47,104 bases of DNA from Bacteroidota bacterium. Lineage in GTDB: Bacteria; Bacteroidota; Bacteroidia; NS11-12g; UBA955. Under the pieces are notes generated by a model. It saw nothing but the letters and a program-made list of their open reading frames with translations, had not been told where the DNA came from and ran no database searches. The stretch is taken from the NCBI GenBank assembly GCA_016868785.1, contig VGFS01000013.1:1-47104 (forward strand). The letters run 5' to 3'. This document shows, piece after piece, positions 1 to 47,104 of this stretch. The first letter of the stretch is position 1. Each line of letters opens with the position of its first letter. The translations under genes and the position numbers were made by a program.

Positions 1-42
1 TGCTACCCCGACACGACACACTATCGGGCAGACAGAAGGGCA

Positions 43-178
43 TCCGGTAACAGCGGTTTGGCAAAAGTGGCGGTTTAGTGCTTCGTATGACAGTTTTGCA
101 TAAATTTGAAATGCTTGCTTCGTAAAAAAGTTTGTGGTAAAAATCGCCACCTTCGCCAAGCCGCAACCCGTTATCGGG
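43..178. repeat. Large imperfect palindrome, attC-like
   Basis: The arms at about 43-76 and 141-178 are reverse complements at most positions. The differences are a few transitions and one 4-base bulge. The outer ends read CGGTAAC on the left and GTTATCG on the right. The centre carries a 9-bp direct repeat TGCTTCGTA at 79-87 and 116-124. Size, imperfect pairing and complementary AAC/GTT ends resemble an integron attC recombination site, but the ends do not match the classical RYYYAAC/GTTRRRY consensus. No integrase gene is in the window. It could also be another dispersed stem-loop repeat. Confidence 0.45.
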
Positions 179-183
179 ACTTT

Positions 184-288
184 TTAGAAAAACGCTGGCG
201 AGAATCCATATTCGTCACGGCTAACTGACACCTCCTCGTCGGAACCAATCACAACAAATAATACCCAATTTAAACCCTTATTATTCAT
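184..288 (-). CDS. Doubtful 34-residue ORF next to the palindrome
   Basis: An ATG-started 34-codon frame runs leftward and stops 6 bases before the palindrome, the order seen in integron cassettes (gene, then attC). The frame stays open for about 21 codons upstream of the ATG, back to a stop near 352. Before that stop comes a further short open stretch in the same frame, so this could be the tail of a decayed gene. No family is recognised, no ribosome binding site is visible, and chance cannot be excluded. Confidence 0.2.
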   Translation of the reverse strand: MNNKGLNWVLFVVIGSDEEVSVSRDEYGFSPAFF

Positions 289-439
289 TTTTGATTTGTC
301 TTTACCGATGGGGTCAATTTCAGTCAGACAAAAAGGTGTTGGTTTGTCTGATTATTCCAACAAAAACAACCAAGAGCTGAACCCAAACATGGCACAGAAA
401 ACTGGCACAAAATAAACTCTCAGCCCTCACCTCTAAACT
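289..439. other. Intergenic stretch without a recognisable gene
   Basis: Between the doubtful small ORF and the tRNA-Met terminator there is no ATG-started frame of useful length and no clear promoter. Short open pieces in the leftward frame hint at decayed coding sequence, nothing more. Confidence 0.5.
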
Positions 440-468
440 AAAAAGCCCCCAAATTGGAGGCTTTTTTT
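440..468 (-). terminator. Intrinsic terminator of tRNA-Met
   Basis: A hairpin with a 5-base loop lies just past the tRNA 3' end. In leftward transcripts it is followed by a U-run. The one non-Watson-Crick position (C448 with A458 on the plus strand) is a G-U pair only in the minus-strand RNA, which fixes the orientation. Confidence 0.8.
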
Positions 469-470
469 AG

Positions 471-544
471 TAGCGAAGGGGGGAATTGAACCCCCGACCT
501 CAGGGTTATGAATCCTGCGCTCTAACCACCTGAGCTACCTCGCC
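471..544 (-). tRNA. tRNA-Met (CAT), elongator type
   Basis: Reading leftward, the sequence folds as a full cloverleaf: acceptor GGCGAGG against CTTCGCT (G-U at 1-72), D-arm beginning TAGCTCAG, anticodon loop containing CAT, and T-loop TTCAATT on a five-G/C stem. The discriminator base is A and CCA is not encoded. The anticodon could also belong to a lysidine-modified tRNA-Ile2, but the body resembles the Bacteroidota elongator tRNA-Met. Confidence 0.93.
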
Positions 545-618
545 ATTGAGGGCTGCAAAAATAGTGACTTCCTAGGAATTTTGCAATTCCACCGAAAAAA
601 TCCCGAATTGATTGTGGT

Positions 619-1698
619 TTAATGGGATGCGTTGTTGAGTACGTCTGAAACGTGCTGCATGACAACCGTCGGACTCAAGGTTTCCATGCAACTGTTACCA
701 TCTACGCAGCTGCCGCGATAAAAACACTTGCACGTTTTTGGGGGTTGTACGATGGCGCCTTTGTTAAACAGGTCAAACTCATGGGGATTGAAAATGTTGT
801 TCATCAGCACAATTTTCTTGCCCAATCCCAAAGTGAGATGCATGCCCATGGTTACCTGTGTTACCACCAAATCACACTGGTCAATCAAGTTGATGAACTG
901 CTGTAAAGGGTAGTTTCCCAAGTAACAAGCACCGCTGCCTTCCTGTATGGCCAAGTTGCGGTCGTGCTCCTGGGCGCCGCCAAGCAACAATGGCGTGTAA
1001 CCAGCGTTTTCGATCATTTTGGCCAACTCAACCCAGTTTTCAATGCTCCACAAGCGGGTGGTCCAACGATCGCCACAGCCGGTATTGAGCCCGATGATGG
1101 GTTTGCTGCGGTCTAAATCCCACACAAATCCTTTGTCGGCATGATTGTCGAGCAGATAGGGCTCCCCCTCATATTTCAATCCGCAGATTTCAAAAATCTC
1201 TGTGCAATAGTTTTTGGTGTTGGCTTTGCTCACATCATCGAATAAGCCGGTATCGAACTTGTGCTGCGCCAATTCATTCACGGGTTGCGTTGCGCCATCC
1301 TTCAAAATGAAGCCAAATTTCTCTTTCGCGCTCACCATTTTCAACAGGGCCGCAGCTTCTTTTTCTTTGTCGAGGTTGATGGCAATATCCCATTCTGTAT
1401 TGGTTACATACAAACTCGCTTCGATGCCCAATTTGTAAACTTCCTGGATTTCACCTTTTGGCAAAATGTCAGGAAAAAGTGTGATCCAAGTAAATTTGGC
1501 ATGGGGGTAAAGCTTTTTATATCGAGTAATCAGGGGTGTTGTTCGAATCACATCGCCCATCGCCCCCAATTTGATGATCAAAATTCGCTTCTCTATGCGA
1601 GTATAGGCCAGACAGTTTTCGCAGTGAAAGCCGTGTTCCTTGTGGGGTTTGCATGGAATATGACCTAAGAAGTGAAGACAGTCTGGATTGAATTTCAT
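619..1698 (-). CDS. Glycosyltransferase family 9 (heptosyltransferase-like)
   Basis: Predicted cytoplasmic GT-B transferase of the ADP-heptose:LPS heptosyltransferase family, adding a sugar during lipopolysaccharide or other glycan assembly. The N-terminal nucleotide-sugar fold is marked by ILIIKLGAMGDVIRTTP (about residues 40-56). The C-terminal half has IGLNTGCGDRWTTRLW, PLLLGG and the LVVTQVTMGMHLTLGLGK region typical of GT9. Ahead of the catalytic fold lies a cysteine/histidine-rich segment (Cys7, Cys16, Cys26, Cys29), and more cysteines follow near the end (TCKCFYRGSC), so a metal-binding accessory is possible. The exact acceptor is unknown. A weak -7 element (TATTTTCG at 1703-1710) sits 4 bases before the ATG. 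It is transcribed away from the T9SS gene to its right. Confidence 0.88.
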   Translation of the reverse strand: MKFNPDCLHFLGHIPCKPHKEHGFHCENCLAYTRIEKRILIIKLGAMGDVIRTTPLITRYKKLYPHAKFTWITLFPDILPKGEIQEVYKLGIEASLYVTNTEWDIAINLDKEKEAAALLKMVSAKEKFGFILKDGATQPVNELAQHKFDTGLFDDVSKANTKNYCTEIFEICGLKYEGEPYLLDNHADKGFVWDLDRSKPIIGLNTGCGDRWTTRLWSIENWVELAKMIENAGYTPLLLGGAQEHDRNLAIQEGSGACYLGNYPLQQFINLIDQCDLVVTQVTMGMHLTLGLGKKIVLMNNIFNPHEFDLFNKGAIVQPPKTCKCFYRGSCVDGNSCMETLSPTVVMQHVSDVLNNASH

Positions 1699-1763
1699 GG
1701 GGCGAAAATAGTTTTTTCATCGCAAAGACTTGCCATTGCAACTATTTGGGCATAAAAGTTGTC

Positions 1764-1771
1764 TAATTTTG
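1764..1771 (+). promoter_or_regulatory. Bacteroidota -7 element of the T9SS protein gene
   Basis: TAATTTTG matches TAnnTTTG exactly, with a TTTG at 1745-1748 as a possible -33 element, though the spacer is short. Transcription would start near 1776, so the ATG at 1730 is not used and the GTG at 1787 is favoured. Confidence 0.55.
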
Positions 1772-1786
1772 AAAGAGAATTTTATA

Positions 1787-4700
1787 GTGAAACGTCTGCT
1801 ACAGTGGTTTTTGATTTTTTGCTTTCTAGGTTGGTTTCCAGCCCTGAACGCAACACACTTGGTGGGCGGCTTCCTCACATACAAGCGATTGGGGTCGAAT
1901 GGTACCAATACCCAATACCGCGTAACCATCTATGCCTATCGCGATTGCAGTCCGGCCGATGGCGGAATTCAATTCGAAAAAAAGGTTGGACTCTGTGTCT
2001 ATAACGAGAACAAATCGCTCCTTACCACCTTCGAAGCCAGTTTGATTTCAGAAAAATCGGTAGACCCTGTTGGAAATACCGCATGTCCGGAAGTTGCCAA
2101 AGCCTGTCTCAAACAAGGAGTCTATGAGGTAAATATTACCCTGCCCAATTCCAACACCGGGTATCATTTGAAATGGGAGAGGTGCTGTAGAAATTCGCAA
2201 AATAACCTGATCGACAATACCGGCACGCCTTTTCAGGGCCAAACGTATTACGGCTTTATCCCACCTACGGCTATTGCCAACAGTTCGCCCTCGTTTTTGG
2301 ATTTGCCAGTGCCCTTCATTTGTGCAGGGGATACCACCACCATTCGAAACCGCGTGTTGGACATCGATGGAGATTCTTTGTCTTACAAGCTGGTTACCCC
2401 TTGGCAGGGTGGACAAGCGAGCTGGATAGATGTGGTGAATTGTTCGGATCCGATGACGGCGTTTCAGAACGTACAATACGTTACGGGTTACTCAACGGCC
2501 AATCCTTTTGGGTCGGGCGGGTATGTAAATGTCGATGCTTTCAATGGACTTACCACTTACATGGCACCCGCTGCGGGGAGGTATGCTGTGGCAATCGAAG
2601 TGACTGAATGGAGAAACGGCATCGCCATCTCTTGGGTGCGTCTGGATTTGCAAATTTTGGTCATCAGTTGCAGCAAAAACAACCGTCCTACCTTGGCGTT
2701 TGAATCGCCTGGACCCTGGTACGTAGAGGCGGGTGAAACACTGTGCAAAAAGGTTACCGGACAAGATTTGAAGGATACGCAGGACATTATCACCCTGAAA
2801 GCATACGGCGATATACTTACGGGTACCAATGGCTACAAAGGCACCAAAGCTACATTTAGTCCCACAGCCAACGCGGCAAGGAAATCTGTGACTTCAACGT
2901 TCTGTTGGACACCCGACTGTAACATCAACACTACGATGCCTTTTAGGGTGACTTTCGAGGCCTATGACAATGCCTGTCCATCGAAGTTTATCAACCAAAA
3001 CGTACTCATTTACGTCAAGCCCTTTTTGCCCATCGAAACGGTTAAAGGGAAAGTGAATTTGTGTCAAAATACCCTGGCGGAGCAATACGAAATCAACAAG
3101 TACGATGCGGGCAGGACCTACACTTGGACGGTGACTGGTGGCACAATCAATGGTAAAGACACAGGTCGTTACGTGAAAATCGACTGGGGTAATACGGCCA
3201 TCGGGAAAATAACGGTGACGGTCAAAAACAAATATGGCTGTACAGCGGATATCATTTTGCAGGTGAATTTGGTTTCGGCGCCTGCTCGACCTAAAATCTC
3301 CGGGTCGGACACGGTTTGTTTGAATCAGACGTCGACTTTCAGCACCCCCAAAACCCAAACTTCGTATAAATTTTCTGTGGTGGGTGGAACATTGCTGTCG
3401 TCGTCGCAGGTGGGCAGCAACATGGAAGCCAAAGTGCTTTGGAATATGGCGGGGAAAGGATTGGTTACGGTGGTGGCAACCAACAATTTGGGTTGTAACA
3501 GCATACCAGATTCATTGAATGTATTTGTGAGTTCGCCGGTGGGTAGTGGCGTTTTGGGTCCGGTGAGTGTTTGTCCGAACAACAAGGGCATCATCTACAC
3601 ATTGGACAAAAAACTGTGGAAATCGACCTATACCTGGACGGCTTCGGGCGCAACCAGCAGCAAGGTGATTGCCGATACGATGTTTAGCGTGGACTGGGGT
3701 GGATTGGGCAATGGCACGGTGCAGGTGGTGGTAACGGATCGATTTGGATGTAGGGATACGGCCAAGTTGCAGGTGAAGAAGAACCATGCGTTGGCGGGGC
3801 AGGCGCCACAAGGTCCAAACAATTTGTGTGAATTGGTTATGGGGGTGGGGTATAAAATCAATGCTGTGAAGGGCGAGACATATGCCTGGAGTGTTTCGGG
3901 GGGAAGTTTGGCTGGATCGTCGTTGGGTACTTCGGCCTCGGTGAATTGGGGCTCCGCGGGTGCGGGATGGGTGGGTGTGGTCTCTACGGCCTACGATTCA
4001 GTGAGCAAGTTGCCCTGTTTATCGCCACTGATGAAATTGCCGGTGGTTTTAAACGGTGTTCCCAAACTGTCGCCATTGAATAACGTGACCTACTGTCAAT
4101 CAAAAACTTGGCCTAGCTATTGGACATCAAAAGTGCCTGGGGTGAAACTATACGAGTATGATTTTGGTGGACTCGCAGTAAAAGCAACCATATCGCCGGA
4201 TTCCACGCAGTGGTCGTTGGCATTTGACCGCGATACTTTTGGGTCGTTTCCGATCAAAATCAGGGCGATCTCTATCACCGGATGTCCTGGCCCATGGATT
4301 ACGGCAACAATCACGTTGAATCGCAAGCCATTGAACCAGTCGATTTTGGGCGCTGCCGCTGTGTGTGTGCCGAATATAACGGGACAGGGATATTCGATAA
4401 GCGGACTTTCGGGCAGCACCTTTCAGTGGTGGGTGTCGGGCGGCTCATTTGTTGGGGTGGTGGGAAGTTCGGCGACGTCGGTGGTGGTGGATTGGACAAC
4501 AGCGGCCCAGCCGGGATATGTGTATGTGATTGAAACATCCGACAAAGGATGTGCGGGAGATACATTGAAAAAAGAGGTGTACGTAGATCAATCGAGCCTT
4601 GATTTGCGTTGGGTGAGCATCGCTCCGCCTCCGAATGCTGATGGCAGTATGTGGGTGCGATATGGATTGGTCAATGGACCAAGAAATACGGGCACTTTGG

Positions 4701-5416
4701 ATATTGAGCGCCGCCCTGCGGGCGGCTCCAATTTCGTTGGCGTAGGTTCTACCGCTACCACCGATACGCTTTACATCGACAATACCATTTCTCCCGATGC
4801 TACGGCCTACGAATACCGCGTGTCTACGTTGAATCTCTGCGGCGATAGAATCTATTCATCATCCCATACTTCGTCGCTGTTGAAAGGCGTGAAAACGGGG
4901 GCGTTTACCATGAATATTTCTTTCAGCGATTACCAAGGATTTGCAGGGGGGATCTCCAAATATGAGCTGTATCGCGCATTGCCCGGTACCTCAGGGTTCC
5001 AGTTGTATCAAACCTATCCATCGCCCAGTAACGATAATTTTACCAACGGACAAGATAATTATCAACAGATTTTCAGAATCAAAGCCTACGAATTGGGGGG
5101 GAATCGGGTGAGTTGGAGCAATGACATAGTCATCAATTTTGAACCGGTGGTTTTCATCCCGGATGCGTTTACCCCAAACCAAAACGGATTGAATGAAGTC
5201 TTTTTGCCGTATACCGGAGGGTTGAAAACCTTTCACTTATCGATTTATAATCGCTGGGGGGAGAAAGTGTTTGAGTCCAACGACGCCTCCCAAGGCTGGG
5301 ATGGTTACGTGGGTGGCAAGATGGCCATGGAGGGGATTTACGTTTACGATTTTCGATACAGCGATTTCAAAGACAAGCGATATCAGAACACCGGTACATT
5401 GCATTTGATTCGTTAA
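1787..5416 (+). CDS. Secreted T9SS type B (gliding-motility CTD) protein with PKD-like repeats
   Basis: Large surface or adhesin-like protein exported by Sec and then the type IX system. I choose the GTG at 1787 (1209 residues) rather than the upstream ATG at 1730: the product then begins with a clean signal peptide (KRLLQWFLIFCFLGWF, cleavage near ALNA) and the start follows a -7 promoter element. The mature N-terminus begins THLVGG, as in many large Bacteroidota gliding-CTD proteins. About five PKD-like repeats follow, each with a YTWTVTGG-like start, a central (D/N)WG and an aromatic/Gly-Cys end. A fibronectin-like part comes next. From about residue 1120 the C-terminal sorting domain runs (FIPDAFTPNQNGLNEVF, then IYNRWGEKVF and GWDGYVGG), of the TIGR04131 type. 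Ligand unknown. Confidence 0.9.
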   Translation: MKRLLQWFLIFCFLGWFPALNATHLVGGFLTYKRLGSNGTNTQYRVTIYAYRDCSPADGGIQFEKKVGLCVYNENKSLLTTFEASLISEKSVDPVGNTACPEVAKACLKQGVYEVNITLPNSNTGYHLKWERCCRNSQNNLIDNTGTPFQGQTYYGFIPPTAIANSSPSFLDLPVPFICAGDTTTIRNRVLDIDGDSLSYKLVTPWQGGQASWIDVVNCSDPMTAFQNVQYVTGYSTANPFGSGGYVNVDAFNGLTTYMAPAAGRYAVAIEVTEWRNGIAISWVRLDLQILVISCSKNNRPTLAFESPGPWYVEAGETLCKKVTGQDLKDTQDIITLKAYGDILTGTNGYKGTKATFSPTANAARKSVTSTFCWTPDCNINTTMPFRVTFEAYDNACPSKFINQNVLIYVKPFLPIETVKGKVNLCQNTLAEQYEINKYDAGRTYTWTVTGGTINGKDTGRYVKIDWGNTAIGKITVTVKNKYGCTADIILQVNLVSAPARPKISGSDTVCLNQTSTFSTPKTQTSYKFSVVGGTLLSSSQVGSNMEAKVLWNMAGKGLVTVVATNNLGCNSIPDSLNVFVSSPVGSGVLGPVSVCPNNKGIIYTLDKKLWKSTYTWTASGATSSKVIADTMFSVDWGGLGNGTVQVVVTDRFGCRDTAKLQVKKNHALAGQAPQGPNNLCELVMGVGYKINAVKGETYAWSVSGGSLAGSSLGTSASVNWGSAGAGWVGVVSTAYDSVSKLPCLSPLMKLPVVLNGVPKLSPLNNVTYCQSKTWPSYWTSKVPGVKLYEYDFGGLAVKATISPDSTQWSLAFDRDTFGSFPIKIRAISITGCPGPWITATITLNRKPLNQSILGAAAVCVPNITGQGYSISGLSGSTFQWWVSGGSFVGVVGSSATSVVVDWTTAAQPGYVYVIETSDKGCAGDTLKKEVYVDQSSLDLRWVSIAPPPNADGSMWVRYGLVNGPRNTGTLDIERRPAGGSNFVGVGSTATTDTLYIDNTISPDATAYEYRVSTLNLCGDRIYSSSHTSSLLKGVKTGAFTMNISFSDYQGFAGGISKYELYRALPGTSGFQLYQTYPSPSNDNFTNGQDNYQQIFRIKAYELGGNRVSWSNDIVINFEPVVFIPDAFTPNQNGLNEVFLPYTGGLKTFHLSIYNRWGEKVFESNDASQGWDGYVGGKMAMEGIYVYDFRYSDFKDKRYQNTGTLHLIR
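4710..4726. repeat. GC-rich mini-hairpin inside the T9SS gene
   Basis: GCCGCCC, loop TGC, GGGCGGC: a 7-bp perfect stem within the coding frame. Confidence 0.7.
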
Positions 5417-5465
5417 TTTGCTAATATTGAAAAGCACATTTACACAAAAAAAATAAAAACAGAAT

Positions 5466-6230
5466 ATGAGTAGTCCATTGTTTTCAGAAAAAGCTTTCGA
5501 TAGTGCTCGCTCGGCGACCTACGAAGGTGAGATGACGGTAAGTGGTACCGTGAACAAAACCATCGCGTTGTTTATCATGATGATTATTCCTGCCGCATTT
5601 TTGTGGATGAAGTATGGCATCGAGGGTGGCGAAGGCGCCGACGGGTTGGCCTATGCCTTCAACAACGGACTGAGTGGTTACATGTTTGGTGGCATGATTG
5701 TGGGATTTATCGCCAGTTTGGTGATGATGTTCAAACAATCTTGGGCCCCTTATTTGGCGCCAGTTTACGCCGCTGCTGAAGGGTTGTTTTTGGGTGCCAT
5801 TTCTTTGGTTTTCAATACGATGTACGACGGTATTGTGATGAATGCCGTGGGTATCACCTTGTTGATTTTTGCCGTGATGTTGTTGGCTTATCGCGCGGGT
5901 TTGTTGCGTGCTACTCCCATGTTCACCAAAATCATTTTGTTTGCAACGATGGGTGTGGGCGTGTTCTATTTGATCACCATGATCATGGGCATGTTTGGCG
6001 TGCAAAGTTTCTACTATGGTAGCAGTCCGCTGAGCATTGGCATTTCAGCTTTGATTGCTGGAATTGCAGCCTTCAACTTCATTTTGGATTTCGATTTTAT
6101 TGAAAAGCAATCGTCTTATGGAGCCCCCAAGTACATGGAGTGGTTTGCCGGCGTGGCGTTGTTGATGACCTTGGTTTGGTTGTATTTGGAAATTTTGCGC
6201 TTGTTGGCAAAATTGCAAAGTCGCGATTAA
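5466..6230 (+). CDS. Bax inhibitor-1/YccA family membrane protein
   Basis: Integral inner-membrane protein of the BI-1/TMBIM/YccA family, about seven hydrophobic segments in 254 residues. The hydrophilic N-terminus (EGEMTVSGTVNKT) leads into the first helix. Features typical of bacterial YccA-like proteins include WAPYLAPVYAAAEGLFLGAIS, a motif close to GxxxG, and the late NFILDFDFIE acidic segment. Members act as pH- or Ca2+-sensitive channels or, in E. coli YccA, modulate FtsH proteolysis. Which applies here cannot be read from sequence. It lies 49 bp after the T9SS gene, probably in its own unit. Its stop codon shares a TTAA with the convergent TPR gene. Confidence 0.9.
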   Translation: MSSPLFSEKAFDSARSATYEGEMTVSGTVNKTIALFIMMIIPAAFLWMKYGIEGGEGADGLAYAFNNGLSGYMFGGMIVGFIASLVMMFKQSWAPYLAPVYAAAEGLFLGAISLVFNTMYDGIVMNAVGITLLIFAVMLLAYRAGLLRATPMFTKIILFATMGVGVFYLITMIMGMFGVQSFYYGSSPLSIGISALIAGIAAFNFILDFDFIEKQSSYGAPKYMEWFAGVALLMTLVWLYLEILRLLAKLQSRD

Positions 6231-6547
6231 TCCTCGTCGTACTCTAAGGCCAATTTGGCACTTTGGAGTTCGCTGAGAGAATGCAATTCTTTGGCGGCCT
6301 TGGCTTGTTCAATCCCTTGATTGAACCAAGCCAAGGCCGCCTCTTTTTCACCCCGTTCAACCAGTAGTTTTCCCAAATGATAGTAGGTGGCCACGTAGGA
6401 GGGGTGGTTTTCGGTGAGCCATAAATATTTTTCCAATGCCACATCCGCCATTCCCAATTTCAAGTACTCCTGTGCCGTGGCATAGTGTAGAAAAGGATCG
6501 TTGGGAGAATCTTGTAAAAAAGTTATGAGCTGTTCTAAACGGTTCAT
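6227..6547 (-). CDS. Small tetratricopeptide-repeat protein
   Basis: A 106-residue protein made almost entirely of TPR helices: DPFLHYATAQEYLKLG, ALEKYLWLTENHPSYVATYYHLGKLLVERG and EAALAWFNQGIEQAKA give about three repeats, with no signal peptide or membrane segment. It presumably mediates protein contacts in the cytoplasm. It is the last gene of the leftward parA-parB-DUF5683-TPR series, 10 bp after DUF5683. The partner is unknown. Its TAA overlaps the TAA of the BI-1 gene on the other strand. Confidence 0.8.
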   Translation of the reverse strand: MNRLEQLITFLQDSPNDPFLHYATAQEYLKLGMADVALEKYLWLTENHPSYVATYYHLGKLLVERGEKEAALAWFNQGIEQAKAAKELHSLSELQSAKLALEYDED

Positions 6548-6557
6548 GAAGGGGAGG

Positions 6558-7223
6558 TTAGAGTTGGTAGTGGAACGAAATCAACTGCATAGGTGCAGGT
6601 TTACATTCCACCGCAATTTTGTCGTTGATGTTGAACTTGTAAAAATGGGCATCCACCACAGCGTCTAGGACTTGCAACACATAAACCCCGGTGAGGCACA
6701 AAATGGCCACATCTCTGCGTGAACGTTGATTGTCTCTGTCTTGGATGAGTTGTGCGTTGGGCGTTTTTCCCAAAGAATACAAATGAGAAATACTGTCGTT
6801 CAGTTGCCTCATGTTGCTGCGAAACTTTCCAATGGCGTAGATGCTGCCCCCCATACCTGCATACACCAACGGCACTTTCCAGTATTTGCGGTTGTAAATC
6901 TGACCCGACCCAGGCAGGGTAAGCGCTAGGATGGTGGCTTTCTTGGGCGAATGGGTTGGAAGGCTATCGCTCAACGATTGAACGTCTGCAAAAGGATGGT
7001 CTTTACGGGGAATTGCAAATCCCGCCGAAGCCCGGTATTGTGTGGAATGAGAAAGGGCAGGACGGAGGTTGGTCAGCGCGGTAGGATGGAGGTAGGTCAG
7101 CGGGGCGGGTGACGTAGACGGCATCGACATAAGGGTCAAGGGTTGGGCGAGGGCCATGTTGGAAACACTGACCCAAAAGCCAATCATCAAAGCGATGTGC
7201 CTTAGCCGTTGATGTCTACCCAT
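6558..7223 (-). CDS. DUF5683 protein of the parAB operon
   Basis: 221 residues. The N-terminal part is a signal-like hydrophobic stretch (IALMIGFWVSVSNMALA) followed by a Ser/Thr/Pro-rich linker of about 75 residues. The C-terminal domain carries PGSGQIYNRKYWKVP and a second hydrophobic helix (VAILCLTGVYVLQVLDA), the DUF5683 signature. The start lies 5 bp after the parB stop, which suggests translational coupling. A start at Met13 is possible and gives a more compact signal. DUF5683 is commonly found after ParB in Bacteroidota. Its function is unknown, perhaps envelope-related. Within the linker, two near-identical 16-base pieces (around 7065 and 7090) repeat in the DNA. Confidence 0.8.
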   Translation of the reverse strand: MGRHQRLRHIALMIGFWVSVSNMALAQPLTLMSMPSTSPAPLTYLHPTALTNLRPALSHSTQYRASAGFAIPRKDHPFADVQSLSDSLPTHSPKKATILALTLPGSGQIYNRKYWKVPLVYAGMGGSIYAIGKFRSNMRQLNDSISHLYSLGKTPNAQLIQDRDNQRSRRDVAILCLTGVYVLQVLDAVVDAHFYKFNINDKIAVECKPAPMQLISFHYQL

Positions 7224-7228
7224 GGGAA

Positions 7229-8119
7229 TTATTGGCCTATCAAACCCAAAATGCGTTCAAGGTCTTCCTTGCTCTTGTAGGAGATGATGATCTTTCCTTT
7301 GCCTTTTCCGGAGGTTTTCAAGTGGACGGCGGCGCGCAACTTTTCGTAGAACGCTGCGGTAATGCGGTCGATTTCAGGGTCCCAATCGGTGCCGTTGAGC
7401 GACATTCCCAAGGTTTCACCATTCTTTTTGGCTTTTACCAAGGATTCAACTTCACGCACGCTGAGTTCTTCACGGATGATTTGTTCGTACAATTCCATCT
7501 GTGCCACCGCATCGTCCATGTTGATCATGGCGCGCGCATGTCCCATAGAAACTTTGCCCAATTGAATGCCTCTTTGAATGGGCTCTGGCAATTTTAACAA
7601 ACGGAGGTAGTTGTTGACGGTGGTTCTGTCTTTGCCCACGCGTTCACCCAATTCTTCTTGTTTGAGGTTGCATTCTTCCAGCAAACGCTTGTAGCTCAAA
7701 GCCACTTCAATGGCATTTAAATCGCTGCGTTGGATGTTCTCAATCAACGCCATCTCCAACATGTCTTGGTCGTTGGCGACGCGAATGAAAGCGGGAATTT
7801 CGGTTAATCCACCCAACAATGAGGCGCGGGTTCTGCGTTCTCCCGATATCAGTTGATAGCGGTCGTATCCCATTTTACGCACGGTAATGGGTTGAATCAC
7901 GCCATGAACTTTGATGCTCTCGGCGAGTTCATTCAATGCAGTTTGTTCAAATTCACTGCGAGGCTGCCAGGGGTTTGCTTCGATACTTGAAATGGGTATC
8001 ATGGCAACGTTGCCTGTGTTTGCACCGCTAAAACTGGTGGTGATGTCTGTATTGGCATTTTCTAACAAGGCTCCGAGACCTCGTCCCAATCCGGCTTTCT
8101 TTTTCATTGTGCTGCTCAT
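7229..8119 (-). CDS. parB: Chromosome partition protein ParB
   Basis: Centromere-binding CTPase that loads at parS and spreads along DNA. 296 residues: basic N-terminal tail with GLGRGLGALL (the ParA-interacting peptide), box I IEANPWQPR, the CTP-binding arginine box GERRTRAS, then the helix-turn-helix with EELGERVGKDRTTVNNYLRLL, and a C-terminal dimerisation domain. The ATG overlaps the parA stop by 4 bp, so the two are co-translated. A second in-frame Met four codons on is an alternative start. I found no parS-like 16-mer beside the operon. Confidence 0.96.
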   Translation of the reverse strand: MSSTMKKKAGLGRGLGALLENANTDITTSFSGANTGNVAMIPISSIEANPWQPRSEFEQTALNELAESIKVHGVIQPITVRKMGYDRYQLISGERRTRASLLGGLTEIPAFIRVANDQDMLEMALIENIQRSDLNAIEVALSYKRLLEECNLKQEELGERVGKDRTTVNNYLRLLKLPEPIQRGIQLGKVSMGHARAMINMDDAVAQMELYEQIIREELSVREVESLVKAKKNGETLGMSLNGTDWDPEIDRITAAFYEKLRAAVHLKTSGKGKGKIIISYKSKEDLERILGLIGQ

Positions 8120-8907
8120 GCCATTTCTGTTTCTGGTTGAATCAGGCCATTCTTTACCAAAACCTCTTTGGCCAAATTGAGGTAGTTGATGGATCCGCGA
8201 CTGTCGGCATCGTGATGAATTACGGGTACGCCAAAGCTTGGGGCTTCACCCAATTTGGTGGTTCTTTGAATGATGCAGTCAAAAACGATGTCTTGAAAGT
8301 GTGTTTTCACATCTTCAACCACTTGGTTGCACAAACGCAGTCGACCATCGTACATGGTGAGCAATATCCCTTCGATTTCGAGGTGTTTGTTGAGGTGGTT
8401 TTGAACGATTTTGATGGTGTTGAGCAGTTTGCCCAATCCTTCCAACGCGAAGTATTCACATTGCACGGGGATGATCACGCTGTTTGCTGCACACAAAGCA
8501 TTGGTGGTGATTAGTCCCAAAGAAGGAGAGCAGTCAACAATGATGAAATCGTAGTTGCCTTGAATGGATTTTAGCAAGCCTTGCACGATGCGCTCGCGGT
8601 TGGGCATCTCCAACAATTCAATTTCTGCACCCACCAAATCGATGTTGGAGGGTAGTAAATCGAGGTAGGGGATGTTGCTATGCAAAATCACGTCTTGGGG
8701 ATGAATCTCTTGAACCAGACACTCGTACAAACCCAATTTCACATTTTTGGGGTCGAATCCAATTCCTGAAGTAGAATTGGCCTGAGGATCGGCGTCCACA
8801 AGCAACGTTTTGTACTCCAACACGGCCAAACTGGCGGCCAAGTTGATGGCGGTGGTGGTTTTGCCTACGCCCCCTTTTTGGTTGGCAATGGCGATGATTT
8901 TTCCCAT
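8116..8907 (-). CDS. parA: Chromosome partition ATPase ParA (Soj)
   Basis: 263-residue deviant-Walker ATPase that binds DNA as an ATP dimer and is stimulated by ParB to segregate the origin region. Seen at the N-terminus: KGGVGKTTTAINLAA (deviant Walker A with signature lysine). Next come DADPQANSTSG (Walker A') and FIIVDCSPSLGLIT (Walker B). The length is usual for a chromosomal Soj. It is the first gene of the leftward operon, divergent from the peptide-binding lipoprotein. No TAnnTTTG element stands out upstream of its start. Confidence 0.96.
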   Translation of the reverse strand: MGKIIAIANQKGGVGKTTTAINLAASLAVLEYKTLLVDADPQANSTSGIGFDPKNVKLGLYECLVQEIHPQDVILHSNIPYLDLLPSNIDLVGAEIELLEMPNRERIVQGLLKSIQGNYDFIIVDCSPSLGLITTNALCAANSVIIPVQCEYFALEGLGKLLNTIKIVQNHLNKHLEIEGILLTMYDGRLRLCNQVVEDVKTHFQDIVFDCIIQRTTKLGEAPSFGVPVIHHDADSRGSINYLNLAKEVLVKNGLIQPETEMA

Positions 8908-8997
8908 ATCAGTGTGCTTCTTTTGTAGTTGTTGTTGATGTCAATGGATTGTTGATTCTTCCCACGCAAAAGGGTCTTCAATCCGAGGGGTAATCCA

Positions 8998-9005
8998 TAC
9001 ATTTG
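8998..9005 (+). promoter_or_regulatory. -7 promoter element of the peptide-binding lipoprotein
   Basis: TACATTTG matches TAnnTTTG. The ATG at 9012 lies 6 bases downstream, implying a leaderless or nearly leaderless message. Confidence 0.5.
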
Positions 9006-9011
9006 TGTTGA

Positions 9012-10727
9012 ATGCAACTTGTAAGGAGAATGACTCGGAAGGATTTTTTCCGTTGGGTGGACGACAAATTTATCTCCAAAGGGGTGATATTACTTTCATT
9101 CACCGGGTACCTTTTATTCACAGTTTTGGGTTTGGGCGGTTGTAAAAATGTTGATAAAAAATCCCCACAGCAGATCTTTCGTTACAATGAAGATGTTTCT
9201 GTCACAACATTGGATCCTGCCTTTGTAAAATCGCAGTCCGAAATTTGGATTGTTTCACAGATTTACAATGGGTTGGTTGATTTGGATGCCCAATTAAGGC
9301 CGGTTCCGGCATTGGCACAGCGTTGGGAGTTATCGGGCGATCAATTGGCCTACACTTTTCATTTACGCCGCGATGTGAACTTTTGTTTTGTGGATAAACT
9401 CGGGCAGTTATCACAGCGGCGTATGGTGGCATCTGATGTGGTTTATAGTCTCTCACGCATTGCCGATCCAGCCCTGGCTTCGCCAGGGGCTTGGATCTTT
9501 GCTGGAAAAATTGATTCGCAACTCAACCGGGTATTTCTTGCGCCCAATGATTCAACCTTTGTGCTCCGCCTAACCAAACCGGCAGCTTCGCTGCTGGGCT
9601 TGCTATCCACCAATTTTGGATACATCCTCCCCAAAGAATTTGCTGCCAAAGAAAAATCTGAAATTTCCCGCAATCCTGTGGGCACCGGCCCCTTCTACCT
9701 TCGTCGCTGGGAAGAAGAAATAAAATTGGTCCTGCGCAAAAATCCCCACTACCACGAAAAAGATGAACAACGAAATCCTTTGCCTTACCTAGATGCCATC
9801 AACGTATCGTTTGTCAAAAACAAACAAACCGCTTTCATGCAGTTTGTGGCCGGCGAATACGACTTTTTCAATGGTTTGGAAGGCTCGTTTAAAGATGAAT
9901 TGTTGTCTGATCACGCCACGCTCAAGCCCGAATACGCGGCAAAAATGAAGGCCATCATTACGCCATTCCTCAATACAGAATATGTGGGGTATTACCTGGG
10001 TGATTTTCCCAACCAAACCAATTGGCTGCAAGACGTTCACCTGAGAAAAGCCCTTTTTTATGCTGTGGATAAACCCAAATTGGTGAGGTTCTTCCGCAAT
10101 GGACTCGGCGATGCCGGCGATCGGGGATTTGTGCCACCCAGCCTGAACGAATTGGCGCAAAAGGAGGCGGAATCCACTGACGGTTGGACAAACGCTGTGG
10201 CGGAATTTCGAAAATCCTCGTATGCCCAACAAAAGCAAAAGCCCATGATTCTGCTGTCGACCACCGCTGATTACTTAGATATGATGGTGTATCTGCAGGA
10301 AACCTGGGGCCGTTTGGGGGTCAATATCAAAGTAGATATACAAACTGGCGGTATGCTAAGGCAGTTGCGAAATGAGGGCAAACTCATGCTGTTTCGCGGT
10401 TCTTGGATCGCCGATTATCCCGATGCCGAAAACTTCTTGGCGTGTTTCTACGAGCCCTATTTTTCGCCAAATGGACCCAACTACGCTCATTTTTCTCATC
10501 CGGAATTCAACGAGCTATACGCCAATATTGAGTCGGGCAAGGGTGGGGTCGACGGTTCCGTGCGCAGTCAAAACATCGCAAAAGCCAACGCCATTTTGAT
10601 GGACCAAGCGCCTGTGATTCCGCTGTATTACGACAAAAGTATTCGGTTGATGCAGCCTTGGGTGGAGGGACTTACCAATGATGCCGCCAACCGGTTGGTG
10701 CTGAAAAGAGTAAAATTGAAACGATAA
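9012..10727 (+). CDS. Family 5 extracellular solute-binding lipoprotein (peptide/nickel type)
   Basis: Substrate-binding protein of the OppA/DppA/NikA family, 571 residues. A basic N-terminus precedes a hydrophobic helix ending in LGLGGC, a lipobox, so it is predicted to be lipid-anchored in the periplasm. Family features: SVTTLDPAFVKSQSE, the QIYNGLV segment, NPVGTGPFYLRRW, VDKPKLV and the late DQAPVIPLYYDKS. An in-frame ATG at 9030 follows an AAGGAG, but the spacing is only 1-2 bases, so I keep 9012. No permease or ATPase gene of an Opp/Dpp transporter is adjacent, so its transporter must lie elsewhere. The gene ends 4 bp from the convergent MlaF-like gene. Confidence 0.88.
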   Translation: MQLVRRMTRKDFFRWVDDKFISKGVILLSFTGYLLFTVLGLGGCKNVDKKSPQQIFRYNEDVSVTTLDPAFVKSQSEIWIVSQIYNGLVDLDAQLRPVPALAQRWELSGDQLAYTFHLRRDVNFCFVDKLGQLSQRRMVASDVVYSLSRIADPALASPGAWIFAGKIDSQLNRVFLAPNDSTFVLRLTKPAASLLGLLSTNFGYILPKEFAAKEKSEISRNPVGTGPFYLRRWEEEIKLVLRKNPHYHEKDEQRNPLPYLDAINVSFVKNKQTAFMQFVAGEYDFFNGLEGSFKDELLSDHATLKPEYAAKMKAIITPFLNTEYVGYYLGDFPNQTNWLQDVHLRKALFYAVDKPKLVRFFRNGLGDAGDRGFVPPSLNELAQKEAESTDGWTNAVAEFRKSSYAQQKQKPMILLSTTADYLDMMVYLQETWGRLGVNIKVDIQTGGMLRQLRNEGKLMLFRGSWIADYPDAENFLACFYEPYFSPNGPNYAHFSHPEFNELYANIESGKGGVDGSVRSQNIAKANAILMDQAPVIPLYYDKSIRLMQPWVEGLTNDAANRLVLKRVKLKR

Positions 10728-10731
10728 AAGA

Positions 10732-11463
10732 TTAAAAACTGGCCTTTACGAAAGCATCCAATTCGGGATTGCTTTTTTGGGCCTCAGCCAAGTCATCCTT
10801 GTTGCCTTCCCACCATTTTTGACCTTGGTGTACAAAAACAATGTGCTCCCCAATGTCTTTCACGGTTTTCATGTCGTGACTGTTGATGATGGTGGTGATA
10901 CCAAACTCCTTGGTGATATCGTGCAACAAAGCATCAATGACCCTGGATGTAAGTGGGTCTAGGCCAGAGTTGGGTTCGTCGCAAAACAAATACTTGATAT
11001 TCAGTGCGATGGCTCTGGCGATGCCCACACGCTTTTTCATTCCCCCGGAGATTTCAGCGGGCGTTTTATTGTTGGCATTCACCAAATTTACCCGGGACAA
11101 ACACAAATTGACCCGTTCCATGCGTTCCTCTTTGTTCATGTTCGAAAACATCAACAGCGGGAACTCCACGTTTTGTTCCACCGTAAGGGAGTCGAACAGG
11201 GCCGTGCCTTGGAACAACATGCCGATTTCCCGACGCAAAATCTGCTGCTGTTCGTATTCCAAATTGTGGTAGTCTTGTCCTTCAAACAAAACCTGACCAC
11301 TGCTGGGGCTTTCTAATCCCACCATGGTCTTTACCATCACGCTCTTACCGCCACCCGAAGCCCCTATCACTAGGTTGGTAACCCCGGGTAAAAAACTTGC
11401 ATTGATGTTCTTCAATACATGTTTTTCCTCGAAGTACTTGTTTAAATCAACCAGTTGAATCAT
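10732..11463 (-). CDS. MlaF-like ABC ATPase (lipid transport)
   Basis: 243-residue ABC ATPase. Walker A is GASGGGKSVMVK, followed by a Q-loop, the signature EISGGMKKRVGIARAIA and Walker B YLFCDEPNSGLDP, then the switch histidine NSHDM. The SGGMKKR signature and the V after GKS are typical of MlaF/Ttg2A rather than importers of solutes. With the upstream permease it would move phospholipid between inner and outer membranes. The start is 11 bp after the permease stop, one operon. No MlaD-type MCE gene is next to it. Confidence 0.9.
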   Translation of the reverse strand: MIQLVDLNKYFEEKHVLKNINASFLPGVTNLVIGASGGGKSVMVKTMVGLESPSSGQVLFEGQDYHNLEYEQQQILRREIGMLFQGTALFDSLTVEQNVEFPLLMFSNMNKEERMERVNLCLSRVNLVNANNKTPAEISGGMKKRVGIARAIALNIKYLFCDEPNSGLDPLTSRVIDALLHDITKEFGITTIINSHDMKTVKDIGEHIVFVHQGQKWWEGNKDDLAEAQKSNPELDAFVKASF

Positions 11464-11474
11464 GACGTTTAGAA

Positions 11475-12233
11475 TTACAACAACAGTTTGGCGATGATCA
11501 AGTCAAACAACAAAATGAAGACACAAATCTTGGTTACGGCACTGGTTCCTGCCTCCCCAACTTCTAACGCCCCGCCTTGGGTATAGTATCCCTGAAAACA
11601 AGCCAAACTTGTAATGATAAAAGAAAAAACAACACCCTTAACCATCAATACTTTGGCGTAGAGCGGCAGGAAAGAACTTCTTAATCCTGTCACATATTCA
11701 TCCAAGGTCATGATTCCAGTTAGCTTGGCCGCCAATAAACCACCGAAAATCAACAAGAAATTGGAGATGATAATCAGACATGGGATCACGATGATGCCCG
11801 CCAAAATTTTGGGTAACGACACAAAACTTATGCTATTGATTCCCATAACTTCATAAGCGTCGATTTGCTCACTCACACGCATGTTGCCAATTTCGGAAGC
11901 GATGTTTGCACCAATCTTACCTGCCAATACCAAACACGTTATGGTAGGGGCCAATTCCAGTACAGAACTTGATCCAACTACCGAACCAACAATGGCCATC
12001 GGAAACAAACTGGGGGGTAAAATGCCTGAATCGTAAGCCAATTGGCTGGCTGTCTGCACCGTAGTTACTGCCCCTGTTATGATGGCGATTAAAATAACCA
12101 CCACCAGAGAGTCTACTCCCATCAAGTTCATTTCACGCACCAACATGTTCCAAAAAACGCGACCTCTTTCTGGGCGTTTGAATACATACCGCATAAACAA
12201 TATGTAGCGACCTATCTCAGTAAAAACATTCAT
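11475..12233 (-). CDS. MlaE-like ABC permease
   Basis: 252-residue integral membrane protein of the MlaE/YrbE family. It opens with an amphipathic helix (IGRYILFMRYVFKRPE). Five or six hydrophobic segments follow, with the family's conserved ELAPTITCLVLAGKIGANIASEIG and EQIDAYEVMGI motifs and a late CFQGYYTQGGALEVGEAGT loop. Paired with the MlaF-like ATPase, it forms the membrane core of a phospholipid transporter. It is first in a two-gene leftward operon. An 11-bp tandem repeat lies between it and recG. Confidence 0.92.
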   Translation of the reverse strand: MNVFTEIGRYILFMRYVFKRPERGRVFWNMLVREMNLMGVDSLVVVILIAIITGAVTTVQTASQLAYDSGILPPSLFPMAIVGSVVGSSSVLELAPTITCLVLAGKIGANIASEIGNMRVSEQIDAYEVMGINSISFVSLPKILAGIIVIPCLIIISNFLLIFGGLLAAKLTGIMTLDEYVTGLRSSFLPLYAKVLMVKGVVFSFIITSLACFQGYYTQGGALEVGEAGTSAVTKICVFILLFDLIIAKLLL

Positions 12234-12286
12234 CGTTTTGCGTCGTGAAATTACACCCGCAAATCGGAAAGCAAACCACAGCCACA

Positions 12287-12308
12287 GAAAATCTTTGGAA
12301 AATCTTTG
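12287..12308. repeat. 11-bp perfect tandem duplication
   Basis: GAAAATCTTTG occurs twice back to back in the 87-bp gap between recG's end and the mlaE-like start. It could be part of the mlaE promoter region or chance slippage. Confidence 0.6.
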
Positions 12309-12320
12309 TTGAAGGCCTGT

Positions 12321-14420
12321 TTAGGAGATTTTACTCCAGACGGTCCGATTTGGGATTTTGGCCAATTCGGCTTTGATGGGTGCACTTTCGGGCTTTATGA
12401 GCAGTTCGTCTTCCGCTAGCCACTGTTGGGCTTCTACCCGACTTGCAATCAGCGTGGATTCATCGTGACGTATATCGGCCAGTTTGAGTTCCAACACCCC
12501 GCTTTGCTTGGTTCCGTCTAATTCTCCAGGCCCCCGTAACTCGAGGTCCACCTTCGCGATTTCGAATCCATCATTGGTTTGTACCATGGTAGAAATTCGT
12601 TTGTATCCGTTCTCGCTGAGGCCCGGTTTGGTAATCAAAATACAATAACTCTGTTCATTGCCTCTGCCCACCCGGCCCCTGAGCTGATGGAGTTGCGCCA
12701 GGCCAAATCGCTCTGCATTCTCAATGACCATCACCGATGCATTGGGCACGTTTACCCCCACTTCAATCACAGTGGTTGCAATCATGATGTCGGTTTGATG
12801 GTTCTTGAACAGATTCATCGCGGCGTCTTTTTCGGTGGATTTCAGTTTCCCATGAACGATGCTGTACTTGGATTGCGGCGGTGGCAAATAGCTGCTAACC
12901 ATGTCGTACCCACTCATCAAACTGTTCAAATCCAACTTTTCACTGTCTTCAATGAGCGGAAATACGTAATACACTTGTCGGCCTTTCGCCATTTCGTTTT
13001 TCAAAAACTCCATGATGGCAGGTCGCATCGATTCCTGACGATGTACGGTCACGATGGGTTTTCTGCCTGCGGGCATTTCATCGATTACACTCACCTCCAA
13101 ATCGCCATAAACCGTCATGGCGAGGGTTCGGGGAATGGGGGTGGCGGTCATGACCAAAATGTGGGGGAGTACCTGTCCTTTTTTCCATAATTTGGCCCGT
13201 TGGGCTACCCCAAAGCGATGCTGCTCGTCGATCACCACCAACCCCAATTGTTTGTACTGCACATCTTGTTCGATGAGGGCGTGGGTGCCCACCAAAATAT
13301 GAATGTTGCCTTCTGAAAGGTCTGATAACAGTTGTTCGCGTTTTTTCTTGGTGGTTGAACCGGTGAGGAGTTCCATGCGCAGTCCCAAAATTTCTACCCA
13401 GTCTTTGAGTCCTTCGTAGTGTTGGGCGGCCAAAATTTCTGTGGGGGCCATCATGCAGGCCTGGTATCCATTGTCGATGGCGATGAGCATGCTCAGCATG
13501 GCCACCATGGTTTTTCCCGATCCCACATCCCCCTGAATCAATCGATTGCATTGAAGTCCGGTTTTAAAATCGTTTCGGATTTCTTTGAGCACCCGTTTTT
13601 GGGCTCCGGTTAAGTGGAAGGGTAGGTGGTTGTCGTAAAAGTCATGGAAGTACTTGCCTACGGTGTCGAATACAAGTCCTTTGTAAGTTCTGTTTCTGAA
13701 GCCTTTGAGCATCAGGTGCCTGAGCTGCAAATAGAACAATTCCTCAAATTTGAGTCGGCGTTTTGCTTCGTCGAGCCGCGACAGATTTTGCGGAAAGTGG
13801 AGTTCTTTGATGGCGTCTCGGCGCGACAAAAACTTATACTTGGCGATGATGGATTGGGGTAGGTTTTCTGGAATGTCGTACAGGCCACTGTTAACCGCAT
13901 TTTGGGCGGCGGTGACCAAGAATTTGTTTTCCAGTTTTTTTCGGCGCATTCCCTCGGTGAGGGGGTAAACGGGCACGAGGTTGAGGGGTTTTACGGGGGC
14001 GTTGGGGATGATGGCATCGAGTTCGGGGTGGGCGATGCTCAATTTCCCTTTGAAGTTGTTGATTTTGCCATAAACCCGGTAGATAGTGCCAGGTTTTAGC
14101 ATGCGGTCTACGTATACGATGCCTTTGAACCAAACGAGCTCAATTTCGCCACTGCTATCGTGGAGCATGGCTACATACCGGCGACCGTTGCCTTGTCCGG
14201 TCATGCCTATCGGACGGATGCTGCCTTGCAGTTGTACCCAAACATCATCGCCTTGCAAGCTGTTGATGCGATACACCTGAGAGCGGTCTTCATGTCGGAA
14301 AGGATAATGACTCAACAGATCCCCAAGGGTATGGATGCCCAATTCTTTTTTGAGCGCCTCAGCCCTTTGGGGGCCAACGCCTTTTAAATACTCAATTCCC
14401 GTATCCAACCAATGGGGCAT
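12321..14420 (-). CDS. recG: ATP-dependent DNA helicase RecG
   Basis: Branch-migrating helicase that remodels stalled forks and Holliday junctions. I start at the ATG at 14420 (699 residues, MPHWLDTGIEYLKGVGP) because the longer frame would run through fabG. Domains: N-terminal helical/wedge region with GVGPQRAEALKKELGIHTLGD; OB fold with VWVQLQGSI; helicase core with GDVGSGKTMVA (Walker A), VVIDEQHRFGV (motif II), VMTATPIPRTLAM (motif III) and QLRGRVGRGNEQSYC (motif VI); then the C-terminal TRG-like segment. Length matches the family. It is divergent from fabG across a 27-bp gap that is mostly a palindrome. Confidence 0.96.
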   Translation of the reverse strand: MPHWLDTGIEYLKGVGPQRAEALKKELGIHTLGDLLSHYPFRHEDRSQVYRINSLQGDDVWVQLQGSIRPIGMTGQGNGRRYVAMLHDSSGEIELVWFKGIVYVDRMLKPGTIYRVYGKINNFKGKLSIAHPELDAIIPNAPVKPLNLVPVYPLTEGMRRKKLENKFLVTAAQNAVNSGLYDIPENLPQSIIAKYKFLSRRDAIKELHFPQNLSRLDEAKRRLKFEELFYLQLRHLMLKGFRNRTYKGLVFDTVGKYFHDFYDNHLPFHLTGAQKRVLKEIRNDFKTGLQCNRLIQGDVGSGKTMVAMLSMLIAIDNGYQACMMAPTEILAAQHYEGLKDWVEILGLRMELLTGSTTKKKREQLLSDLSEGNIHILVGTHALIEQDVQYKQLGLVVIDEQHRFGVAQRAKLWKKGQVLPHILVMTATPIPRTLAMTVYGDLEVSVIDEMPAGRKPIVTVHRQESMRPAIMEFLKNEMAKGRQVYYVFPLIEDSEKLDLNSLMSGYDMVSSYLPPPQSKYSIVHGKLKSTEKDAAMNLFKNHQTDIMIATTVIEVGVNVPNASVMVIENAERFGLAQLHQLRGRVGRGNEQSYCILITKPGLSENGYKRISTMVQTNDGFEIAKVDLELRGPGELDGTKQSGVLELKLADIRHDESTLIASRVEAQQWLAEDELLIKPESAPIKAELAKIPNRTVWSKIS

Positions 14421-14423
14421 TTC

Positions 14424-14444
14424 GCGAAGATAAGTTATCTTCGC
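14424..14444. promoter_or_regulatory. Perfect 21-bp palindrome, probable two-way promoter of recG and fabG
   Basis: GCGAAGATAA, one central G, then TTATCTTCGC: a perfect inverted repeat filling most of the gap between two divergent start codons. Each arm reads outward as TATCTTCG, one mismatch from the Bacteroidota -7 element TAnnTTTG, placed three bases before each start codon (14448 for fabG, 14420 for recG). The simplest reading is two overlapping promoters that make leaderless messages. A dimeric repressor could also bind it. Confidence 0.6.
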
Positions 14445-14447
14445 AGC

Positions 14448-15191
14448 ATGCTTCAAGGAAAAACCGCCCTCATTACAGGTGCTTCTCGGGGAATCGGCAA
14501 GGGAATTGCCGAAGTTTTCGCCAAAAATGGATGTAATATCGCCTTCACTTTTGCTTCTTCGGTTGAGAAAGCACGGGCTTTTGAACAGGAATTGTCGTCT
14601 AAGTACGGCGTTAAAGTCAAAGGATATCAATCAGATGCAGCAAATTTTGATCAGAGCATGACATTGGCTGAAACGGTGATTGCTGATTTCGGCAAAATTG
14701 ATTGTTTGATCAACAACGCGGGGATTACCCGGGATACGTTGATGTTGCGCATGACGGAGGAGCAGTGGGATGAAGTCATCGACACCAATTTGAAGTCGGC
14801 CTTCAACCTCACCAAGGCATTTTTAAAGCATTTTTTGGGCAACCGTGCGGGCAGCATCATCAACATGACCTCGGTGGTGGGTTTGATGGGCAACGCGGGA
14901 CAGGCCAACTATGCGGCTTCTAAGGCGGGTATGATTGGGTTCACCAAGAGCATCGCCAAGGAGTTGGGCAGCAGAAACGTGCGTTGCAATGCGGTTGCGC
15001 CTGGTTTTATTGAGACAGAAATGACGCATGCCTTGGATGAAACTGTGCGCAAGCAATGGGCCGATACCATTCCGTTGAAGCGTGGAGGTACTCCTGACGA
15101 TGTAGCCAATGTTTGCTTGTTTTTGGCGAGCGATATGAGTGCTTATGTCACTGGACAGACCCTTTCGGTTTGTGGTGGTATGTTGATGTAA
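14448..15191 (+). CDS. fabG: 3-oxoacyl-[ACP] reductase FabG
   Basis: NADPH-dependent reduction of 3-oxoacyl-ACP in the fatty-acid elongation cycle. The ATG at 14448 gives 247 residues, the usual FabG length; the frame is open upstream but into recG. SDR features: TGASRGIGKGIAE cofactor loop near the N-terminus, CLINNAGITRD, the catalytic Ser in INMTSVVGLMGN, YAASKAG (YxxxK), and VAPGFIETEMT. The C-terminus VTGQTLSVCGGMLM is characteristic of FabG proper. It is first in an operon with tatC (21-bp gap), rpiB and miaE. Confidence 0.93.
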   Translation: MLQGKTALITGASRGIGKGIAEVFAKNGCNIAFTFASSVEKARAFEQELSSKYGVKVKGYQSDAANFDQSMTLAETVIADFGKIDCLINNAGITRDTLMLRMTEEQWDEVIDTNLKSAFNLTKAFLKHFLGNRAGSIINMTSVVGLMGNAGQANYAASKAGMIGFTKSIAKELGSRNVRCNAVAPGFIETEMTHALDETVRKQWADTIPLKRGGTPDDVANVCLFLASDMSAYVTGQTLSVCGGMLM

Positions 15192-15212
15192 TAGAGTTAT
15201 AGGTAAGCGATT

Positions 15213-16049
15213 ATGCCCTTAGATCAGCCCGAAGAGTTGTATCCATACGAAAAGAATATGGGGTTTTTCGATCACATCGATGAGCTCCGTAAACGGTTGT
15301 TTCGTGTTGCGGTTGTGTTGCTCGTGGGCACTGTGGTGGGATTCATTTACGTAGAGAAATTGTTTGAATGGATTGTATTGAGTCCATTCTCTCCCGATTT
15401 TTTTGGGTACCGATTTTTCTGCAAAGTGGGTAGGTTGTTGCTACACTCCGACGCCCTTTGTTGGACGCCTCCACCATTGGTGATGCAGAGTCAACAAATT
15501 CAGGGGCAGTTTGTTAGTGCATTTAAAATTGCGTTTGTTGTTGGATTTGTCGTTGCTTTTCCGTATATTGTATTTCAGATATGGGGGTTTATTAGGCCGG
15601 CGTTGAGTGAGAAGGAGATCAGAAAAACGCGGAGAAGTTTGTCGGTGGTGTCATTGTTGTTTTTTACGGGCTTATTTTTTGCTTATTTCTTTTTGGTGCC
15701 ATTGGCATCGAACTTTTTGTTGGGGTTTTCCTTGAGTCCTCAAATTCAGAATATCATCACAATTTCTAGTGTTACGGGGTTTGTAACGTTCATGAGTTTG
15801 GCCACGGGGTTGGTCTTTGAGCTTCCGGTGTTGATTTATGTGTTGGCCCGATTGGGAATTGTGAGCAGTGCTTTTTTGAGAAAGAACTGGCGGTATGCGA
15901 TGGTGGTAATTTTCTTAATTGCGGGTTTTGCCACGCCCTCGCCGGATTTCTTCAGTCAGCTGTTGTTGGGAACGCCCTTAATGGGTTTGTATTGGGTGGG
16001 CATTTATGTCGCCAAGCGCGTTGAAAAAAATCGAGAAAATGAACAATAA
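15213..16049 (+). CDS. tatC: Twin-arginine translocase subunit TatC
   Basis: 278-residue polytopic inner-membrane protein that receives twin-arginine signal peptides and exports folded proteins with TatA. The family signature at the N-terminus is seen: FFDHIDELRKRLFRVAVV. Six hydrophobic segments follow, with FPYIVFQIWGFIRPALSEKE in the first cytoplasmic loop region and FELPVLIYVLARLG in the fourth/fifth helix region. The first periplasmic loop is long and contains two cysteines, as in many Bacteroidota. The end overlaps the rpiB start by 11 bp. tatA is not in the window. Confidence 0.96.
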   Translation: MPLDQPEELYPYEKNMGFFDHIDELRKRLFRVAVVLLVGTVVGFIYVEKLFEWIVLSPFSPDFFGYRFFCKVGRLLLHSDALCWTPPPLVMQSQQIQGQFVSAFKIAFVVGFVVAFPYIVFQIWGFIRPALSEKEIRKTRRSLSVVSLLFFTGLFFAYFFLVPLASNFLLGFSLSPQIQNIITISSVTGFVTFMSLATGLVFELPVLIYVLARLGIVSSAFLRKNWRYAMVVIFLIAGFATPSPDFFSQLLLGTPLMGLYWVGIYVAKRVEKNRENEQ

Positions 16050-16476
16050 AACCATTGCCTTAGGATCGGATCATGCGGGATTCGACTTAAAAAGTGAACT
16101 TTTAGAGCGATTGACCCAGATGGGTTATGTGGTATTGGATCAAGGTCCATCATCGGCCGACAGTGTAGACTATCCGGATTTTGCGCACAAGGTGGCGGGT
16201 TCGGTGGAGCAGGGCGAATCGGCTTGTGGGATATTGATTTGTGGCAGCGGGAATGGTGTTTGTATTACTGCGAATAAGCACAACGGCGTGCGTGCAGCCT
16301 TGTGTTGGGAGCCAGATATTAGTGCATTGGCCAAGCAGCACAACAATGCCAATGTGATTTGTTTGCCTGCTAGATTTGTTTCTCAGGATAAGGCATTTGC
16401 CATTGTGGATGCTTATTTGGGCGCGGAGTTTGAGGGTGGAAGGCATCAAAATCGCGTAGATAAAATTGAGGGATAA
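16039..16476 (+). CDS. rpiB: Ribose-5-phosphate isomerase B
   Basis: Interconverts ribose 5-phosphate and ribulose 5-phosphate in the pentose phosphate pathway (RpiB/LacA/LacB fold). The ATG at 16039 (MNNKTIALGSDHAGF) gives 145 residues, the family norm. Seen: SDHAGF substrate loop, ILICGSGNGVCITANKHNGV with the catalytic cysteine, and the C-terminal RHQNRVDKI. The start lies inside the last codons of tatC, so it is translationally coupled. Confidence 0.95.
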   Translation: MNNKTIALGSDHAGFDLKSELLERLTQMGYVVLDQGPSSADSVDYPDFAHKVAGSVEQGESACGILICGSGNGVCITANKHNGVRAALCWEPDISALAKQHNNANVICLPARFVSQDKAFAIVDAYLGAEFEGGRHQNRVDKIEG

Positions 16477-16478
16477 CT

Positions 16479-17219
16479 ATGAGGCCGAAGGAGCAACACG
16501 TAACGGTGTCTCATCCCGGATACTCGGATGAGTTTTACAGCGAGGATGAGGCCGCGTCGGCTCCGCAGGAGCCGGCGGCCGAACCCCTGAACAAAACCCA
16601 TGATACCACACTGGCAGCCAACCTAGAAGCGGTTCGCATGCTGGGGTTAAAACTTCCCACCGACCCCCGTTGGGTGAACGTGGCAGAAAAAACCATTGAG
16701 GAAATCCTCACCGACCACGCCTTTTGCGAGCAAAAGGCTGCCACCATGGGTGTAACCCTCATCGTGAAATTTTCGGATCATGCCCGATTGGTCGACGAAG
16801 TCACTCCCCTGGTGGCTGAAGAGTGGGGACATTTTCGCAAAGTGCTCAAAGAATTAAAAAAGCGCGGATTGAATTTGGGCCGACAGCGTAAAGATGAATA
16901 CGTGGTAGCCCTACACAACCAAATGCGAAAAGGCGGTTCCCGCGAACAAACCATGATGGAATACCTGTTGGTATCTGCCATGGTGGAAGCCCGGTCCTGT
17001 GAACGCTTTCGTCTGTTGAGTTTATACTGTGAGGACGAATACCTCAGGAAATTCTACTATGAATTCATGGTGTCTGAAGCCGGACATTATCGCATGTTCA
17101 TCGACCTAGCCAAACATTATTTGCCAGAGGATCAAGTAAAACAACGCTGGGAAGAAATGTTGGTGGCCGAAGCAGAAATCATGGCCAGCCTTGAACTACG
17201 CGGTGATCGGGTTCATTAA
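16479..17219 (+). CDS. miaE: tRNA-(ms2io6A)-hydroxylase-like diiron protein
   Basis: Ferritin-like diiron monooxygenase that hydroxylates the isopentenyl side chain of ms2i6A37 in tRNAs. Candidate metal ligands: Glu in DHAFCEQKAA, EEWGHF (ExxH), Glu in VEARSCERFRLL, and SEAGHYRMF (second ExxH), in the right order and spacing. The core begins near MLGLKLPTDPRWVNVAEKTIEEI, about residue 54; before it comes an acidic Ala/Pro-rich extension that contains a GC-rich hairpin at 16558-16574. The true start could be the internal ATG at about residue 54, but the annotated ATG lies 2 bp after the rpiB stop. The stop shares TTAA with the convergent ZIP gene. Confidence 0.9.
   Translation: MRPKEQHVTVSHPGYSDEFYSEDEAASAPQEPAAEPLNKTHDTTLAANLEAVRMLGLKLPTDPRWVNVAEKTIEEILTDHAFCEQKAATMGVTLIVKFSDHARLVDEVTPLVAEEWGHFRKVLKELKKRGLNLGRQRKDEYVVALHNQMRKGGSREQTMMEYLLVSAMVEARSCERFRLLSLYCEDEYLRKFYYEFMVSEAGHYRMFIDLAKHYLPEDQVKQRWEEMLVAEAEIMASLELRGDRVH
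16558..16574. repeat. GC-rich mini-hairpin in the miaE N-terminal extension
   Basis: CGGCTCC, loop GCA, GGAGCCG: a 7-bp perfect stem. Confidence 0.7.
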
Positions 17220-18046
17220 CCCAATCCTACGTCTAAAGCCATCATCAACACAAACCCAAACATCAAGCCCAATGTGGCTTTGTCTGTGTGTCCATCGCGC
17301 TGACTTTCCGGAATAACCTCCTCAACAACCACATAGATCATCGCCCCGGCGGCGAATGCCAACGCAAAGGGCAAGATAGGGGTGGCAATCATCACCAATC
17401 CTACGCCCAACATCGCAGCCAATGGCTCAACGGCCCCGGACAACTGTCCCCACATGAACGATTTCCGCCGAGACAGTCCATATCTGCGCAAAGGCAAAGC
17501 CACTGCCAACCCCTCAGGGAAATCTTGGATGCCGATACCTATCGCCAGTGCGATGGCTGCACTCAAATCGGCTCCGGGCAAGCCCTCCGCCACAGCGCCA
17601 AAGGCAACCCCAACCGCCAATCCCTCCGGAATGTTATGCAATGTGATGGCCAATACCAACAATATCGTGCGATTCCAATTCGTTTTAACCCCTTCACTCT
17701 TTTCTATCGGAGAACTCAAATGCAAATGGGGTAGGTATTGATCCAAGGCAAACAGAAAAAAAGCCCCCGACGAAAAGCCAATGCCCACAGGCACCCATGC
17801 CATGTTCCCAAAACCCTGGGTCTCTGCCATGCCAATGGCAGGATTTAACAAGCTCCAAAAACTCGCGGCCAACATCACCCCACCCGTAAAACCCATCAAT
17901 ACATCCATGAAGCCCCGGTTCAGGTCCTTCACGAAGAAAACCATCGATGCGCCCAATGCCGTTACAAACCATGTGAACATCGATCCCACAAGACCTTGCA
18001 TCATGGGCGAAAGTCCTTCAAAGAAACTATGTAAACTGTCCATCAT
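17216..18046 (-). CDS. ZIP family divalent metal transporter
   Basis: 276-residue inner-membrane transporter of the GufA/ZupT-like ZIP group, importing Zn2+ or related divalent metals. About eight hydrophobic segments. The metal site motifs are clear: HNIPEGLAVGVAFG in helix IV and QDFPEGLAVALPLRR in helix V. A His-poor cytoplasmic loop (HLHLSSPIEKSEG) and VVVEEVIPESQ near the C-terminal helices complete the signature. It stands alone on the minus strand; its TAA overlaps the miaE TAA on the plus strand. Metal specificity cannot be read from sequence. Confidence 0.92.
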   Translation of the reverse strand: MMDSLHSFFEGLSPMMQGLVGSMFTWFVTALGASMVFFVKDLNRGFMDVLMGFTGGVMLAASFWSLLNPAIGMAETQGFGNMAWVPVGIGFSSGAFFLFALDQYLPHLHLSSPIEKSEGVKTNWNRTILLVLAITLHNIPEGLAVGVAFGAVAEGLPGADLSAAIALAIGIGIQDFPEGLAVALPLRRYGLSRRKSFMWGQLSGAVEPLAAMLGVGLVMIATPILPFALAFAAGAMIYVVVEEVIPESQRDGHTDKATLGLMFGFVLMMALDVGLG

Positions 18047-18118
18047 TTAGCCAAAGATAACTGAATTTGCGGTGCTTGCGACTTCAAATCATTGAATTAC
18101 ATCCATACGATATCCGTC

Positions 18119-18841
18119 TCAATAAAAGTAATCTTCGCTTTTTTCGAAATTGCCAAAGTTGAAATGGTAGGTGAAAGTGGCCTGCAAATTTCCGCCACGG
18201 TAATTCAGCAAAAATTTCTTGTTCAAAAATTCACCCCCTGATACGGTTAATTCCATTTCCCTACCGAATGGCTGTTGGTAGGTCAATCCAAACTCGTAAC
18301 GGTTGCCATTGGAGGTGTTTCCGCCCAATCCAATGCCCAAGTAATACATGGGGTAAACAGGACTTATCCTGTTTTCGATGATGCGAAATTGCTTTTTGCT
18401 CCCGTTGTAAATGGTGTCGTTCCCGTATCCAAAACTATAATTTACTGCAACACCCACCTTTTCTACAATAAATCTCGAAGCGTTGAATTGCTGTCGGAAA
18501 GTCAATCCCAACGGAACCACAACCCCAGGAATGGTGCGCGCAATTTTCATGTTCGATCTCAAGGTGTCGTTGTAGATGCGATATCCCTTGGTGATGATAC
18601 CCAACCCTGAATTGATGGAAACATTGTCGTTGATGTCGTATGAAACCAAACCGCCCACGTTTACGCCGGTTTTGTTTCGGCTAGAAAAGTTTTGTCCCAG
18701 CGTATCGGCCGTGTAGGTTTTAGAAAAATTGATTCCGCCGTTGATGCCCAGCGACCAAGGTTTCAGTCGGTCGTTGTTATTTTGAGCGAAAGAAATCGCA
18801 AAGACACAAAAAGCGGTGAGAGAAAGGAGTAGTTTTTTCAT
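18119..18841 (-). CDS. Outer-membrane beta-barrel protein
   Basis: 240 residues with a standard signal peptide (KKLLLSLTAFCVFAISFAQ) and then alternating hydrophobic/polar strands typical of an 8-stranded barrel: LGINGGINFSKTY, NVGGLVSYDINDNVSINSGLGI, VVVPLGLTFRQQF, YYLGIGLGGN, RYEFGLTYQQPFG and a final LQATFTYHFNFG. It belongs with PorT-like/OmpW-like barrels of Bacteroidota. Specific function unknown. It has its own promoter (TATCTTTG at 18852-18859), divergent from the acyl-CoA reductase. Confidence 0.8.
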   Translation of the reverse strand: MKKLLLSLTAFCVFAISFAQNNNDRLKPWSLGINGGINFSKTYTADTLGQNFSSRNKTGVNVGGLVSYDINDNVSINSGLGIITKGYRIYNDTLRSNMKIARTIPGVVVPLGLTFRQQFNASRFIVEKVGVAVNYSFGYGNDTIYNGSKKQFRIIENRISPVYPMYYLGIGLGGNTSNGNRYEFGLTYQQPFGREMELTVSGGEFLNKKFLLNYRGGNLQATFTYHFNFGNFEKSEDYFY

Positions 18842-18851
18842 CTTCTATGCA

Positions 18852-18859
18852 CAAAGATA
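18852..18859 (-). promoter_or_regulatory. -7 promoter element of the beta-barrel gene
   Basis: Reading leftward, TATCTTTG matches TAnnTTTG and lies 10 bases before the ATG. Confidence 0.6.
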
Positions 18860-18901
18860 AGAAACCACTCCCGAAGCCGTGAGGTATCGGTCGAACCATT
18901 G

Positions 18902-18909
18902 TAAATTTG
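18902..18909 (+). promoter_or_regulatory. -7 promoter element of the acyl-CoA reductase gene
   Basis: TAAATTTG matches TAnnTTTG, 7 bases before the ATG. Together with the leftward element at 18852 it forms a compact divergent promoter. Confidence 0.6.
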
Positions 18910-18916
18910 TGTCGAA

Positions 18917-19939
18917 ATGGTTTGGCAAAAAAAGGCTTTGGTGGCGTTGCGCGATGCAATGATTTGGTTGGAAACGAATGAGGAGGCATCGCCCATCATA
19001 CAGCAGGCTTATCATCAGAATCGCTGGTTCGAGGAAGTACAAGTGAAAAGTGCTTTGCATCAGTGGGTGCTTTCCCTGTCTGATGATGCCATTGATCAGT
19101 GGCTTCAGCAATACAATTGGCCATCAGCCGTTCACAATACCCATTTGGGTGTAATTATGGCGGGAAATATTCCGCTAGTGGGACTGCACGACCTCCTTGT
19201 AGGTGTTTTGTCGGGATACAGGGTGAGTGCGAAATTGGCGTCAGACGATGCGGTTTTGCCCAAACAATTGCTCATGAAAGCCGCAATCTTGGATCCGGTT
19301 TGGTCTGATCAGGTGGTTTTTGTGGAGCAACTGAAGCAGTTGGACGTAGCCATCGCTACTGGCAGCAACAATTCAGCGCGCTATTTTTCGGCCTATTTCA
19401 AGCACATCCCCCACATCATTCGCAATCATCGCAATAGTTTGGCGGTTCTTACGGGACAAGAATCTTCCGAAGATTTTATCGCCTTGGGGAGGGATGTCTT
19501 TGATTATTATGGTCTTGGCTGCAGAAACGTAACCCATTTGTTGGTGCCCGAGCAATATGATTTTACCCCAATGTTTCAGTGTTGGGATGCGCATTATGCC
19601 GATATTCAACACCACAATAAATACATCAACAATTACCAATATCACCGGGCAATGTTGTTGATGAATTTGGACCCTCACATCGATACGGGCTACGTCATTG
19701 CCAAGGAAAAAGAGGAACTCTATGCGCCAGTAGGCATGCTGAATTACTCCTTTTACACCGATGCTGGCCAGGTTGAGTCGCGCATCGCCGCTTGGAAGGA
19801 CCAGCTACAGTGTGTTGTTTCGATCATGACGGGGATTCAAGCGCTTCCTTTGGGACAATCGCAGTGCACCACCTTGAGTGATTATGCCGATGGGGTTGAT
19901 ACCGCGCAGTGGTTGTTAGAACAGGCCGCTAACGCCTAG
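18917..19939 (+). CDS. Acyl-CoA reductase (LuxC-like)
   Basis: 340 residues. Related to the LuxC/aldehyde dehydrogenase superfamily, reducing an acyl-CoA to an aldehyde with NAD(P)H. Seen: VIMAGNIPLVGLHDLLVGVLSG (cofactor/Rossmann entry), IATGSNNSARYFSAYF, the catalytic cysteine in FDYYGLGCRNVTHLLVP, and a C-terminal part with SIMTGIQALPLGQSQCTTL. The length is typical of the free-standing Bacteroidota form. No luciferase or wax-ester gene is nearby. Its 3' end overlaps the convergent arginase-like gene by 24 bp. Confidence 0.88.
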   Translation: MVWQKKALVALRDAMIWLETNEEASPIIQQAYHQNRWFEEVQVKSALHQWVLSLSDDAIDQWLQQYNWPSAVHNTHLGVIMAGNIPLVGLHDLLVGVLSGYRVSAKLASDDAVLPKQLLMKAAILDPVWSDQVVFVEQLKQLDVAIATGSNNSARYFSAYFKHIPHIIRNHRNSLAVLTGQESSEDFIALGRDVFDYYGLGCRNVTHLLVPEQYDFTPMFQCWDAHYADIQHHNKYINNYQYHRAMLLMNLDPHIDTGYVIAKEKEELYAPVGMLNYSFYTDAGQVESRIAAWKDQLQCVVSIMTGIQALPLGQSQCTTLSDYADGVDTAQWLLEQAANA

Positions 19940-20887
19940 GATTTCCTGTACTGCAGCCAACATTTCCTCAGGTTGGGGTAATGAAGGATTGAATTCTGTG
20001 ATTTCCAAACACCTGCATTTTGGGTTGTTCACCAGCGCGTGAATCAAGGTTTTTGCTTGGTCTAGACTAAGTCCTTCTGCTACCGGAGTGCCTGTGGCTT
20101 GGGAGATGGAAGGGTCCATGGAATCCACGTCGAAACTGATGTACAAATGCTCGCAGTGCGACAAATGGGCCAGGGCTTTGTCAAGGCAGGCTTTGATGCC
20201 TTTGTCTTGGATTTCTTGGGGTTGTATGCTACAAATGCCGTGTTTGGCAATGAGGGCTTCTTCAGGTTCTTCAAAGTCGCGCACGCCCAAAAAGACCAGG
20301 TTTTTGGTCGGTATGGCATTGCCCATTCCTTTGATGCATTTGATGGCTTCCCACAATTGCGCTTCTTCCGGGGTTATCGATTGCTCAGCGTGTTCAGCAT
20401 TGTTGTCGTCGATCAGTGCATTTACCGCCATTCCATGGCTGTTGCCGGAGGGTGTGGTATAGGGTGAATGGAGGTCGTAGTGGGCATCGATCCAAATCAC
20501 CCCCACTTTGTTTGCGTCAACGGTGCGACATAATCCACTGACTCCACCGATGCCATTGCTGTGGTCGGCGGTGAGCAACAAACAACGAGGATGGAGGTTG
20601 AGTTGTTCGGCTACTTTTTCTGCAAAGGCTGTTTGATGTTTAAGCAAAGCGACGCCATTTTTTAGGTTGGCGCGCGTATTCCCCGGGGGGCTAGGTTGAT
20701 GTTGACTGTCTGATTGTTGATGTGGGATTTGCACTGCGGAAACTAGGATAATTTCACCCATCATGTGAGCATGCAGCCCACGATTTTGGTAGGATTCCAC
20801 GATGCACTTGGGGCCTTTGCCGCTGCCTAATTTTCCGGCGCCAAACTCCCAATCTGTTATAACAATGCTGACGTTCTTTTCTTTCAT
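19916..20887 (-). CDS. Arginase/agmatinase/formiminoglutamase family hydrolase
   Basis: Binuclear manganese hydrolase of the ureohydrolase fold, cleaving a guanidino or formimino group. The ATG at 20887 (MKEKNVSIVITDWEFG) gives 323 residues; another ATG two codons upstream is equally possible. Metal motifs: LTADHSNGIGGVSG in place of the usual GGDH, IDAHYDLHSPYTTPSGNSHGM (DAHxD) and SFDVDSMDPSISQATGTP (SFDxDxxDP). The SFDxD region and the late glycine-rich stretch resemble arginase itself. A long variable loop rich in Gln/Ser/Pro precedes the first motif. It follows the GT39 gene by 58 bp. Confidence 0.88.
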   Translation of the reverse strand: MKEKNVSIVITDWEFGAGKLGSGKGPKCIVESYQNRGLHAHMMGEIILVSAVQIPHQQSDSQHQPSPPGNTRANLKNGVALLKHQTAFAEKVAEQLNLHPRCLLLTADHSNGIGGVSGLCRTVDANKVGVIWIDAHYDLHSPYTTPSGNSHGMAVNALIDDNNAEHAEQSITPEEAQLWEAIKCIKGMGNAIPTKNLVFLGVRDFEEPEEALIAKHGICSIQPQEIQDKGIKACLDKALAHLSHCEHLYISFDVDSMDPSISQATGTPVAEGLSLDQAKTLIHALVNNPKCRCLEITEFNPSLPQPEEMLAAVQEILGVSGLF

Positions 20888-20945
20888 AACCATGCCACAG
20901 AGATTCCTATTCTCGCAATATAACGCAATTTTTGAAAATGCACTT

Positions 20946-22640
20946 TCACCGCCGCTGCCAAACGAAGTAGGCGCCTTGACTGTCGATAAGATTGAATTGA
21001 TAGCGGAAATAACGGTCCGCCACAAAAGTAGATTTGGTAATCAAACGTGCATTTTGGTGATGATTGGCGTCTTTGATCCAAACCCGCTTCGCTTCTTGTT
21101 TTGGGTAGGGATTGTTTTGGCTCCGGTGAATCACAAAGGTGTCTGTAAGCCAAGGTCCTTGCATTTGTGCAGGTTTTAATTTTCCATGGTAATACAGTGC
21201 GTATGACCTGAAACCATGGGTTTCAACATACTGTGCCGGTTGATTGGTTTGGGTTTGAACCGTGGTGGTCAATTCATTTTGTAATAGTGATTCTGCTGCT
21301 GGCAACAAAAAGAAATAGGCAGATAGGGCCACGGCGCCCATTCCGATGAACAATTTGCCGGGATGCCACTGGGTTTGCAGGAAATTCTTGATCAGCCAAG
21401 GGAAAACCAGTAAAAGCATCATCATGGCTGGAATCAAAGTTACGAATCCCCATGGTTGATGCTCGGCAATCAAGCCTTTGGCAAAACTGTCTAGGTAGGG
21501 TAGCGACCATTCAGGAGTGCTTTCAAGTCCGAATACCACGGGCAATAAAATCATTACAGACAACAACCCCAGGGCGGTGACCAACAGGGTGAGTTTTTGA
21601 ATCCAATGATTGTGACCGCGGTTTGTGTGGATGAGGTAAGTGTGATAACCCGCAAAATAGGTGAGGGGGAACCAGCACAAACTGCTGTAGTGAATGATTT
21701 TGGTGGTGACAATGCTAAACACAATCAGTACCACCCAAAACAAAGTCCGCATCATGGCATGCCAAATTTCCAAGCCAAAATCATCCTCTCCCCGCTGGAA
21801 TAGGTAGGGGATGGCTAAAGCGGCTGAGGGGGAACACAAAAACAACAAGACAACTATGTGGTAAAACCAGGGTTGGTTGTGCCAGGGAATCTGTCCTTGC
21901 ACCAATTCCAATTGGTATGAGATGAACGCATCAAAAAAATGCGGTCCCAGATGATTGTAAACTTGCAAAACCCAGGTGCCAACAACCAAAACACAACCCA
22001 TCAAAGCGATGAAAATGCGGGTTGAGAACACATCTTGCCATTGACCGCGATAGGCCGTAATGATGAGCGCAACCAAACCGAGTAACAAGAAGGCTACTTG
22101 TCCTTTGGTTAAAGCCGCCAAGCCAATAAACAATCCCACCAAGAAATAGTGCCAATGCGGACGGCTGTTTTCAGACTCGCATCGGGTGATTCGATACCAA
22201 TGCCAGATAGATAGGAAAATAAATAAATTGAAAACAGGGTCGATGATGCCCGATTTGAAGTAGAGCAACGGGGCAAAGGTGAAAGTCATCGCCAAGGCCC
22301 AAAATACGCCCAATGTGCGACGTGCGAGGTAGTAGCCAATGTGATAGGCCAAATTCACGGTGACGATACCCGCCAAGGCATTTGGCAATCGATAAACAAA
22401 GGTATGATCGCCAAAAAGGGCCAAGAAAAAGGATTGCAACCAAATAAAAAGGGGCGGCTTTTCCCAAAAGGGTTCAAAACCCACTTGAACATAATACAGG
22501 TTGCCGGTTAAATGCATTTCCCTCGCCGATTCAGCGAAGTTGAGCTCATCCCAATCAAACAACGGCGTTAGCCCCAAGCCTGGCAAGAAAACCAAGAGGG
22601 CCAAAACGGTGATGATGATATGAACTTGTGCTTTATTCAT
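20946..22640 (-). CDS. GT39/ArnT-like polyprenyl-phosphate sugar transferase
   Basis: 564-residue polytopic membrane glycosyltransferase of the PMT_2/ArnT type, transferring a sugar from a polyprenyl-phosphate donor on the periplasmic side. The first periplasmic loop has the catalytic acidic motif FDWDELNFAESAREM and EPFWEKPPLFIWLQ. Around eleven or twelve hydrophobic segments follow, and the soluble C-terminal part carries a basic stretch. It overlaps the upstream PAP2 phosphatase gene by 8 bp, which fits a shared lipid-carrier pathway. Acceptor (lipid A, protein or glycan) unknown. Confidence 0.88.
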   Translation of the reverse strand: MNKAQVHIIITVLALLVFLPGLGLTPLFDWDELNFAESAREMHLTGNLYYVQVGFEPFWEKPPLFIWLQSFFLALFGDHTFVYRLPNALAGIVTVNLAYHIGYYLARRTLGVFWALAMTFTFAPLLYFKSGIIDPVFNLFIFLSIWHWYRITRCESENSRPHWHYFLVGLFIGLAALTKGQVAFLLLGLVALIITAYRGQWQDVFSTRIFIALMGCVLVVGTWVLQVYNHLGPHFFDAFISYQLELVQGQIPWHNQPWFYHIVVLLFLCSPSAALAIPYLFQRGEDDFGLEIWHAMMRTLFWVVLIVFSIVTTKIIHYSSLCWFPLTYFAGYHTYLIHTNRGHNHWIQKLTLLVTALGLLSVMILLPVVFGLESTPEWSLPYLDSFAKGLIAEHQPWGFVTLIPAMMMLLLVFPWLIKNFLQTQWHPGKLFIGMGAVALSAYFFLLPAAESLLQNELTTTVQTQTNQPAQYVETHGFRSYALYYHGKLKPAQMQGPWLTDTFVIHRSQNNPYPKQEAKRVWIKDANHHQNARLITKSTFVADRYFRYQFNLIDSQGAYFVWQRR

Positions 22641-23235
22641 GGCTGAACCAACGGTTGGTAAGGGATTGTGCAGCAGACAAAAATAGCAACGCCAAGGTGC
22701 CGCCAGCGCAAACGTCGATCAGTGAATGTTGTGCCAAATACATCCGTGAATAGCCGATACCTGCTGCCACGATAAATAGAACCATCGCCACAACAACTGG
22801 GTTTTTGGAAGATTTGGGATAATTCAGGGCCAGCCAACCCATGGTAAAGAACGCCACGGCCGTATGTCCGGAGGGAAACGCTTGCCAATGATGGATATCC
22901 AGGTGGGGGATTATTCGGACCAGTTTCGGGTTGATTTCTATGGGTCGGGGCGCATTGATGGCCACTTTGATACCGGCAACCACAAGCGCTTGCACTCCCA
23001 ATATCGCAGCAACGAATAACCCGCGTTTCCAATCTCTGATAAGCGCGATGTTGGCAGCCACAACGACGAGTGTCCACTCGGCAAGCCAAGAAAAGTGGAT
23101 AAAAAAATCATCGATTCCCGGATGGTAGGTTTGGTGCACCCACCAAGTGAAGGGCATGTTGAATCCCAGCAATATCGCGCTCCAACCCAAAATCAGGGCC
23201 GTTGATGCAGCGAAATAGAAAGGTCTTACAGCCAT
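22633..23235 (-). CDS. PAP2 family membrane phosphatase
   Basis: 200 residues, about six membrane segments, with the complete three-part phosphatase signature: KVAINAPRP (motif 1), PSGHTAVAFF (motif 2) and SRMYLAQHSLIDVCAG (motif 3). Such enzymes dephosphorylate undecaprenyl pyrophosphate, lipid A or phosphatidic acid. Its 8-bp overlap with a GT39 transferase suggests recycling of the polyprenyl carrier or lipid A trimming. It has its own promoter at 23244-23251. Confidence 0.92.
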   Translation of the reverse strand: MAVRPFYFAASTALILGWSAILLGFNMPFTWWVHQTYHPGIDDFFIHFSWLAEWTLVVVAANIALIRDWKRGLFVAAILGVQALVVAGIKVAINAPRPIEINPKLVRIIPHLDIHHWQAFPSGHTAVAFFTMGWLALNYPKSSKNPVVVAMVLFIVAAGIGYSRMYLAQHSLIDVCAGGTLALLFLSAAQSLTNRWFSHE

Positions 23236-23243
23236 GAATCACA

Positions 23244-23251
23244 CAAAGATA
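23244..23251 (-). promoter_or_regulatory. -7 promoter element of the PAP2-GT39 operon
   Basis: TATCTTTG (leftward) lies 8 bases before the ATG and matches TAnnTTTG. Confidence 0.6.
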
Positions 23252-23340
23252 ATTACTTCACAACCCGTAAACATTTTGATATTCACGATAAATTGTTTTT
23301 TTTGCGTCAAGAGATTGTTACTCACTGATACTGAACGCCT

Positions 23341-23742
23341 ATGACCACAGCCCTACCTATTCGCAACAAATTAGAACTGGAGTACCCCATGCGGTCTTCG
23401 GCGAACATCTTGTACCAATACATTTCTAACCCATCGGGGTTGCAGAGTTGGTTTGCCGATCATGTAGGGGTGCAAGGTGGCGACAAATACAAGTTTAAAT
23501 GGGATGATGGCACCGAGGCCGATGCTGTGCTATTGAAGGCAGTGAATAGTAAATATGTGCGATTCAAAATGTTCGACGCGCCAGATAATGAAGAGTTTTT
23601 GGAATTTAGAATTGCCCAAGATGCCATTACCGGGGATATTGATTTGATTATCACTGAGTTTGTGAATGCGGGCGATGAGGACAATACAGCCGCAATTTGG
23701 GATGCGGCGGTAGACAATTTGAAATATACTATCGGCGGTTAA
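23341..23742 (+). CDS. START-like domain (SRPBCC-fold) protein
   Basis: 133 residues in the helix-grip fold: KLELEYPMRSSANILYQYIS (first strand and the small helices), GLQSWFADHVGVQGGDKYKFKWDDG, EADAVLLKAVNSKYVRFKMFD, FLEFRIAQDAITGDIDLIITEFV and a long C-terminal helix WDAAVDNLKYTIGG. It matches the Bacteroidota START-like family related to AHSA1; ligand unknown. It is a single gene. The next gene on the other strand ends 2 bp beyond its stop. Confidence 0.85.
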   Translation: MTTALPIRNKLELEYPMRSSANILYQYISNPSGLQSWFADHVGVQGGDKYKFKWDDGTEADAVLLKAVNSKYVRFKMFDAPDNEEFLEFRIAQDAITGDIDLIITEFVNAGDEDNTAAIWDAAVDNLKYTIGG

Positions 23743-23744
23743 TC

Positions 23745-24935
23745 TCAGCGATTGAGTTCGCTCAATGCCAAATAGGCCAACAGTCCACACCCTTGTTCTA
23801 GGGCGTCTTCATCCACGTCAAAAGAGGGATGGTGTACGCTGAAACCGGTGTTTTTCGCTTCGTTTTTGGTGCCTAGGCGATAAAAACAGCTGGGAACGGC
23901 TTGAGAGAAATAGGAAAAATCCTCCGCGGCCATCCATATGCCCAAATCTTCCACGTTGGCATCGCCCAGATACCCTTTGGCCTCCTGTTGTAAATGTTGT
24001 GTGAGCGATTCGTGGTTTTTCAAAAAGGGATATCCCCGACGAATATCGAATTCTACTTGACCGCCCATGCCCTCTACTACGCCTTTGGCAATTTGTAGCA
24101 TCTTTTCGTGGGCCTGACTTCTCCAAGATTCATCCAATGTGCGGAAAGTGCCTTCAATGATCACTTCGTTTGGAATGACATTGGTTGCGCCCGCTGCGAT
24201 GACTTTTCCGAACGATAATACCGAGGGGATGGCGGGGTTGGCAGCCCGTGAAACTACTTGTTGCAACGCCACAATCATGTGGGAACTGATGAGTACCGGG
24301 TCTATGTTGAAATGAGGCATCGCCCCATGGCCGCCTTTGCCAATGACTTTGATATAAATTTCATCCGTGCTGGCCATGTACAATCCCGGACGAAACCCAG
24401 TTTTGCCTGTTTCAATGCCCGGCATCACATGCTGGCCAATCATCACGTCTACTTTGGGGTTTTCCAGCACCCCATCGGCAAGCATCAATGATGCGCCACC
24501 GGGCAATTTTTCCTCGCCGGGCTGAAATACCAATTTGATGCTACCCTCAAAAGAATCTTTGATTTCGGTGAGCAATCGGGCAGCGCCCAACAAACTGGTG
24601 GTATGAACGTCATGTCCACAAGCATGCATCACCCCTTCTTTTTTGCTGCGGTAGGCACGACCATCATTCACCTCCACAATGGGCAAAGCGTCCATATCGG
24701 CCCGCAACCCAACCACTTTTTTGCTTGGATTTTTTCCTTCGATGACAGCCACCACGCCTGTGTTGGCCAATCGTTGCGTGGCCAACCCCAATGATTGCAA
24801 TTCCTTTTCCACCAGTGCGGCCGTTTCAAATTCTTGAAATGAGAGCTCGGGGTGTTCGTGGATGTGGCGACGAAGGCGAATCAGCTCAGGCAAAATCTCG
24901 CCGGCGCGTTGCTTAATGTGATTCTTGAGGTCCAT
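23745..24935 (-). CDS. M20 family amidohydrolase
   Basis: Metal-dependent amidohydrolase/carboxypeptidase of the M20D (IAA-amino acid hydrolase, HipO) group that removes an N-acyl group from amino acids. The ATG at 24935 gives 396 residues, the usual length. Seen: IRLRRHIHEHPELSFQE, GLRADMDALPI, MHACGHDVHTTSLLGAA (metal and catalytic residues), VFQPGEEKLPGGA, GQHVMPG, and WMAAEDFSYFSQAVPSCFYRLG near the end. No signal peptide. It is divergent from dnaG across an 82-bp region. Confidence 0.94.
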   Translation of the reverse strand: MDLKNHIKQRAGEILPELIRLRRHIHEHPELSFQEFETAALVEKELQSLGLATQRLANTGVVAVIEGKNPSKKVVGLRADMDALPIVEVNDGRAYRSKKEGVMHACGHDVHTTSLLGAARLLTEIKDSFEGSIKLVFQPGEEKLPGGASLMLADGVLENPKVDVMIGQHVMPGIETGKTGFRPGLYMASTDEIYIKVIGKGGHGAMPHFNIDPVLISSHMIVALQQVVSRAANPAIPSVLSFGKVIAAGATNVIPNEVIIEGTFRTLDESWRSQAHEKMLQIAKGVVEGMGGQVEFDIRRGYPFLKNHESLTQHLQQEAKGYLGDANVEDLGIWMAAEDFSYFSQAVPSCFYRLGTKNEAKNTGFSVHHPSFDVDEDALEQGCGLLAYLALSELNR

Positions 24936-24968
24936 GGTTGGAATTATTGCTGTAGATGAAGTACTTTG

Positions 24969-24976
24969 CAAATCTA
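24969..24976 (-). promoter_or_regulatory. -7 promoter element of the M20 amidohydrolase
   Basis: TAGATTTG (leftward) matches TAnnTTTG, about 33 bases before the ATG. No comparable element is visible for dnaG. Confidence 0.45.
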
Positions 24977-25017
24977 ATGGTTTCAACATTAGAATAAACC
25001 AACTTAATTATAGCTCC

Positions 25018-26964
25018 ATGATCGTTCAAAGTTCCCTCGACCAATTGCTGAATGCAGTATCCATTGAGGACGTGGTGGGCGATTATGTTTCACTCAAGCG
25101 TTCTGGGTCGCGGTACAAGGGATGTTGTCCCTTCCACGATGAGAAAACCCCCTCTTTTGTGGTGACGCCGAGTATCGGGATTTATAAGTGTTTTGGGTGT
25201 CAGAAAGGGGGGAATGCCATCCAATTTCTGATGGATATTGAGAACTTGAGTTTTGTTGAATCTGCCCGCAATCTCGCCAAGCGCTATGGGGTGGATTTGA
25301 TGGAAACCACGGTTGAAAATCAAGATGTGTATCAAGAGCAGCAGCGACAAAAAGAATCGTTGCAAGCCGCCGTGGATTTTGCGCAACAATTTTTCGTGGA
25401 TCAACTGTTCGATACCGAAGAAGGAAAATCTATTGGTTTGCCCTATTTCAAAGAGCGCGGGTTTACCGTTGATACCATCAAAAAATGGGGCCTGGGCTAC
25501 AGTCCAGAAATTTGGGAAGCCTTAGCCGCCAAATCACACAGCAAAGGATACAATGCCGAGGTGATGGTCAAGGCCGGACTCTTGAAGCAGCGCGATAACG
25601 GTTCCCATTACGATTTGTTTCGGTACCGGGTGATGTTTTCCATCCATGCGGTAACGGGAAAGGTGATAGGGTTTGCTGGACGTAAGATGAGTTCTACCGA
25701 CCCATCGCCCAAATACGTGAACTCCCCAGAAACCGAACTGTACAAAAAGAGCGAGGTGCTGTTTGGGCTTTATCAGGCGAAGAGTGCCATGAAGAAGTTC
25801 GACAAAGTCTTCATGACCGAGGGGTATACTGATGTGATTACCTTGCATCAATCGGGGATAGAGAATGTGGTTGCCAGTTCGGGTACGGCCTTAACGCCCG
25901 GACAAATCAAGTTGCTTAAGCGATTCACCAACAACGTTACGGTGGTCTATGATGGCGATATGGCGGGTATCAAAGCCTCCATTCGAGGGATTGATTTGTT
26001 GTTGCAAGAGGGCTTGAATGTGAGGGTAGTGCCGTTGCCGGAAGGACAAGATCCGGATTCTTACTGTCAGGCACTCGGGGGTGAGGGATTTTTAGATTAT
26101 ATCAACGCCAATGAAGAAACGTTCATTTTTTTCAAGGCGAAGTTGCTGATCGACGATACCAAAAATGATCCTCTGCGGAAATCGGATGCCGTGCGCGAGA
26201 TTCTCAAAAGTGTGGCGTTGATTAATGATCCGTTGAAACGATCTGCCTTGTCTCAGCAGTTGGCTTCGATTTGTGATATCGATCAAGCCACGTTGTTGCA
26301 GGAACTTTCTGTGCTGTTGAAACAGCAGCAGATGAAGGAACGTCAAGATTTTGTAAAAGAAGTTTCGGCTGCCATTGATGCTTCGGGGGTTGTCTTTTCG
26401 CCAGATGGCGAGGTGCAAGACCGGATTCGTGTCAATCTGTTGGGACACAAAGACCAGGAGTTGGCATTGTTCCGTTTGCTGTTGTTGTACGGGGAACAGC
26501 CGTTTTCTGAGGAAGGCAACACAGTCTTTGATTTTGTGTGGAGTGAATTGCAGGGTGATCCAAACCTGGCCATGGAAGATGTGCTGGCCAAAAAGTTGCA
26601 GGCAGAAATTGAAACGGCAGGGAATTGGCCTGGGTCACAACATTTCATTCATCACTTAGACAGCGATATCGCATCATGGGCTGCCGGTGTGCTGGCCGAT
26701 GGGCACCCATTGAGTCCGGCCTACGCCGATAATTTTATCGATGTACTGGATGAAGCGGTGGCGTACAAGGAGCAAGTGATCAACATGTTTTTACATTTGA
26801 GGCGCAAGAAGGTGGATGCGATGATAGAAAATTTGATTGAAATGTTCAAAGAGGAGGGCGCCGAACCCGAATCCTTCGATTTGATGATGGAATATTTGTC
26901 GGAATTGAACGACCTAAAACGACAAATTGCGGAGAAATTGGGAAATTCGGTGAGTCGGATTTGA
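25018..26964 (+). CDS. dnaG: DNA primase
   Basis: Synthesises RNA primers for replication. The ATG at 25018 (MIVQSSLDQLLNAVSIEDVV) gives 648 residues; the frame is open 31 codons further up but with no primase sequence. N-terminal zinc ribbon CCPFHDEKTPSF ... CFGCQKGGNAIQFLM, then the RNA polymerase core with FAGRKM and YVNSPET, the TOPRIM motif EGYTDVITLHQSG and YDGDMAGIKA, and a C-terminal DnaB-interaction part that diverges as usual. Length and order are normal. Confidence 0.96.
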   Translation: MIVQSSLDQLLNAVSIEDVVGDYVSLKRSGSRYKGCCPFHDEKTPSFVVTPSIGIYKCFGCQKGGNAIQFLMDIENLSFVESARNLAKRYGVDLMETTVENQDVYQEQQRQKESLQAAVDFAQQFFVDQLFDTEEGKSIGLPYFKERGFTVDTIKKWGLGYSPEIWEALAAKSHSKGYNAEVMVKAGLLKQRDNGSHYDLFRYRVMFSIHAVTGKVIGFAGRKMSSTDPSPKYVNSPETELYKKSEVLFGLYQAKSAMKKFDKVFMTEGYTDVITLHQSGIENVVASSGTALTPGQIKLLKRFTNNVTVVYDGDMAGIKASIRGIDLLLQEGLNVRVVPLPEGQDPDSYCQALGGEGFLDYINANEETFIFFKAKLLIDDTKNDPLRKSDAVREILKSVALINDPLKRSALSQQLASICDIDQATLLQELSVLLKQQQMKERQDFVKEVSAAIDASGVVFSPDGEVQDRIRVNLLGHKDQELALFRLLLLYGEQPFSEEGNTVFDFVWSELQGDPNLAMEDVLAKKLQAEIETAGNWPGSQHFIHHLDSDIASWAAGVLADGHPLSPAYADNFIDVLDEAVAYKEQVINMFLHLRRKKVDAMIENLIEMFKEEGAEPESFDLMMEYLSELNDLKRQIAEKLGNSVSRI

Positions 26965-26997
26965 GGTTAACTGACTGTATGTTAATGACTTACGTTT

Positions 26998-27013
26998 TTG
27001 GCACGCCGTTTGC
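26998..27013 (+). promoter_or_regulatory. Sigma-54 (-24/-12) promoter
   Basis: TTGGCACG, four bases, then TTGC: an exact match to the sigma-54 consensus, with GG (27000-27001) and GC (27012-27013) separated by the required 10 bases. Transcription would start near 27025, directly at the ATG. Two related direct repeats (TTAACTGAC and TTAATGAC) lie just upstream and could serve an activator. Confidence 0.65.
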
Positions 27014-27025
27014 GTACTAGGGAGT

Positions 27026-27610
27026 ATGTTCAAAAATAAATTAGCGATTCCAACCCTGGTGCTACTTTTTTTGACCGCAGCAGCTATTGGTAGGTCAACA
27101 TTTGGCACCGAGGTTGTTGTACCAGTATCGGATGTGAAGGCATCTGATACCTCAGTGGTTGTTGAAAAGGATTCACTGTATTTCGATACATTGTCTTTAT
27201 CGCTCAAGAAAATCCCAACGGTACAAAACATGTACACTGTGGGTAAGAAGGCCATCGGTAAATGGGCTAAGTTGTTCATTGCTGTGAAGATTGTGGAGAG
27301 TGGAAATGATGGCGACAATAGCATTTACGCACGTCGTGATTTTAACCTCACCGGTATGCGTCAGCCCAGGGCACGCAAGACGCTTTCATTGGGAGCTACA
27401 AGATCTAATTATGCCACATTTGCCAGCTGGTACGATTGTATGGTTGATTTCGGGATGTATTTGAATGGGATGGAAAAGGGATTCAAAAAGAAATTTCACA
27501 AAAGTCCTACCAGCAAAGACATGGTGATGTACATGTATGGTAAATACAACAGTCATCCTGTTTGGAGAGATCGAACATTGGCTGTATTAAAAAAGTTTGA
27601 TTTGAAGTAG
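27026..27610 (+). CDS. Secreted glucosaminidase-like protein (probable peptidoglycan hydrolase)
   Basis: 194 residues, with a signal peptide (KLAIPTLVLLFLTAAAIG). A variable serine/valine-rich linker follows, then a domain resembling the lysozyme-like glucosaminidase fold. The order FIAVKIVESGND ... FNLTGMRQPRARKTLSL ... YATFASWYDCMVDFGMYL matches that family, with Glu91 as the likely catalytic acid. The domain ends in a basic tail. It is predicted to act on peptidoglycan in the periplasm or outside. It is a one-gene unit between a sigma-54-type promoter and a strong terminator. The assignment rests on motif order, not on a search. Confidence 0.6.
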   Translation: MFKNKLAIPTLVLLFLTAAAIGRSTFGTEVVVPVSDVKASDTSVVVEKDSLYFDTLSLSLKKIPTVQNMYTVGKKAIGKWAKLFIAVKIVESGNDGDNSIYARRDFNLTGMRQPRARKTLSLGATRSNYATFASWYDCMVDFGMYLNGMEKGFKKKFHKSPTSKDMVMYMYGKYNSHPVWRDRTLAVLKKFDLK

Positions 27611-27638
27611 TTTTATTGTTCATAGGTTAGTTATAGGA

Positions 27639-27674
27639 TGAGGGGCCCGGCTACGCCGGGCCCCTCATTTTTTT
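27639..27674 (+). terminator. Strong intrinsic terminator
   Basis: A perfect 13-bp stem (TGAGGGGCCCGGC, loop TAC, its reverse complement) followed by seven T on the plus strand, 29 bases after the glucosaminidase-like gene. The right arm includes the TGA stop codon of the convergent MFS gene. Confidence 0.88.
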
Positions 27675-28864
27675 AACCAAGCCAAACTCAAGACCAATCC
27701 CGCTGCAAAACCCGCGCCGCTCACCCCAAAAATGCCCAGGTAATTCCACGAAATACCCTGAATAAAATAATTCGCGGTAAGTCCGCCCACAATGATACCC
27801 AGTTCCAAAAACATGAACAACATGGCCAGCGCCCGCCCGCGGTGCTGCGCAGCCGCGGTGTCGCTGGCCCAAGCAAACAAACTGGGTGCATTGAAACCCT
27901 GTCCAATACCATAAAAAACGGCGGCCAGCCCAAACCAACCAAAGCCCAGGGTTGCGCAATCTTTGCATCCGGTCATGGTTTGATGGTTCAATTCAATGGC
28001 CATATATCCCAAAATGGCCATGGATAGTACCTGTGAAAAAGTGCCAATTGCTGTGCTCCAAGCCCTACCCAACAAATCGCTCACCCGTCCACTCACCAGT
28101 CGAAACAGCAGTGATACCCCTATGTAAATACTGAGAAACAATCCCTTGTTGGCGTATCCCAAGGCCAGCGTAAAATCGGCCATCACCGTCAAGATCGATC
28201 CCAGCGAAATGCAAACCAAAAACATGATCAAACTGGGTTTCCAAGCCGGCCAATAAAACAACTGCGACAATGAAAATTTGAACTTTCGTCGGTGACTCTC
28301 CATGCGCGTCTCCGGCAACTGCATAAACATCATCCAGGCCGTGGTGGCCAGGGCCGCACTCACATAGTACATCCAATCAATCCCGCAATATTGCGCAATC
28401 AAGGCCCCCAATGCATAGCCAATGGTGGTCCCCAAGTTGTTGAACATACCTTGCCATCCCATGGCCCTGCCCCGATGCGATTCTTCCACCACGTCGGCCG
28501 TGAAAGCCGTAAAACCAGTGGGGGTGAATCCTGTTGAAAATCCATGAATCGCCCGAACCACCAAAAATCCCGTAGCGGTGCCTACCCATGGGTAAAAACA
28601 ACCCGCTACAATGCAAAACAGGCAGCCGCCAATCATCGCCACCTTCCGACCCAAATTGTCGGTGATCCAACCGCTGAAAGGACGTGCGATCAATGCACTA
28701 AAAGAAAAGGCTGGAATGAGCCATCCTACATAATCGGCACCGCCGCGTGATCGCAATTCGGCATTGAGCTCGGGTAAAATGAGGTTGAACGACAAGAAAA
28801 AACTCATCGCGCCAAGGCACATGATCCAGAACGACTTGGGATATTTGTAGGCGATGGCGCTCAA
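27665..28864 (-). CDS. Major facilitator superfamily transporter
   Basis: 399 residues, twelve hydrophobic segments. The signature loop between helices 2 and 3 is GWITDNLGRKVAMIGG and the corresponding loop in the second half is GRVSDLLGRAW, both as in drug/sugar efflux MFS. The start codon is TTG; using the first ATG (15 codons in) would cut into the first helix. Substrate unknown. It follows nadE by 29 bp and may share its message. Confidence 0.88.
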   Translation of the reverse strand: MSAIAYKYPKSFWIMCLGAMSFFLSFNLILPELNAELRSRGGADYVGWLIPAFSFSALIARPFSGWITDNLGRKVAMIGGCLFCIVAGCFYPWVGTATGFLVVRAIHGFSTGFTPTGFTAFTADVVEESHRGRAMGWQGMFNNLGTTIGYALGALIAQYCGIDWMYYVSAALATTAWMMFMQLPETRMESHRRKFKFSLSQLFYWPAWKPSLIMFLVCISLGSILTVMADFTLALGYANKGLFLSIYIGVSLLFRLVSGRVSDLLGRAWSTAIGTFSQVLSMAILGYMAIELNHQTMTGCKDCATLGFGWFGLAAVFYGIGQGFNAPSLFAWASDTAAAQHRGRALAMLFMFLELGIIVGGLTANYFIQGISWNYLGIFGVSGAGFAAGLVLSLAWLKK

Positions 28865-28893
28865 AACGGGCGTTTATTGCTGACAGTCGCTAA

Positions 28894-30537
28894 TTAATGG
28901 TTGTATTTGGCTACCAGTGGCATAATTCGGCCTTTGCCAAACGCTTTGGCGCTCACCCGCAGAATGGGCGGTGCCTGATAGCGCTTGTATTCGCTGCCAT
29001 TGACCAAAGAAACGACTTTGTTAACCACGGCGGTTTCATAGCCCATGGTGATTAGTTCTTCTACACCTTTGCGCTCTTCGATGTAATGCTTGAGCAACTC
29101 ATCCAACACATCGTAATCGGGCAGAGAATCTGAGTCTTTTTGTCCCGGACGCAATTCGGCCGACGGGGCTTTGGTGATGATGTTGTTGGGTATGATTTCT
29201 CCGTTGCGGTTGATGTATCGCGCTAGCGCATAGACTTGGTTTTTGTATACATCCCCAATGACCGATAGGGCACCACACAAATCGCCATACAGGGTGCTGT
29301 AGCCTACGCTCAGTTCACTTTTGTTGCTGGTATTCAATAGGATATATCCCATCTTATTGCTGATGGCCATCAACAATACGGCGCGAGATCGGGCTTGTAA
29401 GTTTTCCTCTGCGAGGTTAATTGCTTTGCCTTCAAACACCGGCTGAAGGGTTTCTAAATATTGATCGTAAATGGGTTTGATGGGCAGGGTGATGGGGGTG
29501 TTGCCCAAATTGTGGCTTAACACTTCGGCATCGGTTACGCTGTGGTCTGAGCTAAACATCGACGGCATAAGCACGGGATGTACATTTTCTCCACCCAATG
29601 CGGCGGATGCCAAGGCTTGAACCACTGCACTGTCGATTCCACCAGAGGAACCCAATAGCGCTTGGGTAAAGCCCATCTTTTGAAAATAATCGCGGATGCC
29701 AAAAACCAACGCCTTATACAATTGGGCGGTATCATCGGTATCGAGGGGTACGGAATTTCCAACAGAAAATTTTCCTTTGGCGAAATCCGCATAAACCACA
29801 GTTTCTTCAAAGCTCGGGGCTTGGATGACCACTTCTCCGTTGCCATTCACCGCTCTGCTTGAGCCATCGAACAGCAATTCTGTGTGCACACCCACTTGGT
29901 TGACATACAGAACGGGCAGGTCAAAACGCGCGGCTTGTCCGCCAAAGACGCGATTTCTCAGCGATTGCTTCCCAATGTGAAACGGTGATGCCGAGGGGTT
30001 AATGATGAGGTCTGCTCCGAGGTCTTTCAGGGCCTGTCCGGGACTTACCAAATATTCAAAATCGTTGTAAACATCCCACAAATCCTCGCAGATGGCAATG
30101 CCAATGTTCACGCCTTTGTATTCAATGATTTGGGGTGTGGTTTCGGGCTGGAAATAGCGATGCTCATTAAAAACATCGTAAGTGGGCAAAAGTGTTTTGG
30201 CGATGGTATGCTGTACACGTCCGTCGTAAATGAAGCAAGCCACATTTTGCAGCAAGCGACCTTTGCCGGGGTTCCGTACTACACCCCCAACGATGGCGGC
30301 AATTCCTTCGCAAGCGCGGGCGATGGCCTCTAGGGCGTGTTCACACTTTTCTACAAATGAGGGGTAGTCGAGCAGATCATCGGGCATGTATCCGCAAACC
30401 GATTGTTCTGAAAAAACGACCAAATCTACATTGTCTTGCTTGGCTTGAAACAAGACATCGGCCATTTTGGTGGTGTTCGACTCGAAATCGCCGACGGTAA
30501 AATTGAGTTGGGCCAGTGCGATTTTTAATCCCGACAT
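28894..30537 (-). CDS. nadE: Glutamine-dependent NAD+ synthetase
   Basis: Makes NAD+ from deamido-NAD+, ATP and glutamine. The ATG at 30537 gives 547 residues; a TTG two codons up is less likely. N-terminal nitrilase domain: Glu in VVFSEQSVCGYMPDDLLD, Lys in AKTLLPTYDVFNEHRYF, Cys in NIGIAICEDLWD (catalytic triad). C-terminal synthetase domain: ALLGSSGGIDSAVV (PP-loop) and YSTLYGDLCGAL, then PSAELRPGQKDSDSLP. It starts 6 bp after the PorT-like gene stop and probably shares its message. Confidence 0.95.
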   Translation of the reverse strand: MSGLKIALAQLNFTVGDFESNTTKMADVLFQAKQDNVDLVVFSEQSVCGYMPDDLLDYPSFVEKCEHALEAIARACEGIAAIVGGVVRNPGKGRLLQNVACFIYDGRVQHTIAKTLLPTYDVFNEHRYFQPETTPQIIEYKGVNIGIAICEDLWDVYNDFEYLVSPGQALKDLGADLIINPSASPFHIGKQSLRNRVFGGQAARFDLPVLYVNQVGVHTELLFDGSSRAVNGNGEVVIQAPSFEETVVYADFAKGKFSVGNSVPLDTDDTAQLYKALVFGIRDYFQKMGFTQALLGSSGGIDSAVVQALASAALGGENVHPVLMPSMFSSDHSVTDAEVLSHNLGNTPITLPIKPIYDQYLETLQPVFEGKAINLAEENLQARSRAVLLMAISNKMGYILLNTSNKSELSVGYSTLYGDLCGALSVIGDVYKNQVYALARYINRNGEIIPNNIITKAPSAELRPGQKDSDSLPDYDVLDELLKHYIEERKGVEELITMGYETAVVNKVVSLVNGSEYKRYQAPPILRVSAKAFGKGRIMPLVAKYNH

Positions 30538-30543
30538 ACCCAA

Positions 30544-31365
30544 TTAAAAGAGTATACCAGCAGAAAGTCCGATCATGTTGGAGCGACCTGATACGCGGGT
30601 ATCCTTGAAAAAGTCTGTGATGCTGTTGTCGAACCGCAATCCAGCAGTAAACATAGTGTTACCGGTAAGTTTGTACTCGATGCCAGCGCCGATGATCAAC
30701 GGGAAACGAACGGTATTGATGTTGTCGATGAAGTCGTATTCTATTTCACCGGATGGGCTGTTAGGAATACGTGTTCCAGAGAACTGATACACATCGTCAT
30801 CGGTGTTGTTCGGATCATGGAACGAAATTCCTTTGTTGCTTGGGTAGATCGGATCGGCATTCAACGTAGTGGTCGTCAACTTTTTCTTCATAGCAAAAGA
30901 AGGCGCCACACCAAATTGGAAATAGTATTTCATGTTGCCGATTTCGTCCGTTTTCATTTTAAAGGTCAAAGGAATCTGCAAGTACTGGGTAGCGTAACGG
31001 AAATTCACATTGCCCGGGTTGTAGGTAATGGTATCGTAACTTCCCATACTGCCCGATTTGGCTTTGACGTTGCGCAATTCAGAGTTGCTTTTGCACTGCA
31101 CAGGGATTGTAGAAATTGAAAATTCGGTGCCCAACCAATAATTGGTGCTTTTGAACATCGAGAAATCAGCGGTTATACCGTAAGAAAATCCGAGGCCCAA
31201 ACCATCGTTCGACATCGGTCCTTCTTGTATATTCACCCAAGAGAAATTGGGACTTACACGTACCCCCATTTTTACAGAGGGGGCGTCTTGTGCTTGCAAT
31301 TGGGTCATCCCAGCGAAAAGCAACATAGCAGCAATGCCAAAAGAAGTGTTTCTTTGTAGTTTCAT
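30544..31365 (-). CDS. PorT-like outer-membrane beta-barrel protein
   Basis: 273 residues from the ATG at 31365. Signal peptide KLQRNTSFGIAAMLLFAGMTQLQAQ. The rest alternates as barrel strands, including VKMGVRVSPNFSWVN, GLGFSYGITADFSMF, YLQIPLTFKMKT and a final MIGLSAGILF, the pattern of the OMP_b-brl_2/PorT-like family. Whether it is the T9SS component PorT or a paralogue cannot be settled here. Its start is only 7 bp from the divergent gldB start. Confidence 0.78.
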   Translation of the reverse strand: MKLQRNTSFGIAAMLLFAGMTQLQAQDAPSVKMGVRVSPNFSWVNIQEGPMSNDGLGLGFSYGITADFSMFKSTNYWLGTEFSISTIPVQCKSNSELRNVKAKSGSMGSYDTITYNPGNVNFRYATQYLQIPLTFKMKTDEIGNMKYYFQFGVAPSFAMKKKLTTTTLNADPIYPSNKGISFHDPNNTDDDVYQFSGTRIPNSPSGEIEYDFIDNINTVRFPLIIGAGIEYKLTGNTMFTAGLRFDNSITDFFKDTRVSGRSNMIGLSAGILF

Positions 31366-31372
31366 ACGTTTT

Positions 31373-32431
31373 ATGCAAAAAAACAACAATCGTTCCATAC
31401 TCGGTCATGCCATTTATCCCCTTTTGTTGGTAATTCTATTTTCTTGTACACAACAAAAGCAGGCCAAGCCCACGAATTTGGCCTACAAAGACTTCGTATC
31501 GGAGTTGGATTCACTCAGAATCCGCGGCTGTACAGCGATGGATATCGACAAACTGCGAAAAAAACACGGCAGATTTTTCAATCTTTGGATGTATGAAGTG
31601 ATGGATTTTGGTCGGTTTGGGCCCATTTCCGACACGGCCAGGGCTCAATACCTGCACTATTGGTTGATGCAAAACCAACCGGTTTTTGGGGTAACGCGCG
31701 CGCATTATCAGCGTTACACCGATTGGAAACCCGCATTGGAACAGGCCTGGGCCAATCTTCAGCAAGCCATTCCCGCTACGCCCAATGCCACAGTTTACAG
31801 TTATTTGTCGCAGTTCAGCAACTACAACACCTTCGTAGATACCACGTGGAATGCAAAAACGGGCAAGGGTGAAGTGATCCTCGCCTTCAGTGAGGAAATG
31901 TTCTTGAACGATACCTTTCCCGCCTATGCGCTATTGGAAATGCCCCCCTTTTTTAATCGCTATAACAACAGCGACCAAATTGCATCCCAGTTGGTGTGGA
32001 ATTACCTAAAAATGCACCACGAACCCATGAATCCCCGGGCTACCATGCTCGACGAAATGGTGTTTCAAGGCAAATTGTGGTACAGTGTATTGCAACTGTT
32101 TCCCAAACGAAACCCTTGGGAATTGTTGGGCTACGAAAAAGCAGAGTGGGAGTGGATGATGCGCGAAGAAGGACAAATTTGGAAGCATTATCTCGACAAG
32201 CAACTCTTATTTAGTACCAAATTCAACGATTACAAGCGCTACTTTGCTTTTGGAAACAAAACCTTCGGCGGTGGCGTGCCCGAAGACTGTCCGCCTTTGA
32301 TTGGCAATTTCATCGGTATGCGGATCGCCCAGGCCTACGCCGACAAAAATCAAGCGGGATTGGCGCAATTGTGGCAGCCAGTGAAGTCGAATGTGTTTTT
32401 ACAAGCATCAACCTACAACCCAATCAAGTAA
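31373..32431 (+). CDS. gldB: Gliding motility lipoprotein GldB-like
   Basis: 352 residues from the ATG at 31373. A lipoprotein signal, LLLVILFSC, ends at Cys within the first 30 residues. The mature part carries the GldB hallmarks FQGKLWYSVLQLFP, a TMLDEMVF-like region, EEGQIWKHYLDKQLLFSTK and a terminal PLIGNFIGMRIAQAYADKN. In Flavobacterium johnsoniae GldB is an outer-membrane-associated lipoprotein needed for gliding and T9SS function. The upstream open frame belongs to the porin gene on the other strand. The TAA is embedded in the next gene's promoter element. Confidence 0.82.
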   Translation: MQKNNNRSILGHAIYPLLLVILFSCTQQKQAKPTNLAYKDFVSELDSLRIRGCTAMDIDKLRKKHGRFFNLWMYEVMDFGRFGPISDTARAQYLHYWLMQNQPVFGVTRAHYQRYTDWKPALEQAWANLQQAIPATPNATVYSYLSQFSNYNTFVDTTWNAKTGKGEVILAFSEEMFLNDTFPAYALLEMPPFFNRYNNSDQIASQLVWNYLKMHHEPMNPRATMLDEMVFQGKLWYSVLQLFPKRNPWELLGYEKAEWEWMMREEGQIWKHYLDKQLLFSTKFNDYKRYFAFGNKTFGGGVPEDCPPLIGNFIGMRIAQAYADKNQAGLAQLWQPVKSNVFLQASTYNPIK

Positions 32432-32436
32432 ATTTG
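32429..32436 (+). promoter_or_regulatory. -7 promoter element of the thioesterase gene
   Basis: TAAATTTG matches TAnnTTTG; its first three bases are the gldB stop codon. The thioesterase ATG follows after 9 bases. Confidence 0.6.
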
Positions 32437-32445
32437 CATCGCAAC

Positions 32446-32907
32446 ATGAATCAAGCGTTAAAAGCCTACATGGACACCCGATTGCGGGAAAATCAATTTA
32501 TCCAATACATTGGGTTGGAACTCACACACATTGATGTGCACACCGCCAGTATGGAACTCGAAATTCATGAGCATCACATGCAGCATACAGGGTTTACCCA
32601 CGGTGGGGTTACGGCCACAATTTGCGATGTAACTACAGGCATTGCGGCTTATACGGCGGTATACAATGGCACCGAAGAATCGAAAAATGTGGTGACCGTA
32701 GATTTGAAAATATCTTATGTGAATCCCTCTACCGCGCCAAAATTGAGGTCGGTAGGAAAGGTAACCAAGGCCGGACAGAATCTGATCTTTTGTGAGGGTC
32801 AGGTTTTTGACGTGTTTCCCAACGGCGACGAGAAATTGGTGGCTACTTGCGTGAGCATCATGGCTGCGGTAGACATCCCATTGAAATCAACGGTTAAGCC
32901 AGTTTAA
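32446..32907 (+). CDS. PaaI-type hotdog thioesterase
   Basis: 153 residues, hotdog fold, hydrolysing an acyl-CoA thioester. Seen: IGLELTHIDVHTASMELEI, HMQHTGFTHGGVTATICDVTTGIAAYT (the conserved His/Gly-Gly loop and the aspartate of PaaI enzymes), VDLKISYVNPS and the closing strand EKLVATCVSIMAAV. It starts at its own ATG at 32446, which fits the promoter element. The methyltransferase follows 3 bp after its stop, likely co-transcribed. The acyl substrate is unknown. Confidence 0.86.
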   Translation: MNQALKAYMDTRLRENQFIQYIGLELTHIDVHTASMELEIHEHHMQHTGFTHGGVTATICDVTTGIAAYTAVYNGTEESKNVVTVDLKISYVNPSTAPKLRSVGKVTKAGQNLIFCEGQVFDVFPNGDEKLVATCVSIMAAVDIPLKSTVKPV

Positions 32908-32910
32908 GCG

Positions 32911-33654
32911 ATGAGTGGCACACAATACAGAGACGTTTTATACGCCAATTACCACACCAATCAGAGTGGTAGGGCTTCTTTGACCGATGCGAAATCGCTC
33001 TTTGAGCGCGAAAAAAAGCAGTTCGAACGCGAAGTTTTGCCCAAATTGTCGGGCTTTGAAAAAACGGCGCGGATCTTCGATTTGGGATGCGGCAGTGGCA
33101 GTTTGCTGATGGCGTTAAAACAAGCGGGATACAGCCAAGTTTCGGGCATGGATTTGAGTGAGGAGCAGGTAAAGATGGCGCACAGCATGGGTGTTATGGA
33201 GGTGGTTTTGGGCGATGCGATGCAGTATTTGCGCGATACCTCGGAGGGGTTTGATGTGATTACGGGCATGGACATCATTGAGCATTTTACCAAGGACGAA
33301 TTGGTGGAACTGTTGCAATTGATTCAAAGCAAATTGAACACGGGTGGGGTGGCCATATTCCGCACGCCGAACATGGATGCACCCGTGGCCAGCGCTTTCG
33401 CGCTGGGCGACTTTACCCACGAAAATTATCTGAATGCCAGTTCCGCCGAACAAGTCATGCTCTCGTGCGGCTTTCAGGAAGTGGCCGTTCTCCCCAGTAC
33501 CATGCGGGTCAATGGAATTGTGAAGGAAATCATCCGCAGAATTGCCTACGATTGGCTTGAGCTAATCCTAAAAATACAGCTGTTTGCAACCGCCAGAAGC
33601 ACCCGCAAAGTGCTGTTTACCCCCAATTTGATCATCGTAGCCCGTAAAAAATAA
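32911..33654 (+). CDS. Class I SAM-dependent methyltransferase
   Basis: 247 residues. SAM-binding motif I IFDLGCGSGSLLMALK, acidic motif II SGMDLSEEQV, then VLGDAMQYL, VITGMDIIEHF (motif post-II) and GGVAIFRTPNMD. The N-terminus (YRDVLYANYHTNQSGR) and the C-terminal amphipathic helix with hydrophobic patches resemble the UbiE/UbiG-like and glycan-associated methyltransferases common beside polysaccharide genes. The substrate cannot be named. Confidence 0.83.
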   Translation: MSGTQYRDVLYANYHTNQSGRASLTDAKSLFEREKKQFEREVLPKLSGFEKTARIFDLGCGSGSLLMALKQAGYSQVSGMDLSEEQVKMAHSMGVMEVVLGDAMQYLRDTSEGFDVITGMDIIEHFTKDELVELLQLIQSKLNTGGVAIFRTPNMDAPVASAFALGDFTHENYLNASSAEQVMLSCGFQEVAVLPSTMRVNGIVKEIIRRIAYDWLELILKIQLFATARSTRKVLFTPNLIIVARKK

Positions 33655-33666
33655 TCGCAATAATCC

Positions 33667-34443
33667 ATGAGTCAACCCATTGCTTTGATCACCGGTGCCA
33701 GCAGTGGTATCGGGTTTGCCACCGCCCAAACCTTGGCCCGAATGGGGTATGATTTGGTGGTTGTGGCTCGTAGGTCGGACCGACTTCAATCGCTACTCGA
33801 CGTTTTGAAATCGGACCCAGAAACCGCGAAATCCCAAGTGTATTCCTCGGTGTTGGATGTGCGTTCGCTGCAACAAGTGAAAGATTTTTATCAAAACCTG
33901 CCAGCGTCGTGGAAGAACATCGATGTACTGGTGAACAACGCCGGATTGGCCAAGGGATTGTCGAAATTTTACGACGGTGATACCGACCATTGGGATCAAA
34001 TGATCGACACAAATGTAAAAGGGTTGATGTATGTGAGTAGGACCGTGGCACCGGGAATGATTGCTCGGGGGAAAGGACATATTATCAATATTGGATCCAT
34101 TGCAGGGAAAGAGGTGTACGACAATGGGAATGTATACTGTGGGACAAAATTCGCGGTGGATGCGTTGACCAAGAGCATGAGATTGGAGCTTGCGGTGCAC
34201 GGGGTGAGGGTGACTGGGATACATCCGGGTGCGGTGGAGACAGAGTTTAGCATCGTTCGGTTCGATGGCGATGAGCAACGCGCACAGAAAGTATACGAAG
34301 GGTTTGATAACCTAATTGCCGAGGACATTGCCGACGCCATTGGCTATGTGGTATCGCGCAAACCCCATGTGAATATCAATGATTTGGTGATAATGCCCCA
34401 GGCGCAAGCCGTTGCGGGGATGATCATTCGCAAGGAATCGTAA
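33667..34443 (+). CDS. SDR family NAD(P)-dependent oxidoreductase (YdfG-like)
   Basis: 258 residues. Cofactor loop TGASSGIGFATAQ, then VVVARRSDRLQ (NADP-type basic residues), VNNAGLAKGL, catalytic Ser in INIGSIAG and YCGTKFAVDALTKSMRLEL (YxxxK). The C-terminal VETEFSIVRF and the length resemble the YdfG/3-hydroxy acid (serine) dehydrogenase group. It is 12 bp after the methyltransferase, probably one transcript with it. Its last codon and stop lie within the 10-bp ATCG repeat. Confidence 0.88.
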   Translation: MSQPIALITGASSGIGFATAQTLARMGYDLVVVARRSDRLQSLLDVLKSDPETAKSQVYSSVLDVRSLQQVKDFYQNLPASWKNIDVLVNNAGLAKGLSKFYDGDTDHWDQMIDTNVKGLMYVSRTVAPGMIARGKGHIINIGSIAGKEVYDNGNVYCGTKFAVDALTKSMRLELAVHGVRVTGIHPGAVETEFSIVRFDGDEQRAQKVYEGFDNLIAEDIADAIGYVVSRKPHVNINDLVIMPQAQAVAGMIIRKES

Positions 34444-34490
34444 GGAATCGTAAGGTATCGGAACGCATCGCACACAATCGGAACGCATCG
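34431..34490. repeat. Six-unit 10-bp repeat, each unit ending in ATCG
   Basis: CAAGGAATCG, TAAGGAATCG, TAAGGTATCG, GAACGCATCG, CACACAATCG and GAACGCATCG follow each other without gaps. ATCG recurs every 10 bases exactly; the first three units are near-identical and units 4 and 6 are identical. It covers the SDR stop codon and most of the gap to the SUI1 gene. It could be slippage expansion or a helically phased binding array. Confidence 0.8.
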
Positions 34491-34512
34491 AATAGAGCAG
34501 AAATCAAAGGCC

Positions 34513-34842
34513 ATGAGCAACAAAAACAAGCACAAATCGGGCATCGTTTACAGCACCAATCCCGATTATCAATACAACGAGGGGTTCGACGTCGAGCCGG
34601 AGACGTTGCCGGCAGCGCAGCAGAAATTATACGTACGCAGAGAGGTTCGCAATGGCAAGCCTTGTGTGGTGATCAAAGAATTTGTGGGCAGCAGCGACGA
34701 CTTAAAATCGTTGGAAAAAGCGCTGAAATCGCATTGCGGTGTGGGGGGGAGTGCCAAAGATGGCGACATCATCATTCAGGGTGATTTGCACGCCAAGGTG
34801 AAGTCGTATCTTGAGGGAAAAGGTTATAAAACCAAGGGTTGA
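34513..34842 (+). CDS. SUI1/YciH-type translation factor
   Basis: 109 residues. The C-terminal SUI1 (eIF1) domain is seen in KLYVRREVRNGKPCVVIKEF, LKSLEKALKSHCGVGGSAKDG and DIIIQGDLHAKVKSYLEGKGY, matching bacterial YciH. The N-terminus is basic and flexible. Bacterial members may act on start-site fidelity or in stress; the role in Bacteroidota is not settled. It begins at the first ATG after the ATCG repeat. A small inverted repeat follows the stop. Confidence 0.88.
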   Translation: MSNKNKHKSGIVYSTNPDYQYNEGFDVEPETLPAAQQKLYVRREVRNGKPCVVIKEFVGSSDDLKSLEKALKSHCGVGGSAKDGDIIIQGDLHAKVKSYLEGKGYKTKG

Positions 34843-34848
34843 GGTTTG

Positions 34849-34874
34849 GTTTCTAAGAAGCCCGCGTTAGAAAC
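34849..34874. repeat. 8-bp inverted repeat after the SUI1 gene
   Basis: GTTTCTAA and TTAGAAAC enclose 10 bases, a weak stem that lacks a T-run. The rest of the gap to msrA holds only short A/T-rich stems and no gene. Confidence 0.6.
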
Positions 34875-34980
34875 TGCTGGTTTTCTGTGCGAATTTTGAA
34901 TTCCCGTTTATTGATAAATGCTTGCGCATTTGTAATTTGAGAGGGTCGATAAAAATGCTGAAAATCAGCGCTCCAGGAAA

Positions 34981-35679
34981 TTATTTCGACTTCAGCAATT
35001 CGGCAAATGTCTTCTTGAATTTTTCGACTTTCTCGCTGACCACGTAGACGCAGTATTGGTTTTCGGGGTTGTTGGCGAAATAGTCTTGGTGATAATCTTC
35101 GGCGGGCCAGTAATTGTTGAGCGGCAAAATTTCGGTAACTACTTTGCCGTCATCGGTCCAGAGTCCGCTTTCTTCCACGGCTTGTTTGCTAGCTTTGGCG
35201 ATGCGTTCTTGCTCCTCGTTTAGGAAGTAAATACCACTGCGGTACTGGGTACCGATGTCGTTCCCTTGTCGGTTCAGCGTGGTAGGATTGTGAATGCGCC
35301 AGAACACTTCCAAAATCTGCTGATAGGAGGTGAAGGTGGGGTTGAAATAGATTTTTGCTACTTCTGCATGGCCGGTTCTTCCAGAACACACTTCCCGATA
35401 GGTTGGATTTTTAATTTGTCCGTTGGAATAGCCCGATTCTACGTTGATGATGCCTTTCATTTGACGATAAACGGCGTCGAGGCACCAGAAGCATCCGCCG
35501 GCGAGTACACAGGAGTCTGTTGGTTGTTCAGTAGACTGATTCATGGCAGTAGTTTGGGGGTTGGATGGCGAATTTTGTGTATTGATAGGTTTTGCGTTGC
35601 TGGAATGTTTGGCTTCTGTATTACAGGCGCCTAAGGTCCAGAGCAAGAGCAAAATTACGATGTTTTTGGGGTGCTTCAT
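34981..35679 (-). CDS. msrA: Peptide methionine sulfoxide reductase MsrA, lipoprotein form
   Basis: 232 residues. The N-terminal 19 residues form a lipoprotein signal ending LGAC, followed by a Ser/Thr/Gln-rich linker of about 35 residues. The catalytic domain then starts at DSCVLAGGCFWCLDAVY (active-site Cys in GCFWC), with YSNGQIKNPTYREVCSGRTGHAE and NYWPAEDYHQDY. It is therefore predicted to repair oxidised methionine in the periplasm or outer membrane rather than the cytoplasm. There is no MsrB domain. It lies 22 bp after the PAP2 gene and is likely co-transcribed. Confidence 0.92.
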   Translation of the reverse strand: MKHPKNIVILLLLWTLGACNTEAKHSSNAKPINTQNSPSNPQTTAMNQSTEQPTDSCVLAGGCFWCLDAVYRQMKGIINVESGYSNGQIKNPTYREVCSGRTGHAEVAKIYFNPTFTSYQQILEVFWRIHNPTTLNRQGNDIGTQYRSGIYFLNEEQERIAKASKQAVEESGLWTDDGKVVTEILPLNNYWPAEDYHQDYFANNPENQYCVYVVSEKVEKFKKTFAELLKSK

Positions 35680-35701
35680 GGGCTTTTGTCTGAATGGATG
35701 A

Positions 35702-36373
35702 TCACTTCACCCGGTGGATATGGGTGTTGATGAGGGCCACGCCTACACCCACCAGTATTCCAGTAACAACATCGGAGGGATAATGTTTGCCTGCGGCGAT
35801 TCTCAGTGTGGCGGTGGTTAGGGCAAGGCCGCCCGCCGCGTACGCGGCGGGGCGGCCCCACTTACCCAAATCCTCCTGATTGAATGCCATTAACAACGCC
35901 GTTGTAGCCACCGTGGCCGTGACCGAACTGTGTCCACTGAAAAAACTGTAATGATCGTCCCTGCCAGTAGAAACAAACCCCGGTGCTTGGGTGTACGGAC
36001 GGTTTCGGGCCGCCAAAACCTTTGCCGTTTGTGTGAGGTTGGCTGTTATCCATACATTCTGAGCCCCCACCATGAGATATTGTATCCGCTGGTTTTGCGG
36101 CAAGGCCATTGTAAATAACCCCGCTGCCATCGCCGTGCCCAATGCCGTAGCATCCGACACTTTGGCAAACTTTGGGGTGTACTGATACTGGGCAGCCGCA
36201 TCCAACACCGGCACCTGCCATGTCCGAACCCCGCCGCCCCAATGGTTGCGTTCAGCCAGGAAATTTAGCCCCGAATAGGCCGATAATCCAACCACTATGG
36301 CTACTTCTTGTTTTGGCTTAAGTTGTAAATATTGTCCGCGCAGCGGACCAACCAAAGAGAAAATAATGCACAA
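35702..36373 (-). CDS. PAP2 family phosphatase with signal sequence
   Basis: Carries the phosphatase signature KVLAARNRPYTQ (motif 1), FSGHSSVTATVA (motif 2) and RIAAGKHYPSDVVTGILVG (motif 3), with several hydrophobic helices. The start is uncertain. A TTG at 36373 gives 223 residues with a short signal-like stretch (CIIFSLVGPL) and follows a promoter element 12 bases upstream. The frame is open to 36619 with an ATG at 36493. Two GC-rich hairpins lie within the frame, at 36334-36348 and 35827-35857. The likely substrate is a lipid pyrophosphate. Confidence 0.75.
   Translation of the reverse strand: MCIIFSLVGPLRGQYLQLKPKQEVAIVVGLSAYSGLNFLAERNHWGGGVRTWQVPVLDAAAQYQYTPKFAKVSDATALGTAMAAGLFTMALPQNQRIQYLMVGAQNVWITANLTQTAKVLAARNRPYTQAPGFVSTGRDDHYSFFSGHSSVTATVATTALLMAFNQEDLGKWGRPAAYAAGGLALTTATLRIAAGKHYPSDVVTGILVGVGVALINTHIHRVK
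35827..35857. repeat. GC-rich hairpin inside the PAP2 gene
   Basis: GGCCGCC and GGCGGCC enclose CGCCGCG-TA-CGCGGCG: about 14 bp of stem with one bulged G. Confidence 0.7.
36334..36348. repeat. GC-rich mini-hairpin near the PAP2 start
   Basis: GTCCGC, loop GCA, GCGGAC: a 6-bp perfect stem. Confidence 0.65.
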
Positions 36374-36385
36374 TTTTACAAGTGT

Positions 36386-36393
36386 CAAACTTA
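36386..36393 (-). promoter_or_regulatory. Possible -7 element of the PAP2-msrA unit
   Basis: TAAGTTTG (leftward) matches TAnnTTTG, 12 bases before the TTG chosen as start. Confidence 0.4.
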
Positions 36394-36539
36394 CACCAGG
36401 TGTTGGCTTGCATGTGTTTAAGGCCTTGTATTTCAAAAGATTGAAATTGATTAAAATTCGTAAATGGTTAAAAATATCTGTGCGTAAGTTCATTGGCAAA
36501 GTTTCCCGTTTTGTGGGCCGTAACCGCAAATACAATAAG

Positions 36540-36547
36540 TACCTTTG
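36540..36547 (+). promoter_or_regulatory. -7 promoter element of pckA
   Basis: TACCTTTG matches TAnnTTTG. With the ATG at 36575, a leader of roughly 20 bases results. The roughly 150 bases upstream hold no other gene. Confidence 0.6.
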
Positions 36548-36574
36548 CAGTGCCAAAGTTATTTCTTTTTCAGC

Positions 36575-38167
36575 ATGAATAATACCGAAATCATCGCGTC
36601 GATCAAAAATCACGCACAAACCGTATTCGAAAATTTAACTACCGACGAACTCGTAGCAAAAGCCCTTGAAAGAAACGAGGGCCGTATCACCTCACAAGGC
36701 GCCTTGGCTGCTGATACCGGCGAATTCACAGGTAGAAGTCCCAAAGACAAATTCCTTGTAAAAGATGCCCAAACTGCAGAATCGGTCTGGTGGGGAGCGG
36801 TAAACCAGCCCTTCGAAGAGGCCAAATTCGATGCCTTGTTGAACAAAGTGATGAATCACATGGAAGGCAAAGACATCTTCGTTCGCCATGCCTACGCTTG
36901 TGCAGATCCCAAGAATCGCTTGAATATCCAAGTCGTGACCGAAAGTGCCTACCAGAACTTGTTCGCCAAGCACCTCTTTTTACGTCCTTCCGCCGAAGAA
37001 ATCGCCACCCAACCCACCGAGTGGATCATCGTAGCGTCGCCCTCTTTCCATGCCAACCCGGCCGAAGACGGCACCCGCCAACACAACTTTACCATGGTGA
37101 GTGTGAGTCGCAAAATCATTTTGATCGGTGGCTCTGGCTATACCGGTGAAATCAAAAAAGGCATTTTCTCTGTTTTGAACTACATCCTTCTCCATGAGCG
37201 CAATGTTTTGAGCATGCACTGTTCTGCCAACATCGGCGTGAACGGCGATACTGCTTTGTTTTTCGGATTGAGTGGAACTGGAAAGACGACCCTCAGTGCC
37301 GATCCCAACCGCAAATTGATTGGCGACGATGAACATGGTTGGTCGGATAGCGGCGTCTTCAACTTTGAAGGGGGTTGCTATGCCAAATGCGTAAACCTCA
37401 CCGAAGAAAAAGAACCCCAAATCTGGCATGCCATCAAGCATGGTGCCTTGGTAGAAAACGTGCGTTTCTTCGAAGGTTCGGATGTGGTGAACTACGACGA
37501 TATTTCAGTGACGGAGAATACCCGTGTGGCGTATCCGATCGACTACATCGATAATATCGCAGTGCCTTCTGTGGGTGATGCGCCGAAAAATATCTTCTTC
37601 CTTACTGCCGACGCGTTTGGTGTGTTGCCGCCGATTTCAAAATTGAATCCAGGTCAGGCGATGTACCAATTCATCAGCGGTTATACCGCCAAAGTGGCGG
37701 GAACGGAAGCCGGTGTTACCGAGCCCCAAGCCACTTTCTCTTCTTGCTTTGGTCAGGTGTTCTTGCCTTTGCACCCCACGGTGTATGCCAAAATGTTGGG
37801 TGAGAAACTGAGCGCCAACCCCCATATTAACGTTTGGTTGGTGAATACGGGCTGGAGTGGCGGTGGATACGGTGTGGGCAGTCGCATGAAATTGTCGTAC
37901 ACCCGCGCCATGATTACAGCGGCGTTGGAGGGCAAGTTGACAGGCAGTTTCACTGCGCATCCAGTGTTTGGCATGATGATGCCCGATGCTTGCGAGGGCG
38001 TGCCTTCGGAGTTGTTGCATCCGAGAAATACTTGGGCCGACAAAGAAGCTTACGACAAGCAGTGCGAGAAGTTGGCGCATTTGTTCAATGACAACTTCAA
38101 GAAGTTCGAGGACGGTGCCAGTGAAGAAATCAAGCAAGCGGCACCCAAGGTGAGTGCTGTAGGTTAA
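36575..38167 (+). CDS. pckA: Phosphoenolpyruvate carboxykinase (ATP)
   Basis: Converts oxaloacetate and ATP to phosphoenolpyruvate in gluconeogenesis (or the reverse, anaplerotic). The ATG at 36575 gives 530 residues, the usual length. Seen: TGRSPKDKFLV (substrate-binding), KGIFSVLNYILLHER, the kinase-type P-loop GLSGTGKTTLSADP, then LIGDDEHGWSD with the metal-binding aspartate, FEGGCYAK, and the late TGWSGGGYGVGSRMKLSYTR. A strong two-way terminator follows. Confidence 0.97.
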   Translation: MNNTEIIASIKNHAQTVFENLTTDELVAKALERNEGRITSQGALAADTGEFTGRSPKDKFLVKDAQTAESVWWGAVNQPFEEAKFDALLNKVMNHMEGKDIFVRHAYACADPKNRLNIQVVTESAYQNLFAKHLFLRPSAEEIATQPTEWIIVASPSFHANPAEDGTRQHNFTMVSVSRKIILIGGSGYTGEIKKGIFSVLNYILLHERNVLSMHCSANIGVNGDTALFFGLSGTGKTTLSADPNRKLIGDDEHGWSDSGVFNFEGGCYAKCVNLTEEKEPQIWHAIKHGALVENVRFFEGSDVVNYDDISVTENTRVAYPIDYIDNIAVPSVGDAPKNIFFLTADAFGVLPPISKLNPGQAMYQFISGYTAKVAGTEAGVTEPQATFSSCFGQVFLPLHPTVYAKMLGEKLSANPHINVWLVNTGWSGGGYGVGSRMKLSYTRAMITAALEGKLTGSFTAHPVFGMMMPDACEGVPSELLHPRNTWADKEAYDKQCEKLAHLFNDNFKKFEDGASEEIKQAAPKVSAVG

Positions 38168-38195
38168 GTTTTCGTTTCCTATTTATTCTGAATTT

Positions 38196-38223
38196 AAAAG
38201 GCGCCCGCTTGCGGGCGCCTTTT
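38196..38223. terminator. Terminator between pckA and alaS
   Basis: AAAAGGCGCCCGC, two bases, then its reverse complement: a 13-bp stem with T-run on one strand and A-run on the other, so it can work in both directions. It ends pckA. Confidence 0.85.
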
Positions 38224-38236
38224 ACTTTATCTTCAC

Positions 38237-38244
38237 TATCTTTG
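38237..38244 (+). promoter_or_regulatory. -7 promoter element of alaS
   Basis: TATCTTTG matches TAnnTTTG and lies only 4 bases before the alaS ATG, implying a leaderless message. Confidence 0.65.
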
Positions 38245-38248
38245 CGGA

Positions 38249-40876
38249 ATGGCGCTCAGCAGTCACGAAATCAAAGAGAAGTTTTTGGCATTTTTTGCCT
38301 CCAAACAACACACGTTTGTACAAAGTTCGCCCATCGTGGTGAAAGGCGATCCCACCTTGATGTTTACCAACGCGGGGATGAACCAATTCAAAGACTATTT
38401 CTTGGGCAATGCGGAAGCGCCATACAAACGCGTGGTGAATTCACAGAAGTGTCTACGCGTGAGTGGAAAGCACAACGATTTGGAGGAAGTGGGCCATGAC
38501 CATTACCACCATACCATGTTTGAGATGCTGGGGAACTGGAGTTTTGGTGATTTTTTCAAGCAAGAAGCCATCGAGTGGGCCTGGGAGTTAATGACCGATG
38601 TTTATGGTTTGCCTAAAGACCAGTTGTATGTGACGGTGTTTGAAGGGGATCCCGCGGCCAACATTTCTTTTGATCAGGAGGCGTACGACCGATGGGCACA
38701 GTTCATCGATCCCAAACGCATTCTCAAAGGCAACAAAAAAGACAATTTTTGGGAAATGGGTGATACAGGACCTTGCGGTCCGTGTTCGGAGATTCATTTC
38801 GATATGCGTTCGGCCGAGCAGCGCGGGGCCTTAGATGGCGCTACGCTCGTAAACCAAGATCATCCCGAAGTCATTGAAATCTGGAACCTGGTTTTCATGG
38901 AGTTCAACCGCAAAGCCGATGGCTCCCTGGAGCGATTGCCCGCCCAACACGTGGATACCGGCATGGGTTTCGAACGCTTGGTGCGCGGCATACAAGGCAA
39001 ATCCAGCAACTACGACACCGATATTTTCCAATTCATCATCCAAAATACCGCCAAACACTGTGGCAAAAATTATGGCGATGATGAGAAACAAGACATCGCC
39101 TTCCGCGTGATCGCTGATCACCTCAGGGCGGTGAGTTTGTGTATTGCGGATGGACAGCTGCCCTCCAATACCGGCGCGGGTTATGTTGTGAGAAGGGTGT
39201 TGCGCAGGGCCGTGCGATACGGGTATTCTTACCTAGGTTTCCAAACGGCCTTCTTCAATCAGTTGGTGCCCGCACTGGCCGATTACTTTGCTCGCAGTTT
39301 CCCTGAACTGAAAGCGCAAGAGAGTTTCGTGCAGCGCGTGATCCAAGAAGAAGAAAATTCGTTTTTCCGCACACTGAGCGCGGGCATGGGCCGATTGAAT
39401 GGCTTCATCGAACAGAACCCCCAAGGGCTGGTGGATGGCGCTACCGCCTTTGAATTGTACGATACCTTTGGTTTTCCTATTGATCTTACCGATTTGATCG
39501 CCCGCGAACGGGGTTGTTCGGTGGATATGGACGGATTTTCAGATGCCTTGCAAGCCCAAAAAGATCGCTCAAAAGCCGATGCCGCCAAACAAACTGGCGA
39601 TTGGCATACCGTGATGGAAGGCAGTGAGGAGTCGTTCTGCGGATATGACGTAACCCATTGCCATACCCAGATTAGTCGACATCGAACCATCGCGGCCAAA
39701 GGCAAGAATTTATACCAAATTGTGTTGGATGTGTGTCCGTTTTATGCCGAGAGTGGCGGACAAGTGGGCGATACCGGTTATTTGATTGGGGCGGATGGCG
39801 AGCGTGTGCGCGTGATCGATACCCAAAAAGAAAATAAATTGCATGTGTTGGTGTGCGACAAACTTCCTAGTCAGTTGGAGCAGTTGTTTGAAGCCAAGGT
39901 GGATGATGACCGCAGGACCAAAATCAACGGCAATCACTCCGCTACCCACTTGATGCACAGCGCGTTGAGAGAGGCATTGGGAGCCCATGTCGCCCAAAAG
40001 GGTAGTTTGGTGAACGAGGCAGCTTTGCGTTTCGATTTTTCCCATTTTGGCAAAATGACCGACGAGGAATTGTTGGCTGTTGAGCAGCGGGTGAACGAAA
40101 AGATCCGCGAAGGCATCGCCCTGAAAGAACATCGCAACGTACCCATCGCTGAGGCCCAAAACATGGGGGCAACGGCCTTGTTTGGAGAGAAATATGGCGA
40201 ATATGTCCGCGTCATCGAATTTGATGCCAACTATTCCATGGAATTGTGTGGAGGCACGCATGTAGCCAATACCGCGCAAATTGGGTTCTTCAAAATCTTG
40301 GGTGAATCCAGTGTGGCGGCGGGTGTGCGCAGAATCGAGGCGTTAACCCAGCAGGCGGCGTTGGATTATATCAATGCCCAGGTGGAAGAGTTGGGCCGTG
40401 TGAAGCAAGTGTTGGGCAATCCCAAAGATGCTGAGGCGGCGGTGGTGAAACTCATGGAAGAACATGCCGACATGCGCAAGCAAATTGAGCAGTTCGAGGC
40501 CCTGCAGGTGCAAGCCATCAAAGAGGATTTGCTGAAGCAGGTGGTGGATGTTCAAGGAATCCCCATGGTGTTGTCGAAGTTGTCTTTGCCCAGTGCTGAT
40601 GCGGCCAAGCAGTTGTGTTTCCAATTGAAGCAATCGCTGAACAACCCTGTGGTTGTGTTGGCGTATTTGGCTGAGGAAAAGCCTGGCTTGGCAATTTATA
40701 TCGACGATCAGTGGGTGGCCGAAAAGGGATGGAACGCCTCACAGATGATCCGTGACTGTGCCCAAGAAATCCAAGGTGGGGGTGGTGGACAGCCATTCTT
40801 CGCAACGGCAGGTGGAAAAAATGTAGAGGGTTTGGATGCCGCGTTATTGGCTGCCAAACAACGTTTGGGTGCTTAA
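38249..40876 (+). CDS. alaS: Alanine-tRNA ligase
   Basis: 875 residues, usual full length. Class II catalytic domain: PTLMFTNAGMNQFKDYFLG (motif 1 region), KHNDLEEVGHDHYHHTMFEM (motif 2), GAGYVVRRVLRRAVRYG (motif 3 region). Tail: editing domain with NHSATHLMH and ELCGGTHVANT (zinc/editing site), and the C-terminal oligomerisation (C-Ala) domain with a GGGGGQPFFATAGGKN stretch. The start follows a promoter element by 4 bases. Confidence 0.97.
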   Translation: MALSSHEIKEKFLAFFASKQHTFVQSSPIVVKGDPTLMFTNAGMNQFKDYFLGNAEAPYKRVVNSQKCLRVSGKHNDLEEVGHDHYHHTMFEMLGNWSFGDFFKQEAIEWAWELMTDVYGLPKDQLYVTVFEGDPAANISFDQEAYDRWAQFIDPKRILKGNKKDNFWEMGDTGPCGPCSEIHFDMRSAEQRGALDGATLVNQDHPEVIEIWNLVFMEFNRKADGSLERLPAQHVDTGMGFERLVRGIQGKSSNYDTDIFQFIIQNTAKHCGKNYGDDEKQDIAFRVIADHLRAVSLCIADGQLPSNTGAGYVVRRVLRRAVRYGYSYLGFQTAFFNQLVPALADYFARSFPELKAQESFVQRVIQEEENSFFRTLSAGMGRLNGFIEQNPQGLVDGATAFELYDTFGFPIDLTDLIARERGCSVDMDGFSDALQAQKDRSKADAAKQTGDWHTVMEGSEESFCGYDVTHCHTQISRHRTIAAKGKNLYQIVLDVCPFYAESGGQVGDTGYLIGADGERVRVIDTQKENKLHVLVCDKLPSQLEQLFEAKVDDDRRTKINGNHSATHLMHSALREALGAHVAQKGSLVNEAALRFDFSHFGKMTDEELLAVEQRVNEKIREGIALKEHRNVPIAEAQNMGATALFGEKYGEYVRVIEFDANYSMELCGGTHVANTAQIGFFKILGESSVAAGVRRIEALTQQAALDYINAQVEELGRVKQVLGNPKDAEAAVVKLMEEHADMRKQIEQFEALQVQAIKEDLLKQVVDVQGIPMVLSKLSLPSADAAKQLCFQLKQSLNNPVVVLAYLAEEKPGLAIYIDDQWVAEKGWNASQMIRDCAQEIQGGGGGQPFFATAGGKNVEGLDAALLAAKQRLGA

Positions 40877-40917
40877 TTTTCGAAGATTGGTTCAGTGCGG
40901 TTGGGGTGTGTAAACCC

Positions 40918-41550
40918 TTATCCGTGAGAGAGTTTGACCACTTTCTTGGTTTCAAAAAAGGGCTGGTAGGGGTAGAGCTCGCCAATGGCGTGCAATTTAA
41001 TTTTGGTCTTTTGCGAGTATTCGATGACCTCGTTGATTTCAGCTGCCAAATCACCGCCTTTTAACAAAAAGAATCGGGGTTTGCCGCTCCAATGGTTCTC
41101 CATCCATTTCCACAATTCAATGGCAGGAGCTACAGCGCGGGCAACGGCACCATCGAACTTCATGGGCAACTGTTCTGTGCGATGCTGAATGGCCGTGGCA
41201 TTTTTAAGTCCCAGAGCATCTATCACCGCCTGAACTACCGCGATTTTTTTTCCTATGCTATCGACCAAGGTGAAATTGACCTGTGGAAACAAGATCGCCA
41301 AGGGAATGCCTGGAAACCCGCCACCGGTGCCGATGTCAATGAAATGTTGTCCGGGTATGAACTCGCAAGTTTTTGCCAAAGCCAGGGAATGAAGCACGTG
41401 ATGCACATAAAACATGTCCATGTCTTTGCGGGAAATGACATTCACACGGGCGTTGTGATCGGCGTATAATGGCCCCAATTGGGTGATTTGCGCCCGTTGT
41501 TCTGGGGTGAGGTTGGTGAAGTGTTCAAAAATGATCTCAGGTCCTACCAT
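40918..41550 (-). CDS. rsmG: 16S rRNA (guanine527-N7)-methyltransferase
   Basis: 210 residues. SAM-binding motif FIDIGTGGGFPGIPLAILFP, then VDSIGKKIAVVQAVIDALGL (the conserved Gly-Lys-Lys), AVARAVAPAIELWKW and RFFLLKGGDLAAEI. N-terminal TNLTPEQRAQITQLGPLYADHNARVNVIS is characteristic of RsmG. It methylates G527 in the 530 loop. It begins within the end of the GT2 gene (7-bp overlap). Confidence 0.95.
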   Translation of the reverse strand: MVGPEIIFEHFTNLTPEQRAQITQLGPLYADHNARVNVISRKDMDMFYVHHVLHSLALAKTCEFIPGQHFIDIGTGGGFPGIPLAILFPQVNFTLVDSIGKKIAVVQAVIDALGLKNATAIQHRTEQLPMKFDGAVARAVAPAIELWKWMENHWSGKPRFFLLKGGDLAAEINEVIEYSQKTKIKLHAIGELYPYQPFFETKKVVKLSHG

Positions 41551-42686
41551 GTGATTTTCTTTGAAAAGAAGGCGTTGATGCCAACCAATACGTACCAGAA
41601 CGACTCAAAAAGATTGAAAACGGGGTAAAGGGGTATGGATTTGTGCATTTGGAGCAGTTTGCCTTTTTTGTGGTATATGATCCACTCTGGGGTGAGTTTG
41701 AGCACCAACGCAGTAACGGGCCACAGCCAGTGCGAACCCAAGATGAACCATAGGATGATGCCAACCCAGAAGAAGATTTGTGCCATGGGATGGATGGCGA
41801 GCAATTGTTTCACGCCGGGTTGGTAGGATTTTCCAATCCACATGTGTCGCTTTTTTTGTTTCCAATAGGCTTTCCAAGTTTTTGGGCCTTCTGTATATGT
41901 AAAAGCCTCGGGATTGATACAATTTGTGGTATTGGAAGGCGTGGCCGCTTCTTGAACGAAAAGGTCGTCGTCGCCTGCCGGCAGATGGTAGTGGCTACTG
42001 AAACCCTTCACACTGTCATAAACGGAACGTGTATATGCCAGGTTTCTACCTACACCCATGTAGGGTTTTCCTGCTGCGGCCAGCCCCAAGTAGTGCAATG
42101 CGGTTAGTAAATTTTCGTGTTGGATCAAGCCGGCTAAGAAACCGGTGCCTGTCCGCACGGGGGATACCCCCAATACGATGTGGTTTTCATGACCCAGTTT
42201 TGTGGCCATATGCTTTAGCCACTGATCGCTGCTGGGAATACAATCAACATCGGTAAAAATAAAGTATTGGTATTGGGCTTTTTTGATGGCCAAGGTAAGG
42301 GCGAGTTTTTTGCCACCCATTTTCACGAAATCGGCATCCAAAGAAACCACTTTTAGCTTGGGATGGATTTGCTGTTGTTCAATCAGGAATAGTGGTGTGT
42401 CATCGGTGCTGCGGTCGTTTGCCACGATGACTTCAAAATTGGGATAGTCTTGTGCAAGCCATTGGGGAAGATGATTTTCAAGTTGTGTTCTTGCATTTCT
42501 ACTGGCAACGATGACACTGATGCCGGGGGCGTTGCTATTGACCGATTGCGTTTCGGTGCGTTTGACCCGTAAAAAATAGCCAAACAAAAAGATTAGGATG
42601 AAAACCATGGCCAACCCCACCACGATGGCGAAGGAGAGATCGGATCGTTCAAACGTTAATTGTTGTATAAATGCGTCGAAGTTCAA
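41544..42686 (-). CDS. Membrane-bound family 2 glycosyltransferase
   Basis: 380 residues. An N-terminal membrane helix (FAIVVGLAMVFILIFLFGYFL) precedes a GT-A domain with ISVIVASRNARTQLENHL, VIVANDRSTDDTPLFLI and FIFTDVDCIPSSDQWL (DxD motif). A KTWKAYWKQKKRHMW motif comes next, and two hydrophobic helices close the protein. It resembles the processive/GT2_3 membrane transferases. The start codon is TTG at 42686, preceded by a promoter element at 42707-42714; no ATG precedes the helix. Sugar and acceptor unknown. It is co-transcribed with rsmG. Confidence 0.88.
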   Translation of the reverse strand: MNFDAFIQQLTFERSDLSFAIVVGLAMVFILIFLFGYFLRVKRTETQSVNSNAPGISVIVASRNARTQLENHLPQWLAQDYPNFEVIVANDRSTDDTPLFLIEQQQIHPKLKVVSLDADFVKMGGKKLALTLAIKKAQYQYFIFTDVDCIPSSDQWLKHMATKLGHENHIVLGVSPVRTGTGFLAGLIQHENLLTALHYLGLAAAGKPYMGVGRNLAYTRSVYDSVKGFSSHYHLPAGDDDLFVQEAATPSNTTNCINPEAFTYTEGPKTWKAYWKQKKRHMWIGKSYQPGVKQLLAIHPMAQIFFWVGIILWFILGSHWLWPVTALVLKLTPEWIIYHKKGKLLQMHKSIPLYPVFNLFESFWYVLVGINAFFSKKITW

Positions 42687-42706
42687 AGTGATTCAGTAAT
42701 GCGAAA

Positions 42707-42714
42707 CAAAATTA
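42707..42714 (-). promoter_or_regulatory. -7 promoter element of the GT2-rsmG unit
   Basis: TAATTTTG (leftward) matches TAnnTTTG, 20 bases before the TTG start. The rest of the 147-bp gap to the bestrophin gene's end shows nothing recognisable. Confidence 0.5.
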
Positions 42715-42833
42715 ACCCGTTGCCGTGAAATTGGAACCGATGGGGATTGATTGGGGAAAAGGTTTGGGGCGATGGATGGGAATTTTACCCACGCATTTGT
42801 TGTGAAGTAGATGGTCAATTGCGATAATAAACA

Positions 42834-43742
42834 CTATCGGTTCAGCAGCAATTCTTCGGTGCTAATGTTGATGTTCTTAGCCATGGCCTCCGTGGGTAGG
42901 TCGCTGTCGTCGCCGTTGAAAGGATTCTCGATTTCTTCCGCGATGAGCTCAATGCTTGCCAAAACATACAACACAAACATGGTTACGGGTGCAATTAAGA
43001 AGTACAACTGCGTGCTGTAAACGATGGGGAAAATCATCACATACAAAAAGATGAATTTCTTGATGAATATCGAGTAAGTGAAAGGGATGGGGGTGTTTTT
43101 GATGCGTTCACAACCCCCGCAAACATCCATGAGTTTGTTGATTTCCGCTTTGAAGTGTTCCATTTCAAGGTCTGTGAGGAGTCCGTGTTTGATGTCTGTT
43201 TTTAGCGCCGCCATAAACAACTTGGCGATGGCCTGCGGTTGATGGCGGGCCGATTTAATCTCCTTCAAATCCGGCGCAGCCGGGTGGCTGCCTGGGATTT
43301 CTGTGAAAAAGTGTGCAGGGATTTTTCTGTCTTGCAGGTGAAATCGCAAAGCCACGGGAAACATGCCCAGCAGCGTTTGGTAATATTGTCTTCTGGCGGT
43401 GTCATCGACGGGTAGGGTCGCGTTTAAGTGAATGCACAAGTTGCGAATGGCATTGGTGAGCTCTCCCCAAAGTTTGCGTCCATCCCACCATCGATCGTAG
43501 GCGGTGTTGGTGCGGAAAACCAGGAATAACGACAGGGTAAAGCCCAATATCGAGTAGATAATCCCAATGTTGGAGGCCATGGCAACACTTTTGTAGTCCT
43601 TGAACAGCACCGTTTCGATGTATGCCCAACCTGCGCTGTAGAAGCCAACCCCCAACAGCAGGGGCCAAAGACGTTTCATGGTTTCTGCTTTGTGTATCTT
43701 GAAAATGAACGTGAACCAATCTTTGGGGTTGTAGGTGATCAT
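42834..43742 (-). CDS. Bestrophin family chloride-channel-like protein
   Basis: 302 residues, RFP-TM/bestrophin (YneE) family, forming pentameric anion channels in the inner membrane. Seen: SLFLVFRTNTAYDRWWDGRKLWGELTN, IKNTPIPFTYSIFIKKFIFLY (pore-lining region) and ELIAEEIENPFNGDDSDLP (the acidic segment), with four hydrophobic segments. The promoter and two inverted repeats are just upstream. Ion specificity is inferred from family. Confidence 0.88.
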   Translation of the reverse strand: MITYNPKDWFTFIFKIHKAETMKRLWPLLLGVGFYSAGWAYIETVLFKDYKSVAMASNIGIIYSILGFTLSLFLVFRTNTAYDRWWDGRKLWGELTNAIRNLCIHLNATLPVDDTARRQYYQTLLGMFPVALRFHLQDRKIPAHFFTEIPGSHPAAPDLKEIKSARHQPQAIAKLFMAALKTDIKHGLLTDLEMEHFKAEINKLMDVCGGCERIKNTPIPFTYSIFIKKFIFLYVMIFPIVYSTQLYFLIAPVTMFVLYVLASIELIAEEIENPFNGDDSDLPTEAMAKNINISTEELLLNR

Positions 43743-43746
43743 GGAG

Positions 43747-43754
43747 CAAAATTA
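43747..43754 (-). promoter_or_regulatory. -7 promoter element of the bestrophin gene
   Basis: TAATTTTG (leftward) matches TAnnTTTG, 4 bases before the ATG. Two inverted repeats lie directly behind it: ATCGA-CTA-TCGAT at 43755-43767 and ATCAAT-N8-ATTGAT at 43771-43790, possible operators. Confidence 0.55.
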
Positions 43755-43790
43755 ATCGACTATCGATGAAATCAATAGTTTGTCATTGAT

Positions 43791-44073
43791 ATTGAGTCGG
43801 TCTTTGTTAAGATAGGGGGTGCTGCATAATTATATTCGATTTTAATCATAACAAGTAGCCCCCCCATTCTCATGTGAATATGATGTGGTAAGGGGTTGAA
43901 AATTGGGGAAGAAAGTGCTATTCTCAGATGTAATGACAGCAATTGATGATAAACTGCGTAAACTAATGCGCACTAGATTGTCGTTGCAATAGGAAAAATC
44001 GTTGATATAGGATAATTTCGTAAAGCGTTCTTGGAAGATTATTGAACACTCTGGACCCCAGTTATTTGAGGCC
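43791..44073. other. Gene-free stretch
   Basis: Between the bestrophin promoter region and the tRNA terminator I see no credible gene. The one longer leftward frame (43842-44075) has no family resemblance and runs into the terminator. The stretch is A/T-rich. Confidence 0.6.
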
Positions 44074-44106
44074 ATAAAAAAAGCCCCAAATTTCTTTGAG
44101 GCTTTT
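44074..44106 (-). terminator. Intrinsic terminator of the tRNA pair
   Basis: Hairpin (44079-44090 with 44095-44106) right after tRNA-Pro, with a U-run in the leftward RNA. Its single mismatch is a G-U pair only in that RNA, as in the terminator at 440-468. Confidence 0.82.
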
Positions 44107-44110
44107 AAAG

Positions 44111-44187
<77 letters not shown>

Positions 44188-44205
44188 AGATTTCACAATA
44201 CTGGG

Positions 44206-44279
44206 CGACCCCGACAGGATTCGAACCTGTGACCTACTGCTTAGAAGGCAGTTGCTCTATCCAGCTGAGCTACGAGGTC
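44206..44279 (-). tRNA. tRNA-Arg (TCT)
   Basis: Full cloverleaf reading leftward: acceptor GACCTCG with CGGGGTC, D-arm TAGCTCAG, anticodon TCT on an ACTGC stem, T-loop TTCGAAT. CCA is not encoded. It precedes tRNA-Pro by 18 bases, so one transcript is likely. Confidence 0.95.
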
Positions 44280-44296
44280 TTTCCGTATCGGAGGTG

Positions 44297-44304
44297 CAAA
44301 GGTA
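44297..44304 (-). promoter_or_regulatory. -7 promoter element of the tRNA-Arg/tRNA-Pro unit
   Basis: TACCTTTG (leftward) matches TAnnTTTG, 17 bases before the tRNA-Arg 5' end. Confidence 0.6.
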
Positions 44305-44453
44305 ATAGAAAACAATGAGATATTGTGAGAGTTTGAAAAAATACGGAAGTCGTCGAATTGTTTGTTATATTATCCATCGCCGCGAAAAAAATCCAACAGA
44401 ATCATAGATATTGCAGGTGTTGAACGCAGGGAAAAAATCCCATCTTAGAGCCC

Positions 44454-47087
44454 ATGAACACCGCCCTTTTTAAATTCCGTGATATCAAAACCTACTCCAG
44501 TATCGAGTGGTTGGCAAACAATACCAAAAAATACCGCGCCGTTTTCGAGGAAATGGAAGTAGCCTACGTCTATTGTGAGGTTACACTTTACAATAAACGC
44601 TTCGATGAAGACGCTTGGACGCTGAATTTGCGCATGCGATGCATCGACGAGAAAAACAACGAAATTTGTTACCTCAACTGCGATCGTCCCGTGCAACCCG
44701 TAGAATCTGTGATCTATGTGCGTGAAGGTTGGGGCGTGAAAACCCCAGGAACCTACTGGAAAGAAGGCGTTTATCGCTGGGAAGCCATCGTGGATGATGA
44801 AGTTATCGCTACCAAAACCTTTTACATCCAAAATGTGGGCGTCATGCGCACCGCCAACCCGTATTTTAAAATTGATACGGTGAAATTGTACGAGTCTACC
44901 AGTGGAGATACGGATCTGTCCGACAGAAAATATTACAGCGTATTCAACGCCATGAGTACCCGTTATGTGTGGATTGAACTGAATTTGGATAACCTTACCC
45001 GCAAAACCAAGGACCTTGCCATTGAGCTTCTGTTCAACTATCGCACGGCCAGTGGATACCTCAAAGGCAGTGTGTCGAAGATCTTTTTTGTGAAACCTGA
45101 GGATGATCAGTTTACCGTAACCATTGGGTGGGGGAGCGACGTCATCGGGACATGGTCGCGCGGAGAATATTTTGCTGAAGTCATCTTCATGGATCACATG
45201 TTGGCCCAAGTGCCATTCGAAATTGGTGAGGATTATGTGGCAGCCACGGAAGAGGATTTTGTGCCGCTAACGCAAATTGAATATGTGCACCTGGACGATT
45301 TGCTTGAAGAGGCCGAAGAAAATGCCTCCGACATTGAAGCCGGACAGCAAAGTTCCGTTCAAGGCATCGAGCAAATCATGCATGAACTCGATGAGCTTAC
45401 GGGTTTGGATCCCATCAAAAAGAAAATTCGTGAGTATTCCGATTATCTGCGTTTTGTGGCGCTCCGACGTGAAAAAGGGTTCGATGAAAACGACAAAATC
45501 AACCTACATGCCGTATTTAAGGGCAACCCAGGTACCGGTAAAACCACAGTGGCCCGATTGCTAGGGAAAATCTACAAAGAAATGGGGCTTTTGAAAAAAG
45601 GACATGTGATTGAAGTGGATCGGTCCGATTTGGTCGCCGAATACATCGGTCAGACCGCCCCCAAAACCAAAGAAGCCATCAAAAAAGCCAAAGATGGTGT
45701 TCTGTTTATCGATGAAGCCTATGCCCTGGCAAGGAAGGATGAAGACAACAAGGACTTCGGCAAAGAAGCCATTGAAATCCTGCTGAAAGAACTGTCAGAT
45801 GCCACCGATATTGCCATCATCGTGGCGGGATATCCCGAAGAAATGGATGTGTTTTTGGAGTCGAATCCCGGATTGAAGTCGCGCTTTGTCATGCAATATG
45901 AATTCCCCGACTACACGCCCCAAGAATTGGTGAAAATTGCGGCGTTTGCCGCAGAAAAACGGTCGGTGAAGTTCGATGAAGGCGCCACGAAAGTGTTTCA
46001 AAAGTACCTGACCGACAAATACCGCGATCGCGACAAGTTTTTTGGCAATGCCCGTTTGGTGAATTCCATGGTGGATGAGGCCAAAATGAACTTTGGCCTG
46101 CGCATCATGAAGTCGGAACACCCAGAAAATTTGGATGCAGCTACGCTGTCGACCATCACCGAGTTAGACCTCAAACGCATTTTTGATTTGCACGAAGGTA
46201 TTTTGCCGGAGATTCCGATCGACGAGGATTTGCTGAAAGAGGCGATGCTCAAATTGCGCGGCATGATTGGGTTGGATCAGGTGAAACACGACATCGAAGA
46301 GTTGGTGAAGTTGGTGCGCTTTTACAAGAGTTTGGGCAAGGATGTACGCAAAATTTTCTCTTTGCACAGCGTTTTTAGTGGCAACCCCGGAACAGGGAAA
46401 ACCACTGTGGCCCGCATTCTGGCGCAGATTTACAAAGCCCTCGGCATTTTGGAGCGTGGTCATTTGGTGGAGTGCGACCGACAGAGTTTGGTGGGTGGAT
46501 ACGTTGGTCAGACTGCCATTAAAACCTCAGAACTCATCAACAAGTCGATGGGCGGGGTATTGTTCATTGATGAGGCGTACAGCTTGAGCGATGGTGGCAG
46601 CAACGATTTCGGCAGAGAAGCCATTGAGACGCTGTTGAAGCGCATGGAAGACCGCAGGGGTGAGTTCATTGTGATTGCCGCGGGTTATACCCAAAACATG
46701 GAGAAATTCATGGAGTCGAATCCAGGATTGAAGTCGCGCTTCGACCGGGTCTTCCAATTCCGGGATTACAATGCAGACGATTTGTATACCATCGCGTTGA
46801 ATCAACTGCGCGACCACAACATCACACCGGAACCCAAAGCCGCGGACCATTTGATGAAGTACATCGACTTCATGTACAAGACCCGCGACAAGTATTTTGG
46901 CAATGGTAGGGCGGTGCGTAAGGTGATTGAAGAGGCCATCCGCAATCAGCATTTGCGATTGAGCGAATTGGCGAAGGCCAAGTATACCAAAAAAGCGATT
47001 GAGACGCTCACTTACGACGATGTGGAGGAGTTTACCACTGAGGTGAAACCCAACATGGCATCGGGCGGGATTGGATTTAAGGTATAA
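44454..47087 (+). CDS. Tandem AAA+ ATPase (CbxX/SpoVK type) with duplicated N-terminal beta module
   Basis: 877 residues. Residues about 5-130 and 135-265 look like two copies of one beta-rich module: both contain an aromatic/acidic strand (VAYVYCEVTLYN and TRYVWIELNLDN), and both end in a GxY strand pair (TYWKEGVYRWEAIV and TWSRGEYFAEVIF). An acidic linker follows (EEAEENASDIEAGQQ). Two CbxX/CfqX-type AAA+ domains come next, with Walker A GNPGTGKTT at about 357 and 643, Walker B GVLFIDEAYAL and GVLFIDEAYSL, and arginine-finger regions NPGLKSRF in both. No signal peptide or membrane segment: a cytoplasmic remodelling machine. Its target is unknown. The EccA and CbbX relatives suggest remodelling of a protein complex. 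It lies alone here, and what follows is outside the window. Confidence 0.88.
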   Translation: MNTALFKFRDIKTYSSIEWLANNTKKYRAVFEEMEVAYVYCEVTLYNKRFDEDAWTLNLRMRCIDEKNNEICYLNCDRPVQPVESVIYVREGWGVKTPGTYWKEGVYRWEAIVDDEVIATKTFYIQNVGVMRTANPYFKIDTVKLYESTSGDTDLSDRKYYSVFNAMSTRYVWIELNLDNLTRKTKDLAIELLFNYRTASGYLKGSVSKIFFVKPEDDQFTVTIGWGSDVIGTWSRGEYFAEVIFMDHMLAQVPFEIGEDYVAATEEDFVPLTQIEYVHLDDLLEEAEENASDIEAGQQSSVQGIEQIMHELDELTGLDPIKKKIREYSDYLRFVALRREKGFDENDKINLHAVFKGNPGTGKTTVARLLGKIYKEMGLLKKGHVIEVDRSDLVAEYIGQTAPKTKEAIKKAKDGVLFIDEAYALARKDEDNKDFGKEAIEILLKELSDATDIAIIVAGYPEEMDVFLESNPGLKSRFVMQYEFPDYTPQELVKIAAFAAEKRSVKFDEGATKVFQKYLTDKYRDRDKFFGNARLVNSMVDEAKMNFGLRIMKSEHPENLDAATLSTITELDLKRIFDLHEGILPEIPIDEDLLKEAMLKLRGMIGLDQVKHDIEELVKLVRFYKSLGKDVRKIFSLHSVFSGNPGTGKTTVARILAQIYKALGILERGHLVECDRQSLVGGYVGQTAIKTSELINKSMGGVLFIDEAYSLSDGGSNDFGREAIETLLKRMEDRRGEFIVIAAGYTQNMEKFMESNPGLKSRFDRVFQFRDYNADDLYTIALNQLRDHNITPEPKAADHLMKYIDFMYKTRDKYFGNGRAVRKVIEEAIRNQHLRLSELAKAKYTKKAIETLTYDDVEEFTTEVKPNMASGGIGFKV

Positions 47088-47104
47088 GGCTTATTCCCAA
47101 CGGT

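Follow-up and report, generated by a model that had tools for sequence, protein, structure and literature searches.

Locus and gene product

The stretch of DNA analysed here (the window; 47,104 nucleotides) is contig C13 of the genome of an uncultured freshwater Bacteroidota bacterium (2.07 Mb, 79 contigs). An open frame on its forward strand, from 24925 to 26964, encodes a product recognised by eye, which we take to be DNA primase (dnaG). The dnaG stop lies 61 nt before the ATG of a second forward-strand gene (27026–27610), and this adjacency is kept in much of the family. Downstream, a hairpin at 27638–27668 (+) with a 14-bp stem and a 3-nt loop is followed by a T run. It folds as RNA at −38.3 kcal/mol (z −8.1), which confirms the terminator that had been proposed to close the unit, although the terminator pattern of the sigma-70 scan did not list this hairpin. 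A convergent MFS-like transporter gene (27665–28864, − strand) ends at the same hairpin, which is thus placed so that it could serve that gene too.

The gene at 27026 encodes a protein of 194 aa that the initial annotation described as a secreted glucosaminidase-like product. This description is supported by a hydrophobic N-terminal helix (residues 7–25), by a profile match to PF01832 at threshold (30.5 bits, cut-off 30.2) that is also found in 26 of 34 relatives, and by structural comparison. The AlphaFold model (mean pLDDT 85) retrieved as top PDB folds the GH73 proteins Auto (E 1.4e-4) and AtlA (E 4e-4), followed by FlgJ, a Sphingomonas peptidoglycan hydrolase and a Thermotoga endo-glucosaminidase, with modest TM-scores of 0.4–0.5. 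Searches of NCBIfam and of PDB sequences with the protein gave no match. The Glu91-Ser-Gly (ESG) motif is invariant among the homologues, which makes Glu91 the candidate catalytic residue. Taken together, the product is predicted to be an exported GH73-type enzyme with putative N-acetylglucosaminidase activity. A phage origin was considered and rejected, tblastn against phage records being without match. Orthologues were found in 56 of the 97 genomes searched, the window genome counted in both figures. Of the genomes searched, those with this protein family all belong to the same family of uncultured Bacteroidota as the window genome.

A conserved, probable sigma-54 promoter before the glucosaminidase-like gene

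The sequence TTGGCACGCCGTTTGC lies at 26998–27013 (+), with the ATG at 27026, 12 nt downstream. It comprises a −24 element, TTGGCA (26998–27003), and a −12 element, TTTGC (27009–27013), in which the GG (27000–27001) and the GC (27012–27013) have 10 bases between them. The site thus agrees with the sigma-54 promoter pattern (−24 TGGCAY, −12 TTGC, GG and GC 10 bases apart), and the perfect motif reported by the initial annotation is indeed present. Genome-wide site counts were based on pattern searches and sequence stretches; by this count, the exact TTGGCAYNNNNTTTGC, which contains the −24 element, occurs in the 2.07 Mb genome only here. The bare motif is nevertheless no rarer than chance and is not significant as sequence alone: base composition predicts about 0.5 exact matches per genome, and matches in the window with at most two mismatches are as numerous as in shuffled sequence (35 observed, 35.2 expected). 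A sigma-70 consensus scan of the region likewise gave a number of matches near the shuffled expectation.

Since the bare sequence proves nothing, the case for a promoter rests on conservation. The site is present in all 15 genomes of the window genus (g1, the window's own counted), in 13 with full score and in G008 and G013 with 22/24, and the ATG lies 12–13 nt past the −12 position in every one of them. All six columns of the −24 element and four of the five of the −12 element are invariant, the final C being kept in 13 of the 15. The core columns (TTGGCA, TTTG) are therefore invariant at 10/10 positions, compared with 8/47 of the neighbouring columns, that is, the upstream intergenic stretch, spacer and discriminator (Fisher p = 1e-6). 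The site is also kept, 12–15 nt before the ATG, in genera g2, g7, g8 and g12, despite only about 40–45% identity of their proteins. In position and conservation the site is beyond chance. The figures for the bare motif would suit a chance motif without function, yet the site is conserved at a fixed spacing to the ATG in 15 genomes of the genus and also in four other genera, which leaves that reading with almost no credibility.

Another reading takes the box for the binding site of a repressor, or of some other regulator acting at the start, rather than for a sigma-54 promoter. A near inverted repeat, CATAC-N6-GTATG, surrounds the ATG in most members of g1 and could be an operator, but it is not whole in the window genome, G008 and G013; furthermore, the box resembles the sites before known classes of sigma-54 targets. 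We consider this reading very improbable, and regard the box as a real, conserved and very probably functional sigma-54 promoter of the GH73-type enzyme gene.

The gene occurs without the site in genera g3, g4, g5, g9, g10, g13 and g14, so that its function does not depend on sigma-54 control. On the protein tree (a quick tree with several open forks), gain and loss of the site amount to three changes. Absence of rpoN was excluded as the reason for site loss: most of the genomes without the site still have rpoN, which implies that the promoter, and not the sigma factor, was lost or gained. In the sister genus g4 (L026, L027), a sigma-A-like TATCTTTG stands 5 nt before the same ATG in place of the sigma-54 site, which may reflect a switch of sigma factor that left the start at the promoter.

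The arrangement in g4 also bears on the strongest competing explanation, namely that the gene is mainly transcribed by sigma-A, either by read-through from dnaG or from a promoter that lies within the site or overlaps it, with the TTGGCA-N5-TTTGC box as a minor or additional promoter. Read-through would agree with the position of the gene downstream of dnaG on the same strand, and with g5, in which most copies of the gene overlap or abut dnaG. Against this, the g1 genomes have no TA before TTTG at the spacing of a −7 box, and their entire −24 element is invariant, an invariance that sigma-A would not need. We therefore judge main transcription by sigma-A unlikely, though less so than the two readings discussed above, and retain the sigma-54 promoter as the preferred interpretation.

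Two TTAA(C)TGAC words, TTAACTGAC and TTAATGAC (26967–26989, +), had been proposed as sites for an enhancer-binding protein. The words exist, starting at 26967 and 26982, but they lie at about −59 to −37 of the predicted start, within or beside the polymerase footprint; as a pair they are not conserved in the g1 alignment and do not recur at other sigma-54 genes. Being unconserved, too close to the promoter and unshared, they were rejected as enhancer sites and judged non-functional as a pair. A simple scan found no enhancer element common to the sigma-54 genes.

Sigma-54 machinery and other sites in the genome

The initial annotation named rpoN and genes for bacterial enhancer-binding proteins (bEBPs) as what to look for in the genome, and the lack of rpoN as evidence against its promoter. 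The genome has one copy of rpoN and one bEBP gene of the GAFTGA type, coding for a receiverless AAA+/Fis protein and situated beside what is presumably lptE. Fragments of a second, NtrC-type bEBP lie at the ends of contigs C24 and C62 (L102:6579-7256 and L101:4878-5624), beside a gldKLMN-like cluster; the names of both neighbours were recognised from their products. These fragments appear to be one gene because their extents are complementary. The NtrC-type protein has GSFTSA instead of GAFTGA and may not activate sigma-54, and the lptE-linked protein is presumed to be the likelier activator of the two.

Looser pattern scans found further sites, with an ATG 12–15 nt downstream, before genes for Skp/OmpH (C3:2822), a TlpA-like thioredoxin (C6:44078), a DUF5723 protein (C8:7793), a WG-repeat protein (C11:2115) and Lon (C24:13908); the DUF5723 and WG-repeat proteins are exported. 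Of 30 lon loci sampled across the order, 29 have a site scoring at least 20/24. Weaker sites (20/24) stand 29–32 nt before the ATG of groES and dnaK. Directly upstream of rpoN lies TTTGGCACGATATTTGT (C2:57540-57556, − strand; L097:3041-3057), with the ATG about 29 nt downstream, which suggests autoregulation; PMC12316311 cites a report of rpoN autoregulation in Dokdonia. The core TTGGCACGATATTTGT of this site is also found upstream of rpoN in G008 (C34:120204). A weak site, TTTGGCTCAGTCTTTGC (L058:1501-1517; C9:43810), lies 42 nt upstream of a gene that resembles those of lytic transglycosylases and has a LysM-like end. By its promoter, the glucosaminidase gene belongs to a predicted sigma-54 envelope/proteostasis set with skp, lon, the TlpA-like thioredoxin gene, the DUF5723 gene and rpoN, and groES and dnaK are probably part of the same set.

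Start codons at predicted promoters

The initial annotation had also placed the ATG at the predicted transcription start, and the promoter geometry supports this. If C 27013 is taken as −12, the ATG at 27026 begins at +2; under this convention the predicted start falls at 27024–27026 (+), with a leader of 0–3 nt, and an offset of 15 would lengthen the leader to about 4 nt. The glucosaminidase mRNA is thus probably leaderless. A larger point, which the initial annotation missed, is that several predicted sigma-54 promoters sit on the start codon. At least six genes with sigma-54 sites have their ATG a few nucleotides from the predicted start, which implies leaderless sigma-54 mRNAs. Genus-wide, among the matches listed, sites with a consensus-like −12 element cluster at offsets of 12–15 (10 distinct, 30 in total), other offsets having about one distinct site each. 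The distance from the lon site to the ATG is 13–15 nt in g1, g4, g7, g8, g10 and g12, and mostly 47–58 nt in the sister family f2.

The same tendency is seen for sigma-A. In the window and L284–L303 of the same genome, 44 of 84 matches to the −7 box TAnnTTTG lie 4–9 nt before the ATG (305 genes, matches up to 60 nt before the ATG counted; controls, 3 and 1). The −7 box covers positions −12 to −5 (PMC9723704, PMC6847099); as it ends at −5, a gap of 4 nt puts the ATG at +1. This peak is more pronounced in g1, g4 and g7 than across the remaining genomes of the sample (p = 1.5e-5). In these spacing analyses each gene was taken to start at the first ATG of its longest open frame, about 80 kb was sampled from each genome other than the window's, the genera were grouped post hoc, and genes of one genome do not count as independent. 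The crowding of −7 boxes suggests that leaderless mRNAs are common in the genus, from sigma-A promoters as well. What is new here is the occurrence of predicted sigma-54 starts a few nucleotides from the ATG in a genome whose sigma-A −7 boxes crowd the ATG.

Discussion

We consider it quite probable that a sigma-54 promoter drives the gene of an exported GH73-type enzyme on a leaderless mRNA, within an envelope/proteostasis set. The proposal builds on computed features: the motif, its spacing and conservation, the enzyme family, the presence of rpoN and bEBP genes, and the sites shared with other genes. Sigma-54–RNA polymerase at 26998–27013 would drive a monocistronic gene for a GH73-type N-acetylglucosaminidase. 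The RpoN holoenzyme would stay in a closed complex until a bEBP opened the promoter, the best candidate being the receiverless GAFTGA-type protein beside lptE. The transcript would begin at the start codon, essentially without a leader, and end at the terminator. Membership in the envelope/proteostasis set implies that envelope or protein-folding stress would call for production of the enzyme, which would then act in peptidoglycan remodelling.

The part most worth following is the start-codon placement common to this gene, other sigma-54 genes and sigma-A genes of the genus. To our knowledge, Bacteroidota have no Shine-Dalgarno sequences, and their translation initiation is still debated. In the two Flavobacterium species studied, mRNAs are mostly leadered, and in F. 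johnsoniae 87% of predicted leaders exceed 10 nt. The freshwater clade described here may be largely leaderless, unlike Flavobacterium, with sigma-A and sigma-54 promoters both on start codons and with a leaderless stress regulon (lon, skp, thioredoxin, glucosaminidase); we regard the arguments for and against this broader view as evenly balanced. If it is true, stress control and the mode of translation initiation could be coupled, and studies of initiation in Bacteroidota would gain a natural contrast in a related lineage whose start codons lie at promoters for two unrelated sigma factors.

With the GH73 enzymes FlgJ, AtlA and Auto, the product shares the fold and the invariant Glu in the ESG motif; it differs in its weak sequence match, and no LysM or other wall-binding domain was found in it. 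The regulatory arrangement resembles the PspF-type response, in which a receiverless bEBP and sigma-54 serve under envelope stress, in its receiverless bEBP and its envelope theme. The closest parallel is the SM4 regulon of F. psychrophilum, of the same phylum, with −24/−12 promoters and an envelope stress theme. The mapped sigma-54 regulon of that species includes GroES-GroEL, Lon, DnaK, GrpE-DnaJ, HtpG, Skp and ClpB, together with a thioredoxin family protein and the putative muramidase THC0290_0811 (PMC9723704); matched by class, lon, skp, thioredoxin, groES and dnaK are common to both, and each includes a putative cell-wall enzyme. Transcription starts were mapped in F. psychrophilum, where only 5.5% of mapped mRNAs are leaderless (PMC9723704), whereas here the starts are predicted from promoter geometry. 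The initial annotation regarded signal-activated control of a cell-wall enzyme as unusual. That view needs correction: in Flavobacteriia, envelope and proteostasis genes are known to be under sigma-54, among them the putative muramidase gene of F. psychrophilum (PMC9723704). Given the match between the two gene sets, the predicted control of the glucosaminidase gene is a further instance of an established theme and no oddity, and it would extend the phylum's sigma-54 envelope-stress set by a peptidoglycan hydrolase.
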